Source: Halospina denitrificans
Lineage (GTDB): Bacteria > Pseudomonadota > Gammaproteobacteria > Pseudomonadales > Oleiphilaceae
Assembly (NCBI RefSeq): GCF_004364635.1
Contig: NZ_SOAX01000004.1
Location: 1-64,000, forward strand
Reading direction: 5' to 3'
Length of the DNA: 64,000 nucleotides
Shown here: positions 1-64,000 of the stretch, one piece after another
Position numbering within the stretch: position 1 is the stretch's first letter
Layout of the letters: each line of letters begins with the position of its first letter
Notes under the pieces: model-generated
Databases searched by the model: none
What the model was told of the DNA's origin: nothing
Seen by the model: only the letters and a program-made list of their open reading frames with translations
Program-made: the position numbers and the translations under genes

Positions 1-211
1 CAAGCGATGACGGAACGGTCAGACCGAGAGTGACAGAGCCTGTTAAGCCTTACGGCTGATACAAGCCGACTAACGAATGAGGCCATCACTCACACCCATC
101 ATCATCCTGGCCCGGGCATAAGAGCCCACAAAGAGGCCGAATGTAGAGCTGCAGTCTCAAACCGCTTCGCAATCAAATGGCGTTGCTTGACCGCAGGGGG
201 AGTCCATGTAG
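1..211 (+). mobile_element. Probable right-end fragment of an IS110-like insertion sequence
   Basis: There is no long open frame here. The stretch has several short hairpins, for example CGGTC-a-GACCG near 17-27 and CGGCT-gataca-AGCCG at 53-68. It ends in a segment (about 155-211) whose style, with a TTGAC box just inside a G-run and then a short ATG-containing terminus near 203-211, resembles the non-coding end of IS110-family elements. In that family a terminal TTGAC serves as the -35 of a junction promoter for the guide RNA. The transposase would lie left of the window. No terminal repeat can be tested from one end, so the family call rests on resemblance only. Confidence 0.4.
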
Positions 212-220
212 TAAAGGCTT

Positions 221-247
221 AAAGCCTCGATTCGTCAGGGCTTTTTT
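221..247 (+). terminator. Possible rho-independent terminator
   Basis: AAAGCC at 221-226 pairs with GGCTTT at 239-244, followed on the plus strand by a run of T to 247. It would stop plus-strand transcripts coming from the probable IS end. It also lies just beyond the 3' end of the minus-strand DUF4124 gene and could be shared. The stem is short, which limits confidence. Confidence 0.4.
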
Positions 248-271
248 ATTGCCGAACAAGATAGGCCAACC

Positions 272-700
272 CTACCTGCATTCATTGAACTCCTTCGACC
301 GCAACCGGCGCCGCCTAGCACGCAGGCGGTTGCCCTTCGGTTCCCGGTAGCCTGCCCGCAACTGATTATTGATGCGCTCCAGCGCGGCCTCATACTCGCG
401 GCACCGTTTCTCCTGCCGCAACTTTTCCTCACGAGCATGGGAGCCGCCAGCCTCGTCATCGTCCTTATCGGAAAGGTCGGGCCAATCATCCCGGGGCTCG
501 GGTAACTGAAGATCGGAGTTGGGATTTTCCGGAGGCTCCCAGCGCTGGTAGTCCCGGGTTTCCGGAGGGCGATCGGAAAAACGCTGCTGACCGGTTTCGT
601 CCTGCCACGTGTAGACCTCCGCCCGGGCGGTAGCCGTGATAACAAGCAGGATGAAAGGATGCAGAACGGACGGGGCTCGTCGGCCCAACATTACTGGCAT
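272..700 (-). CDS. DUF4124 domain-containing periplasmic protein
   Basis: Protein of 142 residues from the ATG at 700. An upstream in-frame ATG at 730 would put ten residues ahead of the signal peptide and is less likely. Residues 1-27 form a signal peptide ending in a small-residue AxA site. The mature start has the EVYTWQDETG pattern typical of DUF4124, a small domain common in gammaproteobacterial envelope proteins. The middle is acidic and proline-rich, and the C-terminal half is a charged, probably helical stretch with several cysteines. The function is unknown. The gene stands alone, with the probable IS end downstream and a divergent phosphoesterase gene upstream. Confidence 0.8.
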   Translation of the reverse strand: MPVMLGRRAPSVLHPFILLVITATARAEVYTWQDETGQQRFSDRPPETRDYQRWEPPENPNSDLQLPEPRDDWPDLSDKDDDEAGGSHAREEKLRQEKRCREYEAALERINNQLRAGYREPKGNRLRARRRRLRSKEFNECR

Positions 701-829
701 GGTGCTTTCTTCCCTGAAAGAGGCTTCCAAAAACGCTGCGCAGGATCCTGATCCGGCTGAGCGCTGTCAATGTTTCGCCATACCGTAATGCTTCGGGGCG
801 GCGCCAATGCTGTTATGCTATAGGGGACA

Positions 830-1846
830 ATGCAGCTTCAGGGAGTCCGTTACGGCATGCATGGGCAACCCCCGGTTTCAGCCTCCAACGTCGACGATGT
901 TGAAAGGCTCTATCAGCTCGAGCTTCGCCTGGGTGCGGACCACGCCCGGCGGCGGCTTGCCATTGAAAAGGAGAAGGAAGCCCGGGTACTCAGCCGCGAA
1001 GGCAAGCACCTGCACCTGGAGAACGCCTACTCCCTGCCCTCCATGATCCGACTCTGCCTGCAGATGAGCGGGCTTTACCGCCGGGCCCAGGCCAACAGCC
1101 GCGAACTTCGCGTTACCGAGAACCGTTTTATCCTGCCGGAGCTGCCCAGGGGCCTCGAGGGGCTGACGCTGCTGCAGCTGAGCGACCTCCACGTGGACAT
1201 GGACGAGGCCAATCTCCATGCCGTCATGGAAACCGTCCGCCCCCTGGAGTATGACCTCTGTGTGATCACCGGCGATTACCGCCGGGATACCTGGGGAGAC
1301 ATCAACCCGGCCATGGATGGGATGCAACGCCTGAGGAACCACCTGAACGGGACGGTGCTGGCCATCCTTGGCAACCATGACAGCGTGCTGATGGTGCCCG
1401 AGCTCGAAGCCATGGGCTACCAGATGCTGATGAATGAGAGCTACCGGCTGGAGAAGAATGGAGAGAGCCTCTGGATTGCCGGCGTGGACGACCCGCACCT
1501 GTACCAGACGGACGACCTGGAAGCGGCTATCGCTGACATCCCCGCAGCGGCCACATCCCTGCTGCTCAGCCACACACCGGAAATCTACCAGGAAGCGGCC
1601 ATGGCCGGCTTCGACCTCTACATGTGCGGCCACACCCATGGCGGCCAACTCTGCCTGCCCGGCGGTTTGCCGCTGACCCTGGACGCCAGGTGCCCACGCC
1701 ACCTCGGGCGCGGCGCCTGGGAGTACGATGCCATGCAGGGTTACACCACCACCGGCGCAGGCACCTCCATACTCAACGTGCGCCTGAACTGCCCCCCGGA
1801 AGTGACCCTCCACCGGCTGACGCGCGGCCCCAACGGCGTGGGTTAG
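830..1846 (+). CDS. Metallophosphoesterase of the calcineurin-like fold
   Basis: The protein has 338 residues. It carries the full metal-binding series: D-L-H near 119-121, GDY near 148, GNHD at 181-184, a LLLSHTP block near 245 and GHTHGGQ near 266. This matches the YkuE/Lpx-type branch of binuclear metal phosphoesterases. The first 100 residues are an uncharacterised helical, charged extension before the catalytic domain. No signal peptide or membrane segment is seen, so it should be cytoplasmic. Start 830 is used; an in-frame ATG at 857 is also possible. The stop overlaps the end of the convergent CDP-archaeol-synthase-like gene by 4 bases. The substrate cannot be told from sequence. Confidence 0.85.
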   Translation: MQLQGVRYGMHGQPPVSASNVDDVERLYQLELRLGADHARRRLAIEKEKEARVLSREGKHLHLENAYSLPSMIRLCLQMSGLYRRAQANSRELRVTENRFILPELPRGLEGLTLLQLSDLHVDMDEANLHAVMETVRPLEYDLCVITGDYRRDTWGDINPAMDGMQRLRNHLNGTVLAILGNHDSVLMVPELEAMGYQMLMNESYRLEKNGESLWIAGVDDPHLYQTDDLEAAIADIPAAATSLLLSHTPEIYQEAAMAGFDLYMCGHTHGGQLCLPGGLPLTLDARCPRHLGRGAWEYDAMQGYTTTGAGTSILNVRLNCPPEVTLHRLTRGPNGVG

Positions 1847-2322
1847 TGCGGACGGCGGCGAAGGCCCCAGCGATACAGCAGGGGCGATCCCCAGATATTG
1901 AGCACGGAAAAGATCAGTGCGGCCAGGAGCAGCACCCACCAGGGCGCGTCGAGCATCCACCAGGCGGGAATCGCCGGGAGCAGGCCTTCCGGTAACTGGT
2001 CCAGCCCCCGGGCACGATCCCCGGCAACCAGCCCCAACCGGCGCTTGGTAAAGCTCGAGGCCAGATCCCCCAGCATCGCGAAGGCCGCAAAGACCCCACC
2101 GAAGACCGCACCCAGCCCCATGAGCCAGGCAATCAGGCCGGTCGCAGCCACTGAAATAGCCAGTCCCCGCCAGCTCTTGCTGCGGCCAAACAGGCGCCGC
2201 CCGTCCCACAGTGTCCAGCCGCAGTCAACCGGATAGCCCCGGTGGCCAAGCAGGGTGCTGAGCACCATCGGGGCTCCGTTGGCAACGATCAGCAGCACGA
2301 CAAGGTCCAGCGTAAGCAGCAT
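1843..2322 (-). CDS. CDP-archaeol synthase-like integral membrane protein (CarS family)
   Basis: The 159-residue protein has four or five hydrophobic segments. Between them lie conserved polar loops: the W-DGRRLFG-SK region near residues 38-50 and a GD-SSF-KRRL-G region near 85-100. These are the family marks of CarS (PF01864), a CDP-alcohol cytidylyltransferase that in archaea activates the unsaturated archaetidic acid. Bacterial members are widespread but their substrate is not established. The protein should sit in the inner membrane. It ends convergently with the metallophosphoesterase, overlapping by 4 bases, and is transcribed toward it rather than with it. Confidence 0.8.
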   Translation of the reverse strand: MLLTLDLVVLLIVANGAPMVLSTLLGHRGYPVDCGWTLWDGRRLFGRSKSWRGLAISVAATGLIAWLMGLGAVFGGVFAAFAMLGDLASSFTKRRLGLVAGDRARGLDQLPEGLLPAIPAWWMLDAPWWVLLLAALIFSVLNIWGSPLLYRWGLRRRPH

Positions 2323-2368
2323 CGTTCAGAGCCCCAGTATCAGGTGGTGCCCGCCGGCAAGTACCGGT

Positions 2369-3754
2369 TCAGGCGTCCGGCAGGCCTCCACGGGTCTGCT
2401 TGATCGGGTCGAGGAGGTCACGGAGCTCGGCTTCGGGGACATCCGTCTCCTCTTTCGCCACATCCAGTATGGACTGGCCTGTGGCATACGCCTTCTTGGC
2501 AACTTCCGCAGCCTTGGCGTAGCCGATGACCGGGTTCAGCGTGGTGACCAGCACCGGGTTCTTGCCCACGGCCTCGGCCATGACCTCACTGTTAACGGTA
2601 AAGCCGGCAATCGCCTTGTCCGCCATCAAGCGGGCCGTATTGGACAGGAGCTTGTTCATCTCCAGCAGGTTCCAGCCAACCAGCGGCAGCATCACGTTGA
2701 GCTGGAAGTTACCCGACTGGCCGGCCATGTTGACGGCCGTATCAAGGCCGGTGACCTGGGCTGCAACCATGGCGGCAGACTCCGGGATTACCGGGTTTAC
2801 CTTGCCGGGCATGATGCTGCTTCCCGGCTGCAGGGCAGGTAACGTGATTTCCCCGAGGCCGTGGATCGGGCCGCTGTTCATCCAGCGCAGGTCATTGGCC
2901 ATCTTCATGAACACGGTTGCAAGGCCGCGGTAGGCGGCGGACATGCCGACAGGGGCATCAATGGCACTCTGGCCAACAAAGGGATGTTCCATGGCCGTGA
3001 AATGATGGTCCGTCAGCGCGCTCAGTTCCTCGGCGAAGAGGCGGGCGAAATCCGCGTGCGCGTTCACCCCGGTGCCCACGGCCGTGCCGCCCTGGGGAAT
3101 CTTCAGAAGCTCGGTTGCCGCGTTTTCCAGCCGTGTCCGGGCATTGCCGATCTGCTCCCGCCAGGTCCGCAGTTCCTGCGCCATGGTCACGGGCATGGCA
3201 TCCATCAGGTGGGTACGGCCGGTCTTGACCACGGATTCGGTCTCGGATTCGCGCTTCTGGATGGTCGTGGCCAGGTGATCAAGTGCGGGCAACAGGTGCT
3301 CGTGCACCTGGGTCACCGCGCTCAGGTGAATCGCGGTGGGGATCACGTCGTTGCTGCTCTGGCTCATGTTCACGTGGTCATTGGGGTTGACCGGCTCCGG
3401 GCTCTGCTCGGTTGCCAGGCGTGCAATCACCTCGTTGACGTTCATGTTGGTGCTGGTACCGGAGCCGGTCTGATAAACGTCCACGGGAAACTGGTCTTCA
3501 TGGGCACCGGAAAGGACGCGGTCGCACGCCTGCTCAATGGCGTGGGCGCGGTCGCCGTCAAGCAGCCCCAGCACCGCGTTCGCACGGGCCGCACTGCGCT
3601 TGATGCGCACCACCGCCTGGATGAAACCAATCGGCATCGCATGGCCGCTGACGGGAAAGTTATCCACGGCCCGCTGGGTCTGCGCGGCCCAGAGCGCACT
3701 TTCCGGAACTTCCACTTCACCCAGACTGTCTTTTTCGATGCGTTTATCGCTCAT
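2369..3754 (-). CDS. fumC: Class II fumarate hydratase
   Basis: The 461-residue length is normal for FumC. It catalyses reversible hydration of fumarate to malate in the TCA cycle without an iron-sulfur cluster. The superfamily signature GSSIMPGKVNP lies near residue 318. The substrate-binding SSNDVIPT loop (near 135-140) and the GTGTSTNMN-type segment (near 98-106, here GSGTSTNMN) are intact. It starts at the ATG at 3754 and has a divergent alpha/beta hydrolase upstream across about 270 bases. The oxygen-stable class suits an organism that shifts between aerobic growth and denitrification. Confidence 0.97.
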   Translation of the reverse strand: MSDKRIEKDSLGEVEVPESALWAAQTQRAVDNFPVSGHAMPIGFIQAVVRIKRSAARANAVLGLLDGDRAHAIEQACDRVLSGAHEDQFPVDVYQTGSGTSTNMNVNEVIARLATEQSPEPVNPNDHVNMSQSSNDVIPTAIHLSAVTQVHEHLLPALDHLATTIQKRESETESVVKTGRTHLMDAMPVTMAQELRTWREQIGNARTRLENAATELLKIPQGGTAVGTGVNAHADFARLFAEELSALTDHHFTAMEHPFVGQSAIDAPVGMSAAYRGLATVFMKMANDLRWMNSGPIHGLGEITLPALQPGSSIMPGKVNPVIPESAAMVAAQVTGLDTAVNMAGQSGNFQLNVMLPLVGWNLLEMNKLLSNTARLMADKAIAGFTVNSEVMAEAVGKNPVLVTTLNPVIGYAKAAEVAKKAYATGQSILDVAKEETDVPEAELRDLLDPIKQTRGGLPDA

Positions 3755-4028
3755 TACCGGCCTCCGTTATGTTGGCAACGCTGAACTTGGATGCGGCTAT
3801 AGTGCCTTTAGCGGCGCCGGTTTTCCAGTACGGGGCGAGCCTGAGGAGCAAGCAATGGGCCCTGGGAACGCGACTCAGCGGCCCTGTGACCAATGTCGCA
3901 CCTGGCGAATGCGATTACAAAAAATAACATTCGGCAGACAATCTGTTCCTATACTAGAAATTAAAGGAAATGTCATAACGTCGTAACAAAAGGCGATACC
4001 CAAGCCGTTCGACAGGAGACAGCGCCCA

Positions 4029-4946
4029 ATGAAAGCCAGCGACGTACGAAAGCTCAAGAAGCGGATTGCTCCGGCCTACACCGAAATGTTCTCAGGGCGG
4101 GTGTACAAGGTTGGCGAGGGCGCTGTTTCCGTGCGCAACCACAGCGGCGAAGCCCGGCATACCGTGATCGGCGTCCATGGTTTCCTGGAAAACCACTGTT
4201 ACTTCACCCAGCTCTATCAGGAGCCGACCACGGAACTGATCCTGCTGACCTGCTCGAACTACCACATCCCGGTCAGCGGCCCCAACATCGAGCGCCCGGC
4301 GTGGGTCCAACGCAATACCTACCCCGTCGCCACCATCGAGTACGATGCACGCATCCTCATCCAGACGCTGGAGAACCTGCCCTCTTCCCGGCAGGTGCGC
4401 GTCCATGGCCATTCCAGGGGCGGCGGTGTGATCATCGAGGCGGCGCGCCAGCGGCCTGAGCTCTTCCGCAATGTGGATGTGGTGCTGGAAGCGCCGGTAC
4501 TGCCCCAGGGGCAACTCCACGCGCTGGTCCGCACCATCCTGGAGCCGGTCAGCCATGGCATGTGGCCCTGGATCGTGCGCGCCATCAACAGCACGCCCAC
4601 CTCCACTTACGGACAGACCTTCTTCGGCCGTATGAACGGACGCAAGAAGCAGCTCCTGACCCGCATGTTCGCGGCTACCCAGGATCATCTGACCATTGTG
4701 CGCAACCTCGAGAACATCATGGCGTGGATGGAACAGTGGAACCCGGAAATACTGGCCAACATCCGCCAGGGCACCATCCTGATCCCGGAATCGGACCGGA
4801 TCCTGGATCGCGAGATCATGCTCGAGAGGGCACGCCACCTGCCCACGGCCGTGCGCATCGTCGAAACCCACAACACCAGTCATTTCATCACCCTGGACAG
4901 CCTGGAATGGCTGCCTTCCATGGACGACATCCCCCGGGTCGCCTGA
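4029..4946 (+). CDS. Alpha/beta hydrolase
   Basis: The 305-residue protein has the nucleophile elbow GHSRGG with Ser129, an oxyanion-hole HGF motif at residues 50-52, an acid candidate in the ESDRILD stretch near 262, and a C-terminal histidine in the THNTSHF segment near 285. No signal peptide is seen. The AT-rich upstream 100 bases contain a TATACT -10-like box at 3950-3955 but no convincing -35. The family covers esterases, lipases and thioesterases, and no substrate is suggested by neighbours. Confidence 0.8.
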   Translation: MKASDVRKLKKRIAPAYTEMFSGRVYKVGEGAVSVRNHSGEARHTVIGVHGFLENHCYFTQLYQEPTTELILLTCSNYHIPVSGPNIERPAWVQRNTYPVATIEYDARILIQTLENLPSSRQVRVHGHSRGGGVIIEAARQRPELFRNVDVVLEAPVLPQGQLHALVRTILEPVSHGMWPWIVRAINSTPTSTYGQTFFGRMNGRKKQLLTRMFAATQDHLTIVRNLENIMAWMEQWNPEILANIRQGTILIPESDRILDREIMLERARHLPTAVRIVETHNTSHFITLDSLEWLPSMDDIPRVA

Positions 4947-5011
4947 GCGCCCGGATTGTCGCTGGTGGTAATCCCCTCTAAAATGCCGCCCTTCACCCAG
5001 GGAGGACCGGC

Positions 5012-5779
5012 GTGTATCGCTACAAGCTCATCCAAACCCAGCCCCGCACCGCCAATGGCCAGCGCCTGCAGGAGCTGATGCTGGAATACCACGACTTCCG
5101 GCACGATCGGATCGGGCACCCGCTGACGGCGGAAGTGGAAGCCCTGGGCAGCTGGCAGGCCCAGCGGCTCCGCCATACCCACCGCGACCTCTACGAATCA
5201 CCCCGCTACCAGGAAGCCCTGGATTTTCTCCTTGAAGACCTCTATGCCCCCAGGGATTTCACGCGTCGCGACGATGACATTGACCGGATCTTCCCCTACC
5301 TGATCCGCCTCAGCCCCGACAGCGCCCTCTTCACCCTCTCCCAGCTCGTGGAGCTGAACCTGCTCAGCCAGAAGCTGGACCTGGCCATGGCGGAGTGGCT
5401 GGTCGCCAACATGAGGATGGACGTGCGCGGCATTCTGGAAATGGACGAGGAGGACTACGCGAGCGCCTACCGGGCCTGCGGCCGGGAGACGGAACGTCAG
5501 CGCCAGATCGAGCTGGTGGATGCCGTGGGGAGGGACCTGGAGCACTATGTCAGCAACCGTTCACTGCGCATGGCGCTCAGGATGATGCATCGCCCGGCAC
5601 AGATGGCCGGGCTTGGCGAACTCTACCGCTTCATCAGCGAGGGCGTACACGCCTTCCGCGCCATGGGTGGCGTGGATGAGATTCTGGGGACCATCACCGA
5701 ACGCGAAACCCGCATCAAGGAGCGCATCATGGCAGGCGAGCCCATGGCTCAGTTCCGCGCCAGTATCTCCTCAAGCTGA
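5012..5779 (+). CDS. Conserved protein of the FFLEELY-motif type
   Basis: The protein has 255 residues from a GTG start at 5012, preceded by a good GGAGG at 5001-5005. It is helical throughout and contains the block ALDFLLEDLY near residues 70-79 followed by a DF-RRDDDIDRI stretch. I recognise this as the gammaproteobacterial family named after an FFLEELY motif. No catalytic motif, signal or membrane span is visible and no function is known. Its 3' end overlaps the convergent polyhydroxyalkanoate-system gene by 31 bases. Confidence 0.75.
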   Translation: MYRYKLIQTQPRTANGQRLQELMLEYHDFRHDRIGHPLTAEVEALGSWQAQRLRHTHRDLYESPRYQEALDFLLEDLYAPRDFTRRDDDIDRIFPYLIRLSPDSALFTLSQLVELNLLSQKLDLAMAEWLVANMRMDVRGILEMDEEDYASAYRACGRETERQRQIELVDAVGRDLEHYVSNRSLRMALRMMHRPAQMAGLGELYRFISEGVHAFRAMGGVDEILGTITERETRIKERIMAGEPMAQFRASISSS

Positions 5780-6030
5780 CGGATCACCTCACCCTCGATG
5801 CGGTGGCGGAACGGCCGCAGCATCATGCCCAGCTCCAGGTGGACACCGATCTCCTCCGGCAGGACCTCGACCTCGCCCTTGATACCGGAGCGTCTGAGCC
5901 GGAGCTTTTCCCCTTCCCAGTGCCACTCGAAGTCGTAGTGGGATTCCATCTCCCGCGCCAGCTCGTCGGCAACCCGCAGGGCATGCTCATGATCCATGGA
6001 GTGCGAGCGACGGACATCAATACGGGACAT
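5749..6030 (-). CDS. Polyhydroxyalkanoic acid system family protein
   Basis: Small 93-residue protein with an N-terminal I-V-R-H-D-AL--AD-LA pattern, a central W-WEGEKLRLRRSG segment that reads as a beta hairpin, and an E-GV-L-LGMMLRP-R--IE C-terminal helix. This is the PF09650 family found near PHA genes and also widely without them. It may bind granules or act as a small START-like protein; the role is unproven. No PHA synthase is in the window. It lies head to head with ubiE (about 110 bases between starts). Confidence 0.8.
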   Translation of the reverse strand: MSRIDVRRSHSMDHEHALRVADELAREMESHYDFEWHWEGEKLRLRRSGIKGEVEVLPEEIGVHLELGMMLRPFRHRIEGEVIRQLEEILARN

Positions 6031-6139
6031 GGGCTCTTCCTCAATTCATCAATCAAAGCGCGGATTCTAGAAGTTTAGCAGCAAAGACAACAGCCCCACT
6101 TGTGGTTAGAATACGCCAAAGTCCCCGCGGAGGTTTCCC

Positions 6140-6889
6140 ATGACGGATCAGGACACGACCCATTTCGGTTATCGTCAGGTTCCCAAGAAAGAAAAGGCCC
6201 GCCACGTCGGCCAGGTATTCAGCTCGGTGGCGAGTAAGTACGACCTTATGAACGACCTGATGTCCATGGGCGTGCACCGGCTCTGGAAACGCTTCACCAT
6301 CGAGCTCAGCAGCGTCCGCCCCGGGCACAGCATCCTGGACATTGCCGGTGGCACGGGTGATCTCACCATGCAGTTCGCCGACCGTGTGGGCGCCGACGGC
6401 GAAGTCGTGCTGGCCGACATCAACCAGGAAATGCTGGAAGTGGGCCGCGACCGCCTGACCGACCGCGGCTACGGCGGGCGCATCAGTTACGTCCAGGCCG
6501 ACGCGGAAAACCTCCCCTTCCCGGACAACCATTTCAACGTGGTCTCCATCGCCTTCGGGCTGCGTAACGTCACCGACAAGGACCAGGCCCTGCGGGAAAT
6601 GACCCGGGTGCTCAAGCCCGGCGGCAAGCTGCTGATCCTGGAATTCTCCAAGCCGGTCAATCCGCTGGTCAGCAAAGCCTATGACGCCTACTCCTTCACC
6701 GCCCTGCCCATCATGGGCAAGCTGGTCGCCGGCGACAGTGAGAGCTACCGCTACCTGGCCGAATCCATCCGCATGCACCCGGACCAGGAAACCCTCAAGG
6801 GCATGATGGAAGAGGCCGGGCTGGTCCAGTGCCGCTACCACAACATGACGGCCGGGGTGGTAGCCCTGCACTCGGGGGTCAAGCCCTGA
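6140..6889 (+). CDS. ubiE: Ubiquinone/menaquinone C-methyltransferase UbiE
   Basis: SAM-dependent class I methyltransferase of 249 residues. It C-methylates 2-methoxy-6-polyprenyl-1,4-benzoquinol, and demethylmenaquinone where present, in quinone biosynthesis. Motif I is [11 protein letters not shown] near residues 68-78. The [14 protein letters not shown] segment that defines the UbiE/COQ5 family lies near 133-146. The start has an upstream GCGGAGG at 6127-6133. The stop TGA at 6887-6889 overlaps the ubiJ ATG at 6889, so ubiE-ubiJ-ubiB is a coupled operon. Confidence 0.97.
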
Positions 6890-7518
6890 TGTCACTGAGG
6901 GAGACCCTGGAACAGTCCCTGACGGGCCTGGCCGAGGCCGCCCTGAACCATGGTCTGGCCCTGGACCCGGGCACCCGTGCCTCGGTGCTGGCCCAGCTCG
7001 GCTCTCCCGTGAGTTTCCACCTGGAGCCGCCGGGGCTGGCCCTGAGCCTGGTACGATCCGGGGATGGCGTCCGCCTGACCCTGAACGATCCCACGGCACC
7101 CTCGGCGGTCGTACGCGGCACGCCGCTGTCCATGCTCTCCCTGGCGCTTGGCGACGCCACGCCCCTGCACCAGGGACGCCTCGTCATCGAAGGCGAGGAG
7201 GAACGGGTGGCCGCCCTCACCCATACCCTGGCCGAACTCGATCCGGACCTGGAATCCGTGCTTGCCGGCGTCATGGGCGATGTTCCCGCCCACCTGCTGG
7301 CCCGGCGCCTGCGCAGCGTCCTGGGCTGGACCCAGCAGGCCCATGAGGCGCTGTTTGCCAATATCGAGGACTACATCCAGGAAGAGGCGGGCGTGGTGCC
7401 GCCACGCAACGAGGCGGAAGTAATGTTCGAGGACGTCCAGAACCTTGCGGATCGGACCGACAACCTTGAGGCCCGCATCGAGGCGCTCAGCCAGCAATCC
7501 GGACCGGAGACGCCGTGA
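6889..7518 (+). CDS. ubiJ: Ubiquinone biosynthesis accessory factor UbiJ (SCP2 domain)
   Basis: 209 residues when started at the ATG that overlaps the ubiE stop; a longer in-frame start at 6829 would lie inside ubiE and is rejected. The N-terminal 110 residues are an SCP2-like lipid-binding domain, and the C-terminal quarter is a coiled-coil-like acidic helix. UbiJ binds quinone intermediates and organises the soluble Ubi complex. Its gene sits between ubiE and ubiB as in other gammaproteobacteria and overlaps ubiB by 4 bases. Confidence 0.92.
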
Positions 7519-9167
7519 TACAGCTCCACCGCCTGATCCGCATTCTCTGGGTTTTCAGCAAGTACCGCCTGGATGAGTTCCTGCGCCTGCTGAGCCTGCC
7601 CCTGGGCATACGGATCATCCTGGCAACAGCGCCCTGGCGCCTCTTCCCCGCCCGCCACGAGAGCCGCGGGGAACGCCTGCGCCTGGCCATGGAGGAGCTG
7701 GGCCCCGTCTTCGTGAAGTTCGGCCAGATCCTGTCCACCCGCCGCGACCTGCTGCCGGACGACATGGCCGAGGCGCTGCAGTATCTGCAGGACCGGGTAC
7801 CCCCCTTCCCCAGCGACCAGGCCCGGGAGATCATCGAGGCGGACCTTGGCGGGGCCGTCGGCGATATGTTCAGTGAATTCGAGCGCGACCCGCTGGCATC
7901 CGCCTCCGTGGCCCAGGTCCATGGCGCGCGCCTGCACGATGGCCGCGCCGTGATCGTGAAGGTCATCCGCCCCGGCATTGAACGGGTCATCCGCCAGGAC
8001 ATCCGCCTGCTCTACCTGATGGCCGGCCTGCTTGAGCGTTACTGGTCCGAGGGCCGGCGCCTGCACCCGGTCGAGGTGGTCTCGGACTACGAGAAGACCA
8101 TCTTCGACGAGCTGGACATGCAGCGAGAGGCTGCCAATGCCAGCCAGCTGCGCCGCAACTTCCCGGATTCCAGCCTGATCTACGTGCCCGACGTCTACTG
8201 GCCCTACACCTCCAAGCGGGTAGTCACCATGGAGCGGGTCAGCGGCATTCCCATCGGCGACACCCAGGCACTTCTGGACGCCGGCGTGGATATGAAGGTA
8301 CTGGCGGAAAAAGGGGTGGAGATCTTCTTCACCCAGGTCTTCCGGGACAGCTTCTTCCACGCCGACATGCACCCGGGCAATATCTTTGTAAACGCGGCCA
8401 ACCCCGCCGACCCCCAGTACATCGCCCTGGATTTCGGCATCGTGGGCACCCTGGGGCCCACCGACAAGAACTACCTGGCGCGCAACCTGCTGGCCTTCTT
8501 CGAGCGCGACTACCATCAGGTGGCGGTACTCCATGTGCAGTCCGGCTGGGTGCCGGCGGACACGCGCATCGACGAGTTCGAGGCGGCGATCCGCACCGTC
8601 TGCGAGCCCATCTTTGCCCGGCCATTGAAGGACATCTCCTTCGGCCACTTCCTGCTGCGCCTCTTTGAGGTGGCCCGGCGCTTCGAGATGGAAGTCCAGC
8701 CCCAGCTGGTGCTTCTCCAGAAAACCCTGCTGAATGTGGAGGGCCTCGGGCGACAGCTCTACCCGGAACTGGACCTCTGGGCCACCGCCCATCCCTTCCT
8801 GGAGGACTGGATGCAGAAACGCATCGGCCCACCCGGCCTGCTCCAGAGCCTGCGCCGCCAGCTTCCGGACCTGGCCGAGCAGGCCCCGGAAATGCCCCAG
8901 CTCATCCACGACGCCCTGGAGCACCTGGCCAGCGGCCAGGCCCCGGTGCAGCCACGCTCCGCGCCACAACCGGAAACCACCGGCAACAACAGCTCGGGCG
9001 CGCTTCTGCTGGGCGGTGCCCTGGCGGTGGCCGGAGCCGTGATTATCGCCGAGCCCGCCGCACGCGACTGGTTCCGCTCCCTGCCCCCGGCAAGCTGGAT
9101 TCTGCTTGGAGTGGGCGGCGTGTTATTCTGGCGATGGACAACCCGTAATGGACGCTCGAAATCATGA
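7515..9167 (+). CDS. ubiB: Ubiquinone biosynthesis ATPase/kinase-like UbiB
   Basis: ABC1/ADCK/UbiB family protein of 550 residues. It shows the KxGQ-type [16 protein letters not shown] block near residue 70, an alanine-rich [10 protein letters not shown] loop near 133, and the DMHPGNIF catalytic/metal segment near 283. The C-terminus has two hydrophobic segments (about 500-518 and 525-542) that anchor it to the inner membrane. It is needed for ubiquinone synthesis, probably by extracting lipid intermediates. The GTG start at 7515 overlaps ubiJ, and the stop overlaps hisI. Confidence 0.96.
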
Positions 9168-9577
9168 CTGTTTCCCCCGCCCCGGACTGGATCCGTGACG
9201 TCAGCTTCAATGAACAGGGCCTGATTCCCGCCATTGCCCAGGATGCCGAAAGCGGCGACGTCCTGATGATGGCCTGGATGAACGCCGACGCCCTGGAACA
9301 GACCGCCCGTACCAGCGAGGCGGTGTATTATTCCCGTTCCCGCGGCAAGCTGTGGCACAAGGGGGAGAGTTCCGGGCATGTCCAGAAGGTCCATGAGATC
9401 CGGATGGACTGCGATGCGGACGTAATTCTTCTGAAAGTGGAACAGCTAGGCGGCATTGCCTGCCATACTGGAAGGCGCAGCTGCTTCTATCGTCGCCTGG
9501 ACGAAGGGGGCTGGACCAGCACCGAAGAGATTCTCAAGGACCCGGATGCAATCTACGGTAAAGAGGGGTCGCACTGA
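9164..9577 (+). CDS. hisI: Phosphoribosyl-AMP cyclohydrolase
   Basis: Third step of histidine biosynthesis, opening the purine ring of PR-AMP. The 137-residue single-domain protein carries the Zn/Mg ligand region DCDAD near 85-89 and the [11 protein letters not shown] block near 103-113. HisI and HisE are separate proteins here, as in pseudomonads, not fused as in enterics. The ATG overlaps the ubiB stop by 4 bases and the stop abuts the hisE ATG, so both his genes ride on the ubi operon. Confidence 0.96.
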
Positions 9578-9915
9578 TGACGGATGTACTCAGGGAGCTG
9601 GGCGCGGTACTCGAGCAGCGCAAAAACAGCGCCAGCCCGGATGAGTCCTATGTGGCGAAGCTTCACCACAAGGGGCTCAACAGGATTCTGGAGAAAGTCG
9701 GCGAGGAATGTACCGAAACATTGATCGCTGCCAAGGACGCGGAGCGCTCAGGCGACAATAATGAACTGATTGCGGAGACAGCGGACCTATGGTTTCACAG
9801 CCTGGTCATGCTGTCGCACCAGGGCGAAGGGCCGGAAGCCGTGCTCAATGAGCTGGCCCGGCGCTTCGACCTCTCCGGGCTCGAAGAGAAGGCCCGGCGG
9901 ACAAAAGACTACTGA
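9577..9915 (+). CDS. hisE: Phosphoribosyl-ATP diphosphatase
   Basis: 112-residue MazG-like all-helical pyrophosphohydrolase, second step of histidine synthesis. The EVGEECTE-like metal motif appears as [14 protein letters not shown] near residues 41-54, with the [13 protein letters not shown] helix near 65-77. The last codon and the stop at 9913-9915 lie inside the left arm of a large palindromic element, so the end of the gene is part of that repeat. No separate terminator follows. Confidence 0.95.
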
Positions 9916-10124
9916 TACGTTTGTTAGTAAGCGGACAGGTGTTTCCAGAACCGTCCGGAGCCATGGATGGCGGAGGCGAGCGTACAGGGGTTGACGCGGT
10001 TGAGCGTAAACGGGCTTACAGGAAGTAAGCCCTGGACCTTTTAGCGGAGCAGGACAGCGCAGCTAAAAGGTATTCACAGCGTGTTCTGGAAACACCTGTC
10101 CGCTTACTAACAAACGTATCAGTA
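9910..10124. repeat. Compound palindromic element 1 with 42-base perfect arms
   Basis: Bases 9910-9951 are the exact reverse complement of 10083-10124 (42 bases, no mismatch). The interior of 131 bases begins with a core (about 9953-9989) and ends with its other part (about 10070-10082). Both parts match the loop of the second element at 14097-14234 read on the other strand. Between them sits about 77 extra bases. These fold into their own hairpins: GGGCTTAC 10012-10019 with 10025-10032, and a 10-base stem at 10036-10045 with 10062-10071. The left arm contains the hisE stop; the right arm ends 22 bases before tatA. Confidence 0.9.
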
Positions 10125-10146
10125 ACACATAATAGAGGAGACCATC

Positions 10147-10398
10147 ATGGGTGGTATCAGCATCTGGCAGCTTCTGATCGTATTCGGCATCGTCGTGCTG
10201 GTGTTCGGAACCAAGAAACTGCGCAACATGGGCGGTGACGTTGGCGGCGCAATCCGCAACTTCAAGCAGGCCATGAACACCGATGACAGCGACAAGAAAT
10301 CCGACGAGGAAAGCGAGGAGGCGGATGCGCCCCTGGAGCGCAAGGAAGCGGATTCCACCAAGGCCGGGGAAACCGAACGCAAACATGACCACTCCTGA
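10147..10398 (+). CDS. tatA: Sec-independent translocase subunit TatA
   Basis: 83 residues: a short N-terminal membrane helix (about 4-20), the FGTKKLRN hinge, an amphipathic helix (about 23-45), then an acidic tail. TatA oligomers make the transient pore that exports folded, twin-arginine-signal proteins. A GAGGAG ribosome site at 10134-10139 fits this start. It begins the tatABC operon directly after palindromic element 1, whose right arm must therefore lie in or beside the tat promoter region. NosZ in this window is a likely Tat substrate. Confidence 0.96.
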
Positions 10399-10409
10399 GC
10401 CGGACGCCC

Positions 10410-10778
10410 ATGTTTGACCTTGGCTTTCTGGAACTCTTCATCTGCGGCGTTATTGCCCTGCTGGTGCTCGGCCCCGAACGACTGCCGGGCGCCGCCCGTG
10501 CTGCCGGGCACTGGGTCGGCAAGGCCCGACGCATGACCCGCCAGTTCTCGGAAGAACTGGACCGGCAGGTCAAGGCCGAGGAGATCCGCGAGCGCCTGAA
10601 GCAGGAGAAAAGCGAAATCGGTTACGAGGACATCCAGAAGAATGTCCAGGAAGCCCTGGACGAAGCCAAAGACCATAACCACCTGGTCCACTCCGAGGAC
10701 AACCAACGCAAATCCAATCCGGGATCCGGCACCTCCCGGACCCCAACGGATTCCGACAGCCAGTCCAGTAATCCATGA
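10410..10778 (+). CDS. tatB: Sec-independent translocase subunit TatB
   Basis: 122 residues with the TatB N-terminus MFDLGFLELF, an LGPERLP hinge near residues 22-28, a long charged amphipathic helix, and a low-complexity Ser/Asn-rich tail. TatB pairs with TatC to form the twin-arginine signal receptor. It starts 11 bases after tatA and overlaps tatC by 4 bases. Confidence 0.95.
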   Translation: MFDLGFLELFICGVIALLVLGPERLPGAARAAGHWVGKARRMTRQFSEELDRQVKAEEIRERLKQEKSEIGYEDIQKNVQEALDEAKDHNHLVHSEDNQRKSNPGSGTSRTPTDSDSQSSNP

Positions 10779-11536
10779 CGAGCCCAGAGACCGACCCCGA
10801 AGAATCCTCGATGCCGCTGGTCGCCCACCTGATCGAGCTGCGCAACCGGCTCCTGAAGGCCATCCTGGCCATTCTCGCGATCTTCCTGGTGCTCTATCCC
10901 TTCGCGAACGAGCTCTATGCCTGGCTGTCCGGCCCCCTTCGGGCCTACCTGCCGGAAGGCACCTCCATGATCGCCACGGATGTGGCCGCCCCCTTCTTCG
11001 CACCGCTGAAGCTGACGCTGGTTCTCGGGGTCTTCCTGGCCATGCCGGTGGTGCTGTACCAGATCTGGCGCTTCATGGCGCCGGGGCTCTATAAGCACGA
11101 AAAGAAACTGGCATTTCCGCTGCTGGCCTCCTCCATAATCCTGTTCTACCTGGGCGCACTGTTCGCCTACTACGCGGTCTTTCCGCTGGTATTCGCTTTC
11201 TTCACCTCGGTAGGTCCAGCCGAAGTCACGGTCATGACCGATATGAGCAGTTACCTGGATTTCGTGCTCAAACTGCTCTTCGCCTTTGGTGTCGCCTTCG
11301 AGATTCCCGTCGCCATTGTGCTGCTGATTCTCAGCGGCGCCACGGATGTCGCCTCGCTGCGGGAAAAACGCCCCTACGTGGTCGTGGGCTGCTTTGTGGT
11401 GGGCATGCTTATGACGCCGCCGGACATCATCTCCCAGACCATGCTGGCCGCGCCCATGTGGCTGCTGTTTGAGGCAGGCGTGCTGTTCGGTGTGCTGGTC
11501 GAACGCCGTCGCGAGGAAGAAACGGACGCGCCATGA
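10775..11536 (+). CDS. tatC: Sec-independent translocase subunit TatC
   Basis: 253 residues with six membrane segments and the conserved cytoplasmic N-terminal motif SMPLVAHLIELRNRL (near 11-25), where the twin-arginine signal docks. The KRPYVVVG-type loop lies near 197. TatC is the signal receptor core in the inner membrane. Start and stop overlap tatB and rsmE by 4 bases each, a tightly coupled arrangement. Confidence 0.97.
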   Translation: MTSPETDPEESSMPLVAHLIELRNRLLKAILAILAIFLVLYPFANELYAWLSGPLRAYLPEGTSMIATDVAAPFFAPLKLTLVLGVFLAMPVVLYQIWRFMAPGLYKHEKKLAFPLLASSIILFYLGALFAYYAVFPLVFAFFTSVGPAEVTVMTDMSSYLDFVLKLLFAFGVAFEIPVAIVLLILSGATDVASLREKRPYVVVGCFVVGMLMTPPDIISQTMLAAPMWLLFEAGVLFGVLVERRREEETDAP

Positions 11537-12258
11537 ACCTGCTGCTCCTCCGTCCCGAACAGTTGACGTCGGACAGCCGCGCCCGGGTCCAAGGACGCCA
11601 GTTGCGCCACATGCTGGATGTGCACGGGGCGGGCATTGGGGATTCACTGCGTGTTGGCCTGGTTAACGACGCCATCGGAAGCGCCGTGGTCGCCGACCTA
11701 ACCGATACCGAGGCCAGCCTTGAGATTACCTGGCAGGAAGATCCGCCGGCGCCCCTGCCGCTGACCCTGGTGCTGGCGTTGCCGCGCCCCAAGATGCTGC
11801 GGCGCATCATCCAGAGTGGCGTGGCCATGGGCGTGAAGCGCCTGGTGATCGTCAACAGTTACCGGGTCGACAAGAGCTACTGGCAGACGCCCTGGCTCGG
11901 CGACGAGGCACTGGCCGAGCAGATCACATTGGGGCTGGAACAGGCACGGGACACCCTCTGGCCGGAAATAATACAGCGCAAGCGCTTCAAGCCTTTTGTG
12001 GAGGACGAGCTGGCCGCCATGACCGAAGGCAGCCGACGCCTGATTGCCCATCCGGGTAGCGCCACTGCCTGCCCACAGGGACTGACCGAGCCCGTGAGCC
12101 TGTGCATCGGCCCAGAGGGCGGCTTTATTCCCTATGAAGTAAACCTGATCCGCGAGCAGGGCTTCGAGGCGGTCCATCTCGGGCCCCGGATCCTGCGTAC
12201 CGAAACAGCAATACCCGCGATTCTCGGGCGACTTTTCGATATCATCAACCTGACATGA
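11533..12258 (+). CDS. rsmE: 16S rRNA m3U1498 methyltransferase
   Basis: 241-residue SPOUT-class methyltransferase with an N-terminal PUA-like domain and a C-terminal trefoil knot, marked by SLCIGPEGGF near 193-202 and LGPRILRTETA near 218-228. It methylates U1498 in the 16S decoding region. It is coupled by overlap to tatC upstream and to the CLC gene downstream. Confidence 0.95.
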   Translation: MNLLLLRPEQLTSDSRARVQGRQLRHMLDVHGAGIGDSLRVGLVNDAIGSAVVADLTDTEASLEITWQEDPPAPLPLTLVLALPRPKMLRRIIQSGVAMGVKRLVIVNSYRVDKSYWQTPWLGDEALAEQITLGLEQARDTLWPEIIQRKRFKPFVEDELAAMTEGSRRLIAHPGSATACPQGLTEPVSLCIGPEGGFIPYEVNLIREQGFEAVHLGPRILRTETAIPAILGRLFDIINLT

Positions 12259-14084
12259 GCTCAGATACAGAGAACCCCACTCCCAGGACGAGCGGCCGCC
12301 AGGAGGAAGAGCACGAGGCGCAGCCCGTGATCTTCTGCCTGATTGCCATTGTGGTGGGCATTGTCACCGGCATCGGTGCCATCGCCTTTCACCACCTGAT
12401 CAGTTTCTTCCATAACGTCTTCTTCTACGGACGCCTGGCCGTGGATTCGGGCAACGAAACCCTGCTGGAGCCCAGCATCTGGGGCCCCTTCGTGGTGCTG
12501 GTGCCGGTCATCGGCGGCCTCGGCGTCGTGACCCTGACCCGCACCTTCGCGCCCGAGGCACGCGGCAGCGGGGTTCCCGAGGTCATCGATGCGGTCTACT
12601 TCCGCGAAGGTCTTATCCGGCCTGTGGTGGCCGGCGCCAAGTCGCTGGCCTCGGCCCTGTCCATCGGCAGTGGGGCCTCGGTCGGCCGGGAGGGTCCGAT
12701 CATCCAGATCGGCGCCTCTCTGGCCTCGAGCATCGCACGGCTTGTGCACCTCAGCACCTGGCAGCGGATCACCCTGATCGCCGCCGGCGCCGGGGGCGGT
12801 ATCGCCGCCACATTCAACACGCCCCTGGGCGGCGTGATGTTCGCCATTGAGCTGATGCTGCCCGAGCTCAGCAGCCGGACCTTCCTGCCCGTTGTGCTTT
12901 CCACCGCTACGGCGGCTTACATTGGCAGGCTGGCGCTGGGCATGACGCCGGCCTTCCTGATTCCGGCCCCGGAGGCGGTCACGGCCGCCACTCTTGGCGT
13001 GCACAACATCCTGGCCATGAGCGTTCTGGGCGTGGCCTGTGGACTGGCCTCCTGGGGCTTTATCCAGCTCCAGTCGGTGACGGAGACGGGGTTTGAGCGG
13101 CTCACGCGCAACCACTATCTGCGCCATACCGCGGGGATGCTGATGGTTGGCTTCATCCTGCTGGCCGTGCAGCAGTTTTCCGGCCATTACCATGTGGCCG
13201 GCGCCAGTTACGCGACCATCAGCGAGATCCTCCACGGCAATCTGGTGGCGCTTCAGCTTCTGGTGTTCCTGTTCGTGGCCAAGCTCTTCGCGACCACGCT
13301 GAGTCTGGGATCGGGCTCGTCCGGGGGCATTTTCTCGCCCGCGCTCTTCCTGGGCGCCACGCTCGGGGCGGCTTTCGGCACGGCACTGTCCATTATCTGG
13401 CCTGGCGCGGACATCAATCCCATGAACTACGCGGTCGTGGGCATGGCGAGCATTGTGGGCGGTGTTACCGGGGCTGCTATGACGGCCATTGTGATGGTGT
13501 TCGAGATGACCCGGGACTATGTGATCATCATTCCGCTGATTATTGCGGTTGCGATTTCCATCGGGGTTCGCCGGGGCCTGCTGAACGAGACCATCTATAC
13601 GATCAAGCTGGCGCGCCGGGGCAAGCACTTTTCGAGCGAGCGTCACCGGAATCTGTTCCTGCTGCGTCATGCGGAGGATTTCATGGAGGAGTCTTTCGTG
13701 CATCTGGCGCCGGATACGCTGGTGGATGATGCCTTTGAGCGGATTGGGCGGGATGCGGATGTGAATTACGTTCTGCTGACGAATGGGGTTGGCATTGTGA
13801 CGGCGGTGCTGCCATTCAGTGAGTTGCTTAATGCGGAGCATGAGGGCAATGCGCATTCAATGCGCCTGGATGAGTTGGATGCGCAGGATTTTGTGTTTGT
13901 GCATGCGAACAACATCCTGAGTGAGGCGGTTAAGCAGCTGACGAATGCGGGGGTGCTTTATGCGGTGGTGATTCCGGACCAGAGTGAGGAGCCGCCTCCT
14001 ACGCAGGTGCTGGGGGTTCTGGATAAGGATCATCTGGCCGACAGTGTGATGGAGCAGTTTAGGACCTTCAGTACCGGGGGGTGA
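12255..14084 (+). CDS. CLC-family chloride channel/transporter with C-terminal CBS region
   Basis: 609 residues. The membrane part (about 25-450) has the three anion-selectivity loops GSGVPEV, GREGPII and GSGSSGGIFSP, so the gating glutamate in GREGP is present. The C-terminal 150 residues form a cytoplasmic CBS pair. At the place where proton-coupled CLC exchangers carry a second glutamate (EE before M-P) this protein reads FAIELMLPE, with leucine. This suggests a channel or an uncoupled transporter. The gene overlaps rsmE by 4 bases. From about 13550 onward the third codon positions look less C-biased than upstream. Confidence 0.9.
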   Translation: MSSDTENPTPRTSGRQEEEHEAQPVIFCLIAIVVGIVTGIGAIAFHHLISFFHNVFFYGRLAVDSGNETLLEPSIWGPFVVLVPVIGGLGVVTLTRTFAPEARGSGVPEVIDAVYFREGLIRPVVAGAKSLASALSIGSGASVGREGPIIQIGASLASSIARLVHLSTWQRITLIAAGAGGGIAATFNTPLGGVMFAIELMLPELSSRTFLPVVLSTATAAYIGRLALGMTPAFLIPAPEAVTAATLGVHNILAMSVLGVACGLASWGFIQLQSVTETGFERLTRNHYLRHTAGMLMVGFILLAVQQFSGHYHVAGASYATISEILHGNLVALQLLVFLFVAKLFATTLSLGSGSSGGIFSPALFLGATLGAAFGTALSIIWPGADINPMNYAVVGMASIVGGVTGAAMTAIVMVFEMTRDYVIIIPLIIAVAISIGVRRGLLNETIYTIKLARRGKHFSSERHRNLFLLRHAEDFMEESFVHLAPDTLVDDAFERIGRDADVNYVLLTNGVGIVTAVLPFSELLNAEHEGNAHSMRLDELDAQDFVFVHANNILSEAVKQLTNAGVLYAVVIPDQSEEPPPTQVLGVLDKDHLADSVMEQFRTFSTGG

Positions 14085-14096
14085 GAGTAGGCGCCC

Positions 14097-14234
14097 GTGT
14101 CTGATTCGGCCGGCGGGGCGGGAGGGTTTTCCCGGGAACCGCTTTGAATACATCCATGTACGCTGCGCCTCCGCCATCCATGGCTCCGGAGCTTCCCGTG
14201 AAAACCCTCCCGCCCCGCCGGCCGAACCAGACAC
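14097..14234. repeat. Palindromic element 2 with 42-base arms and shared core
   Basis: Bases 14097-14138 pair with 14193-14234 over 42 positions with two mismatches. The arms are GC-rich and unrelated in sequence to the arms of element 1. The 54-base loop (14139-14192), reverse complemented, matches both parts of the element 1 interior, including the string GCCATGGATGGCGGAGGCG. It lies between the CLC gene (stop at 14084) and the convergent ubiI end (14247), so it may act as a bidirectional transcription barrier, but neither side has a T tract. Confidence 0.88.
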
Positions 14235-14246
14235 TAACTTAGAGTA

Positions 14247-15503
14247 TTAAATGTCGAATCTCGGGAGGGGGTGACTCATGCCCATGGCTTCCGAGGCAAT
14301 CCGGTTTTTGATGAACGTTTGCCCGTCCAGCCACCGCATGCCGGTATTTCGCAGCCAGCGTAGGGGCATTTCGTCGCGGCCGAAGAGTTGTTTGAAGCCT
14401 TCCATGGCCGCCATCAGGGAGAGGTTTTCCACCTTGCGGCGGCGCTGGTAGCGCTGTAGGGCGCTGAGGTGGGCGGGGTTGAGGCCGCGGTCCTGGGCTC
14501 GGCGGATTTCGTCGGCGAGGACGGCGACGTCGGCGAAGCCGAGGTTGACGCCCTGCCCGGCCAGGGGGTGGATGGTGTGGGCGGCGTCGCCGACCAGGGC
14601 GACGCCGGGGCGGATGTATTCTCGGGCGTGGCGTTGGCGCAGGGGGATGGCGTGGCGTTTGGAGATTTCCTGTACGTCGCCCAGGACGTTTTCGAGTGCG
14701 TCGCCGAGTTCCATGGCAAAGGCGCCGTCGTCGAGGTTCATCAGGCGTGCGGATTCGGGGACGTCCTGCGACCAGACGATGGAGACGAAGTGGTCTGAGT
14801 GCTGTTCGTTGGCCATTGGGAGGTAGGCGACGGGGCCGGTGCTCATGAAGCGTTGCCAGGCGGTGTGCTGGTGGGCGTTTTCCAGGCGAGCGGTGCAGAC
14901 GATGGCCTGTTGGTCGTAGTCCCATTCCCGGGTGGCCAGGCCGGCCCATTGGCGGATGCGGGAGTTGGCGCCGTCGGCGCCGATGACCAGCGAAGCTTCG
15001 AGCCAGCGGCCGTTGCCGAGCATGACGGCGGAGCCGGTGGATGTGGGGCGCCACTGGCGGACGTGCTCGCTGTCCAGCCAGCGTATGCCGGGGCTGTGTT
15101 CCATGGCCTGGATAAGGGCGCTGAGGACGAAGCGGTTCTCGACGATGGTGCCGAGGCGTTCGGTCTGCAGGTCCGCCGAGTCGAAGTGGATGCTGCCGGT
15201 GCCATCCGCATCCCATACACGCATCTGTCGATAGGCGCAGTGGCGCGCCGACTCGATCACTGGCCAGGCACCCAGGTCTGTCAGAAGTTGGCGCGTGGAC
15301 TCCGTGAGGGCGCTGACACGGGGTTCGAAGTCATGCACGGACTCGACCGGGTCTGCAGGATGAAGCAGGCTCTCGCGGGGCTGGGGCTCGATCACGGTTA
15401 CGTTCAGCTCAAGGCGGGACAGCGCCAGCGCCAGGGCAGCGCCGACCATGCCGCCGCCGACAATCGCGATCTGGGTACGTTCGGTCATTGCCTCTTCACT
15501 CAT
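14247..15503 (-). CDS. ubiI: FAD-dependent 2-octaprenylphenol hydroxylase (UbiI type)
   Basis: 418-residue flavoprotein hydroxylase with the Rossmann GGGMVGAALALALSR at the N-terminus, the DG motif VIGADGANSRIRQWAG near 170, and the second FAD motif LVGDAAHTIHPLAGQGVNLG near 302. It follows ubiH in the same order as E. coli ygfB-pepP-ubiH-ubiI, so UbiI (C5 hydroxylation in ubiquinone synthesis) is the best assignment; UbiF-like regiospecificity cannot be excluded. The start at 15503 overlaps the ubiH stop; an inner ATG at 15488 is an alternative. Confidence 0.88.
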   Translation of the reverse strand: MSEEAMTERTQIAIVGGGMVGAALALALSRLELNVTVIEPQPRESLLHPADPVESVHDFEPRVSALTESTRQLLTDLGAWPVIESARHCAYRQMRVWDADGTGSIHFDSADLQTERLGTIVENRFVLSALIQAMEHSPGIRWLDSEHVRQWRPTSTGSAVMLGNGRWLEASLVIGADGANSRIRQWAGLATREWDYDQQAIVCTARLENAHQHTAWQRFMSTGPVAYLPMANEQHSDHFVSIVWSQDVPESARLMNLDDGAFAMELGDALENVLGDVQEISKRHAIPLRQRHAREYIRPGVALVGDAAHTIHPLAGQGVNLGFADVAVLADEIRRAQDRGLNPAHLSALQRYQRRRKVENLSLMAAMEGFKQLFGRDEMPLRWLRNTGMRWLDGQTFIKNRIASEAMGMSHPLPRFDI

Positions 15504-16752
15504 GGCCGAGCGAGCTCCGTCTGCGGTTCAGGCCCATGTTCTGACGCGCCAGCCAGTGTCGGGCGCCGGGGGCCGCATCCAGCGCCAGCAGGCCCAGGTC
15601 CCGGATATGCCCCGGAAAACCGCTGGAACCGGAGAAGACGCGGATAATGCCGTCCGAGAAGCCGACGATGGCATCCACGTCCTGCTGGTGTTCGTCCAGG
15701 TAGGGCCGGAGGGTGTGAAGATCAGACAGGGACTGCCCATCCCGATGGGCCTGTGCGAGGCAAGCGCTCAGGCGCATCAGGCCACGCAGGGCCAGGTTGA
15801 AGCCCTGCCCCGCCACCGGATGCAGTGCATGGGCGGCATTGCCGACCAGTACCACGCCCGGACGCGCCGGCTCCGGCGCCTGTTCCAGCCCGAGCGCGTA
15901 GCTGTGGCGCCGCCCCACCCGTTCGAAGCGACCCCGGCGCCAGCCGAAAAGCCCCTGCAGCTCCTTCAGGAAGGCCCTGTCGTCCAGTGCCATGCGGCGT
16001 TCCACTTCCGTGGCCGGCATGGTCCAGACCAGCGCGTAATCATGGGACTTGCGGTGTGGGAGCAGGGCCACGGGGCCGTCGTCGGTGAAGCGTTCATAGG
16101 CCACGCCCTCATGGGGACGGGACGTGGTCACGGTGGCAACCATGGCATGCTGGTCATAGTCCCGGCGTTGGACGCTGAACCCAAGGGCCTCACGCAGTCC
16201 TGAACGGCCTCCGTCGGCCACCACCAGTAGGTCGCAGTGCCAGCTCTCCGTCGCGCCATCACGTTCAATCCGGACCTCGGCGCCCTGCTGGCTGCTCTGG
16301 GCGGACTGGACGCGGGCCGGGCAGAGCCATTGAATGTCGGCATTACCCAAAGCCGAAACCAGGTTCAGGCCCAGCCAGGCATTATCCACCACATAACCCA
16401 GGGCATCCTGTCCATGTTCAGCCGCGTCCATTCGGGCGGAGCCGAAGCGGCCGCGCTCGGAGACATGGATTCGGTGGATCCCTGTGGCGCCTTCGGCAAT
16501 CGCCGGCCACAGGCCCAGATCCTCGTAGATCAATCGGGACCCGTAGGCCAGTGCCGTCGCGCGCGCATCGTAACTGGGCTGATAGTGCTCGTGCGGCGAT
16601 ACATCCGGAGTGATGGGCGCGGATTCGACTACTGCTACGCTCATATCGGGGGCGTGACGGGACAGGGCCAGCGCCAGCGAAGCGCCGGCCATACCCCCGC
16701 CCACGATCAGGACCTGGCAGTGGTGATCCACCGCTTCCCCTGATTCAGCCAT
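15496..16752 (-). CDS. ubiH: 2-octaprenyl-6-methoxyphenol hydroxylase
   Basis: 418-residue paralogue of ubiI with GGGMAGASLALALSRHAP near 17-34, a DG motif VVADGGRSGLREALG near 181, and a C-terminal FAD block VLVGNAAHALHPVAGQGFNLA near 301. The aspartate of the usual GDAAH is asparagine here, as in other UbiH proteins. It performs the C1 hydroxylation of the ubiquinone ring with O2. The start overlaps the pepP stop by 8 bases and the stop overlaps ubiI, so the three are co-transcribed. Confidence 0.9.
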   Translation of the reverse strand: MAESGEAVDHHCQVLIVGGGMAGASLALALSRHAPDMSVAVVESAPITPDVSPHEHYQPSYDARATALAYGSRLIYEDLGLWPAIAEGATGIHRIHVSERGRFGSARMDAAEHGQDALGYVVDNAWLGLNLVSALGNADIQWLCPARVQSAQSSQQGAEVRIERDGATESWHCDLLVVADGGRSGLREALGFSVQRRDYDQHAMVATVTTSRPHEGVAYERFTDDGPVALLPHRKSHDYALVWTMPATEVERRMALDDRAFLKELQGLFGWRRGRFERVGRRHSYALGLEQAPEPARPGVVLVGNAAHALHPVAGQGFNLALRGLMRLSACLAQAHRDGQSLSDLHTLRPYLDEHQQDVDAIVGFSDGIIRVFSGSSGFPGHIRDLGLLALDAAPGARHWLARQNMGLNRRRSSLGHE

Positions 16753-18088
16753 CGGCCATCAATGCCTCGATATCAGCGATTTCCTTCGGCACCCCAGTGG
16801 TAAGATTCCGATAGCCGTCACGGGTGACGACAATATCGTCCTCGATGCGCACGGCAATCCCCCGCCAGCGTTCCTCGACCTGCGTGTTGTGCGGGCTGAT
16901 GTACAGGCCCGGTTCTATGGTCATCACCATACCGGGCTCCTGCACGCGCCAGGCGCCGCCGATCTTGTAGTCGCCCACATCGTGGACGTCCATGCCCAGC
17001 CAGTGGCCGGTCCGGTGCATGAAGAAGTCCCGGTAATGGCCCTGCTCCACCACTTCCTCGAGCGTGCCCTTGAGGAGGCCCAGATCAAGCAGCCCCTGGC
17101 TCAGTATCTCGACCGCAGCTTCATGGGGCTGGTTCCAGTGGTTCTCCGGTTTCACGGCCTCGATTGCGGCCTTCTGGGCCGCCAGGACCACCTCGTACAC
17201 GGCCTTCTGTTCCGCGCTGAAGCGGCCATTCGCCGGAAAGGTCCGGGTGATGTCCGCCGCGTACCCTTGATACTCACACCCGGCGTCAATCAGCACCAGC
17301 TCACCATCCGCCAGCACGCCGCTGTTCTCGATGTAATGCAGTACACAGCCATTGGCCCCACTGCCGACAATGGTGGGATAGGCCGGGAAGGCTGCTCCCT
17401 GGTCCCTGAAGTGATAGAGCAGTTCCGCCTCGAGCTGATATTCGCGCAGCCCCGGTTGTGCCCGGCGCATGGCACGGCAGTGGGCTTCGGCGCTGATGGT
17501 CGCCGCGCGCCCCATTGCCTTGAGTTCGGCACCGCTTTTATAGAGGCGCATGTCGTGCAGGGTGTGTTCCAGGGAGACAAACTCACCTGGCGGCTTGGCA
17601 CCACTGCGGACCTTCGAGCGGATGCTGTTGATCCACTCCATGACCCGGGCATCAAAGCCTGCGTCGCGGCCGATGGAGTAATAGACCCGCGAGCGCCCCT
17701 CGATCAGGCCCGGAAGAATGTCGTCGATATCGCCCACCGGAAAGGCATCATCCATTCCGTAGTCGGAAACCGCCCCGTCCGGCCCGATCATGGAGCCGTC
17801 CCAGAGTTCACGATCCGGGTCCCGTTCCCGACAGAAAAGGACGCTTTCCCCATGCTCCCGCCCGGGGATCAACGCCAGGACAGCATGCGGCTCATCAAAG
17901 CCGGTCAGGTAATGGAAATCACTGTCCTGGCGGTAGGGAAACTCCGTATCCCGGCTCCGCGTCCGCTCTGGCGCTGCTGACAGGATGGCGATGCTGTCCG
18001 GTGCCATCTGTTCGATCAGGCGCTGTCGCCGCTCGGCGTATTCCCTGAGTGGAATAATCCGGTCGCTCTGTTTTGCTTGCGCATTCAT
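16745..18088 (-). CDS. pepP: Xaa-Pro aminopeptidase P
   Basis: 447 residues with an N-terminal AMP-N creatinase-like domain (about 1-170) and a C-terminal pita-bread metalloprotease domain. The binuclear Mn ligands are visible: IDAGCEYQGYAADITR (two Asp), HRTGHWLGMDVHD (His), EPGLY (Glu) and RIEDD (Glu). It removes N-terminal residues before proline. The gene sits between ygfB and ubiH as in E. coli. Confidence 0.95.
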   Translation of the reverse strand: MNAQAKQSDRIIPLREYAERRQRLIEQMAPDSIAILSAAPERTRSRDTEFPYRQDSDFHYLTGFDEPHAVLALIPGREHGESVLFCRERDPDRELWDGSMIGPDGAVSDYGMDDAFPVGDIDDILPGLIEGRSRVYYSIGRDAGFDARVMEWINSIRSKVRSGAKPPGEFVSLEHTLHDMRLYKSGAELKAMGRAATISAEAHCRAMRRAQPGLREYQLEAELLYHFRDQGAAFPAYPTIVGSGANGCVLHYIENSGVLADGELVLIDAGCEYQGYAADITRTFPANGRFSAEQKAVYEVVLAAQKAAIEAVKPENHWNQPHEAAVEILSQGLLDLGLLKGTLEEVVEQGHYRDFFMHRTGHWLGMDVHDVGDYKIGGAWRVQEPGMVMTIEPGLYISPHNTQVEERWRGIAVRIEDDIVVTRDGYRNLTTGVPKEIADIEALMADG

Positions 18089-18101
18089 AGACTGGGCTCG
18101 T

Positions 18102-18713
18102 TCAATGCAGGGTTTTCTCGTCCGGCTCGGGACGGTTGAATTCGGCGAAAACGTTCAGCACGCCAATACGAATGTACTCGCTTACTTCCTCGACCTCCCG
18201 ATCACCGTCCTCGCTGTCGTCCGCATCATGCTCGACCTGACTGATGGCCACAAAGTCCCGCATCAGCTCACGGATGTCGTCATCCGCCCGACTCAGCGCG
18301 TCCCCAGCCGCCCGGGCCATTCCCTCCAGAAAGCCCCGAACCCAGTTCGAGAGCGCTTCCAGGCGCTCCCCCAGGGGTGCCTGCTCGGGCGGCAGCAGCA
18401 GCCGGAAGTCCATGTCCTCCGACTGCAGTGCCGCCAGATTGGCGGCGTAGAACGCATGCAGTAACGCCCTTGGGGTCGGCTGGTCCTCAACGGCATCATT
18501 GAGCAATTGATCGCATCCCAGATGCTCCAGGGCCAGTGCCTCCCAGCGGTCAGAGGACAGGCGCTCGCCTGCGGCAAGCTCCCCGGTCAGAAGACCATGC
18601 AGTTCGCTGGGATGGTTAATGGCACTGTGACGGGTGTGAAGGTCCGACCACAGGTCAAAGTCATAGAGTGTTTCCTGTAACCGGGCCTGGTCGTTGTCGT
18701 CGATATCGCTCAT
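18102..18713 (-). CDS. ygfB: YgfB/YecA (UPF0149) family protein
   Basis: 203-residue acidic helical protein with the HPSELHGLLTG motif near residues 36-46 and the W---FL-GM segment near 136-142 that define UPF0149. In Pseudomonas aeruginosa YgfB modulates AlpA-dependent autolysis genes and beta-lactam resistance; whether that holds here is unknown. It is the first gene of the ygfB-pepP-ubiH-ubiI operon, with 13 bases to pepP. Confidence 0.9.
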   Translation of the reverse strand: MSDIDDNDQARLQETLYDFDLWSDLHTRHSAINHPSELHGLLTGELAAGERLSSDRWEALALEHLGCDQLLNDAVEDQPTPRALLHAFYAANLAALQSEDMDFRLLLPPEQAPLGERLEALSNWVRGFLEGMARAAGDALSRADDDIRELMRDFVAISQVEHDADDSEDGDREVEEVSEYIRIGVLNVFAEFNRPEPDEKTLH

Positions 18714-18794
18714 TCGGCAGTCTGCTCCTGTACGCTGCTCATCGCCCTCAGTGCGCTAGACTAGCATGATGGACAAGGCTGTCGTACCCACAAA

Positions 18795-18823
18795 TTGACC
18801 GCTCCACGGGAGCGGCCTATAGT
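18795..18823 (+). promoter_or_regulatory. Sigma-70 promoter of the coiled-coil/zapA operon with palindromic spacer
   Basis: TTGACC at 18795-18800 and TATAGT at 18818-18823 are exactly 17 bases apart. The spacer holds an inverted repeat, CCGCTCC at 18799-18805 and GGAGCGG at 18809-18815, which could be an operator. The next gene starts 33 bases after the -10. Confidence 0.65.
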
Positions 18824-18856
18824 GAATCGCAAGAGGCGATCCCGGAGACGCGTACC

Positions 18857-19063
18857 ATGGAGCAGTCGGAACTGGAAGCGCTGGCCGCGCGAATCGATCA
18901 GCTGATCGAACGCAACCGCCAGCTCTCCGCAGAAAACGCACGCCTGCGCCAGGCCCAGGAGGAATGGCAGCAGGAGCGCGTGCAGTTAATGCAGAAAAAC
19001 GACATGGCGCGTCACCGGATTGAAGCCATGATAACCCGCCTCAGATCCCTGGAGCATCACTGA
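18857..19063 (+). CDS. Small coiled-coil protein, TIGR02449 family (ZapB-like)
   Basis: 68 residues that read as one long parallel coiled coil with heptads of L/I and Q/R/E and no other domain. The family is found directly upstream of zapA in gammaproteobacteria and is often compared with the divisome protein ZapB. The stop at 19061-19063 overlaps the zapA ATG, so the two are translated together. A role in Z-ring organisation with ZapA is the likely reading, not proven. Confidence 0.88.
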   Translation: MEQSELEALAARIDQLIERNRQLSAENARLRQAQEEWQQERVQLMQKNDMARHRIEAMITRLRSLEHH

Positions 19064-19362
19064 TGTCCGAGAAGGAAACGGTCGCCGTCAATATACTGGA
19101 CAAGGAATACCTGGTCGCCAGCCCTGAAGAGGAAAAGGGCGGGCTGGAACAGTCCGCGCGCTACCTGGATGAAAAAATGCGTGAAATCCGCGCCAACGGA
19201 CGTGTGTTCGGCACCGAGCGTATTGCCGTGATGGCCGCGCTCAATATTACCCACGAACTGCTGCAACGCAGTGATATGCCGGCTTCCGCGGAAGCGACGC
19301 TCCAGGAAATCGACCGTCGGGTTTCCGAGGCACTGGAAAACAGCCACAAGGAAACCGGCTGA
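19063..19362 (+). CDS. zapA: Cell division protein ZapA
   Basis: 99 residues: an N-terminal VNILDKEYLVASPEEE beta segment with a short helix that makes the ZapA dimer head, and a C-terminal coiled coil. ZapA binds and cross-links FtsZ filaments at midcell. It is followed by 6S RNA and fau, a neighbourhood conserved in gammaproteobacteria. Confidence 0.93.
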   Translation: MSEKETVAVNILDKEYLVASPEEEKGGLEQSARYLDEKMREIRANGRVFGTERIAVMAALNITHELLQRSDMPASAEATLQEIDRRVSEALENSHKETG

Positions 19363-19369
19363 ATCCCCG

Positions 19370-19400
19370 TTGCAAACGCCCCCCATAATCGGCCTATAAT
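19370..19400 (+). promoter_or_regulatory. 6S RNA promoter
   Basis: A perfect TATAAT lies at 19395-19400, with TTGCAA at 19370-19375 as the probable -35, 19 bases apart. It sits just after zapA and about 8 bases before the predicted 5' end of 6S RNA. Confidence 0.6.
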
Positions 19401-19407
19401 TAGGTCA

Positions 19408-19589
19408 GCTCTCTGGGCTGTGCGATTACCGGATGTTGTCCTCGAGCCGATGCATACTCAATAAGGGGGCCTCTCCCTGGTGATGTGAGCAAGTCCTCCA
19501 TGCAGAGGAAAGCCTGATTCACCATTCAGCGACCCCCGCCTTGGACTCTAGGGTTCAAGGGCAGAATCCGGAACGGCAGCCCGGGGGGT
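19408..19589 (+). ncRNA. ssrS: 6S RNA
   Basis: The RNA holds sigma-70 RNA polymerase in stationary phase by mimicking an open promoter. About 182 bases lie between zapA and fau, the standard place. The closing stem pairs CTCTGGGCTG near 19411-19420 with CAGCCCGGGG near 19578-19587. The interior carries the hallmark GAGCCGAT motif after the 5' strand, and CTTGGACTCTAGGGTTCAAGGG-type sequence near 19539-19562, close to the CCAAGGGTTCAAGGG of E. coli 6S. The exact ends are estimated. Confidence 0.88.
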
Positions 19590-19630
19590 TTTATACCCTC
19601 CGCATCCCTGTAACGCAGACGAGCAACCTC

Positions 19631-20245
19631 ATGTCCCGCAGTCAATTGAGACGGGAGCTGCGCCAAAGGCGTCGTGAGCTCACAAGACACCAGCAGCGCC
19701 AGGCCTCCAACGCTCTCTGTCACCACCTCAAAGCCAGTGCCGACGTAAAACGGGCGCGCCATCTTGCCCTTTACTGGCCCAACGACGGTGAAATCGACCC
19801 AAGCCCCTTCCAGGCCATTGCACGGACGCTGGGCAAGCAATGCTATCTCCCGGTCCTGCACCCGGTGCATCACAACCGGCTGTGGTTCCTTGAGTTCAAT
19901 GACGACACCCGCCTTGTCAGCAACCGCTTTGGAATACCCGAACCGGAAATCCGGCGCAACGGGTCACGGCCGGCCTGGGCGCTGGACCTGATCCTGATGC
20001 CGTTGGTTGGATTCACTGAAAGGGGGGACCGTCTGGGCATGGGAGGCGGCTTTTACGACCGCACCTTTGAGTTCCTGCATCATGCCGCCTGTCACAAACC
20101 AAAACTGATCGGACTGGCGCACGAATGCCAGCGGGTGCCAACGATGCCCACGGCGAGCTGGGATATTCCAATGGATGCCATCATCACCGACGGAGGGCAT
20201 TACTCGGTGCGTCACCGGTCACTGCTCCCGTCGGATGGCGAATAG
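19631..20245 (+). CDS. fau: 5-formyltetrahydrofolate cyclo-ligase
   Basis: 204 residues from the ATG at 19631; a longer frame to 19541 would run into 6S RNA and is rejected. It converts 5-formyl-THF to 5,10-methenyl-THF with ATP. The conserved C-terminal loop LGMGGGFYDR near residues 134-143 and the basic N-terminal helix SRSQLRRELRQRRREL are present. Its position after 6S RNA (ygfA in E. coli) supports the call. Confidence 0.95.
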   Translation: MSRSQLRRELRQRRRELTRHQQRQASNALCHHLKASADVKRARHLALYWPNDGEIDPSPFQAIARTLGKQCYLPVLHPVHHNRLWFLEFNDDTRLVSNRFGIPEPEIRRNGSRPAWALDLILMPLVGFTERGDRLGMGGGFYDRTFEFLHHAACHKPKLIGLAHECQRVPTMPTASWDIPMDAIITDGGHYSVRHRSLLPSDGE

Positions 20246-20259
20246 CTGGATAGGGACAG

Positions 20260-20427
20260 TCAGTTACTGCGCGCTGTGGCGTTCGGGGCGGCAATCCCCC
20301 CTGACATCTGCGCGGCTGACGTCGTGGAACGGTTATCCGAGGCCGCCAACGAGGTAATCCCGCTGATCAGAAGCCCCACCGCAAATACCATCACCAGAGT
20401 TCGAATCACATCGGGTCGGCGATTCAT
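20260..20427 (-). CDS. Small single-pass membrane protein, unknown function
   Basis: A 55-codon frame starts at the ATG at 20427 with a strong GGAGAAAG ribosome site 5 to 12 bases upstream. The protein is MNRRPDVIRT, then a hydrophobic helix of about 18 residues (11-28), then a polar Ser/Thr/Ala-rich tail of about 27 residues. A possible promoter (TTGTAA, 16 bases, TAGACT on the minus strand) lies about 110 bases upstream. It ends 14 bases past the convergent fau gene. I do not recognise the family; the layout suggests a real inner-membrane microprotein. Confidence 0.55.
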   Translation of the reverse strand: MNRRPDVIRTLVMVFAVGLLISGITSLAASDNRSTTSAAQMSGGIAAPNATARSN

Positions 20428-20600
20428 CGGTTGCTTTCTCCTGCCATTGTCCTGTTTTTTTCTTTTTAGGCGCCTTCAAACGCAGATCATTCAAGGACCT
20501 ACGCGCTACTCTTCGGACGTTAGGAGAAAGTCTAACAGCAATAGAAGTTTTTACAATTTAAAGAGGTTTTGAAATATTAGCGTTTTGTAACGCATTATTG

Positions 20601-20618
20601 CCGGGGAACAGGCCCCGG
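20601..20618 (-). terminator. Hairpin after ilvA
   Basis: CCGGGG at 20601-20606 pairs with CCCCGG at 20613-20618, directly after the ilvA stop on the minus strand. The following minus-strand sequence is mixed A/T rather than a T run, so termination may be partial. A second short stem GCGTT-ttgt-AACGC lies at 20580-20593. The AT-rich stretch 20520-20600 holds no gene. Confidence 0.4.
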
Positions 20619-22136
20619 TTACTTTCCCAGAAAAAGCCGATAGGCCGGATCATCACTGATTTCTTCGTACTCAAACCCAATATCGTCCAGCATCGCGCGG
20701 AAATCAGGCATCTCCGCATCCTCAACCTCGGCTCCCATAAGTACTCGGCTGTAGGCCGCACCATGGTTACGATAATGAAACATGGAGATATTCCAGCGGC
20801 TGCCCAGTGACATCAGGAACCCGATCAGCGCGCCCGGGCGCTCAGGAAAGGTGAACTGGAAAACCTTTTCATTGGTCACCGAAGGCGCATGCCCCCCGAC
20901 CATGTGGCGGATATGCTGCTTGGCCAGGTCATTGTCCGTCAGGTCCAGAACAGGGTACTCCAGGTCCTCCAGTTCCGTGACCAGCTCATTGCGGCCAAGA
21001 CCGCCGGACTGGATCTGGACCCCGACGAAGATATGCGCCTCCTCCGGCGAGGAATAGCGGTAATTGAATTCGGTGATGCTGCGCTTGTGCAACGCCTGGA
21101 TGAACTGCCGGAAACTGCCGGGGCGCTCCGGGATGGTCACGGCCAGAATCGCCTCGCGCTGTTCCCCCACCTCGGTGCGCTCGGAAATGTAGCGCAGCCG
21201 GTCAAAGTTCATGTTCGCACCGCTGAGCACGCTGATCAGGTTCACATCCTCAACGCCTTCGCGCTGGACATACTTCTTCATCCCGGCAACGGAAAGCGCG
21301 CCGGCCGGCTCCTGAATGGAACGGGTGTCCTCGAAAACATCCTTGATCGCCGCGCAGATCTCGTCGGTGGTCACGGTGACCACCTCGTCAACGTGATCCT
21401 TACAGATATCCCAGGTGTGCTGGCCGATCTGCTTCACCGCCACGCCATCCGCGAAGATCCCGACCTGGGGCAGGACGACCCGCTCCCCTGCCTTGAGTGC
21501 CTCGGACAGGCAGGCGGAATCCTCGGGCTCGACGCCGATGACCCGGGTTTCCGGGCGCAGATACTTGATATAGGCCGCCATCCCGGCAATCAGACCACCG
21601 CCGCCCACGGGGATGAATACCGCATGGATCGGCTTAGTGAACTGCCAGAGCAACTCCATGGCCACGGTTCCCTGCCCCGCGATGGTGTCCGGATCGTCAT
21701 AGGGGTGGATATAGGTGTAGCCGAAGGTCTCGATCTGCTCCTGGGCATAGGCCGCCGCCTCGTCGAAGGCATCGCCGATGAGCACCACTTCCGCGCCACT
21801 GTCGCGGACGGAATTCACCTTGATCTCGGGTGTGGTGCGGGGCATGACGATGGTGGCATGAATCCCCAGCCGGGTAGCCGCCAACGCCACACCCTGGGCA
21901 TGGTTTCCGGCAGAGGCCGCGATGACGCCCTTGGCCTTCTGCTCATCCGTCAGCTGGGAAATCTTGTTGTAGGCGCCACGCAGCTTGAACGAAAACACGG
22001 GCTGCAGATCTTCCCGCTTGAAGAAAACATTGTTCCCGAAGCGCCGCGTCAGATTACGGGCCTGGCTGACGGGCGATTCAATCGCCACGTCATAGACGCG
22101 TGCGTCGAGAATTTTCTTGATGTATCGCTCAGGCAT
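20619..22136 (-). CDS. ilvA: Threonine ammonia-lyase, biosynthetic
   Basis: 505 residues. The N-terminal 320 are the PLP-dependent fold II catalytic domain, with the PLP lysine in FKLRGAYNK near residue 50, the SAGNHAQG loop near 75 and the glycine loop PVGGGGL near 177. Two C-terminal ACT-like regulatory domains (about 325-500) mark the isoleucine-inhibited biosynthetic form. It makes 2-oxobutanoate for isoleucine. In Pseudomonas it neighbours rpiA; here the two are separated by the nos block. Confidence 0.96.
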   Translation of the reverse strand: MPERYIKKILDARVYDVAIESPVSQARNLTRRFGNNVFFKREDLQPVFSFKLRGAYNKISQLTDEQKAKGVIAASAGNHAQGVALAATRLGIHATIVMPRTTPEIKVNSVRDSGAEVVLIGDAFDEAAAYAQEQIETFGYTYIHPYDDPDTIAGQGTVAMELLWQFTKPIHAVFIPVGGGGLIAGMAAYIKYLRPETRVIGVEPEDSACLSEALKAGERVVLPQVGIFADGVAVKQIGQHTWDICKDHVDEVVTVTTDEICAAIKDVFEDTRSIQEPAGALSVAGMKKYVQREGVEDVNLISVLSGANMNFDRLRYISERTEVGEQREAILAVTIPERPGSFRQFIQALHKRSITEFNYRYSSPEEAHIFVGVQIQSGGLGRNELVTELEDLEYPVLDLTDNDLAKQHIRHMVGGHAPSVTNEKVFQFTFPERPGALIGFLMSLGSRWNISMFHYRNHGAAYSRVLMGAEVEDAEMPDFRAMLDDIGFEYEEISDDPAYRLFLGK

Positions 22137-22256
22137 GACGGAGGCTCTTTTCGATGGACCGCGGAAAGCCTCTCAGTGTAAGGATCAGGCAGGTGGGACG
22201 TCCATGTTAAATCCCGCCATTTGCGGCCAGAGGCACGAAAATGGCGGGACCTCGCT

Positions 22257-22580
22257 TTACAGGGTTTCGCTGAGCATATAATCGACAGCGTTTTTCACTT
22301 CCTGCTCGGAGCAGTCAGCGCATGTCCCCTTAGGCGGCATGGCGCGGATGCCACTGATGGAATTTTCGTACAGGGTTTCCTTGCCCTTATCCAGACGATC
22401 ACCCCAGCTCTCGGCATCACCGATCTTGGGGGCACCCGCTGCACCTGAGTCGTGACAGGCCGTGCAGTTATTGGAGTAGACTTCCTCGCCGGACCGCTCA
22501 TCCTGGGCCAGCGCCGTGGTGGCGGCCCCCATAAGGACGATGGCGCCAAGGGTTGCAATCGGTTTGACGGTTGCCTTCAT
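22257..22580 (-). CDS. Cytochrome c5-type monohaem cytochrome
   Basis: 107 residues with a signal peptide (about 1-25, ending ALAQ), one CTACH haem site near 39-43 and a distal methionine in RAMPPKG near 80. It is periplasmic. A second cysteine pair, CADC near 88-91, is typical of the c5 group. It lies at the ilvA-side edge of the nos block and has an FNR-like box upstream, so it may carry electrons in anaerobic respiration, for example to NosZ. Confidence 0.88.
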   Translation of the reverse strand: MKATVKPIATLGAIVLMGAATTALAQDERSGEEVYSNNCTACHDSGAAGAPKIGDAESWGDRLDKGKETLYENSISGIRAMPPKGTCADCSEQEVKNAVDYMLSETL

Positions 22581-22656
22581 AACAGCTCCTTTATTTGTAA
22601 TTAATCAAATGCACTATCTGTTTTGTACATTCTATAGGGTCCGCCATTCAAGTACA

Positions 22657-22670
22657 TTGATGTACCGCAA
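22657..22670 (-). promoter_or_regulatory. FNR/DNR-like box of the cytochrome c gene
   Basis: On the minus strand this reads TTGCG-GTAC-ATCAA, against the FNR consensus TTGAT-N4-ATCAA: the right half is perfect and the left is 3 of 5. A minus-strand -10, TATAGA at 22636-22631, places the start of transcription near 22624, about 40 bases from the box centre, the class II activator position. Confidence 0.55.
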
Positions 22671-22706
22671 CAACGCCCTGCCATTTTCCAAATAATTCGC
22701 GAGCAC

Positions 22707-23684
22707 TCACCCGTCATTCAGCCGGTATTTCCTGAGGCGATACAGGAAAGTATCCCTTGTCATCCCGAGGAGCTGCGCAGCCCTGCTACGGTTCCCCCCG
22801 GAGCGGGCCAGGGCCTGCTGAATCAGGTTGATCTCCACATGTTCAAGACTAACCCCCTCGGGCGGCAAATGCACCCCCAGCTGGTCTTCCGCCGCACAGG
22901 TATCGGCCAGCCACGCACCCGGAATATCAGCCGGATGAATGGTTCTTCCAGGCATCAGCACCACACAGCGTTCTACCAGGTTTTTCAGCTCACGCACGTT
23001 ACCGGGCCACGTGTATCGAACAAACCGTTTCAGCGCCGCATCCGCAAAGACCGGCTTCTCCACGTCATGCTGAGCGGTCAGTTCATCCAGAAAATGCCCC
23101 AGCAGCAACCGGATATCACCGGTCCGTTCCCTGAGAGGCGGCAATTCGAGTGGTATCACGTTGAGCCGGTAATAGAGATCCGACCGGAAGCGCCCCTGAG
23201 CGGCCAGGGCTGAAAGATCCTGGTGGGTGGCCGCCAGGATTCGCACATCCAGTTTTTCAGGCCGGCCGGATCCAAGGCGCTGGCACTCGCCCTGCTCCAG
23301 AAAACGCAGGAGCTTGCCCTGCCCCGCCAGGGAGAGTTCCGCAATTTCGTCCAGAAACAGCGTACCGCCCTCTGCCTGGTGGACGAAGCCCGTTGCGTCC
23401 CTCTCAGCGCCCGTAAAAGCGCCCTTCCAGTAGCCGAAAAGCTCCGCCTCGACCAGTTCCGAGGGCAGCGCGGCGCAGTTCACCGGCACCCAGGGGCCTG
23501 CGTGGCGGCGACTCGATTGATGGACACCGCGGGCGAGCAGCTCCTTGCCAGTACCACTCTCCCCGGTTATCAGTGCCGTTGCATCCGTGGCCGCCACCAG
23601 TGCTGCAGACCGCAGCACGCTCTGCAGCTCGGGTGAATTACCCCCGAGAAGCGGAAAGGAATCACTACTGAACATCGCAACCAT
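22707..23684 (-). CDS. Sigma-54-dependent activator without a sensor domain (PspF-like layout)
   Basis: 325 residues. The AAA+ domain begins after only about 15 residues, so no receiver, GAF or PAS domain precedes it. Walker A GESGTGKE lies near 40-47, the sigma-54-contacting GAFTGA near 89-94, Walker B LFLDEIAEL near 111-119. A C-terminal Fis-type helix-turn-helix ends with RDTFLYRLRKY. Such proteins open promoters bound by sigma-54 polymerase and are controlled by a partner protein rather than by their own domain. A sigma-54 promoter lies nearby at 24581. The start at 23684 is chosen for a complete domain. Confidence 0.88.
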   Translation of the reverse strand: MVAMFSSDSFPLLGGNSPELQSVLRSAALVAATDATALITGESGTGKELLARGVHQSSRRHAGPWVPVNCAALPSELVEAELFGYWKGAFTGAERDATGFVHQAEGGTLFLDEIAELSLAGQGKLLRFLEQGECQRLGSGRPEKLDVRILAATHQDLSALAAQGRFRSDLYYRLNVIPLELPPLRERTGDIRLLLGHFLDELTAQHDVEKPVFADAALKRFVRYTWPGNVRELKNLVERCVVLMPGRTIHPADIPGAWLADTCAAEDQLGVHLPPEGVSLEHVEINLIQQALARSGGNRSRAAQLLGMTRDTFLYRLRKYRLNDG

Positions 23685-23723
23685 CCTGATATAACCCGTT
23701 AAAACCGTTCCCGACCTGTCCAG

Positions 23724-24404
23724 TTACTGCCCCGGAGCAAGCGCCATAGGCACCACAGCCAGCCCTATAATCAGTATCCCGGCAACCTGGCGGAACAGCG
23801 GCCGGCTCATGACACGGCTCACCCGCTCGGCCATGAAGCCCACCAGAAGCAGCGTGGGAATGGTTCCCAGCCCGAAAAACAACATAACGCCCATGCCCTG
23901 CCACACCGACCCCGTGCTCAGGCTGTACACCAGCGCCGAGTACACCAGGCCGCAGGGCAACCAGCCCCAGACAAGCCCGAAGCCGAATGCCTGGGGCAAT
24001 GAACGAACCGGCAGAAGGCGGCGCCCTATCGGCTCCAGCCGCCGCCACAATGGGTGCCCCATGGACTCAACCCAGGCGAAGCGTGGGAACCAGCCGCCAA
24101 TGTAGAGCCCCAGCATTACCAGAAACACCGCGCCTACCGCGCGCATGACCAGCGCACTGCCAGCACCAGCCAGGTCCTGGAACACAGCCGCGCCACCGGC
24201 CACCAGTGCGCCGGCCAGCACATAACTGCTGATCCGCCCCAGATGATAGTGCAGGCTGAACAGCACAAACTGCGCGCGGTTCTGGCGGATCCCCGGAGTC
24301 AGGCTGTAGGTCAGTGCGCCGACGATACCGCCGCACATGCCCACACAGTGGGTGCTGCTGACGAGCCCGAGCACAAAGGCCGTTGTCCAATCCGTCCACC
24401 ACAT
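23724..24404 (-). CDS. UreH/TauE-SafE-type membrane protein, probable metal-linked
   Basis: 226 residues with six or so membrane helices and the motif STHCVGMCGG near residues 16-25. This marks the UreH/DsbD-like branch of this fold, often annotated as sulfite exporter TauE/SafE. Members with this motif cluster with cytochrome oxidase assembly and copper genes. Set between a sigma-54 activator and a copper receptor it more likely moves or delivers copper than sulfite; this is inference. It is divergent from the receptor gene across about 230 bases. Confidence 0.75.
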   Translation of the reverse strand: MWWTDWTTAFVLGLVSSTHCVGMCGGIVGALTYSLTPGIRQNRAQFVLFSLHYHLGRISSYVLAGALVAGGAAVFQDLAGAGSALVMRAVGAVFLVMLGLYIGGWFPRFAWVESMGHPLWRRLEPIGRRLLPVRSLPQAFGFGLVWGWLPCGLVYSALVYSLSTGSVWQGMGVMLFFGLGTIPTLLLVGFMAERVSRVMSRPLFRQVAGILIIGLAVVPMALAPGQ

Positions 24405-24451
24405 CCTACACAGCTCCCGGGGCTGGAGACTTAAGGAATATCAACGACTGC

Positions 24452-24482
24452 GTGAAATCCCACAGCCAGCAGGGCATTTCAC
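24452..24482. promoter_or_regulatory. Imperfect inverted repeat, candidate enhancer site
   Basis: GTGAAAT at 24452-24458 is the exact reverse complement of ATTTCAC at 24476-24482, and the repeat extends inward by CCC/GGG with one bulged base. Its centre lies about 140 bases upstream of the start expected from the sigma-54 promoter at 24581, the usual distance for an activator-binding site. It could also serve the divergent gene at 24404. Confidence 0.4.
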
Positions 24483-24580
24483 ACAGCCCACCCGAGCTGC
24501 ACCCAGGGGACAGGACCAGGCGCCTCCACAAAATCGTTCAATTCCAGCCACCTGAGGCATTCGGAAACAGATCGCAGACC

Positions 24581-24596
24581 TGGCTCGCCTTTTGCT
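24581..24596 (+). promoter_or_regulatory. Sigma-54 (-24/-12) promoter of the copper receptor gene
   Basis: TGGCTC-GCCTT-TTGCT fits the TGGCAC-N5-TTGCW consensus with one change, and has the required GG-N10-GC spacing (82-83 and 94-95). The start of transcription should fall near 24607, leaving about 30 bases to the ATG at 24638. An orphan sigma-54 activator is encoded 0.9 kb away. Confidence 0.65.
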
Positions 24597-24637
24597 GCCG
24601 CTGACGCACAACCGTTTCAACTACTATGGAGCATCCG

Positions 24638-26611
24638 ATGATACACAAGCCTTCGGGAGGGCGCACCACACCCCTGGTGACTGCCAGCCTGCTCCTGGGC
24701 GCGACGGCCGCGGGCGCCCAGAATATGACCCTTGATCCTCTGGTGGTCACAACCTCCGCCATGGACACACCCCATGAGGTCACCACCGACCCCCGTAAAC
24801 CACATACCTCACTCCCCGCCCAGGATGGAGGCGCCTACCTGGAGTCGGTCACCGGCTTCAATGTCAGCCGCAAGGGGGGAACCAGTGGCGAACCGGTCCT
24901 GAGGGGTCTGGGCGGCTCCAGACTCAATATCTCGACAAATGGTGGCGCCATCTTTGGCGGATGCCCAAGCCGCATGGACCCCCCAACGGCCTACATATTC
25001 CCGCAGTCCTATGACCGGGTGAACATCACCAAGGGTCCCCAGAGTGTCCGTTACGGTCCTGCCACGGCGGGAAGCGTTCGGTTTGAGCGTGACACACCGG
25101 ACTTTTCAGAACCCACAACCAATGGGTTCGCAAGTTTCACAGCCGGCAGCCACGCACGGAATGACATGGCCACTGACGTCACCACCGGCGATGAGGATGG
25201 CTACGCCCGCTTTATCGGAACGCTCTCCTCACAGGACGATTATGAGGACGGCGGCGGTGAATCCGTCCATTCCGAGCATGAGCGCTGGAGCACGAGCGCC
25301 ATTGCAGGCTGGACGCCCGGAGAGGATACCGAGCTTGAGTTCAGCTACGACCGCAGCAACGCCGAAGCCGCCTACGACGACCGCAGAATGGACGGCACCG
25401 AGTTTGATCGAACCAGCTATCGACTGTCCGGCTCCCAGGACAACCTTACTAACTGGCTCTCGAGGATTGAGGCGAACTTCTATTACAACGACGTTGACCA
25501 CGTCATGGACAATTTCCGATTAAGAAACCCGGGGATGAGCGCAATGGCCCGCATTGTGGAACGCACCACTCTGGGCGGTCGTTTAAGCGCCAACATGGAC
25601 CTGTTTCCCAGAACTGACATCCATGCCGGCCTGGACTTCTCCACCAATGAGCATGCCGACAGCGGTCCTATCATGGAAATGGGCACGCCCCTGGCTGGCG
25701 CCAATTTTCGAGGCACCGCGACCCCGGAAACGGCCGAGTTTTCGGATGTGGGTCTTTTTGCAGACATGGAGCGGCAGGTTGGCCGCAATTCATGGCTGGC
25801 CCTGGGGGTACGTGGTGATTACCATGAAGCCGAAGCACTGGCCGCTGACTTTGGGGGTGCCGACGAGGGCGAAACCGACGACCGCACCCAGTGGAGCAGC
25901 TTCGGCCGCTACGAAGTGGCGCTGCAGGATCTCCCCCTCAATCTCTATGCAGGGCTGGGGCGCTCGGAACGCGCGCCGGATTTCTGGGAGCGCGACAGGG
26001 ACTTCGACATCGGCAACGAGACCCTTACCCAGGTGGATACCGGCATCTCGCTGGGCCACAAGCGGGTTAAAGGCACCATTGCCGTATTCTACGGGCAATA
26101 TGATGACTACATCCTGATCACGGACGGTGGCGATAGTGCCCGTAACGTGGACGCAACCACGCGGGGTGCTGAAGCCGATGTTGCTGTCTCCCTGACGCCA
26201 TCGCTGACCTTCAATTCAACGCTTGCGTATACGCGCAGCACCAATGACACCGACAACGAGCCGCTGGCGCAGACACCACCACTGGAAGGCACCCTGGGCC
26301 TGGATTACGAGAGCGCTGGCTACTCAGCCGGTATGCTCTGGCGCGGCGTTGCCCGTCAGGACCGGATCGATGAGGGCAACGGCACCATCTACAGCCTTGA
26401 TACCCGGGAAACGCCCGGATTCGCAACATTCTCGCTGCATGCCGGCATGCGGATTCTTGAACAGAGCCGACTGAGCGTTGGCATTGATAACCTCTTTGAC
26501 CGGCGTTACGCGGAGCACATCCAAAGGGGATCCGCGGATCTCGGAGCCAGCAGCAACCCAATCAATGAACCGGGCCGCATTCTCTGGGCAAATATCACAA
26601 CCGAGTTCTGA
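24638..26611 (+). CDS. nosA: TonB-dependent copper receptor (NosA/OprC type)
   Basis: About 657 residues from the ATG at 24638, which has GGAG 6 bases upstream; an ATG 12 bases earlier lacks a ribosome site. A signal peptide ends near residue 25. The plug domain contains LRGLGGSRLN and GGCPSRMDPPT, a C-x3-M copper motif like that of OprC, followed by PQSYDRVNITKGPQSV. A 22-strand barrel ends in a terminal phenylalanine. It imports copper across the outer membrane, in denitrifiers chiefly for nitrous oxide reductase. It stands alone under a probable sigma-54 promoter, with a terminator after it. Confidence 0.88.
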   Translation: MIHKPSGGRTTPLVTASLLLGATAAGAQNMTLDPLVVTTSAMDTPHEVTTDPRKPHTSLPAQDGGAYLESVTGFNVSRKGGTSGEPVLRGLGGSRLNISTNGGAIFGGCPSRMDPPTAYIFPQSYDRVNITKGPQSVRYGPATAGSVRFERDTPDFSEPTTNGFASFTAGSHARNDMATDVTTGDEDGYARFIGTLSSQDDYEDGGGESVHSEHERWSTSAIAGWTPGEDTELEFSYDRSNAEAAYDDRRMDGTEFDRTSYRLSGSQDNLTNWLSRIEANFYYNDVDHVMDNFRLRNPGMSAMARIVERTTLGGRLSANMDLFPRTDIHAGLDFSTNEHADSGPIMEMGTPLAGANFRGTATPETAEFSDVGLFADMERQVGRNSWLALGVRGDYHEAEALAADFGGADEGETDDRTQWSSFGRYEVALQDLPLNLYAGLGRSERAPDFWERDRDFDIGNETLTQVDTGISLGHKRVKGTIAVFYGQYDDYILITDGGDSARNVDATTRGAEADVAVSLTPSLTFNSTLAYTRSTNDTDNEPLAQTPPLEGTLGLDYESAGYSAGMLWRGVARQDRIDEGNGTIYSLDTRETPGFATFSLHAGMRILEQSRLSVGIDNLFDRRYAEHIQRGSADLGASSNPINEPGRILWANITTEF

Positions 26612-26639
26612 CGCTTGTCTCTCGCCTCTCTCGAGAGCT

Positions 26640-26665
26640 GCCGGTCCTGCGGGGCCGGCTTTTTT
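26640..26665 (+). terminator. Rho-independent terminator after the copper receptor
   Basis: GCCGG at 26640-26644 pairs with CCGGC at 26655-26659, followed directly by six T residues (26660-26665). It lies 29 bases past the receptor stop. Confidence 0.75.
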
Positions 26666-26735
26666 ATGCCTCGCCACTTAACATCGGCGGCGTTGCCGGG
26701 TAGCCTTTAAACGCATTCAGAATGAATCAGGAGGC

Positions 26736-27431
26736 ATGGTGAGCCCATCGAACGACAGACTGGAATTCCACACCAGGCGAAGTGTCGAAGCGACAACCGT
26801 CTGGCTTCATGGACAGGGCGCTGACTCCGAGGACCTGATACCGATCCTCAAGAACCTGACCGGTTCACGGGAACTCGGGCTCCGTTATCTGGCTCCCAAT
26901 GCCCCCATGCGCCGGCTCAGGGCAAACGGAAATCGCCCCGGTCGTGCCTGGTACGACATGGCTGCCTCCGAGTCCGACGAACCGGACGCCGAAAGCCTGA
27001 ACGAAAGCCACAACCGCCTTACGGAGCTGCTCGATACCGAGCAACAGGCGATGCCGACCAGCAGGACCCTCATTGGCGGCTTCTCCCAGGGCGGCGCCAT
27101 GGCGCTGCACACCGGCCTCCAATACCCTCGCCAACTGGCGGGAATCATTGTGCTGTCCGGCGAACTCCTTGATCCGGAAACCCTCTCGGAGCGCATCCAT
27201 ACGGCGAACGCGCAAACCCCTATCCTGATGATCCACGGCGAAGAGGATGAGCTGATCCCTGTCGAGGAGGCCCGGGAAAACCGCGATACGTTGCGCGGCC
27301 TCGGATTACAGGTGGACTGGCATGAACTGCCGCTGGCCCACGAGATCAGCATGGATACGGTCGAAATCGTTGACCAGTGGATCCAGGCGCGCCTGAAGGA
27401 ACAGGGCGTCACCGGCAACCGCGACGACTAA
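26736..27431 (+). CDS. Carboxylesterase / phospholipase-like alpha/beta hydrolase
   Basis: 231 residues with the nucleophile motif GFSQGG near 113-118, an acid in HGEEDELIP near 169-173 and a catalytic histidine in PLAHEIS near 203. This matches the acyl-protein thioesterase/carboxylesterase II family (PF02230), cytoplasmic enzymes acting on short esters. The ribosome site AGGAGG sits 4 to 10 bases before the start. It overlaps the convergent unknown gene by 4 bases. No link to denitrification is evident. Confidence 0.85.
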   Translation: MVSPSNDRLEFHTRRSVEATTVWLHGQGADSEDLIPILKNLTGSRELGLRYLAPNAPMRRLRANGNRPGRAWYDMAASESDEPDAESLNESHNRLTELLDTEQQAMPTSRTLIGGFSQGGAMALHTGLQYPRQLAGIIVLSGELLDPETLSERIHTANAQTPILMIHGEEDELIPVEEARENRDTLRGLGLQVDWHELPLAHEISMDTVEIVDQWIQARLKEQGVTGNRDD

Positions 27432-27766
27432 TAGCCCGGCATCAGCCAGTCACTGCCTGGCGTGTGCCCCGCTTCCCGTGCTTTCTCATAGCCTTCGGTG
27501 AAGCTGGCAACCACCTCGCGCAACGCTTCCTCGGTGCTCGCATAGCGGGGGCTTTCCGGAACCGCCGGCTCCTTCATCCCCGGCGCCTGCAAATAGTAGT
27601 TCTGATCCGCCTCCACCCAGTCGGCATTAATCCCAGCGTAAATCCAGATCCGGATATGCGTTGGAATCCCCTCAAGCCGGAAGTCATATTCCGCAACAAG
27701 CTTTCTTGCCCCGAGAATCCCGGGTTGAGCAAAGATCCTCTCGACGCCTGCACCATCGCCACTCAT
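27428..27766 (-). CDS. Conserved-looking small protein of unknown function
   Basis: 112 residues, soluble, no cysteine or signal peptide. It starts with short beta-like segments (LVAEYDFRLEGIPTHIRIWIY near 22-42), has a DQNYYLQAPG loop, and ends with a long charged helix followed by a tryptophan-containing tail. I do not recognise it. It is divergent from nosR, sharing the FNR-box intergenic region, and overlaps the end of the carboxylesterase gene by 4 bases. Clean coding character and a natural start make a real gene likely. Confidence 0.65.
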   Translation of the reverse strand: MSGDGAGVERIFAQPGILGARKLVAEYDFRLEGIPTHIRIWIYAGINADWVEADQNYYLQAPGMKEPAVPESPRYASTEEALREVVASFTEGYEKAREAGHTPGSDWLMPGY

Positions 27767-27835
27767 TCCAAAAACTCCGTCATTTGTCAGTGATTCCCGC
27801 TCAGCTATATTAGTTCAAATAAAAGGAATCAATTC

Positions 27836-27849
27836 TTGGTTTAAATCAA
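27836..27849 (+). promoter_or_regulatory. FNR/DNR box upstream of nosR
   Basis: TTGGT-TTAA-ATCAA differs from the TTGAT-N4-ATCAA consensus by one base. It lies 71 bases before the nosR start, so a class II arrangement would place the transcription start near 27884. The same site could act on the divergent unknown gene at 27766. Confidence 0.7.
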
Positions 27850-27866
27850 TGATTCCGGGATTGCTC

Positions 27867-27883
27867 GGTGTCAATCTGACACC
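27867..27883. promoter_or_regulatory. 17-base perfect palindrome in the nosR leader
   Basis: GGTGTCA-ATC-TGACACC is perfectly symmetric and lies where the -10 and start of the FNR-type nosR promoter would be. It contains GT-N7-AC, the core spacing of NorR sites, and looks like a repressor or activator operator. No NO-responsive regulator gene is in the window. Confidence 0.5.
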
Positions 27884-27919
27884 AACAGAGAAAACGTTCC
27901 TCTCCGGAGTGTATTTTTT

Positions 27920-30067
27920 ATGATGTACCAGCGCCTTTCTCAGTATCTGCTTCCGGGCCTGGTTTTGCTTTTCTTCTCCCTCCAATGTGCCGCGGAAAGC
28001 AGCGAGGAGGCAGCTTCCAGGTTCTTTCCCGACGCGGATGAGGTTAAGGCCATGTCGGGGGATCCCCCTGCTACCGGCGTGTACCGGGATGGCGAGCTGA
28101 CCGGACTGGTCTTTGAAACCGTGGACTACGCGCCAATTCCCGCCTATTCAGGCAAACCCGTCAACATGCGGCTGGGCCTGAACCGCGATGGCGAACTGGT
28201 TGGCGGGGAAATCCTTGAACACGAAGAGCCCATTGTTCTTACCGGCATTCCGGAAAAGAAAATTGTCGACTTTCTCGATCAGTACGTCGGCAAGTCCATT
28301 CACGACCGCATGCGTGTCGGGCTCTCTTCGCGTAAGCGCGAAGGGTACGACTACGTGGACGCGGTATCCGGCGCAACGGTCACCGTTGTCGTCATGGGCG
28401 ACACCATTATGCGGTCAGCGCGCCAGGCAGCCGTTGCCCACGGGCTCGCTGAAGCCGACGAAGTGGACCTGCGCGAGCCGGCTACGGTCAAGCCGGACAC
28501 TTACGAGCAAGCCGACTGGGAAGCACTGCGCGAACAGGGCGCAATCAGCAGGATGACGCTGACGCGCGGAGAGGTGGACGACGCCTTTGAAGGCACCGAA
28601 GCCGAAGACGTGGACAACCCGCCCGAAGACGCCCGGGATGAAACCTTCATCAATCTCTATGCCTCCTACCTGAACACCCCGACCACCGGACGTAACCTGC
28701 TGGGCGAGGAACACTACAATGACCTGATGGAACGCCTGGATGAAGGCGAGCATGCCATCATGCTGATGGCGGACGGGCGTTACTCGTTCAAGGGAACCGG
28801 CTTCGTCCGCGGCGGCATTTTTGACCGGTTCCAGATCAACCAGAAGGACGCTTCAATCCAGTTCCGGGACAGGGACCTTGTTCGGGCGCCAGACTTTGTC
28901 CTCGATGACATCCCCGAAATCTCGGAAAAAGACATCTTCATCATCCGCGAGGAAAACCGCTTCGACCCGTCCGAACCCTGGGAGGTGCAACTGCGTGTGC
29001 GCCGCCAGTACGGAGCCCTGGATTCCTCCTTTGTGAATTTCTCCCTGGATTACGAACCCGTCAAGGCGTGGTTCGATATCCCGGATCGCAAGAAACTCAG
29101 CGATGAAAGTGACCAGCCTCTCTGGGTCTCCGTCTGGGAGGACCGCACTGTCCAGATCGCAATCCTGGGGGCCGGTCTCGGTGTCCTCGTCTTCATACTG
29201 CTGTTCCAGGACTGGCTCACCAAGCGCCCACGCCTGCTGCGTCCGCTGCGCATCGGTTTCCTGATCTATACCGTGGTGTTCATCGGCTGGTATGCCCTGG
29301 CACAGCTCTCGGTGGTCAACATCTTCACCTTTACGAATGCCGTGTTCACCGACTTCAGCTGGACCACCTTCCTGATGGATCCGATGATGTTCATCATGTG
29401 GAGCTTCGTGGCCGCCACGCTGCTGTTCTGGGGCCGCGGCGTCTTCTGTGGCTGGCTATGCCCCTTCGGCGCCATGCAGGAACTCATCAACCTCGCCGCC
29501 CGCAAGCTTAAGATTCCGCAGTTCGATGTTCCCTTTGCCGTACACGAGCGGCTCTGGGCTCTGAAGTACCTGATCCTGCTGGTGCTGTTCGGTATTTCGC
29601 TGCAGTCTCTCGGCGCCGCGGAACAGTACTCCGAGGTGGAACCCTTCAAGACAGCCGTAACCCTGCACTGGCAGCGCGAGTGGGGCTTTGTCCTGTACGC
29701 CGCGCTGCTGCTGGTCATCGGCATTTTCAACCACAAGTTCTACTGCCGCTATGTCTGCCCCCTGGGCGCGGGTCTGGCCATTCCGGCCCGCATCCGGCTC
29801 TTCGACTGGCTCAAGCGGCACAAGGAATGCGGATCGCCCTGCCAGATCTGCGCCAACGAATGCGAGATCGGCGCCATCCATCCGGATGGGCGCATCAATC
29901 CCAACGAATGCCATTACTGCCTGGACTGCCAGGTCACCTACTGGGACGACCAGAAGTGTCCGCCCATGATCCAGAAGCGCAAGAAGCGCGAGAAAATGGC
30001 GCGCACGGATGCAGATGACAGCAAAAAGAACCCAAGAAAAATACCCGCTGTTGATGTAACCGGCTAG
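27920..30067 (+). CDS. nosR: Nitrous oxide reductase regulator/electron donor NosR
   Basis: 715 residues: signal peptide (1-25), a periplasmic FMN-binding domain with the flavinylation motif SGATVT near 152-157, membrane helices from about 410 onward, two CxxxCP motifs (CGWLCPFGA near 511, CRYVCPLGA near 611), and a C-terminal pair of [4Fe-4S] motifs ([12 protein letters not shown] and CHYCLDC). It passes electrons from the quinol pool to NosZ and supports nos expression. A second ATG follows at once; GGAG 10 bases upstream favours 27920. Confidence 0.96.
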
Positions 30068-30107
30068 GTATTCCGAAAAACCAGAGAGAGGCAAGGGAGA
30101 CGTCGTC

Positions 30108-32021
30108 ATGACAAGGCGCAATAACGACCAGAACGAGAACAGCAACACCGAGGAAGTCGCGAACCCAGGGAGACGTTCATTCCTGGGGGCAACCGCAACC
30201 GTTGGCGCACTCGGAGTGACCGGTGGTACCGGCACGGCGCTGATGATGGGCGGCTCCGGTGATGCCAAAGCCGCTGAAGGCGCCCAGAGCACCCATGTCC
30301 CCCTCGGGGAGCTGGATGACTATTACGGCTTCTGGAGCGGCGGCCATTCGGGTGAGGTCCGGGTCTTCGGGGTACCCTCGATGCGCGAAATCATGCGTAT
30401 CCCCGTGTTCAACTACTGCAGCGCCACCGGCTGGGGGATGACCAACGAATCCAAGCGGATCATGGGCGACAGTAACAAGTACACCAATGGCGATGCCCAC
30501 CACCCCCACCTGAGCTTTACGGACGGCAGCCACGACGGACGCTACCTCTACATCAACGACAAGGCCCACTCCAGGGTCGCACGTATCCGTCTCGATATCT
30601 TCAAGACGGACGCCATGGTCACTATTCCCAACATCCAGGCAGTGCACGGGCTGCGGCTGCAGAAAGCGCCGAAGACGGGCTATGTCTTCGCCAATGGTGA
30701 ATTCCCTATTCCCCAGCCCAACGACGGCCGGGATATGGAGAACACGGACAAGTACTGGACGCTCTGGACCGCCGTTGACGGCGAGAAAATGGAGGTCGCA
30801 TGGCAGGTGATGGTTGACGGCAACCTCGATAACATGGATGCCGACTACACCGGCAAATACGCCGCAGCCACCTGCTACAACTCGGAAAAAGCCACCTCGC
30901 TGGCCGGAATGCAACGGGCGGAGCGCGACTGGGTTGTGGTCTTCAACATCGAGCGCATTGAGAAAGCCGTTGAAAACGGGGATTACACCACCATCGGGGA
31001 CTCCGATGTACCGGTTGTCGATGGCCGTAAGGGCTCTGACGTCACCCGCTATGTGCCGATCCCCAAGAACCCGCACGGCTGCAACACCTCGACCGACGGC
31101 AAATACTTCATTTGCGCCGGCAAGCTCTCCCCGACGGCAAGCATGGTGGATATCAGCAAGCTTGATGATCTGTTCGCGGACAAGCTCGATGATCCGCGCG
31201 ACGTGATCGCGGGTGAACCCGAACTGGGGCTGGGGCCGCTTCATACAACCTATGACGGCCGCGGAAACGCCTATACCACGCTCTTCATCGACAGCCAGAT
31301 CGTCAAGTGGAACATGGAGAAGGCAGTCCGCCACTACAATGGCGAGGATGTTGACTACATCGTGCAGAAACTCGACGTCCACTACCAGCCGGGCCACAAC
31401 CACGCGACGCTTGCGGAATCCAAGGATGCCGACGGCAAATGGCTGTTCTCACTGAACAAGTTCTCGAAGGATCGATTCCTGCCCGTGGGTCCGCTGCACC
31501 CGGAAAACGACCAGATGATCGACATCTCCGGCGAGGAAATGAAGCTGGTCCACGATACGCCCACCTTCGCCGAACCACACGATACCGTGATCGTCACCCG
31601 GGATATGATCAACACCAAACAGGTGTGGGAACGTGATGACCCCTTCTTTGCCGAAACCGCCAAGATGGCGAAAGAGGATGGAATCACCCTGGAATCCGAC
31701 GACAAGGTAATCCGTGATGGTAACAAGGTCCGGGTCTACATGACGTCCGTGGCACCGAATTTCGGCATCACCGAGTTCAAGGTTAAATCCGGGGATGAAG
31801 TCACGGTCGTGATTACCAACCTCGATTCCGTAGCGGACGTAACACACGGCTTCTGTATGATCGGCCACGGCGCTGCCATGGAAATCAGCCCCCAGCAGAC
31901 GTCATCCATCACCTTTACCGCCGGATCGCCGGGCGTGTACTGGTATTACTGCAACTGGTTCTGCCACGCACTGCACATGGAGATGTCGGGTCGCATGCTG
32001 GTTGAACCCGCGGACGCCTGA
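30108..32021 (+). CDS. nosZ: Nitrous oxide reductase, clade I (Tat-exported)
   Basis: 637 residues. A Tat signal with RRSFLGA lies near 24-30 and is followed by a hydrophobic stretch and an AKA-type cleavage. The N-terminal seven-bladed propeller holds the CuZ histidines, for example DAHHPHLS near 128. The C-terminal cupredoxin domain carries CuA ligands in [12 protein letters not shown] near 618-629. It reduces N2O to N2 in the periplasm and needs 12 copper atoms per dimer. The twin-arginine signal marks clade I and matches tatABC in this window. A hairpin follows the gene. Confidence 0.98.
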
Positions 32022-32035
32022 ACCGCATTGGCACG

Positions 32036-32057
32036 GCCGGGCACCTGGGTGCCCGGC
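32036..32057 (+). terminator. Strong hairpin between nosZ and nosD
   Basis: GCCGGGCACC at 32036-32045 is perfectly complementary to 32048-32057 (10 base pairs, minimal loop), 14 bases after the nosZ stop. Only TTCCTCT follows, so it may end part of the transcripts or protect the nosZ 3' end, giving more nosZ than nosDFYL. Confidence 0.55.
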
Positions 32058-32072
32058 TTCCTCTGATTAACG

Positions 32073-33371
32073 GTGGTGAATTTGACCCCAAAAACCGGTT
32101 TACTGGTACTGCTGCTGCATGTCGGCCTGGCACCCATCTGGGCCATTGCGGGCGTACAGCCAGGTGAGCTGGCCGACGCGCTCGAAAATGCGAATGAAGG
32201 CGATGTGCTGGAACTTGATCCAGGCTTGTATACCGGCAACTTCCGGATTGATAAACCCCTCACACTGAAGGGCAGCCCCGGCACCATTATTGATGGTGAC
32301 CGTGAAGGCACCCCACTGACGATTAAGGCCCCCGACGTATCCGTGAGGGGGCTGCTTATCCGCAATGGCGGCAAGAACCTGACCAACCATGATGCGGCCG
32401 TTTTTATAGCCAATGCCGCGGAAAACGCCCATGTTCAAGGTAACCGGATCAAAGCCCGGGGCTTCGGTATCTGGATTGACGGGGCAGCTGATGCGCTGGT
32501 GGAACGGAACCGGGTCACCGGCGACGACTCGATACGCTCCCAGGATCGGGGTAATGGTATCCACCTTCACAACGTTACCGGCGCGATGATTCGGGACAAT
32601 ACCGTTTGCGAAGCACGGGACGGGATCTACATCAACGTCAGCCACAACAACACACTGGCCTCCAACCGGCTCTGCGACCAGCGTTACGGCATCCATTACA
32701 TGTACTCCAACAACAATACAATCCGCAGGAACCAAAGCTGGGGCAATCGGACCGGTTACGCGCTGATGCAGTCCAAGCAGCTGAAGGTCATTGAAAACCG
32801 GGCGGAGAATGATCAGGGCTACGGATTCCTGCTCAATTACGTCACCCAATCCACGCTTCGCGGCAATGTTGCCCTCAATATCCAGGCATCGACCACCCCG
32901 GGTAGTGAGACCGATATCGAAGGCGGGGAGGGCAAGGCACTCTTCATCTACAACTCGCAACAGAACCGCATTCACAATAACCAGTTGGCTCGCACTGCCA
33001 TCGGCATCCACATGACGGCCGGTTCCGAAGACAACGAGATCCACGAGAATTCGCTGATAAGCAACCGCACACAGGTCAAGTATGTCTCCACTCGCGCCCA
33101 GGAGTGGTCGAAGGACGGGCGCGGCAATTACTGGAGTGACTACATGGGCTGGGACATCAACGGCGACGGAATCGGCGACGCGCCCTATGAGCCCAATGAC
33201 GCCGTGGACCGGATCCTGTGGACCTACCCGACGTCACGCGTGCTCATGAACAGCCCCGCCGTGGAACTGATGCGCTGGGTCCAGTCCGCGTTTCCCATAC
33301 TCAAGCCCAGGGGCGTCAAGGACAGCCATCCACTCATGCGACCGCCGAAAACGCTGGAAGAGCAATCATGA
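32073..33371 (+). CDS. nosD: Periplasmic copper-processing protein NosD
   Basis: 432 residues with a signal peptide, then a right-handed beta-helix of CASH/PbH1 repeats seen as recurring N-x(2)-N and G-I-HL blocks from about 80 to 350. NosD works with the NosFY ABC transporter and NosL to hand copper to NosZ for CuZ assembly. A tandem GTG-GTG start at 32073 is used; there is no clear ATG. The stop overlaps the nosF ATG. Confidence 0.93.
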   Translation: MVNLTPKTGLLVLLLHVGLAPIWAIAGVQPGELADALENANEGDVLELDPGLYTGNFRIDKPLTLKGSPGTIIDGDREGTPLTIKAPDVSVRGLLIRNGGKNLTNHDAAVFIANAAENAHVQGNRIKARGFGIWIDGAADALVERNRVTGDDSIRSQDRGNGIHLHNVTGAMIRDNTVCEARDGIYINVSHNNTLASNRLCDQRYGIHYMYSNNNTIRRNQSWGNRTGYALMQSKQLKVIENRAENDQGYGFLLNYVTQSTLRGNVALNIQASTTPGSETDIEGGEGKALFIYNSQQNRIHNNQLARTAIGIHMTAGSEDNEIHENSLISNRTQVKYVSTRAQEWSKDGRGNYWSDYMGWDINGDGIGDAPYEPNDAVDRILWTYPTSRVLMNSPAVELMRWVQSAFPILKPRGVKDSHPLMRPPKTLEEQS

Positions 33372-34300
33372 CCAACGCCGTGGATCTTGAGCAGCTGAGT
33401 TGCCATTTTGGCAACGTGAAGGCACTGAACCAACTGGACCTTGCCCTGCCCCAGGGTGAAATCCTGGGCCTGCTTGGTCATAACGGGGCCGGAAAATCCA
33501 CTGCCATGAAGCTGATCCTGGGCATTCTCAGCCCCAGCTCGGGACAGGTCCGGGTCTTTGGGGAGGATCCCAGGGGACCGGATTCCGGGCGGCTGCGGTT
33601 CCAGCTCGGGTACCTCCCGGAAAATGTCAGCTTCTACGACAACCTGAGCGGCCGCGAGGTCCTCGCCTATTTCGCCCGGCTGAAACGGGTCTCTCCCGGA
33701 GAGGTGGATCGGCTGTTGACCCGGGTCGGCCTGGATCATGCCGCCAGACGCCGCGTGCGCACCTATTCCAAGGGCATGCGCCAGCGCCTGGGGCTGGCCC
33801 AGGCACTGCTTGGCGAGCCCCGGCTTCTGCTGCTGGATGAACCCACCGCCGGACTCGATCCTATGGCCACACGGGATGTCTACAGCACCATTGATGAATT
33901 GCGTGCCAGGGGAACCGCCGTCATTGTAAGCTCCCATGTTCTTCCCGGCATTGAAAAACACGTGGACCGCGTGGCCATACTCGGGCGTGGGCGTCTTCTG
34001 GCCGAAGGCACCATAGAGGCACTGCGCAGCCACGCAGAGCTGCCTCTGACCATTCGCATCCGGCAGAGCGACTGGGCCCAGCGTCCCGGTGCTGATCTTC
34101 ATCCAGCCATTCAGGACGTCATCACCGAAACCGACAACAGTCTGGCGATCAGGGTCCGGACGGAGGATAAACTCCCTGTGCTCAATAAACTGCTCAGCCT
34201 GCCGGGACTTGAGGATGTGACGGTCGAACCGCCGACCCTGGAGAGTCTCTATGCCCATTTCGACACCCAGCTGAACAGTGAGGAAGCCCAGCATGCATGA
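33368..34300 (+). CDS. nosF: NosF ABC transporter ATPase
   Basis: 310 residues from the ATG that overlaps the nosD stop. Walker A GHNGAGKST near 37-45, ABC signature YSKGMRQRLGLA near 134-145 and Walker B LLLLDEPTAG near 154-163 are intact. It is the cytoplasmic ATPase of NosFY, which energises periplasmic maturation of the CuZ site of NosZ. The end overlaps nosY by 8 bases. Confidence 0.95.
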   Translation: MTNAVDLEQLSCHFGNVKALNQLDLALPQGEILGLLGHNGAGKSTAMKLILGILSPSSGQVRVFGEDPRGPDSGRLRFQLGYLPENVSFYDNLSGREVLAYFARLKRVSPGEVDRLLTRVGLDHAARRRVRTYSKGMRQRLGLAQALLGEPRLLLLDEPTAGLDPMATRDVYSTIDELRARGTAVIVSSHVLPGIEKHVDRVAILGRGRLLAEGTIEALRSHAELPLTIRIRQSDWAQRPGADLHPAIQDVITETDNSLAIRVRTEDKLPVLNKLLSLPGLEDVTVEPPTLESLYAHFDTQLNSEEAQHA

Positions 34301-35123
34301 ATCCCTGGTGGTTGCAGGCAAGGAGTTCCGGGATGGCCTGCGTAACCGGTGGGTCCTCGCCATAACCCTGGTCTTCGCCCTACTGGCCATCGCCCTGGCC
34401 TGGTTCGGCGCCGCCGTGTCCGGCGAGGTGGGCTTTACACGGGTCTCCACCACCATTGCCAGCCTCGCCAGCCTGGCCGTGTTCCTGATTCCCCTGATCG
34501 CCCTGATGCTGGCCTACGACAGCATCGTTGGCGAGGATGAGAACGGCACCCTTCTGCTGCTGATGACCTATCCCCTGAGCCGGACCGGGCTGCTCGCGGG
34601 CAAGTTCATGGGACACGCCGCCATCATGGGCCTGTCCACCCTGCTGGGCTTTGGCATTGCGGGGGTGGTGATTGTTGTTTTCGATTCCGAGGCGACCCTT
34701 GCTGCCCTGGCCGGCCCCTTTGGCCTCTTCATCGGGAGCGCCATACTGCTGGGCTGGAGCTTTCTGGCACTGTCTTACCTGATCAGCGCCTTTGCGCGGG
34801 AAAAAGCCCGGGCGGCCGGCATGGCCCTGTTTGTCTGGTTTTTCTTCGTGCTGGTCTACGACCTTACGCTGCTGGGCATACTGGTGGGTACCGAAGGCAA
34901 GGTGAATGAGAATGTCTTCCAGGTCCTGTTGATGATCAACCCAACGGACATCTTCCGGCTGATCAACCTGACCGGCTTTGAACAGGTGGCCGAGGCCAGC
35001 GGCATGCTCGCCATCGCCACCAGCGAGAACCATTCAATCATCGGCCTGGTGGCCCTTCTCGGGCTCTGGGTGATCGTGCCACTGGCAGCCGCCGCTGCCG
35101 TCTTCCGGCGGCGGCGCACCTGA
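34293..35123 (+). CDS. nosY: NosY ABC transporter permease
   Basis: 276 residues starting at ATG 34293, inside the end of nosF, with MHESLVVAGKEF as the usual N-terminal amphipathic entry. Six membrane helices are visible (about 22-44, 56-75, 105-135, 142-165, 172-195, 240-265). It is the membrane partner of NosF. The next gene, nosL, follows after 15 bases. Confidence 0.94.
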   Translation: MHESLVVAGKEFRDGLRNRWVLAITLVFALLAIALAWFGAAVSGEVGFTRVSTTIASLASLAVFLIPLIALMLAYDSIVGEDENGTLLLLMTYPLSRTGLLAGKFMGHAAIMGLSTLLGFGIAGVVIVVFDSEATLAALAGPFGLFIGSAILLGWSFLALSYLISAFAREKARAAGMALFVWFFFVLVYDLTLLGILVGTEGKVNENVFQVLLMINPTDIFRLINLTGFEQVAEASGMLAIATSENHSIIGLVALLGLWVIVPLAAAAAVFRRRRT

Positions 35124-35138
35124 TAGAGAGGAACCGGA

Positions 35139-35642
35139 ATGACAACCCGACGCGAGATCATTGCCTTTATTGGTGCCCTGCCCATCCTTTCCCTGGCCGG
35201 GTGTGGGCCGGGGGACGACAGCGCCGCCAGCTGCAAGCCGATCGTGCTGGGCGACGACCGCGAGTGCGCGCTCTGCGGCATGACCATCAGCAACTTCCCC
35301 GGCCCCAAGGGCCAGGCCTGCCTCGACAGTGATGAAACAAAGGGGTTCTGCTCCACCAATGACCTCTTCTCCTGGGCCTGGCAGCCGGAATCCAAACCCC
35401 GGATCAGCGCGCTTTACGTCCATGACCTGAGCCGGACGGGATGGCAGGACCCGGGGAATGAGGACTGGATGGACGCCAGGGACGCCATTTATGTAATAAA
35501 CCATGACCAGGAAGGCGCCATGGGCCACTCACCGGCGCCATTCTCCAAACGGGAGGATGCGGAAGCCTTTGCCAGCGATCATGGCGGACAGGTACTGGCC
35601 TTCGAGGATCTTGACTGGGACGCCCTCAAGACCCCCTCCTAA
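35139..35642 (+). CDS. nosL: Copper chaperone lipoprotein NosL
   Basis: 167 residues with a lipoprotein signal and lipobox LAGC near 20-23, then the Cu(I)-binding CALCGM motif near 46-51 and downstream methionines. It is anchored to the outer membrane facing the periplasm and supplies copper to NosZ/NosD. AGAGGAAC precedes the ATG. It is the last nos gene here; no nosX follows, the next gene being rpiA. Confidence 0.93.
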   Translation: MTTRREIIAFIGALPILSLAGCGPGDDSAASCKPIVLGDDRECALCGMTISNFPGPKGQACLDSDETKGFCSTNDLFSWAWQPESKPRISALYVHDLSRTGWQDPGNEDWMDARDAIYVINHDQEGAMGHSPAPFSKREDAEAFASDHGGQVLAFEDLDWDALKTPS

Positions 35643-35702
35643 TCAGGCGCCAGAGTCCGTATACTCGGGGTTCCAGACCGCACAACGGAGAAGGAGCCCC
35701 CA

Positions 35703-36374
35703 ATGAGCCAGGACAGCCACAAGCAGGAAGCCGCCAGGGCCGCGCTGGACCATATCCTGCCCGATCTGACATCGCGCAGCATTCTGGGCATCGGTACCGG
35801 CAGCACGGTCAACTTCTTCATCGAAGCGCTGGCCAAGGAAAAGGACCAGTTCGAGGGAGCCGTCGCCAGCTCGGAAGCCACGGCCGAACGGCTCAAGCAG
35901 CACGGCATCCCGGTCTATGAGCTCAACGCCGTGGAGCCGCCCCGGTTCTATATTGACGGGGCCGACGAGGCGAACAAGCGGCTGGAGCTCATCAAGGGCG
36001 GCGGCGGCGCGCTGACCCGGGAGAAAATCCTGGCGGCTGCATCGGAGACCTTCCTGTGCATCGTGGACGAGACCAAGGAAGTGGACATCCTGGGTGCATT
36101 CCCGCTGCCGGTGGAAGTCATTCCCATGGCACGCAGCTATGTGGGGCGTGAACTGGTGCGCCTGGGCGGGGACCCGGAATACCGTTCCGGTTTCGTCACG
36201 GACAATGGCAACATCATCCTGGATGTCCATCACCTCGATCTCAGTCGCCCGATCAAGGCGGAAGAGGCTATCAACCAGATTACCGGTGTGGTCACCAACG
36301 GCCTTTTTGCCCGCCGCCCGGCGGACAAGCTGTTTGTAGCCACCAGCCAGGGAGTTCGGACGGTTAACCGGTAA
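35703..36374 (+). CDS. rpiA: Ribose-5-phosphate isomerase A
   Basis: 223 residues with [15 protein letters not shown] near 28-42, the catalytic DGADEAN near 84-90 and the [11 protein letters not shown] loop near 97-107. It interconverts ribose-5-P and ribulose-5-P in the pentose phosphate pathway. AGAAGGAG lies just upstream, and a TATACT at 35660-35665 may be its own -10. Normally paired with ilvA in pseudomonads, it is here at the far side of the nos block. Confidence 0.97.
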
Positions 36375-36382
36375 CCGCTGCC

Positions 36383-37531
36383 TTAGAGCTTCAGCTGCTT
36401 GGCAATCAACTCCTTCATAACCTCCGTGGTGCCCCCGCCAATCGCAAGAATACGGGCATCACGGGCAAGGCGCTCAACGCCGGCCTCACGCATGTAGCCC
36501 ATCCCGCCGTGAATCTGTACCGCCTCGCGGGTGACGGATTCGGCCACCGAGGCCGTGTAGTTCTTGGCCATGGCCACTTCCTTGACCGGCGCCTTGCCCG
36601 CGTCCATCAGCGCCGCGCAGTGGTAGGTGTACTGGGTGGCCAGCTCAACCTGGGTGGCCATATCAACAAGCTTGTGGCGAGTCACCTGGAAACCGCTGAT
36701 TGAACGACCGAACGCCTCCCGCTCGCGGCTGTAGGCCATGGCTTTCTCAAGTGCCAGGCGTGCCGTCATGGCGCCCATGATACAGAGCATCAGCCGCTCC
36801 TGGAGGAAGTTGGTCATGATGACCATGAAACCGCCGTTTTCCTGGCCGATGAGGTTCTCCGCCGGCACCCGGACGTCATCAAAGAACAATTCGGCGGTGT
36901 CGCTTGCCCACCAGCCGGTCTTCTTCAACATACGCCCGCGCGTAAAGCCGGGCCTGTCCCGCTCAACCAGGAGCATGCTGATGCCGCCGTGGCCGGGTTC
37001 GCCGGTCCGCACCGCCACGGTGTAGTAGTCCGCCCTGTGCCCGCTGGTGATGAAGGTCTTGCTCCCGGAGATGCGATACTCATCTCCTTCCTTCACGGCC
37101 CGGGTTTTCAGGTTGGCCACATCCGATCCGCCTCCGGGTTCGGTGATGGCCAGAGCCGCCACCGCCTGCCCGGACAGCACCTCGGGAACCACGCGTTCAC
37201 GCATGGCCTTCGGGCCCCACTTCACAATGGGCGGCAGCGCAATGTCGTGGGAGCCGAGCCCCGCCACGAGACCGCCGGAGGTGCTGCGCATCAACGCTTC
37301 GCTCACCGCCACCTTCAGGAAAAGGTCGCCTTCGCCGCTGCCGCCCAGGGCCTCCGGGTACCCCACACCCAGCAGCCCGGCGTCGGCTGCCTTGCTGTAG
37401 AGCTCGCGGGGAAACTCGCCAGCCTCCTCCCAATCATCAATATGCGGCAGGATCTCGCGTTCCACGAAGCGCATCGCGGAGGCCCGTGCCTGTTCATGGG
37501 TCTCGTTGAAGTACCCTCTGTCTTCACTCAT
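36383..37531 (-). CDS. Acyl-CoA dehydrogenase
   Basis: 382 residues, the normal length for a mitochondrial-type short/medium acyl-CoA dehydrogenase. FAD-binding segments ALAITEPGGGSDVA near 130-143 and VQIHGGMGYMREAGVERLARDARI near 337-360 are present. The usual catalytic glutamate before GT near the C-terminus is replaced by glycine (IGGGTTEV). A glutamate in QERLML near 245 sits where isovaleryl-CoA and long-chain enzymes keep their base. It probably oxidises a branched or long acyl-CoA. A TetR-type operator lies over its promoter. Confidence 0.92.
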   Translation of the reverse strand: MSEDRGYFNETHEQARASAMRFVEREILPHIDDWEEAGEFPRELYSKAADAGLLGVGYPEALGGSGEGDLFLKVAVSEALMRSTSGGLVAGLGSHDIALPPIVKWGPKAMRERVVPEVLSGQAVAALAITEPGGGSDVANLKTRAVKEGDEYRISGSKTFITSGHRADYYTVAVRTGEPGHGGISMLLVERDRPGFTRGRMLKKTGWWASDTAELFFDDVRVPAENLIGQENGGFMVIMTNFLQERLMLCIMGAMTARLALEKAMAYSREREAFGRSISGFQVTRHKLVDMATQVELATQYTYHCAALMDAGKAPVKEVAMAKNYTASVAESVTREAVQIHGGMGYMREAGVERLARDARILAIGGGTTEVMKELIAKQLKL

Positions 37532-37587
37532 TCACCCTGTCCTTTTCCCTTAAAGCGACCAGATCCAAGTGTGCCGCAGCCATATAT

Positions 37588-37605
37588 ACCAAGCAAGCGC
37601 TTGGT
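37588..37605 (-). promoter_or_regulatory. TetR-family operator overlapping the acyl-CoA dehydrogenase promoter
   Basis: ACCAAG-N6-CTTGGT (37588-37605) contains a perfect CAAGCGCTTG palindrome at 37594-37603. It resembles TetR-family operators that control fatty-acid and steroid acyl-CoA dehydrogenases. On the minus strand TATATA follows at once, so a bound repressor would block the promoter. No TetR gene is in the window. Confidence 0.55.
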
Positions 37606-37658
37606 TTACACGTCGACCCAGTCAATCCGGTCAATTTTTATCTCATCCCCCTTGCGCG

Positions 37659-37664
37659 TATAAT
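37659..37664 (+). promoter_or_regulatory. -10 box of the ppa promoter
   Basis: A perfect TATAAT lies 53 bases before the ppa ATG. The -35 region around 37636-37641 is TTTTAT, weak, so the exact upstream element is unclear. Confidence 0.5.
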
Positions 37665-37717
37665 GCGCCACCTGATTAACGAGCTTTCCATCCATCCACA
37701 AGGTAAAGGACAGAGTC

Positions 37718-38242
37718 ATGAATTTTGACCAGATCCCCCCCGGCAAGAACCCGCCGGAAGACATTTTTGTTGCCATCGAGATTCCGGCCAACTCCTCACC
37801 GGTCAAGTACGAGATCGATAAGGACATGGACGCCGTGCTTGTGGATCGCTTCATGGCAACGCCCATGTTCTACCCGGCCAACTATGGCTTCATCCCGAAC
37901 ACCCTGGCCGACGACGGCGACCCGCTCGACGCCCTTGTCGTCGCCCCCTACCCGGTACAGCCCGGCTCCATCATCCGGTGCCGTCCGGTGGGCGTACTGA
38001 ACATGGAAGACGAGGCGGGCGAAGACGCGAAGCTGGTCTGTGTTCCCCACGACAAGCTCACCACCGCCTACAAGGATGTAAAGGACGTCGAGGACATCCC
38101 GGAGCTGCTCAAGGAGCAGATCAAGCACTTCTTCGAGAACTACAAGACACTCGAGGCCGGCAAGTGGGTCAAGGTGCGCAACTGGGACAATGCCGAAGCG
38201 GCCCGCAAGGCTGTGGAGGAATCCGTCAAGGCGGCGAAGTAA
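37718..38242 (+). CDS. ppa: Inorganic pyrophosphatase
   Basis: 174-residue family I soluble pyrophosphatase. The signature [11 protein letters not shown] near 66-76 provides the Mg-binding aspartates; [15 protein letters not shown] near 21-35 and the C-terminal KWVKVRNW segment are also present. It hydrolyses PPi made by biosynthetic reactions. It is a single gene between divergent and convergent neighbours. Confidence 0.97.
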
Positions 38243-38256
38243 CGCCCTGTCGGAAA

Positions 38257-38283
38257 GAGCGCGGGCGCCCGCTACCCGCGCTC
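38257..38283. terminator. Shared hairpin between ppa and the convergent GGDEF/EAL gene
   Basis: GAGCGCGGG at 38257-38265 is perfectly complementary to CCCGCGCTC at 38275-38283. It overlaps the last codons of the convergent gene. There is no T tract on either side, so it may act as a pause or processing site for both transcripts. Confidence 0.45.
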
Positions 38284-40245
38284 CCGTTCCACGGAAGGCT
38301 GATCCTGGGGCCGGCACAGGTGAAAGCCCATCACCGCATCCACGGCCATTGACTGGATGACCTCCCATTCATCGGCCACTTCCACGCCGCTGACGAATAC
38401 CTGCATGCCCTGTTGCTGAATCACCGGCACCATGGATTCCAGGAAGAACCGCGCATCCTCGCGCTGGTGAATATCCCGCACGTATTGCTGCCCGATCCGC
38501 ACCCCCTGAATCCGTATCCGTGCCAGGTAGTCAAAGCTGATGCCGCCGGTACCGAACTGATCCACCATCAATCGCACCCCGGTCTGCTCCGCATAATCCT
38601 CAAGGGTGGCAACCGCATCCGGGAGGGCCTGGACAACGCGCTCGGGGAATGCCAGCCAGAGACGGGTGGTCAGGTTCCCGGCTCTTTCAAGCCTGAGCCC
38701 GAGCCAGTGAAGGAACGCCTCATCCGCCAGGGAGGCCTGCCCCAGCGCCACCGAAAACACCTGCTCCGGATGCTGTTCCAGTTTTTCAAGTGTTAGCTCA
38801 AGCACCCGTCGATCCAGCGCTGAGGTCAACAGGTAACGCTCAAGAAAGGGAATGAACTGGGCCGCACTCATCCATTGACCCTTGATGGCGAGGCGCGCGA
38901 GCACCTGCTCCATTACCGGGTGCCCCAGCGGGGAGTAACAGGGCTGCCAGACCAGCGTCAGCCCATCGCCCGCCAGAGCCGCATCCAGTGTGGTACGCCA
39001 GTCCGTGGTATCCGAAGGAGACACTGGGAGAGCATGCCCCCACACAACAACGGGTTGATCGCCGCTCTCCGCCTGCTGTAAACCGCTATCCGCACGGGCC
39101 AGGATCTCGCCAGGCTGAAGCGCCGGATCCGCGACCGTGGCGCCAACCTGGACCACGCCCACACCAGGGGCCGCATGGGCGCTGTAACGTTCCGACATTT
39201 CATGGACGAGCTCAAGCAACCACTGGTCCCCATCGGCGATTCCGGCGTGAGGCAGAAACAGGGCTATCTCGGCACCCTGGCCCCGGCCACTGATCACTCC
39301 CGGATGTCGGACTTCGAAGTATCGGATAATGTCGCCACAGTCGCTCAGCAACCGATTTCCGGCAGGACGCCCTTTATTCCGATTGAATGCGGAAAAGTCC
39401 TGCAGCCGGAAAATGGCAAGCACCCCTCCAGCTGAATCCTCCCTGGAATACAACAGGGTGTTGAGCTGCTGCTCAAAGGTCTGGCGGTTATTGAGACCAG
39501 TGACCGGGTCCTGGCTTACCTGCCGTTGCAGCTCATCTATAACCCGTACCTGGCGTCTGAAGGTCTGGCTCAGCTGTTCCGCCATCCGGTTCATGGCGCG
39601 CACGACCGGTGCCAGCTCCCGCACCTCCGGCTCGGGTGTGCGAACGCTGAAATCCCCTGCCTCAAGGGACAACGCCTGTCCCTCCAGGCGGCCCAGGGGT
39701 TTCAGGAGTCGTCTGGTGCCGCGCCATAGTACCCAGAGCGATAGGAGCAGTATCACCCCCACCCAGACAAGATCCGTCAGAAAACTCTGCCACAGATTGG
39801 TGAGCGCCGGCCCGGGATCCCCTCTGACAATCACCTCCCCACTGGGCTCCCAACCAGCCACAACAGCAGCACGTCCCTGAGGCGCCGGCAACGCCGCCCA
39901 GGACCTGAACCATTGGGGAACGCCCTGGTCCGCGGATTCCCGGCCCCGCTTGTGGCGGGTTTGCCCGTTCGGGCCCTGCAACTTAATGGAGCGGTAGGCG
40001 CCACTGTCGAACATCGCATCAATGATGCGCCGGGCTTCGCCGTCCGTCTCGACGGTGGACAGCGAAACACCCAGGGCTACAGCCGCATCGCGGGTCTGTA
40101 CCTGAAGCTGGTATGCCAGGTATTGGGTAAAGCGGCTTGCGCTCAGGTAGGTGCCGGCCACCAGAACAGAGACCATCAGTGCCGTTACAAACACCATCAG
40201 CAGCCAACGAAGGCTGTAACCGGGGGCACCGTGACCCTGATTCAT
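38272..40245 (-). CDS. LapD-like c-di-GMP receptor with degenerate GGDEF and EAL domains
   Basis: About 657 residues from the ATG at 40245, which has GGAG 8 bases upstream (a start at 40287 is less likely). An N-terminal helix is followed by a periplasmic LapD/MoxY-type domain (about 30-145), a second helix near 160-178, a HAMP, then GGDEF and EAL domains. The GGDEF motif reads RGQGAEIAL and the EAL motif QVLARL, so both active sites are lost, as in LapD, which binds c-di-GMP and controls the periplasmic protease LapG. It is divergent from an active cyclase gene. Confidence 0.82.
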   Translation of the reverse strand: MNQGHGAPGYSLRWLLMVFVTALMVSVLVAGTYLSASRFTQYLAYQLQVQTRDAAVALGVSLSTVETDGEARRIIDAMFDSGAYRSIKLQGPNGQTRHKRGRESADQGVPQWFRSWAALPAPQGRAAVVAGWEPSGEVIVRGDPGPALTNLWQSFLTDLVWVGVILLLSLWVLWRGTRRLLKPLGRLEGQALSLEAGDFSVRTPEPEVRELAPVVRAMNRMAEQLSQTFRRQVRVIDELQRQVSQDPVTGLNNRQTFEQQLNTLLYSREDSAGGVLAIFRLQDFSAFNRNKGRPAGNRLLSDCGDIIRYFEVRHPGVISGRGQGAEIALFLPHAGIADGDQWLLELVHEMSERYSAHAAPGVGVVQVGATVADPALQPGEILARADSGLQQAESGDQPVVVWGHALPVSPSDTTDWRTTLDAALAGDGLTLVWQPCYSPLGHPVMEQVLARLAIKGQWMSAAQFIPFLERYLLTSALDRRVLELTLEKLEQHPEQVFSVALGQASLADEAFLHWLGLRLERAGNLTTRLWLAFPERVVQALPDAVATLEDYAEQTGVRLMVDQFGTGGISFDYLARIRIQGVRIGQQYVRDIHQREDARFFLESMVPVIQQQGMQVFVSGVEVADEWEVIQSMAVDAVMGFHLCRPQDQPSVERERG

Positions 40246-40280
40246 AAGGTTATCTCCCCGCCCTGAAAGGGTGCACCAGA

Positions 40281-40311
40281 TTGACACAAATCTTTTTCAA
40301 ACAGCTATAGT
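40281..40311 (+). promoter_or_regulatory. Promoter of the diguanylate cyclase gene
   Basis: A perfect TTGACA at 40281-40286 and TATAGT at 40306-40311, 19 bases apart, lie 49 bases before the ATG at 40361. The -35 falls in the leader of the divergent LapD-like gene, so the pair may be co-controlled. Confidence 0.55.
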
Positions 40312-40360
40312 GAATAGCCAGAATGTGACGCAGAACAACATCACTAAAAGGTCAACGTTC

Positions 40361-41977
40361 ATGACCGACAGGAGTCAGCAGGAAAAACTCCGCCAGCATT
40401 TCGCCCATCGGGTCACGACCCAGGCCCGGCTGATCCTTGAAACCTGGCAGAAATACCTGGATCAGGGGGAGCCGGCTCACGGCCTTCGCGAGGATCTGCT
40501 GGCCGCTAACGAAAAGCTCCTCAAATACGCGCGGCGCTTTGAGATGCAGGATCATGAAACGGCTGCCCGCGCCCTGTCGGCTGCGCTCGACACCTGGGGC
40601 GAACAGGCGCCCATTGATACGCATATCCGGGATGCGGTTCAGGCAGCGATGGATCAGCTCCGCCACTGCACCCTTCGCCAGTCGGACGAGAACGAGGAGA
40701 CTCCGCCCGCGACCTTCCTGAGACCCCCGATCTACCTGGCTTTCAATGATACCGAATACGCCCAGCGCATTGTCAGGCTGATGGAATTCTTCGGGTTCCG
40801 CACCACCGCTTTCGCCAGCCCCGGGGATCTTGAGAACGAGTGCGCGCGGCATAAGCCGGAGACCATCGTTATCGACGTGGATTTCGGGGGCGATGCTGAG
40901 GGCGTTACCGGCATCGAGACCGTGGAACGCATCCAGAAGAACCACGAGACCCCCGTTCCCATCCTCTACATGAGCGAGACGGATGGCTCCATCGCAACCC
41001 GCCTCAGGGCAGTGCGTTCCGGCGGTGAAGAATTCTTCTTCCGGGGACTGGACCCGGGGCAGCTGATCGAGAAGATTGAAACCTATTCCTACGCCAATCC
41101 CATTGAGCCCTACAGGGTCCTTGTCATTGATGATTCCCGGGCCCAGGCCAAATTCATGGAGAACGTGCTCAAGAAGGCCGGCATGCATTCACGGGTTCTC
41201 ACCGATCCCATGGAGGTGGTGGAGGCTCTGGAGGATTTCTCTCCGGAAATCATAATCCTGGACATGTACATGCCAAGCTGCAACGGCACCGAGATCGCCA
41301 AGGTCATCCGCCAGCAGGATCATTTCCACGGCGCGCCCATCATCTATCTCTCGGCGGAAGACGATACCTCAAAGCAACTGCATGCCATGAGCCTGGGCGG
41401 TGATGACTTCCTGACCAAGCCGATCGACCCCAAGCACCTGGTGGCAACCCTCCACAACCGGGGACGCCGCGCGCGCTCACTGCTGGCATTAATGGTCCGT
41501 GACAACCTGACCGGTCTCTACAATCACACCCATACCCTGCACCTGCTGGATACCGAGATCAGCAGGGCGAAACAGAATGGGAGCGCTCTGTCCTACGCGA
41601 TGCTCGATCTGGATTGCTTCAAGAAGATCAATGACACCTACGGCCACTCCATTGGCGACCGGGTCCTGCGCAGCCTATCCCTGCACCTCAAGCAGCGGCT
41701 GCGCAAGAGCGACCACGTGGGCCGTTATGGGGGCGAAGAATTCGCCATCATACTTCCGGATACGGGGCTGGAAGGGGCCAGGACGGTGATGGACGAAATC
41801 CGCGAAAAATTCAGCGAACTGCGCCAGCCCGCCGCGGGCACCGATTTCACGGTTACCTTCTCCTGCGGCCTGGCAGAGTGGCAGGGCGAATCGGCCAAGG
41901 AACTCTGCGAGAGGGCCGACAATAGTCTCTGCAGCGCCAAGGAAGGCGGGCGCAACCAGGTCATGACAGCCCAATGA
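40361..41977 (+). CDS. Response-regulator diguanylate cyclase (REC-REC-GGDEF)
   Basis: 538 residues from the ATG at 40361. Residues 1-115 are helical and resemble an Hpt domain without its histidine. A first REC-like domain (about 120-240) keeps the phosphoacceptor region VIDVDF but lacks the lysine. The second REC (about 248-365) is complete (IDDS, LDMYMP, TKP). The GGDEF domain has RYGGEEF and an RKSD inhibitory site five residues before it, so it should make c-di-GMP with product inhibition. It is soluble and needs an unlinked histidine kinase. Confidence 0.9.
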   Translation: MTDRSQQEKLRQHFAHRVTTQARLILETWQKYLDQGEPAHGLREDLLAANEKLLKYARRFEMQDHETAARALSAALDTWGEQAPIDTHIRDAVQAAMDQLRHCTLRQSDENEETPPATFLRPPIYLAFNDTEYAQRIVRLMEFFGFRTTAFASPGDLENECARHKPETIVIDVDFGGDAEGVTGIETVERIQKNHETPVPILYMSETDGSIATRLRAVRSGGEEFFFRGLDPGQLIEKIETYSYANPIEPYRVLVIDDSRAQAKFMENVLKKAGMHSRVLTDPMEVVEALEDFSPEIIILDMYMPSCNGTEIAKVIRQQDHFHGAPIIYLSAEDDTSKQLHAMSLGGDDFLTKPIDPKHLVATLHNRGRRARSLLALMVRDNLTGLYNHTHTLHLLDTEISRAKQNGSALSYAMLDLDCFKKINDTYGHSIGDRVLRSLSLHLKQRLRKSDHVGRYGGEEFAIILPDTGLEGARTVMDEIREKFSELRQPAAGTDFTVTFSCGLAEWQGESAKELCERADNSLCSAKEGGRNQVMTAQ

Positions 41978-42015
41978 AATTTTCCGGAGCCGGCTCTTGA
42001 TCTTCAGCTAACATG

Positions 42016-42051
42016 CGTTCACACTTTCGTGAACGTGCTCTGATCTATACT
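42016..42051 (+). promoter_or_regulatory. Palindrome and -10 box upstream of aroQ
   Basis: CGTTCAC at 42016-42022 and GTGAACG at 42029-42035 form a perfect 7-base inverted repeat with a 6-base gap. TATACT at 42046-42051 is a good -10 whose -35 would fall inside the palindrome, so the repeat is placed as an operator of the aroQ-accB-accC run. The first gene starts 46 bases later. Confidence 0.45.
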
Positions 42052-42097
42052 CGAAAAAACCGAAATCGTCACAAAAACAAAGAATCCTGAACGGACT

Positions 42098-42535
42098 ATG
42101 GCCACGTTACTCGTCCTCCACGGACCCAACCTGAACCGACTCGGGAGCCGCGAACCCGGCACCTACGGCAACGCAACCCTGGCGGATATCAACCAGCGGT
42201 TGCATGAACAGGCAACCCAGGCGGGCCATCATCTGCTCAGTCTTCAGAGCAACGCGGAATACGAACTGATTGAACGGATTCACGAGGCGCGCGACGAAGG
42301 TATTGATTTCCTGATTTTCAATCCGGCCGCCTTCACCCATACCAGCATCGCCCTGAGGGACGCTCTGCTGGCCGCCGCCATTCCGTTTATTGAAATCCAC
42401 CTGTCGAACGTGCATGCCCGTGAACCCTTCCGCCAGCACTCGTATTTCTCGGATATTGCCGAGGGCGTGATCAGCGGACTGGGTGCCCAGGGGTATGAGC
42501 TGGCCCTCGCGGCCGCGCTTCACAAACTGGCGTGA
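42098..42535 (+). CDS. aroQ: Type II 3-dehydroquinate dehydratase
   Basis: 145 residues with the N-terminal [14 protein letters not shown] loop (catalytic Arg and Tyr region), [16 protein letters not shown] near 75-90 and [14 protein letters not shown] near 98-111 carrying the catalytic histidine. It is the third shikimate-pathway step and forms a dodecamer. It sits directly before accB as in Pseudomonas. Confidence 0.97.
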
Positions 42536-42549
42536 TTGAGAGCCCATTT

Positions 42550-43017
42550 ATGGACATTCGCAAGGTCAAGAAATTAATCGAACTCATCGAGGAATCAGAC
42601 GTCGAAGAGCTGGAAATCAAGGAAGGCGACGATTCAGTCAGAATCAGCCGCCGCAGGGCCGAAGCTGCCCCCCTGGCTCCAGCTCCCGCCCCGATGCCAC
42701 AGCCCCAGCAGCGCCCGCAGGCGGAGAGCAGTGGCGGGGAATCCAGTGACAGCGGAGAAAAGACGGAACCGGACGAGCCGGACGGGCACCTGGTTCGCTC
42801 CCCGATGGTAGGCACCTTCTATCGGGCGCCTGCTCCCACTTCGGCCTCTTTCGTGGAAACCGGCCAGAAAGTGCGGGCGGGCGATCCGTTGTGCATTATC
42901 GAAGCCATGAAAATGATGAACCAGATCGAGGCCGATATCAGCGGAACGGTCTCCCAGATACTGGTCACAGACGGCGAACCGGTTGAATACGACCAGCCCA
43001 TGTTCGTCATCACCTGA
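42550..43017 (+). CDS. accB: Biotin carboxyl carrier protein of acetyl-CoA carboxylase
   Basis: 155 residues from the ATG at 42550, which gives the standard [13 protein letters not shown]-terminus; a GTG at 42532 in frame is less likely. A Pro/Ala/Gln linker (about 45-80) leads to the biotinyl domain, with the biotinylated lysine in EAMKMMNQ near 119-126. It carries CO2 between AccC and AccAD at the start of fatty-acid synthesis. Confidence 0.96.
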
Positions 43018-43034
43018 CAGCGAAGCGCCGCACC

Positions 43035-44378
43035 ATGATCAATAAAGTACTGATTGCGAACCGGGGCGAAATCGCCCTGCGCATACTGCGAGCCTGCAAG
43101 GAACTCGACATCCGCACCGTGGCCGTGCACTCCGCGGTCGACCGCGACCTGATGCACGTACGCCTGGCCGACGAGTCCGTCTGTATAGGGCCCAACACCG
43201 CCACGGACAGCTACCTCAACATCCCGGCCATCATCAGCGCGGCCGAGGTTACCGACGCCGATGCCATTCACCCGGGGTACGGTTTCCTCGCGGAAAACGC
43301 CGACTTCGCCGAACAGGTGGAGAAAAGCGGGTTCCGGTATATCGGTCCCTCGGCGGAGACCATCCGCCTGATGGGCAACAAGGTCTCCGCGATCCGCTCC
43401 ATGATCCGCGCTGGCGTGCCCACGGTGCCCGGCTCCAACGGCCCTCTCACCGAGGACGAGGAGCGCACCAAGGCCGTGGCCCGGGAGATCGGCTACCCCG
43501 TGCTCATCAAGGCCGCCTCCGGTGGCGGTGGCCGTGGCATGCAGGTGGTGCACTCCGAACACGCCCTGCTCAAGGGGGTGCACGTCACCCAACGCGAGGC
43601 GCAGGGAGCTTTCGGGGACGAAACCGTCTACCTGGAAAAATACCTCGACCGGCCCCGGCATGTGGAGGTTCAGGTCCTGGCGGATGCCCACGGCAACGTC
43701 ATCCACCTGGGGGACCGGGACTGCTCGCTGCAGCGCCGGCACCAGAAAGTGATGGAAGAGGCGCCGGCACCCAACATCAACCCGGAATCCCGGGAACGCA
43801 CGCTCCAGGCCTGCCTCGCAGCCTGTCGGGAGATCGGCTATGTGGGCGCCGGAACCTTTGAGTTCCTGTACCAGGACGGCGAGTTCTTCTTCATCGAGAT
43901 GAACACCCGGGTCCAGGTGGAGCACCCGGTATCGGAGATGGTCACGGGTGTCGACATTGTGGCGGAACAGATCCGCATCGCCTCCGGCGAGCAGCTGCGC
44001 TACACCCAGGACGATATCGAGATCCGGGGTCATTCCCTGGAATGCCGGATCAACGCCGAGGATCCCAAGACGTTCGCGCCCAGCCCCGGCCGGGTCGAAC
44101 GTTTCCACCCGCCGGGTGGACTCGGGATACGCGTGGACTCGCACCTGTACTCCGGCTACAGCATCCCGCCCTACTATGATTCACTGGTGGGCAAGCTGAT
44201 CACCTTCGGTGAGAGCCGCGATACCTGCCTGGCCCGCATGCACAACGCGCTGGATGAGCTGATCGTGATCGGCATCAAGACCAATTCGGCGCTGCACCAG
44301 CGCCTGATACGGGATGAGGCGTTCAGGAAGGCGGATATCACCATCCACTATCTTGAACACCTGATTCGACGGGACTGA
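43035..44378 (+). CDS. accC: Biotin carboxylase of acetyl-CoA carboxylase
   Basis: 447-residue ATP-grasp enzyme. The N-terminal NRGEIALRI start, glycine-rich loop [11 protein letters not shown] near 158-168, and active-site [18 protein letters not shown] near 288-305 are all present. It carboxylates the biotin on AccB. It follows accB by 17 bases and precedes prmA by 4. Confidence 0.98.
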
Positions 44379-44382
44379 GGCG

Positions 44383-45279
44383 ATGCCCTGGGTACAGCTT
44401 CACATCCAATCCGACCGTGAGCACGCCGAGCTGCTTGAGGAGCTTCTCCTTGAAGCCGGCGCCGAGGCGGTCAGCATGGAAGACAGCGAGGATACGCCGC
44501 TGTACGAACCCGAACGCGGCACCACGCCGCTCTGGGACAGCACCCGCGTCACCGGCCTCTTCCAGGGTGAAGCGGACCTGGAAAGCGTGCGCAGCCAGGT
44601 AAGCGAGGCCTGGCACGCCGCCACCCAGACGCATCTTGAGTCTATTGAGACGGAACTGCTGGAGGATCGGGAGTGGGAACGTGCCTGGATGGACGATTTC
44701 CGGCCCGAACGCTTCGGCGACCGCCTCTGGATCTGTCCGAGCTGGCAGGAACCGCCCGACCCCGAAGCGGTAAACCTGGTCCTGGACCCCGGCCTGGCAT
44801 TCGGTTCCGGCACCCACCCGACCACGCGACTGTGCCTGGAGTGGCTTGACCAGGCCGACGTCAGGGGACTGGACCTCATTGATTACGGCTGTGGCTCCGG
44901 AATCCTGGGGCTGGCGGCACTTAAACTCGGCGCCCGCCATATGGTCGGAGTGGACAATGACCCGCAGGCGCTGGATGCCAGCCGTGACAACGCTCAGCGC
45001 AATGGGATCAGCGACGAGGCCCTCGACCTGTACCTGCCGGAGGAGCAGCCGTCACAGGACTGCAGTCTGATGCTTGCCAATATACTGGCCCAGCCCTTAC
45101 TCTCTCTGGCACCGACACTGGCCGCGCAGGTCCGCCCCGGCGGCAGAATTGTTCTTTCGGGCATTCTTTCGACCCAGGCCAATTCGATCAGTGACCGCTA
45201 TGCCCGCTGGTTCAGCATGGAGTCGCCAACGGAGCAGGAAGGCTGGGTCTGCATCACCGGCACACGCTACACGGATTAG
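44383..45279 (+). CDS. prmA: Ribosomal protein L11 methyltransferase
   Basis: 298 residues: an N-terminal substrate-binding domain and a C-terminal class I methyltransferase domain with LDPGLAFGSGTHPTTRLC near 129-146, IDYGCGSGILG near 166-176 and an NILAQPL catalytic-loop segment near 229. It trimethylates lysines of L11. It lies between accC and the DUF3426 gene, a conserved order. Confidence 0.96.
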   Translation: MPWVQLHIQSDREHAELLEELLLEAGAEAVSMEDSEDTPLYEPERGTTPLWDSTRVTGLFQGEADLESVRSQVSEAWHAATQTHLESIETELLEDREWERAWMDDFRPERFGDRLWICPSWQEPPDPEAVNLVLDPGLAFGSGTHPTTRLCLEWLDQADVRGLDLIDYGCGSGILGLAALKLGARHMVGVDNDPQALDASRDNAQRNGISDEALDLYLPEEQPSQDCSLMLANILAQPLLSLAPTLAAQVRPGGRIVLSGILSTQANSISDRYARWFSMESPTEQEGWVCITGTRYTD

Positions 45280-45297
45280 GGTGGAGAAGGCGGCAAC

Positions 45298-46476
45298 ATG
45301 AGCAGCACACCAGATACCCTCACACGCTGCCCTCACTGCGAGACACGATTCCGGGTCACGAAGAAGCAGCTTGCCGCGGCCAGCGGCAAAGTCCGCTGTG
45401 GCCACTGCCTGCGCGTATTCAATGCCATAGAGCATGCCCAGCCGGAAGAACCCGAGACCCAGGAACCCGAGCCTCAGGAACCCGCGCCTCAGCAATCCGA
45501 GACACAGAAACCCGCCCCCCAGGAGCCTGAGGCTCCGGAAACTGAAACGCCGGAAAACGATGAGGACCTGGTCTTTGACGACAACCCGGAGGAGGATGCC
45601 GCCGAAGGCCGGTATGCGGGCCGTAAGCCCCAGTCGGATGAGGACGATTTCAGCGAGGCCCTCCTCGACATGGAGCGGGGTGAAACCCCGGATTTCTATG
45701 ATGCACCCGCCGAGGACGAGGAAGTACTCAAAGAGGATGATGACGACAGCTGGGCAGAATCCCTCCTGCAGGAGGAGGAGCACGAAATGCCCGATCCGAG
45801 TCCGCTCGAGAATGAACGTGCTTCCCTGTCGCAGCAGCCCAAACCCGATCGCATGGTACGGCAACAACCTGAACCATCGACGACGGAAAGCGAGCCCAGC
45901 CCCGAACCAACCCCGGAAAACACAGCGTCAAAGGAGCCCGTCTGGGCCAACCTGAACTCCAGTCCCGTTGCCCCGCCTCGGGTTGACCGAAGCCCGGAGA
46001 GACGACGCTGGTTCTGGGGGCTGACCGCACTGATCGCCGCGGGCCTTCTGGTTTATCAGCTGGGCTGGCAACACTTTGAGCGCCTGGCCCTGTACGAGCC
46101 ATTGCGCCCCTGGGTTGCCAGTGCCTGCAACCTGGCCGGCTGCGAGCTTCCCCCACTGCGCGCGGCGGACAAAATCAAGAGCCGTGAGCTGGTGGTGCGC
46201 AGCCATCCGGATCAGGACAACGCCCTGCTGCTCGAGGTCACCATACTCAACCAGGCCGGGTTCGATCAGCCCTACCCGGCCATTGCCCTGAGCTTCTCCA
46301 ACCTCAACAATGATATCGTCGCCCAGCGTGTCTTCCAGCCGGAGGATTACCTCGGCGATTCGGCACTTGCAGCGCAATCCCTGCCCGCCAACCAGGGTCG
46401 CCGCATCCGGCTTGCCCTGCGCGACCCGGGCAAGGATGCCATCAACTACCGCATCGATTTCCTTCCCTCGCAGTAA
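45298..46476 (+). CDS. Zinc-ribbon and DUF3426 membrane protein
   Basis: 392 residues. An N-terminal zinc ribbon (CPHCETRF near 12-19 and CGHC near 38-41) is followed by an unusual acidic Pro/Glu/Gln-rich low-complexity stretch (about 50-85) built from imperfect PEPQE-like units. More acidic linker follows, then one membrane helix near 240-262, then a C-terminal DUF3426 domain (about 280-392) of extracytoplasmic beta type. The family always sits between prmA and dusB; its function is unknown. Confidence 0.85.
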   Translation: MSSTPDTLTRCPHCETRFRVTKKQLAAASGKVRCGHCLRVFNAIEHAQPEEPETQEPEPQEPAPQQSETQKPAPQEPEAPETETPENDEDLVFDDNPEEDAAEGRYAGRKPQSDEDDFSEALLDMERGETPDFYDAPAEDEEVLKEDDDDSWAESLLQEEEHEMPDPSPLENERASLSQQPKPDRMVRQQPEPSTTESEPSPEPTPENTASKEPVWANLNSSPVAPPRVDRSPERRRWFWGLTALIAAGLLVYQLGWQHFERLALYEPLRPWVASACNLAGCELPPLRAADKIKSRELVVRSHPDQDNALLLEVTILNQAGFDQPYPAIALSFSNLNNDIVAQRVFQPEDYLGDSALAAQSLPANQGRRIRLALRDPGKDAINYRIDFLPSQ

Positions 46477-46653
46477 CAGATGGAACAGACCGGGCTGATA
46501 AGTCAACCGATCTGAGCGAAAAATAATCAATTTTTCCCCTTGGCGCCCCCTTTAACGCCATCCGAGCCCGGAGTATCATTGTTTCCCCCTAGCTGGTTGA
46601 ACTTTGACCAGTCCAGCCGAATCGGCGTGTTACGCCAGCGGTTTCTGCAGGAT

Positions 46654-47664
46654 ATGGATCGCCAGGAGAATGCTGTGGTCGCCATTGGCCCCCATACGCT
46701 ACCCAACAATCTGGTTCTGGCCCCCATGGCGGGCGTTACGGATCGACCTTTCCGGCTGCTATGCCGGGCAATGGGGGCCGGACTGGCCGTCTCCGAAATG
46801 GTGACCTCCGACGCCAGTCTCTGGAATACCCGCAAATCCCGCCTGCGCATGGACCACACCGGCGAGCCCGAACCCATTGCGGTGCAGATTGCCGGCGGAG
46901 ACGCGCCCATGCTGGCGGAAGCCGCCCGCCTCAATGAGGCCCATGGCGCCCGGATCATCGACATCAACATGGGCTGCCCGGCCAAGAAGGTCTGCAACAA
47001 GGCCGCCGGTTCCGCGCTGATGCGCGATGAAGCCCTGGTGCGCGAGATACTGAACGCCGTTACCGCCGCCGTGGACGTGCCCGTCACCCTCAAGATGCGC
47101 ACGGGCTGGGACCGGGAGAACCGCAATGCCGTCGCAATTGCACGCATGGCCGAGGACGCTGGCATCCAGGCGCTGTCCGTCCACGGGCGCACGCGGGCGG
47201 ATGCCTACAAGGGCGAGGCGGAATACGACACCATAGCCCGGGTCAAGGACGCGGTTGATATACCGGTCCTTGCCAACGGCGATGTGAACTCGCCGCGAAA
47301 GGCGCGCCAGGTGCTTGCTGAAACAGGCGCCGACGGCCTGCTGATCGGGCGCGCCGCCCAGGGCCGCCCCTGGCTTTTCAGGCAGATCAACCACTATCTG
47401 GCGACCGGGGACGAGCTTCCCGACCCAACGCTCGACGAAGTGCGTGACATTCTCCTGGGCCATGTTCAGGCCCTTCACGCGTTCTACGGGCACTACATGG
47501 GCGTACGCATTGCGCGCAAGCACGTGGGCTGGTATCTAGAGGAACAGGATCCAACCCGTCTGTTCCGGAAACAGTTCAACCGGGTCGAGGAGGCCGCAAC
47601 CCAGCTGGGCTTTCTCAAAGACTACTTTCAAGGCATTCAGACAGAAGAGGTACGTGTCGCATGA
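46654..47664 (+). CDS. dusB: tRNA-dihydrouridine synthase B
   Basis: 336 residues from ATG 46654, which places the standard [20 protein letters not shown] near the N-terminus; a TTG at 46540 would add 38 residues without homology. FMN-binding TIM barrel with [13 protein letters not shown] (catalytic Cys) near 107-119 and VHGRTR near 178. It reduces uridine 17 in tRNA. The stop overlaps fis, the classical dusB-fis operon. The 177 bases before it show no certain promoter. Confidence 0.95.
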
Positions 47665-47969
47665 ACACTGAATTCATGGCCGAGGACCAGCAGGCCCGGC
47701 AAACGGATGAGCCCCTGACGACGGCAACAGGTAACGGCCAGACGGTTACGTTGCGCGACAGCGTTGAGCACGCCCTGGAGAACTACTTCTCCCAGCTCGA
47801 CGGCGCACCGGTCACGGATGTCTACCAGCTGGTGCTGTCCGAGGTGGAAGCCCCCCTGCTGGAGAAGGTCATGGAATACACCAGTGACAACCAGACCCGT
47901 GCCTCCGCCATGCTTGGCCTCAACCGGGGAACACTGCGCAAGAAGCTCAAACAGTACGGCCTCCTATAA
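47661..47969 (+). CDS. fis: Nucleoid protein and DNA-binding regulator Fis
   Basis: 102 residues. The N-terminal arm is polar and variable; the C-terminal two thirds match Fis, ending in the helix-turn-helix [20 protein letters not shown]. It bends DNA and activates rRNA and other growth genes. Translation is coupled to dusB by an ATGA overlap. Confidence 0.97.
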
Positions 47970-48017
47970 GGCACTGCGACCAACTACGTTTTCACCCGGA
48001 ACCACGACAGGAACATC

Positions 48018-49604
<1,587 letters not shown>

Positions 49605-49612
49605 GGTGTGAC

Positions 49613-50899
49613 ATGCAGATTCTGATCATCGGCGGCGGTGGCCGCGAGCACGCACTGGCCTGGAAGGCGGCTCAGTCAAAGGATGTGGACACCGTCTACG
49701 TGGCTCCTGGCAATGCCGGCACGGCACGGGAACCCGGCGTCGAGAATCTGGATCTGGGCGCCGAGGATATTGATGGACTGGTGCGCTTCGCAGCGGACAA
49801 GCGCATTGACCTGACGATTGTTGGGCCGGAAGCGCCCCTGGTGGCCGGGATTACCAACCGGTTCCGGGAAAAGGACCTGCCCGTCTTTGGCCCGGACCAG
49901 GCCGCTGCCCAGCTTGAGGGCTCCAAGACCTTTGCCAAGGATTTCCTGGCACGCCACAGCATCCCTACCGCCGACTACCGGAGCTTCACGGAGACGGAAG
50001 CTGCTCTTGAGTACGTGCGTGAAAAAGGCGCTCCCATCGTGGTCAAGGCCGATGGCCTGGCCGCCGGCAAGGGTGTAGTTGTGGCCGAGACGCTGGCGAA
50101 AGCCGAGGACGCGGTCCGCAACATGCTCTATGGCAACCTCTTCGGGAACGCGGGCCACAGCGTGGTCATCGAGGAATGCCTCCAGGGCGAGGAAGCCAGC
50201 TTTATTGCCATGGTGGATGGCAGCAACATCCTGCCGCTGGCCAGCAGCCAGGACCACAAGCGCGCCGGCGACGGCGACACCGGCAGCAATACCGGCGGCA
50301 TGGGCGCCTACTCCCCGGCGCCGGTGGTCACCCCTGAGGTGCACGAGCGCATCATGCGGGAGGTCATTGAGCCCACCGTCGAAGGCATGGCCGACGAGGG
50401 CCACCCCTACACCGGCTTCCTCTACGCAGGATTGATGATCACCCCCAACGGCAGCCCCAAAGTCATCGAATACAACTGCCGTCTGGGTGACCCGGAAACC
50501 CAGCCCATCCTGATGCGTCTCCAGTCGGACCTGGTGCAGCTCTGCCTGGCCGCCACCGAGGGGCAACTTGATCAGCAGGACTCACAGTGGGACGACCGCG
50601 CCGCGCTCGGCGTAGTCATGGCGGCCGGCGGCTATCCGGACAAGTACCGCAAGGGCGACGTCATCCAGGGGCTCGAAGGCCTGGACTCGGACGCCTGCAA
50701 GATCTTCCACGCCGGAACCAGCGAACAGGAGGGCGAGATCGTCACCAGCGGCGGCCGCGTGCTCTGCGCCACGGCACTGGGTAACACGGTTGCGGAAGCC
50801 CAGGCCAGCGCCTACAGGGCCGTTAAGGCGATCCATTGGGACAACGCCTATTACCGTAGCGATATCGGGTTTCGGGCCATCGCACGAGAGCAGGACTGA
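49613..50899 (+). CDS. purD: Phosphoribosylamine-glycine ligase
   Basis: 428 residues from the ATG at 49613, giving [18 protein letters not shown] as expected; an in-frame upstream start lies in the purH-purD gap. ATP-grasp enzyme with [11 protein letters not shown] near 143-153 and the [12 protein letters not shown] signature near 286-297. It makes GAR in purine synthesis. The stop is part of a terminator-like hairpin. Confidence 0.97.
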
Positions 50900-50916
50900 G
50901 CGGCCGACACCGCTCA
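50897..50916 (+). terminator. Hairpin at the purD end
   Basis: TGAGCGG at 50897-50903 (starting with the purD stop) pairs with CCGCTCA at 50910-50916, followed by GCCTCCTTT. It also touches the stop of the convergent membrane gene and probably ends both. Confidence 0.5.
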
Positions 50917-51348
50917 GCCTCCTTTCGGCCTTCGCGCATCCAGTGGTCTGTAACCGCGCCGCTGCCGAATCCAGTTAATCGATCGAAACACCGCCCCCCG
51001 CGAAATCACCCATCGCTCAAGTCGGTACTTGCCTGGAAAGTTCAGCAGCGTCAGGGACACGAACATGGTGATCAATCCCTGGCCTGGCAGCACCAGCATG
51101 GCAATACCGGCAAGCAGCAGAACAATGCCGAGCAGGTTCTTGAGAACCAGAAGCAGGGTTCCCACCGCCGTGCCGAAACGATACACAAGCGTGGTTTGCC
51201 GTTCAGGATGCGAGAAATAGTCGGACGGAATCCGGATTACCACGATGGGAACCGCAATCAGGGTTCCCACAAAGGTCACCACGGAAACGCCACCAAGCCA
51301 CCAGAGTACGGTGTCGTTGGCCTGGAACCACTCGATCAGGAACGTCAT
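50914..51348 (-). CDS. Small membrane protein of the PGPGW type
   Basis: 144 residues with three membrane helices (about 16-36, 60-80, 82-102). Between and after them lies LVLPGQGLITMFVSLTLLNFPG near 84-105, which resembles the PGPGW motif of PF09656, with Q in place of the second P and no tryptophan at the usual place. The C-terminus is basic. No function is known. It ends on the purD terminator hairpin. Confidence 0.7.
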   Translation of the reverse strand: MTFLIEWFQANDTVLWWLGGVSVVTFVGTLIAVPIVVIRIPSDYFSHPERQTTLVYRFGTAVGTLLLVLKNLLGIVLLLAGIAMLVLPGQGLITMFVSLTLLNFPGKYRLERWVISRGAVFRSINWIRQRRGYRPLDARRPKGG

Positions 51349-51467
51349 GGCAGACGCGACCTCTGCGAAGAATACCGGGCCAGTCTAAACCATATGGATT
51401 ATCGTGAAACCAAGATACAATCCCACCGCAGAGCGCTCTTCCAACTCGCCAGGGATAACGGCAAATC

Positions 51468-52181
51468 ATGCAGGAACACGGATCAACCCTCTCCATGAGG
51501 GTTTACATCGACGACACCCATCACGATCATCAAGCTGAAGAGATCATCGAGTACCGCTGGGACCGCATAATCGGTGCAATGCTGGCTCTGGTGCTGCTCC
51601 TGGCCGGTACTGTCGGCGGCTGGTACCTGATGAGGCCTTCTCCCACACCAGCGCCGCTGTTCACCCCCGTGCCGGTAATCGTACCTGTCGATCGGCCAGA
51701 GCCCGAAAAAGCGGCCGAGGCGGCCCCGCCAACGGTGGTGGCCCTTGAAGAGAGCCCCGGCCACACCGGTGACGACAGCAAGCCAGCTTCCAAAGGAGTG
51801 CAGTCACAGCCTTCGATTGTTGGCGCCACACTCTCGCGGGTACAGATCCTCTCGGAAGCGCTGGTGCGGGCCCGATTGACCCGCGATGTTGTTAACCGGG
51901 AACCCGTGGGCACGGCCTCGGCACTCATTCCCATGAATGCCGGGGGATTGATCCGGGTTTACCTGTTCACTGAAATGGACGGCCTGAAGGGACAGACCAT
52001 CCACCACGACTGGTACCTGAACGACCAGCGCATGGCACGGGTCACGATGCGCCCCCAGGGCGAACGCATCGCCGCCTCGTCCAGCAAATACATCGATCAG
52101 AACATGCGCGGCGCTTGGCGGGTCGAGGTCACCACGGAGCAAGGCGAACCGCTGGCACGGAGTGAGTTTGAGGTTCGTTGA
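51468..52181 (+). CDS. DUF2914 domain protein with one membrane anchor
   Basis: 237 residues: short cytoplasmic part, a membrane helix near 34-54, a Pro-rich linker, and a C-terminal DUF2914 domain (about 130-237) with HHDWYLNDQRMARV near 181-194 and GAWRVEVTTEQGEPLA near 213-228. Domain members are extracytoplasmic beta folds of unknown role, often fused to sensor or envelope proteins. A start at 51495 is possible but lacks a ribosome site. Confidence 0.8.
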   Translation: MQEHGSTLSMRVYIDDTHHDHQAEEIIEYRWDRIIGAMLALVLLLAGTVGGWYLMRPSPTPAPLFTPVPVIVPVDRPEPEKAAEAAPPTVVALEESPGHTGDDSKPASKGVQSQPSIVGATLSRVQILSEALVRARLTRDVVNREPVGTASALIPMNAGGLIRVYLFTEMDGLKGQTIHHDWYLNDQRMARVTMRPQGERIAASSSKYIDQNMRGAWRVEVTTEQGEPLARSEFEVR

Positions 52182-52193
52182 AACGCCTCGAAG

Positions 52194-52916
52194 CTACTCC
52201 GTTGTCGCTTCGACAATGCCCGGTTCGGTGACGACAGGTCTGCCATCCGCCTTACGCTCGCTGTAGCGATCCACCAGGTACCCGGAACGATCCCGCAGCA
52301 GCAGCGTAAACTTCACCAGCTCTTCCATCACGTCCACCACCCGGTCATACAGCGGCGATGGCAGCATACGCCCCGCCTCGTCAAACTCCTGGTAAGCCTT
52401 GGGCACAGAGGACTGGTTCGGGATGGTGATCATGCGCATCCAGCGCCCGAGAATACGCAGGTTGTTCACGGCGTTGAAGGACTGGGACCCTCCGGAGACC
52501 TGCATTACAGCCAGTGTCCGCCCCTGGGTCGGCCGAATGCCGGCAACCGCCAGCGGCAACCAGTCAATCTGCGTCTTCATGATCCCCGTCATGTTGCCGT
52601 GACGTTCCGGGCTGACCCAGACGTGCGCTTCGGACCACTGGGAGAGTTCGCGCAACTCCTGCACCTTCGGATGATCAGCCTCGGCATCGTCCGGGAGCGG
52701 CAGCCCCGAGGGATTGAACATACGGGTCTCGGCACCAAACTCGTGCAGCAGCCGCTGCGCCTCCTCGGCCAGCAAACGGCTGTAGGAGCGCTCGCGCAGC
52801 GAACCATAGAGCAGCAACACCCTTGGCGGATGGGAACTGCCGCTGGCACCGAGTTTGTCCAGCGTGGGATGATCGAGGTAGTTCCGATCAACGTTGTGAA
52901 GTGTTCGATCAGGCAT
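52194..52916 (-). CDS. arsH: Arsenical resistance flavoprotein ArsH
   Basis: 240 residues, flavodoxin-like NADPH:FMN reductase fold with the [15 protein letters not shown] phosphate loop near 34-48 and [13 protein letters not shown] near 102-114. ArsH oxidises trivalent organoarsenicals and reduces quinones/metals. It is last in arsR-arsC-acr3-arsH and overlaps acr3 by 8 bases. Confidence 0.95.
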
Positions 52917-53982
52917 TTGTCTCCCCTGGAAAGTATTGCCGCGTGTGGTTCGCGATCTTCACCAGCCCCAGCATCAGCGGCACTTCCACCAGCACGCCGA
53001 CCACCGTCGCCAGGGCCGCACCGGACTGGATTCCGAACAGGGCGATAGCTGCGGCCACCGCAAGCTCAAAGAAATTGCTCGCCCCGATCATGGCGCCCGG
53101 CGCCGCCACACTGTGCGGCACCCGCCAGGCCATGGCCCAGCCGTAGGCAACGGCGAAGATCAGGAAGGTCTGGAGGATCAGCGGCACAGCGATCAGCACA
53201 ATGTGCAGCGGATTCTGCAGGATGACCTCACCCTGGAAGGCAAACAGCAACACCAGGGTCAGAATCAGCCCGATGGGCGTGACCGGCGCGAGACGCTTCA
53301 TGAAGACATTGTCGAAGTAGGCGTTACCGTATCTGGCAATGACCCACCGACGTGTGGCATAACCCGCCGCCAGCGGAATCACGATATAGAGAATCACCGA
53401 TAGTGCGATCGTCTGCCAGGGAACAATCATGTCCGACAGCCCGAGCAGGAACATCACAATGGGCGCGAACGCGAACAGCATGATGATGTCGTTGAGCGAC
53501 ACCTGCACCAGCGTGTAGGCAGCATCGCCCCGGGTCAGGTAACTCCAGACAAAGACCATGGCAGTACAGGGCGCAGCCCCCAGCAGAATCGCGCCGGCCA
53601 GGTACTGACGCGCCAGGCCGGCCTCGATGAGGGGCTCAAAGACCACCAGCAGGAAAAACCACGCAATCACGAACATGGTGAACGGCTTGATCAGCCAGTT
53701 GACCGTGGTGGTGATGACCAATCCCCTGGGCTGGCGCCGCACACCGGCAATAGCGGCGAAGTCGATCTGTACCATCATGGGAAAGATCATGGCCCAGATC
53801 AGCACCGCCACCGGAATCGAGACCTGCGCGTATTCGAAGCGCGACAGCACATCCGGCACCACCGGCAACCATTGCCCCATGGCAATACCAATCACGATCG
53901 CCAGCGCCACCCAGACCGACAGGTAGCGCTCGAAAAGCCCCATACCCTCTCTGATATCCGGATCATCGGTCTTCTGTGTCAC
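52909..53982 (-). CDS. Arsenite efflux transporter of the ACR3 family
   Basis: 357 residues with ten membrane helices. The conserved cysteine of ACR3 lies in [17 protein letters not shown] near 134-150, and the GLSDMI and LAAGYATRR loops are present. It exports arsenite using the proton-motive force from the inner membrane. It overlaps arsC by 4 bases and arsH by 8. It is ACR3, not the unrelated ArsB type. Confidence 0.95.
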
Positions 53983-54401
53983 ACCTCACCTCCATCAACT
54001 TCCTGCAGGAGTGTCTGCACACGCTGTTCAATATCATCACGCACCCTGCGGAACTCACTCATGACAGTTTCCTCATCGCCCCTGGCGCGCGCCGGGTCAG
54101 GCAGGCCCCAGTGAAGCTTACGCGTACCCGGCGGCAGTATGGGGCACGACTCGTCGGCATCCCCGCAGACCGTCACCACCAGGTCCGCCCACTGGAGTTG
54201 GACGTTGGTCAGCACGGTGGATTGCTGCTGGTAAATGTCCACACCCACCTCGTCCATCACCTTTATGGCACGAGGGTTCTGGCCGTGAGCCTCAAGTCCC
54301 GCCGAGTCCACCGCTACCCGATCACCCCCCAGATGACGCAGGAACCCCTCGGCCATCTGCGACCGGCAGGAGTTGCCCGTACAGAGAAAAAGTATGTTCA
54401 T
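53979..54401 (-). CDS. arsC: Arsenate reductase, low-molecular-weight phosphatase type
   Basis: 140 residues with the P-loop LCTGNSCRSQMAEG near 6-19, the second and third cysteine region CGDADESCP near 81-89 and the DP near the C-terminus (WGLPDPARA). This is the thioredoxin-coupled class that reduces arsenate to arsenite for export. It abuts arsR by one shared base. Confidence 0.94.
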   Translation of the reverse strand: MNILFLCTGNSCRSQMAEGFLRHLGGDRVAVDSAGLEAHGQNPRAIKVMDEVGVDIYQQQSTVLTNVQLQWADLVVTVCGDADESCPILPPGTRKLHWGLPDPARARGDEETVMSEFRRVRDDIEQRVQTLLQEVDGGEV

Positions 54402-54760
54402 CAGACACCCTCGTTGCGTTGAAACGACTGATTTGTGGCCAGGGAGGGACGCTCGGGCATCGCCGCAAGCCGTTCAGTGAGCCCCTCCAGATCCCGCGAA
54501 GCCAGAACGGCTCTCAGCGTATCCCGGGCCCAGTCCGGCAAGTCTTCGCTCAGCCGGTAGTGCACCCACTGCCCCCGGCGTTCGTCCTGGACAATACCCT
54601 GATCCCTCAGCTGCCCCAGGTGCCGGGAAATACGCGGCTGGGACAGACCCAGCGCCTGCACCAGTTCACAGACGCAGAGCCGCCTTTCCTGCTCAAGCAA
54701 CAGAAGGCTGTTAAGACGGGTTGTATCCGAAAGCGCGCGAAAGAACTGCTCAGGTGTCAT
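54401..54760 (-). CDS. arsR: Arsenic-responsive repressor ArsR
   Basis: 119 residues, winged-helix ArsR/SmtB fold. The As(III) site is RLCVCELV near 27-34, the recognition helix LSQPRISRHLGQLRD near 39-53. It represses its own operon until arsenite binds. A palindrome just upstream is its probable operator. Confidence 0.95.
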   Translation of the reverse strand: MTPEQFFRALSDTTRLNSLLLLEQERRLCVCELVQALGLSQPRISRHLGQLRDQGIVQDERRGQWVHYRLSEDLPDWARDTLRAVLASRDLEGLTERLAAMPERPSLATNQSFQRNEGV

Positions 54761-54761
54761 T

Positions 54762-54773
54762 ATATGCGCATAT
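54762..54773. promoter_or_regulatory. ArsR operator candidate
   Basis: ATATGCGCATAT is a perfect 12-base palindrome one base upstream of the arsR start codon. A related ATAT-rich half follows at 54775-54783. Closeness to the start suits a repressor that blocks polymerase; the minus-strand TATATA at 54778-54783 is a possible -10. Confidence 0.5.
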
Positions 54774-54855
54774 CCATATATATTGATTATTAATGATTAC
54801 AGACAATGACCCGGGTTGCAATCAGGAAATATCGCCCATATCACGGATTCCAGTG

Positions 54856-54885
54856 TTGCCCATTGTTTATGTGCCTACTTATACT
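54856..54885 (+). promoter_or_regulatory. Promoter of the cyclopropane synthase-like gene
   Basis: TTGCCC at 54856-54861 and TATACT at 54880-54885 with 18 bases between them, about 40 bases before the ATG. A strong GGGAGG ribosome site is at 54916-54921. Confidence 0.45.
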
Positions 54886-54925
54886 TGAAACAATTGGATT
54901 AATGTCATGATGCTGGGAGGCCGAC

Positions 54926-56251
54926 ATGGAACAAAGTACAAAAACACGGGAAACGGCGCGCACCGTGGCGCCTGAGCGCTTCACGCCGTACAGTCTGAAA
55001 GAGTCATTTCTGCAACCGAATACCACGCCACTTCCACCGGAACGATGGATGGCCGAAAAGTTCCTGGCCCTGTCTGGTCACCCGCCAATGGCGCTGGATC
55101 TATGGGGTGCGGAGCGCGTTGAACCCCGGGGGGACGTACAGGCCAAGTACACCCTGCATGTGGCGGACCGTTCGGCGCTCTATGAGCTGATAACCAACCC
55201 GAACCTCGCCTTCGGAGACCTCTACAGCGAAGGGCGACTGACCATGGACGGCCATCTCCCCGACGTGCTCACGGACCTGTATATCGCGCTTGACCGCTCC
55301 TACGAGCAGCTCCCGCTCTTCCTGCGCTTTATCTGGCGCAACCAGGCTCCGCGCTCCACCAGCCTGAAGGCCGCCAAGGACAACATCCACCACCATTACG
55401 ACATGGGCAACGACTTCTATAAGCTCTGGCTGGACAAGGCGCAGATGCAGTACACCTGCGCCTACTACGAAGAGCCCGGCATCAGTCTGGAGCAGGCCCA
55501 GCTCGCCAAGCTGGAACTGGTCTGTCGCAAGCTTCAGCTGCAGCCGGGAGAGACCGTGGTCGAAGCCGGTTGCGGCTGGGGCGGCCTGGCCCGCTACATG
55601 GCCAGGCACTATGACGTGAACGTCAAGGCCTTCAACATTTCACGTGAACAGGTGGAGTTCGCCCGTGAAAAAGCACGGGAAGAGGGCATCGAGGACCGTG
55701 TCGAGTACGTGCTGGATGACTACCGCAACATCTCCGGCACCTATGACAAGTTTGTCTCCATAGGCATGCTCGAGCACGTTGGCACCGACCACTACCCGGA
55801 GCTGGCTGCAGTCATTCGCCGCCACATGAAACCGGAAGGCCTGGCACTGGTGCACTCCATCGGGCGCAACTACCCGATGCGCACCAATGCCTGGATCGAG
55901 AAGCGCATCTTCCCGGGCGCCTACCCGCCCAGCATCACGGAATTCGCCAGTGTGGCCGAAGCCGGCCCCTTCTCCGTGCTGGACGTGGAAAACCTGCGCC
56001 TGCACTACGCGGAGACACTCGAGGACTGGCTGAGCCGCTACGAGGAGAACGTCGCCACCGTCCGTGCCATGTACGGAGAGAACTTCGTGCGCGCCTGGCG
56101 CCTGTATCTGGCCGGTTCCATCGCCGGCTTCCGGGCCAGCTCACTGCAACTGTTCCAGATGGTACTGGCGCACCCGGAGAACAACCAGGTTCCACGCAAC
56201 CGCAAGCACCTGTACACCAGCTCCAATGTGCCAGCGGAGGGCAGCTACTGA
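54926..56251 (+). CDS. cfa: Cyclopropane-fatty-acyl-phospholipid synthase family methyltransferase
   Basis: 441 residues. An N-terminal lipid-binding region (about 1-150) precedes a class I SAM domain with EAGCGWGGLARYMA near 213-226. The CFA active-site marks are all present: MQYTCAYY near 173-180, GMLEHVG near 276-282, HSIGRN near 310-315 and LRLHYAETLEDW near 353-364. It should add a methylene (or methyl) group to unsaturated acyl chains of membrane lipids. It overlaps the next gene by one base and starts a four-gene plus-strand run. Confidence 0.9.
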   Translation: MEQSTKTRETARTVAPERFTPYSLKESFLQPNTTPLPPERWMAEKFLALSGHPPMALDLWGAERVEPRGDVQAKYTLHVADRSALYELITNPNLAFGDLYSEGRLTMDGHLPDVLTDLYIALDRSYEQLPLFLRFIWRNQAPRSTSLKAAKDNIHHHYDMGNDFYKLWLDKAQMQYTCAYYEEPGISLEQAQLAKLELVCRKLQLQPGETVVEAGCGWGGLARYMARHYDVNVKAFNISREQVEFAREKAREEGIEDRVEYVLDDYRNISGTYDKFVSIGMLEHVGTDHYPELAAVIRRHMKPEGLALVHSIGRNYPMRTNAWIEKRIFPGAYPPSITEFASVAEAGPFSVLDVENLRLHYAETLEDWLSRYEENVATVRAMYGENFVRAWRLYLAGSIAGFRASSLQLFQMVLAHPENNQVPRNRKHLYTSSNVPAEGSY

Positions 56252-57384
56252 TGGTGCAGCACTACGACGCGCTGATCGTCGGCGGCGGGCCCGCCGGCTC
56301 CACCATGGCCCGGACCCTGACCCAGAAGGGCTACCGGACCCTGGTGGTGGACAAGCAGACCTTTCCCCGGGACAAGACCTGTGCCGGCTGGGTCACGCCC
56401 GCCGTACTCGATGTACTGGATATCGACCCCCAGGATTACGCCCGCAACAACGTCATGCAGCCCATTCACCGTTTCCGCATCGGGATGATGGGCCAGGACG
56501 CGGTGGAGAATGACCACGGCAGCGAACCGGTCAGCTACGGCATCCGACGCTGCGAATTCGACCATTACCTGCTCGAACGCAGCGGCAGTGAACGCGCTGA
56601 AGGCGTCAAGTTCAAGAGCCTGGAGCGCACGGAAGAGGGGGAATGGTGCCTCAACGGTGAGTACCAGGCACCGCTTGTGATCGGCGCGGGCGGCCACTTC
56701 TGCCCGGTTGCCTCGTTTATCGGTGAGGGGCCCGGGAGCCACGAGACAGCAGTGACTGCCAAGGAAGTGGAATTCGAGATGACGCCGGAGCAGAGCGAAC
56801 GCTGCCAGGTGCGCGGGGATACTCCCGAGCTCTGGTTCTGCCGCGATCTCCAGGGCTACGCCTGGGTCTTCCGCAAGGGCAACTACCTGAACATCGGCCT
56901 GGGTCGCGAGGACCCGGACAACCTCAAGAACCACCTGCAGGACTTCGTTCAGGGGATGCAGGCGGAAGGCAGGATTCCGGAGGAGCTGCCCAGCAAGTTC
57001 AAAGGCCATGCCTATCTGCTCTACGATCACGCGGAGCGCCCGCTGATCGACGATGGCATTCTGTTGATCGGCGATGCCGCAGGCCTGGCCTATACCCAGA
57101 GTGGCGAAGGCATCCGCCCCGCCATCGAATCCGCCATCATGGCCGCCGAAGTGATCGAGTCCACCAGCGACTACAGCGCGGCAGCACTACAACCCTACGC
57201 GGACCGGCTGCGGGAACGCTTCGGCCAGAAAGAGGTGGAAAAACAGGGCGGACTGGCCATTCCCGAGTGGGCCAAGATGCGCGTCGCCGCGCCGTTGATG
57301 AAAACCCACTGGTTCACCAAACGGGTTGTGACCGAACGCTGGTTCCTGCATGAGCACGTGCCCACGCTGGAAACCGCATCCTGA
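56251..57384 (+). CDS. Geranylgeranyl-reductase-family FAD-dependent oxidoreductase
   Basis: 377 residues. N-terminal FAD fold GGGPAGSTMARTL near 10-22, the DKTCAGWVTP motif near 45-54 (the CaG motif of this family) and the second FAD block LIGDAAGLAYTQSGEGIRPA near 272-291. Family members reduce isoprenoid or other lipid double bonds, or act on halogenated/polyketide substrates. Coupled by a TGATG overlap to a CFA-family enzyme, it most likely acts on a lipid chain. A bound reductant partner is not obvious. Confidence 0.85.
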   Translation: MVQHYDALIVGGGPAGSTMARTLTQKGYRTLVVDKQTFPRDKTCAGWVTPAVLDVLDIDPQDYARNNVMQPIHRFRIGMMGQDAVENDHGSEPVSYGIRRCEFDHYLLERSGSERAEGVKFKSLERTEEGEWCLNGEYQAPLVIGAGGHFCPVASFIGEGPGSHETAVTAKEVEFEMTPEQSERCQVRGDTPELWFCRDLQGYAWVFRKGNYLNIGLGREDPDNLKNHLQDFVQGMQAEGRIPEELPSKFKGHAYLLYDHAERPLIDDGILLIGDAAGLAYTQSGEGIRPAIESAIMAAEVIESTSDYSAAALQPYADRLRERFGQKEVEKQGGLAIPEWAKMRVAAPLMKTHWFTKRVVTERWFLHEHVPTLETAS

Positions 57385-58674
57385 ATGCGCGCTGCGATCA
57401 CGCCCTATGTGGCCAGAGCCATTTCCAGCCCCCTGACACGCCGGGTGCGCCGGGGGCTGAAAGCCCGCAAGGCGCGTTCGAACGCCACTGAACGCCAGGT
57501 GGATGTCTACCTGAATCCACGCGACCCCCACGGCTATCTCCTGCTCCAGGTCCTGCCCTCACTGGGGGAACGTTTTGGCCTGACATTCCGCTACCACACC
57601 GTCACCACACTGCAGGACGACATGTTCCCGGAACAGGCGCTCTGGCAGTCCTGGGCCATTGCCGATGCCCGCGACCTGGCCCGGCTGTACCGGCTGGATT
57701 TTCCGGAGAACGATCCCGCCCTTCCGGAAGCCGCCGTCCACGATGCGGCCTGCCGGATGGCATTGGCCGAGGATCAGGCAGACTTCGCGGACCAGGCCCT
57801 GGAGATACTCCGAAGCCTGTGGCATGGCGAGATCCCCGCTAATGATTCCACGCCCCCGGAACCCGAAGCCGCACAGCAGCGCATCGCCCAGAACGAAGAG
57901 CGCCTGCACGAAGCCGGCCACTACCTGGGCGCCATGCTGCATTACGAAGGCGAATGGTACTGGGGGCTGGACCGGCTTGATCACCTGGAGCGGCGCCTGA
58001 TCCAGAAGGGCTATGGGAAGCACCCCAATGAGGCCGCCCGCTTCGTGCGCACCTGGGCGGACCTTTGCCGCAAACCCAAACCGGCGGAGCCCATCACCAC
58101 GCCCCTGGAAATCTTCTTCTCCATGCGCAGCCCCTACTCCTACCTGGGGCTGGAACGGGCCAGGCAGCTGGCGGACTATTTCGAGTGCCCACTGCACATC
58201 CGCCCCGTACTCCCGATGGTGATGCGCGGCCAGGCCGTCCCGCCCGCAAAGAAGTGGTACATTTTCAAGGACACCAAGCGCGAGGCTGAAAAGCTCGGTA
58301 TTCCCTATGGCTTTGTCGCCGACCCGCTCGGCGCCGGTGTGGAGCGCTGCTACGCCATCTTCCCCTACGCCCGCGAACAGGGACTGGCCACGAACTGGAT
58401 GCACACCTTTGCCCGAGCGGTGAATGCCCGGGGCATCCGCTCCGAGACCGACCGCGGCCTGCGACGGATCGTTGAGGACACCGGCCTGGACTGGGAAAAA
58501 GCGCGCAAGTGCCTGGACGACGAGAGCTGGCGGGAGGAAGTTGAGACGAATCGCCAGGAACTCTACAGGCTGGGCCTCTGGGGTGTACCCGGCTTCCGCT
58601 TCGGCGACGTTACCGCCTGGGGCCAGGACCGGCTCTGGCTGATCCAGGAAGCGATGCGTGGGGATCGAGCCTGA
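57385..58674 (+). CDS. Duplicated DsbA-fold protein, 2-hydroxychromene-2-carboxylate isomerase type
   Basis: 429 residues formed of two thioredoxin-fold halves. The C-terminal half (about 230-427) matches HCCA isomerase/DsbA: FFSMRSPYSYLGL near 238-250, with serine where DsbA has cysteine, a VLPMVMRG block, and a GVPGFRFGD cis-proline loop near 397-405. The N-terminal half (about 35-215) is diverged and shows YLNPRDPHGYL in the matching place. It starts directly after the flavoprotein stop. Glutathione-dependent isomerase activity is possible; function is open. Confidence 0.75.
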   Translation: MRAAITPYVARAISSPLTRRVRRGLKARKARSNATERQVDVYLNPRDPHGYLLLQVLPSLGERFGLTFRYHTVTTLQDDMFPEQALWQSWAIADARDLARLYRLDFPENDPALPEAAVHDAACRMALAEDQADFADQALEILRSLWHGEIPANDSTPPEPEAAQQRIAQNEERLHEAGHYLGAMLHYEGEWYWGLDRLDHLERRLIQKGYGKHPNEAARFVRTWADLCRKPKPAEPITTPLEIFFSMRSPYSYLGLERARQLADYFECPLHIRPVLPMVMRGQAVPPAKKWYIFKDTKREAEKLGIPYGFVADPLGAGVERCYAIFPYAREQGLATNWMHTFARAVNARGIRSETDRGLRRIVEDTGLDWEKARKCLDDESWREEVETNRQELYRLGLWGVPGFRFGDVTAWGQDRLWLIQEAMRGDRA

Positions 58675-58692
58675 ACGTGCTATAACAATCCC

Positions 58693-59277
58693 ATGTCCCT
58701 TTCAGAACTTGAACCCCTGCCCATTGACGTCCTCAGGCTCCCGAACACCGAGGGCCTGGTCGGCATCAGCTACTGCCCGGGGCGATGGCAGCCTGGATTC
58801 AGCCTTTTCAGGAGTCAGCGCCACCTGGGGCAGGACCTGGCAACGATTCGCCAATGGGGTGCCCTGACGGTCGTCACGCTCCTGCAGGAGTCGGAATTCA
58901 AGCGCCTGGGCGTTCCCAGTCTGGGTGAGGCCATACGGGCGGAGGGCCTGCAGTGGTTCCATGCCCCCATCCGGGATTTCAGCGCCCCGAGCAGTGCCTT
59001 TGAACTCGCCTGGAGCGAGGCGGGCCCCGTGGTCCGACAGCAACTCAGGAAGGGCCAGCGCGTTTTCATCCATTGCCGGGCTGGCCTGGGGCGCAGCGGG
59101 ACCCTCGCGGCACGGCTCCGGGTAGAATTCGGGGACTCACCGGATACCGCCATGGCTGCGGTTCGACAGGCTCGCCCGGGAACCGTTGAGAATGCCGAAC
59201 AACGCGATTACATCCTGAACCTGGACGACCACCAGGGAATCGCCTGGAACGAGACCGGACCAGACAACGGCCTCTAA
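58693..59277 (+). CDS. Dual-specificity/tyrosine phosphatase-like protein
   Basis: 194 residues with the P-loop HCRAGLGRSG near 125-134 (HC-x5-R) and an upstream general acid in APIRDFS near 91-97, the CDKN3-like cysteine phosphatase layout. It would hydrolyse phosphoprotein or phosphoinositide-like esters. It follows the duplicated DsbA gene by 18 bases and overlaps the convergent MscS gene by 4 bases. Confidence 0.82.
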   Translation: MSLSELEPLPIDVLRLPNTEGLVGISYCPGRWQPGFSLFRSQRHLGQDLATIRQWGALTVVTLLQESEFKRLGVPSLGEAIRAEGLQWFHAPIRDFSAPSSAFELAWSEAGPVVRQQLRKGQRVFIHCRAGLGRSGTLAARLRVEFGDSPDTAMAAVRQARPGTVENAEQRDYILNLDDHQGIAWNETGPDNGL

Positions 59278-60341
59278 CCACTCTGCTCGCTCGACGCCAA
59301 CAGTTCTGCCCGCATACGTGGCAGACAGGCCGGATACTCGCGCTGCATAAAGTGCACCAGCCCCTCACGCACGGCACACCGCAGGTCCCAGAGCTTACTC
59401 GAGTCCGCCGCACTCATCAGGAAGCGGACCTGCATCGCGCTCTCTCCAGCTTCAAGCACCTGCACGGTCTGTGTTTTCCGGTCCCATTCGCGGGACTCCT
59501 CCAGGAGTCGCGCAAATTCCTCGCGCAGGGGGTCAATCGGCATGGCGTAATCGACCCAGAGAGCAACAGCCCCCATCAGATCCGCCGTGTGGCGGGTCCA
59601 GTTCTCAAAAGGGTTTTCGATGAACCACTGCAGAGGCATCACGATGCGCCGCAGGTCCCACACCCGCACGACCACATAGGTCGCCGTCACCTCTTCCACC
59701 CAACACCACTCGCCTTCCACATACAGCACATCATCAATACGGAAGGGTTCCGTGAGCGCAATCTGCATCCCCGCCAGCAGGTTCTCAAGCACTGGCCGGG
59801 CGGCAAAACCCAGGATAATGCCGCCAATACCGGCGGAGGCAAGCAGACTCGCACCCAGTTGCTGGACGGGTTCGAAGGTCATCAGCGCTACCCCGAGACC
59901 CACGATGACCACCAGAACATTCAACCCTCGGACCAGGAAACGCGTCTGGGTTTCCACCTTGCGCGCCCGCCGCCACGCCCCTTCCTCAACCGGATTCAGG
60001 TGTACGATTGCATCCCCAAGGGCCGAGGTACAGCGGACCGCCGCCCAGGTTACGGAAAGGATCAGCAACAACGAGGAAGCATGGCGCATGGCCGGTAACA
60101 GGGGCAGATCCTGGGGAACTGCCTCCAGAACGGCATTCAGTGCCAGGAGACCGAGAAAGACACCCAGCGCAACGGACGCAGCATCCAGAAACAGGCGCGT
60201 GACCGCCGCGGACTCCATGAAGTGACGGGTTATTGCGAGGGCAAGCCGGTAACCAGCGAGAGTTCCCGCGACCGCAAGCAGAGCGGCCAGCCCGGGGAAA
60301 AGCCATGCCGACAGCCCGGCCTGGAGGGATTCCAGCATCAC
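59274..60341 (-). CDS. Small-conductance mechanosensitive channel family protein
   Basis: 355 residues with four membrane helices; the pore helix and beta domain are seen as GASLLASAGIGGIILGFAARPVLEN-type sequence near 184-208 and EPFRIDDVLYVEGEWCWVEEV near 217-237. It opens under membrane tension to release solutes in hypo-osmotic shock. The C-terminal alpha/beta domain is complete. The minus-strand gene is convergent with the phosphatase gene. Confidence 0.92.
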   Translation of the reverse strand: MMLESLQAGLSAWLFPGLAALLAVAGTLAGYRLALAITRHFMESAAVTRLFLDAASVALGVFLGLLALNAVLEAVPQDLPLLPAMRHASSLLLILSVTWAAVRCTSALGDAIVHLNPVEEGAWRRARKVETQTRFLVRGLNVLVVIVGLGVALMTFEPVQQLGASLLASAGIGGIILGFAARPVLENLLAGMQIALTEPFRIDDVLYVEGEWCWVEEVTATYVVVRVWDLRRIVMPLQWFIENPFENWTRHTADLMGAVALWVDYAMPIDPLREEFARLLEESREWDRKTQTVQVLEAGESAMQVRFLMSAADSSKLWDLRCAVREGLVHFMQREYPACLPRMRAELLASSEQSG

Positions 60342-60486
60342 GCGTCCTTAACGTTTTCCCAAAGACGTAAATTAGCGCATCGGGGCAAGGCGTGGGAAGC
60401 GTGGAACTGACTGGGGTTTGTACTCAGGGCCCCGGACCGCCAGAATCAGACCACAGATGACAACCAGCACAAAGCGAGACCGTTCC

Positions 60487-61137
60487 ATGACAACCCTGCA
60501 GATCGACATCGTCTCCGACATCGCCTGCCCCTGGTGCGCCATCGGGTACGCGCGCATGGAACAGGCCATGGCGCAACTGGATGGCGAACTGGATTTCACC
60601 ATTGAGTGGCACCCCTTTGAGCTCAACCCCGACAAGGACGCCGACGGTGAACCCATACTCGATGCGCTGAGCCGCAAGTACGGGCGCAGCCCCGAAGAGA
60701 TGGAGCAGGCCCAGAACGAGATGATGACCATCGCGAGCGGTTTGGGACTGAATTTTGAGCGCATGCAGGAACGCTGCACCCGCAACACTTTCAACGCCCA
60801 CCGCCTGGTGATGTGGGCCGGGGAACAGGGCCGGCAGACGGACATGGAGAAGGCCTTCTTTGACGCCTACTTCGGCCATGCCGCGGATGTTTCCGATGAT
60901 GAGGTGCTCCTGCGCTGCGTGGAGTCCATCGGCCTGGACACCACCGAGGCACGCCGGATCCTGGACGAGGGCGAATACGCTGAACGCGTCCTGAAGGAGG
61001 AGGCCCGCTACCAGCAGGGCGGCATCTCCGCCGTTCCCGCCTTCATCATCAATCAGCAGTACCTGATTTCCGGCGCCCAGGAACCGGACTACCTGGTGCA
61101 GACATTCCGGGACATCGCCGCAGGCACTGTCAGCTGA
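60487..61137 (+). CDS. DsbA family oxidoreductase (FrnE-like)
   Basis: 216 residues from the ATG at 60487; longer in-frame starts lack homology. The N-terminal DIACPWCAIG holds a CPWC redox pair near 13-16, followed by WHPFELNPD near 37-45; the cis-proline loop GGISAVPAFIIN lies near 179-190. Cytoplasmic family linked to polyketide or stress thiol chemistry. It directly precedes the decayed dps gene, which is on the other strand. Confidence 0.9.
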   Translation: MTTLQIDIVSDIACPWCAIGYARMEQAMAQLDGELDFTIEWHPFELNPDKDADGEPILDALSRKYGRSPEEMEQAQNEMMTIASGLGLNFERMQERCTRNTFNAHRLVMWAGEQGRQTDMEKAFFDAYFGHAADVSDDEVLLRCVESIGLDTTEARRILDEGEYAERVLKEEARYQQGGISAVPAFIINQQYLISGAQEPDYLVQTFRDIAAGTVS

Positions 61138-61318
61138 TTACTCGCCCAGGAAGCTGCGGTACATCCACACCACCTTCTCCTGCTCGGTGATGTAGTCACT
61201 CATGAGTGAGACCACGGACGTTCATGTAGAACACCTGGTAGTTGGCGAGCAGCTCGTTGAGCCCGTCCGCCAGCTTTTGGGCCTGCTGTTCGTCCAGGCC
61301 AATAATATTTTCAGCCAT
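61138..61318 (-). pseudogene. dps: dps remnant: N- and C-terminal ends with the middle deleted
   Basis: From ATG 61318 the frame reads 36 residues of a Dps N-terminus (MAENIIGLDE through NELLANYQVFYMNVRG), then four foreign residues and a stop at 61196. Out of frame by one base, 61203-61138 encodes MSDYITEQEKVVWMYRSFLGE, the Dps C-terminus with its natural stop. About 100 codons with the ferroxidase site are missing. The junction holds a 12-base perfect palindrome (61197-61208). The gene cannot make a ferritin-like shell. The original start still has a GGGAG ribosome site. Confidence 0.85.
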
Positions 61319-61465
61319 GGTACGCTCCCTGTTTTATCGGATCTGGTTGGAGAGTATACGCGCGCCCTCTTCCGCAGGTTCAGGGAACCGCACTCCGTGC
61401 CCCTCTTTCAACCGCGCCATGCCGATGCGATACTTCTGGCAAAAGCAGCATCAGAGGCAGTGTCC

Positions 61466-62209
61466 ATGAAACGAATCCAGCAATGCCTGATCCTCCTCGC
61501 GCTGGCCCTTGCGCCCCTGGCCATCAGCGCCGCCCCCGAAACCCACGTCTTCGAACTCCAGCACCGCAAGGCCACCTCAGTGCTGCCACAGCTCCAGAAC
61601 CTCTATGGGCAGGAAGGCGTGAGCTTCTCCCCGGATGGCCAGAGCCTGACGGTTCGGGCCGAGGCGGAGCAGCTTGCGGAGATCAAGGAATTACTGAAGA
61701 CGCTGGACGAACCGCCCTACCAGGTGCGGATGAAGGTGCGCCACAGGGACCTGGCCACCGGCTCAGAGAGCCGGGGAACGACCAGCCGGGTCTACAGCAC
61801 CAAGGGCAACACCATGCGCTCCATTACCGTGCAGGACGGCCAGATGGCCCGGATTTCCTCCGGCAGGGTGACCCGAGTCCCGGTAGCAGCCCAGGGCAAC
61901 GATAATCCGGCAGCCCTCCTCGAGGAAGTGGACCTGAGCAGCGGCTTCCTGGTGAAACCCTCCGTCATCAGCAGGAACCAGGTGGAACTGCAGATCGTTG
62001 CCATCCGTAACGAGCCTGTTGAGGGCATGAAGGATTATGAGACGGCGGGCGTGGTGACCATCCGGCGGGCCAATCCCGGTGAATGGGTTGAGCTGGGCCA
62101 GGAAAAGAGTTCGATGCAGCAGCGCGAGGGCAGCCGCGTCTACGCCACCAGCGGTGACGCCAACCGCGTCTGGGAGATCAACGTCGAGGTACTGAAACCA
62201 CGCCGTTAA
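61466..62209 (+). CDS. Secretin-fragment-like periplasmic protein
   Basis: 247 residues from ATG 61466 with a clear signal peptide (1-24, ending ISA). Residues 26-85 form one secretin N-type (NolW) domain, HVFELQHRKATSVLPQLQ to LLKTLDEP. The remainder resembles the early beta part of a secretin without the membrane-inserting barrel. No other type II/III/IV genes are near. It may be a stand-alone secretin-like protein of unknown role. Confidence 0.75.
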   Translation: MKRIQQCLILLALALAPLAISAAPETHVFELQHRKATSVLPQLQNLYGQEGVSFSPDGQSLTVRAEAEQLAEIKELLKTLDEPPYQVRMKVRHRDLATGSESRGTTSRVYSTKGNTMRSITVQDGQMARISSGRVTRVPVAAQGNDNPAALLEEVDLSSGFLVKPSVISRNQVELQIVAIRNEPVEGMKDYETAGVVTIRRANPGEWVELGQEKSSMQQREGSRVYATSGDANRVWEINVEVLKPRR

Positions 62210-62218
62210 ACACCGCTG

Positions 62219-62728
62219 TCACAGGGCATCCAGAAGCACTTCCTTCGCCTCGTTCACCTTGGCGGCCAGCGCATCACTGCCGCCGCGATCCGGATGCACC
62301 TTCTGGATCAGCCGCCGGTGCGCCTTCACGATCTCCTCGCGCCCGGCATCCGCGGCCACGTTGAGAATATCCCGGGCCTCCTCGAGGGTCATGCGTCCAC
62401 TGGACGGCCGCTGCGACTGCCGCTGCTGACCACCTCCGGACTCCTGACTACCACCACCGGCACCGGGCCCCGCATCGCGAACACGCCGCCACAGCATCCA
62501 GAGCTGAAAAGCCCGCCAGCCCCGGTAGAAAAACGGCACCAGGGCCGCAAAGATGGCGCCGAGGATATGCAGCCGGCCGGTCACCACCAGCAGGGTACAG
62601 ACCACCCCAAGAAGAAGGACCACGCCCCAGAAGGCGCCCTTGCGCTTTTCCGCCGCATCCATCCGGCCCCACTGGCGCAGCAGCAGGAAGAGGAGCGCGG
62701 CGATGGCAACACCGAAAATCAGGTGCAT
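62219..62728 (-). CDS. J-domain membrane protein (DnaJ-like, C-terminal J domain)
   Basis: 169 residues from ATG 62728. Two membrane helices (about 1-14 and 30-65) are followed by a Gly/Gln-rich linker and a C-terminal J domain with the HPD motif in [12 protein letters not shown] near 147-158. The layout matches the Tim14/DjlA-like group that recruits Hsp70 at membranes. The TTG start at 62740 is not needed. Confidence 0.88.
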
Positions 62729-62761
62729 TGAGGACCCCAAACGTCTATGACGGCGTTATCA

Positions 62762-62792
62762 TGACAAATTACACTGAAACACGCAGTATAAT
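62762..62792 (+). promoter_or_regulatory. Promoter of the inositol monophosphatase gene
   Basis: A perfect TATAAT at 62787-62792 with TGACAA at 62762-62767 as a weak -35 (19 bases apart), 33 bases before the ATG at 62825. Confidence 0.45.
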
Positions 62793-62824
62793 CGCCTCTC
62801 GCTCAACCAACACCATGGAACGCA

Positions 62825-63649
62825 ATGACCGATCAGCTGCAAGCCATCACCGAGTTCGCCGTGGAAACCGCCCAACAGGCAGGGGAACTGATCATCCGGG
62901 AGCGCCGCCAGGGCGATCTGGAACACAGCTACAAGGACGCCATCGAGCTGGTCACCCAGGCCGACATCAAGGCGGACGAGTTCATCAGCGAACGCATCCG
63001 CGCGGCCTATCCGGAGCACCGCATCCTCTCGGAAGAATCCATGCCCGACCTGAGCCAGGCAGAGGAGCTGGAAACGCCACTGTGGATCGTGGACCCCATC
63101 GACGGCACCGTGAACTACGCCTACGGCCACAACCAGGTGGCGGTCTCCATTGCCTACGCGGAGCACGGCCGGGTACAGACCGGCGTCGTATACTGCCCCT
63201 TCCAGCGCGAGACCTTCCAGGCCAGCCGCGGTCAGGGCGCATTCGTGAACGGCACGGAGATCCAGGTCTCGGAGGCCACCAACCTGCGCCAGAGCCTGAT
63301 CGCCACCGGCTTCCCCTACGGCAAGGACGAGATCCCCACGCTCATCCGGCGCCTGGAACGCGTCCTTACCAACTGCCGCGACATCCGCCGCATCGGCTCC
63401 GCGGCCGTGGACATCTGCTGGGTCGCCTGCGGCCGGCTGGATGGCTACTACGAAAGCGTCAGCCCCTGGGACTTCGCCGCCGCCCGCCTGATCGCCCTCG
63501 AAGCCGGTGCGCGCTGCGGGCATTTCTCACCCGTGCCCGAAGGCTACCCGGAGGATCTCTGGGGACAGGATATACTGATCAGTTCGCCCGGAATCTACGA
63601 TCCGCTGAAAGAACTGCTGACCGGAACCACTACAGAGACAACCCCATGA
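62825..63649 (+). CDS. Inositol monophosphatase family protein
   Basis: 274 residues with the Mg-binding motifs SEE near 72-74, WIVDPIDGTVNY near 87-98 and WDFAAARLIALEAG near 217-230. It is close to SuhB/IMPase, which hydrolyses inositol-1-phosphate; the precise substrate (IMP, FBP or PAP) is not settled by sequence. Its last codons overlap the start of a methylglyoxal synthase remnant. Confidence 0.9.
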   Translation: MTDQLQAITEFAVETAQQAGELIIRERRQGDLEHSYKDAIELVTQADIKADEFISERIRAAYPEHRILSEESMPDLSQAEELETPLWIVDPIDGTVNYAYGHNQVAVSIAYAEHGRVQTGVVYCPFQRETFQASRGQGAFVNGTEIQVSEATNLRQSLIATGFPYGKDEIPTLIRRLERVLTNCRDIRRIGSAAVDICWVACGRLDGYYESVSPWDFAAARLIALEAGARCGHFSPVPEGYPEDLWGQDILISSPGIYDPLKELLTGTTTETTP

Positions 63650-63795
63650 CCAACGCCATCCGCGCCCTGCTGCGCCTGGCGACCCTGTGGAACATCCCGA
63701 TTGCGTCCAACGAGAGCACGGCGGATTTACTGGTTTCATCGCCGTGTTTTCAGGCGTATGAACGGCACGCTCCGGGATGGGAAAACGGCAACTAG
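63646..63795 (+). pseudogene. mgsA: C-terminal remnant of methylglyoxal synthase
   Basis: 49 codons from an ATG that overlaps the previous stop (ATGA). The sequence IRALLRLATLWNIPIASNESTADLLVSS matches the last 30 or so residues of MgsA ([26 protein letters not shown] in typical members). The catalytic Asp and His region and the first 100 residues are absent. It might be translated through coupling with the phosphatase, but as an enzyme it is dead. Confidence 0.7.
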
Positions 63796-63865
63796 ACTGA
63801 GACCGTTTAGTATTCGTCCAAAACCTGCTCCTACGGAAACCCAGTAGCAGTTGGGACCAAGCCTA

Positions 63866-63894
63866 TTGATAGTCCATGGGCTATCAACTAATAT
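63866..63894 (+). promoter_or_regulatory. Strong sigma-70 promoter with an embedded palindrome
   Basis: TTGATA at 63866-63871 and TAATAT at 63889-63894 are 17 bases apart. Bases 63866-63887 form a near-perfect 22-base palindrome (20 of 22 symmetric) covering the -35 and spacer, a classic repressor position. The expected start is near 63901. Confidence 0.65.
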
Positions 63895-63900
63895 ACGAAG

Positions 63901-63961
63901 CAACAAAACCCGCCAAGGCTATGCTCTTCGGAGCACCCTCAAACCGGCGGGTTACTTTTTT
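63901..63961 (+). ncRNA. Candidate ~60-nt small RNA ending in a terminator
   Basis: Directly after the promoter, AACCCGCC at 63907-63914 pairs with GGCGGGTT at 63946-63953. Inside it a TGCTC-TTCG-GAGCA tetraloop hairpin lies at 63922-63935. A T-rich tail (63956-63961) gives a rho-independent end. There is no open frame of note. It may be a free small RNA or the attenuated leader of a gene beyond the window. Confidence 0.5.
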
Positions 63962-64000
63962 ATAGGGCGCATGGATGCGATTTGATAAGCCCCCCAAGAC

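Follow-up and report, generated by a model that had tools for sequence, protein, structure and literature searches.

A high-copy palindromic repeat with a conserved TwoAYGGAY-like tip and private, paired stems in Halospina denitrificans and related bacteria

Repeats of the REP/BIME, ERIC and NEMIS types are dispersed, intergenic and palindromic, often lie near gene ends and in inverted pairs, and have a conserved stem sequence. The palindrome described here (hereafter, element 2) belongs to a repeat type that is also dispersed, intergenic, palindromic, close to gene ends and found in inverted pairs, but it is the tip that is conserved, whereas most of the stem is private to each copy. Its tip recalls the CsrA-sequestering small RNAs of the CsrB/RsmZ type, which carry GGA in hairpin loops where a CsrA dimer can sit; unlike these, repeats of the element 2 type have two sites per ordinary copy, a very long stem and many loci, and show no conserved upstream sequence that could be a promoter. 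A further likeness is to TwoAYGGAY (RF01731, clan CL00106), whose outer stem sequence is poorly conserved and whose two AYGGAY-type terminal hairpins agree in order and strand with those of element 2; this family is known from human gut, gamma-Proteobacteria and Clostridiales, according to an excerpt of PMC2864571. Compared to TwoAYGGAY, the copies in the genus of element 2 fall below the curated score, are dispersed and occur in high copy number, and their stems are near-perfect, with a modal length of 29 bp and both sides changing in concert; the available portions of papers naming the family mention neither a high copy number nor rewritten stems. Finally, arm homogenisation and spacer inversion are described as marks of template switching at quasi-palindromes (excerpts of PMC8604942 and PMC8794818). 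Matched two-arm changes and loop inversion were seen here as well, but template switching would in this case hit many copies of one family repeatedly, with whole stem blocks exchanged.

Element 2 lies in a 64,000-nt stretch of Halospina denitrificans DNA (the whole of which is called the window), in a genome designated G000. The features of the locus, together with a second member of the family (element 1), are:

9910..10124, plus strand: element 1, same repeat family as element 2, core on the plus strand with the 15-mer at 9960-9974, 131-nt loop
12255..14084, plus strand: ClC-type chloride channel gene, convergent with element 2 (NCBIfam matches under the models' own cut-offs)
14110..14221, minus strand: element 2 unit, 112 nt with 29-bp arms, pairing running on to 14097-14234, core on the minus strand (covariance-model R1 match G000:C4:14110-14221:-)
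14193..14234, minus strand: element 2, 5' arm with respect to the core strand (29 bp at 14193-14221, continuing to 14234)
14173..14184, minus strand: element 2 hairpin 1, GCC-AUGGAU-GGC, GGA in the hexaloop (predicted from sequence)
14149..14160, minus strand: element 2 hairpin 2, UAC-AUGGAU-GUA, GGA in the hexaloop (likewise predicted)
14097..14138, minus strand: element 2, 3' arm with respect to the core strand (29 bp at 14110-14138, continuing to 14097)
14247..15503, minus strand: UbiH/UbiF/VisC/COQ6-family hydroxylase gene, convergent with element 2, its 3' end unlike that of its relatives at element 2

The palindrome that the initial annotation had placed at 14097-14234 was confirmed: the two 42-nt arms (14097-14138 and 14193-14234) are 95% complementary across a spacing of 54 nt, and the fold lies >11 SD below shuffles, whichever strand is taken. 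The annotation had also read the loop, on the opposite strand, as the core of element 1, and the two match exactly over CGCCTCCGCCATCCATGGC. The shared arm length of 42 was measured in both elements but is partly accidental, given that stem ends range from 26 to 45 across 63 copies, with 29 the most frequent (16/63). As for the arms, which were said to have no sequence in common, whole arms are no closer than column shuffles, yet a CTTTCCGGGAA-like inner segment is common to most copies, as is GG at positions 17-18 (60 and 61/62). The extra DNA of element 1 lies inside hairpin 2 and contains a further AGGA-loop hairpin (by eye); a 131-nt loop is also present in copies L023 and L028.

The genome that contains the window (3.32 Mb) has 63 occurrences of the 15-mer core (reversed control: 0), and inverted arms are present at all 63 exact-core copies, in line with the prediction of many copies rather than only two. 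A covariance model (R1) was built from 60 of these, leaving out the three with a 131-nt loop; because 150 candidates were scored per genome, R1 counts are lower bounds. R1 matched at least 126 sites in G000, the richest of its genus, and at least 67, 60, 4 and 55 in the four congeneric genomes, where the count of 4 belongs to a 68%-complete genome. Six genomes of genus g10, which we take to be Marinobacter, gave at least 133, 142, 129, 119 and 62 matches and, in the sixth, 0; one g7 and one g11 genome gave at least 14 and 2, and four genomes of other genera gave 0. Accordingly, nine genomes carry 55-142 dispersed copies each, as lower bounds. Carriage on plasmids or phages was rejected, as one copy, queried at E 1e-5, had no match. 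Among the literature matches listed, the two papers containing the 15-mer core were unrelated by title, and the portions seen of those on Marinobacter palindromic, REP or CsrA repeats or stem-loop repeats held nothing on this family.

The loop is 53-54 nt long in 59 copies, 131 nt in three and, according to the alignment, 59 nt in one, and contains two small hairpins with GGA hexaloops of the ANGGAN type. The hairpin stems vary yet stay paired (UAC/GUA, UCC/GGA, GAUGAC/GUCAUC, GGUCGCC/GGCGACC and others); for example, the UAC/GUA of hairpin 2 is UCC/GGA in other copies. Two ANGGA loops, again on varied hairpin stems, were found in 20/20 further copies without the exact 15-mer, all picked by R1, a model that favours ANGGA loops. 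Exceptions are G004 283762 and 371552, which have a shortened CAGGATG loop, and G004 70467, in which the GGA of hairpin 2 is lost. The CsrA SELEX consensus is RUACARGGAUGU, mostly in a hexaloop with AC/GU pairing (excerpt of PMC7652899). Hairpin 2 of element 2, taken with the preceding G, is one position off this consensus and the match is exact in some copies, such as L003 and L007, whereas hairpin 1 has the hexaloop but closes with CC/GG instead of AC/GU. One csrA gene is present per genome in four near-complete genomes.

Mismatches in the stem bear on which strand acts. Across 105 copies from the genus, core-strand G-U mismatches within the 29-bp arms outnumber A-C mismatches by 40 to 17 (p = 0.003, a value that assumes independent copies, which orthologues are not), with a split of 10 versus 1 in the window genome and 30 versus 16 in the other 42 copies; A-G mismatches (46/144) exceed G-U (40/144). 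The G-U bias points to the core strand as the likely folding strand, and strand-biased mutation could contribute to it. From motif and fold, we infer transcription of the copies and their candidacy for CsrA binding.

Under the curated cut-offs of Rfam, the window and three loci gave 6S RNA only, 20 further copies gave no match, and 20 loci of related genomes gave only an unrelated 5'ureB sRNA. The 6S RNA gene is at 19407-19591 in the window (RF00013, 91.3 bits). In a permissive scan, TwoAYGGAY matched the core strand with 33.0 bits at L021 and 40.7 bits at L262, the latter being the best score seen in the genus against a curated cut-off of 43; in a genome search with the family, element 2 reached 35.6 bits over 14090-14241, under the same 43-bit cut-off. 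One of six copies scanned permissively reached E 0.05 for RF01731, and the scan also gave many microRNA hairpins on both strands, some outscoring TwoAYGGAY, which are attributed to chance similarity with a long perfect stem. Genome searches with RF01731 gave 21 matches in G000, including element 2 and none above the cut-off, and 0 in 14 control genomes. Across the taxonomic family, 114/163 genomes had a match and 19 had one above the cut-off, under more stringent filters at the expense of weak matches (G002 and G004 fell to 0). In all 12 above-cut-off loci that were fetched, an inverted-repeat stem of 20-32 bp carries a pair of A-N-GGA hairpins; the stems are mismatched in five, and the arms are alike in L310 and L312 and different in the rest. 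Element 2 itself has the tandem AYGGAY-type terminal hairpins above an outer stem (AUGGAU twice), and the strict score for membership is attained in related genomes, not by element 2. The likeness of the repeat family to TwoAYGGAY is well supported, and element 2, judged by its sequence, apparently works like a TwoAYGGAY/CsrA-site RNA.

The reading that we favour, and consider marginally probable, is that the repeat is a high-copy, REP-like form of TwoAYGGAY RNA, in which template switching in DNA and selection together maintain the pairing of the stem and the tip is a candidate CsrA-binding head. The core strand would form a stem at least about 29 bp long, presenting two GGA-hexaloop hairpins about 21 nt apart, a twin-hairpin layout that would suit one CsrA/RsmA dimer. 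Copies read through from a neighbouring gene could then serve as a distributed CsrA site or a decoy in mRNA ends. In DNA, the long palindrome would be a local hot spot, where template switching by fold-back synthesis, perhaps following a break and its repair, would replace stretches of the stem, copy the change to the other arm and sometimes invert the loop. The stem would thereby stay paired while its sequence turns over, leaving each copy with private arms. Several points stand against the RNA part of this reading: the stem exceeds by far the length that CsrA requires, hairpin 1 does not close as the SELEX sites do, the exceptional G004 copies depart further, and G-U pairs in the stem are rare, which is odd for ordinary RNA drift.

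The genomic setting of the copies, called with a home-made codon-score script, also bears on a purely selfish alternative, in which a REP-like DNA element without any RNA role folds into the substrate of a transposase or integrase encoded elsewhere that recognises the GGA hairpins. Such an element would explain the high copy number, the intergenic location (1/63 copies overlaps a called gene by >60 nt), the position of 45/63 copies within 60 nt of a gene 3' end, the inverted neighbouring pairs, and the existence of occupied and empty sites. Relative to genes, 20 of the 63 copies are convergent, 33 tandem (20 and 13 by orientation) and 10 divergent, and the upstream gene is antisense in 23/63; this mixture is equally compatible with a DNA repeat and an mRNA element. 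However, Y1 (REP-type) transposases gave 0 matches in G000, the genome richest in copies, as well as in G001, G002 and G003 (68% complete), with 2 in G004, and identity as a REP/RAYT repeat was rejected on the absence of a match in G000. The place of the elements, and mostly their orientation, is moreover kept between species: in the compared blocks, each of the 14 G004 elements with flanks in G002 and G001 is matched in both genomes by an element in the corresponding position (one counterpart serves two adjacent G004 copies, and a further five G004 copies fall outside these blocks). The CsrA-like loops and the excess of G-U over A-C on one strand also argue against a selfish element, which we regard as unlikely. 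No promoter-like conserved upstream sequence was seen among 62 copies in register. An intrinsic terminator was rejected because no T-run directly follows the stem; among the aligned copies, no T-rich column run occurs outside either arm. Inverted pairs of elements 0.1-0.8 kb apart are frequent (L034, L051, L018, L001), some of them conserved across species.

The favoured combination of template switching and selection draws on stems that differ among copies yet pair. In 62 register-aligned copies, 54-62 are paired at each of positions 1-29 and 29/62 at position 30, after which pairing drops toward background by about position 43. In an alignment of 60 copies (A1), 99.3% of 2400 pair cells are standard; relative to the commonest pair, 547 cells are changed on two sides and 6 on one side, compared to 127.5 two-sided cells in shuffles and <=95 in slid structures. 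Resemblance in the loop does not extend to the arms, as the outer 18 arm positions of 13 identical-loop pairs differ at 10.1 positions, versus 9.9 for all pairs.

Orthologous elements, compared between species-level genomes, show how the arms change. G004 and G002 are 95-96% identical over most of one measured block, with one 91% stretch. In 13 same-orientation comparisons between them (377 pair positions), 286 positions are unchanged, 32 are changed on one side and 59 on two sides (49 paired in both species, 10 unpaired in one), whereas independent change at 4% per site would by our arithmetic give about 0.6 two-sided changes. Arm identity is 80% (604/754 bases). Outside the arms, in a profile taken around elements only, the median identity is 72% in the first 50 nt and 89% in the next 50 nt, followed by 93-98%; the intergenic median is 96% for element-free regions (140, of which 13 are below 85%) and 82% for element-bearing regions (12). 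At five loci with both flanks >=92% identical, the arms differ by 21% (24 two-sided and 14 one-sided changes out of 145, counted by hand). One flank is under 90% identity at 7/13 loci, so diverged alleles may account for part of the arm divergence. Stem variability that is both concerted and local is well supported; the arms change in place after an element has settled, and this turnover makes them private.

Individual loci reveal the form of the changes. Loops are inverted in two orthologous comparisons: at the kdsA-eno locus (gene names from a reading of the proteins), L299 and L296 have the outer 12 bp in common and an inverted core, and G004 641385 is inverted relative to G002 and G001, with 28/29 arm pairs unchanged. 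L223 and L250, whose orthology is inferred from their common outer arms, have the same outer 14 bp, down to the mismatches, but an inner 16 bp that has been replaced in both arms. Three relatives in the window genus with 93-98% identity at kdsA-eno differ in about a third of the pairs (comparisons with G004). In contrast, the arms of five g10 species at the same locus (L276, L277, L279, L281 and L291; 91-94% identity) are the same except for two one-sided changes, and G002 292094 shows mostly one-sided changes (9) compared to G004, as if decaying. Both marks of template switching, joint arm change and loop inversion, were seen between relatives but are absent in the five g10 orthologues, and this unevenness counts against rewriting as a general process. 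Template switching, the proposed step, is the best mechanism for changes that are paired, fast and sometimes inverted. Arm-to-arm copying leaves the source of new stem sequence unexplained.

An alternative is recombination or gene conversion, in which arms would be exchanged either among the copies of one genome or, at a given locus, between diverged strains. The flanks of the elements have diverged too, and some orthologues differ in the core and keep their arms: G004 23683 and its G001 counterpart have 26/29 arm pairs the same and 14 loop differences, and G004 23267 and its G002 counterpart 25/29 and 15. Among the 63 paralogues, which sample about half of the model-detected copies, no donor-recipient pair was seen; the closest two arms differ at 4/29 positions against 3-6 in the column-shuffle null, and no pair was closer than shuffles, by which a paralogous donor was rejected. 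Exchange is unlikely in our estimate, and with unsampled copies or strains as partners it is a serious rival to template switching.

If the family were instead an ordinary structured RNA under selection, the arms would drift by single compensatory mutations and nothing special would happen at the DNA level. Strong covariation, the excess of G-U over A-C on the core strand, and the exclusively one-sided changes among the five g10 kdsA-eno orthologues are consistent with this. Against it, the rate of change in the arms is about four to five times that of intergenic DNA without elements, an increase in substitution that selection for pairing alone should not produce; two-sided changes outnumber one-sided changes by 59 to 32 between G004 and G002; and one-sided intermediates are nearly absent among paralogues. 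Drift of this kind is already disfavoured by these data, and we consider it improbable.

Occupied and empty sites bear on how elements arrive. Both window element sites are empty in G001, G002 and G004. A conserved core in private arms, at sites occupied in one species and empty in another, agrees with the initial annotation. For G000 copies with syntenic flanks, the site is occupied in 9/20 cases in G002, 9/21 in G004 and 9/15 in G001, counts that refer to fetched blocks and include the neighbour's element of an inverted pair. At kdsA-eno, 25 of 30 loci are occupied by script, L289 and L294 have an interrupted element by eye, and three (L286, L297 and L298) are empty. The insert in L289 and L294 is different-looking and lies at a point similar to that of the extra DNA in element 1. 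In the clearest pair, L275 (occupied) and L286 (empty), the difference is a segment of 162 nt that takes in the two arms and extends about 25 nt beyond each. A weak consensus, GCACC(A/G)AA(A/C)CC, was noticed by eye just beyond the 3' arm of copies, and together with the 162-nt difference it suggests a unit longer than the palindrome.

The further proposal that insertion makes an inverted copy of the flank, so that one arm would derive from the DNA flanking the insertion site and the second arm from its inverted duplication, is very improbable and unsupported as a rule, because arms do not match the empty sites of relatives: at 11 G000 sites empty in G002 or G001, 0/17 comparisons reached p < 0.02 for either arm (a test of low power, as DNA just outside the arms reached p < 0.02 in 3/34), and the segment differing between L275 and L286 contains both arms. 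Element 2 provides a partial exception, since its clcA-side (3') arm resembles the ubiquinone-hydroxylase gene end at the empty site of the two near-identical relatives G002 and G004 (0/1000 and 2/1000 shuffles as good), but not that of G001 (829/1000).

Matched changes in RNA stems are usually read as slow compensatory evolution. Here, with >100 copies in one genome and orthologues at about 95% identity, two-sided stem change is far faster than change in element-free intergenic DNA, so that stem maintenance by a mutational mechanism versus selection becomes directly measurable. The little-studied Rfam family TwoAYGGAY would also become a source of candidate CsrA sites across the genomes of these bacteria. 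A more far-reaching version of the favoured reading, which we consider possible but doubtful, is that a bacterial RNA family has become a repeat multiplying throughout the genome, in which the tip is selected, the palindrome rewrites itself into private double-stranded addresses, and the head would bind CsrA.

Two other repeats were noticed in the related genomes. L110 (G004:C11:666292-666386) is a separate palindromic repeat with a CCTGAACCTGTAGGAGCTTGCTT arm and a REP-like look, and L147 (G002:C1:92676-94020) has four inverted-repeat matches in 1.4 kb with 104-nt loops, unlike the element 2 family.
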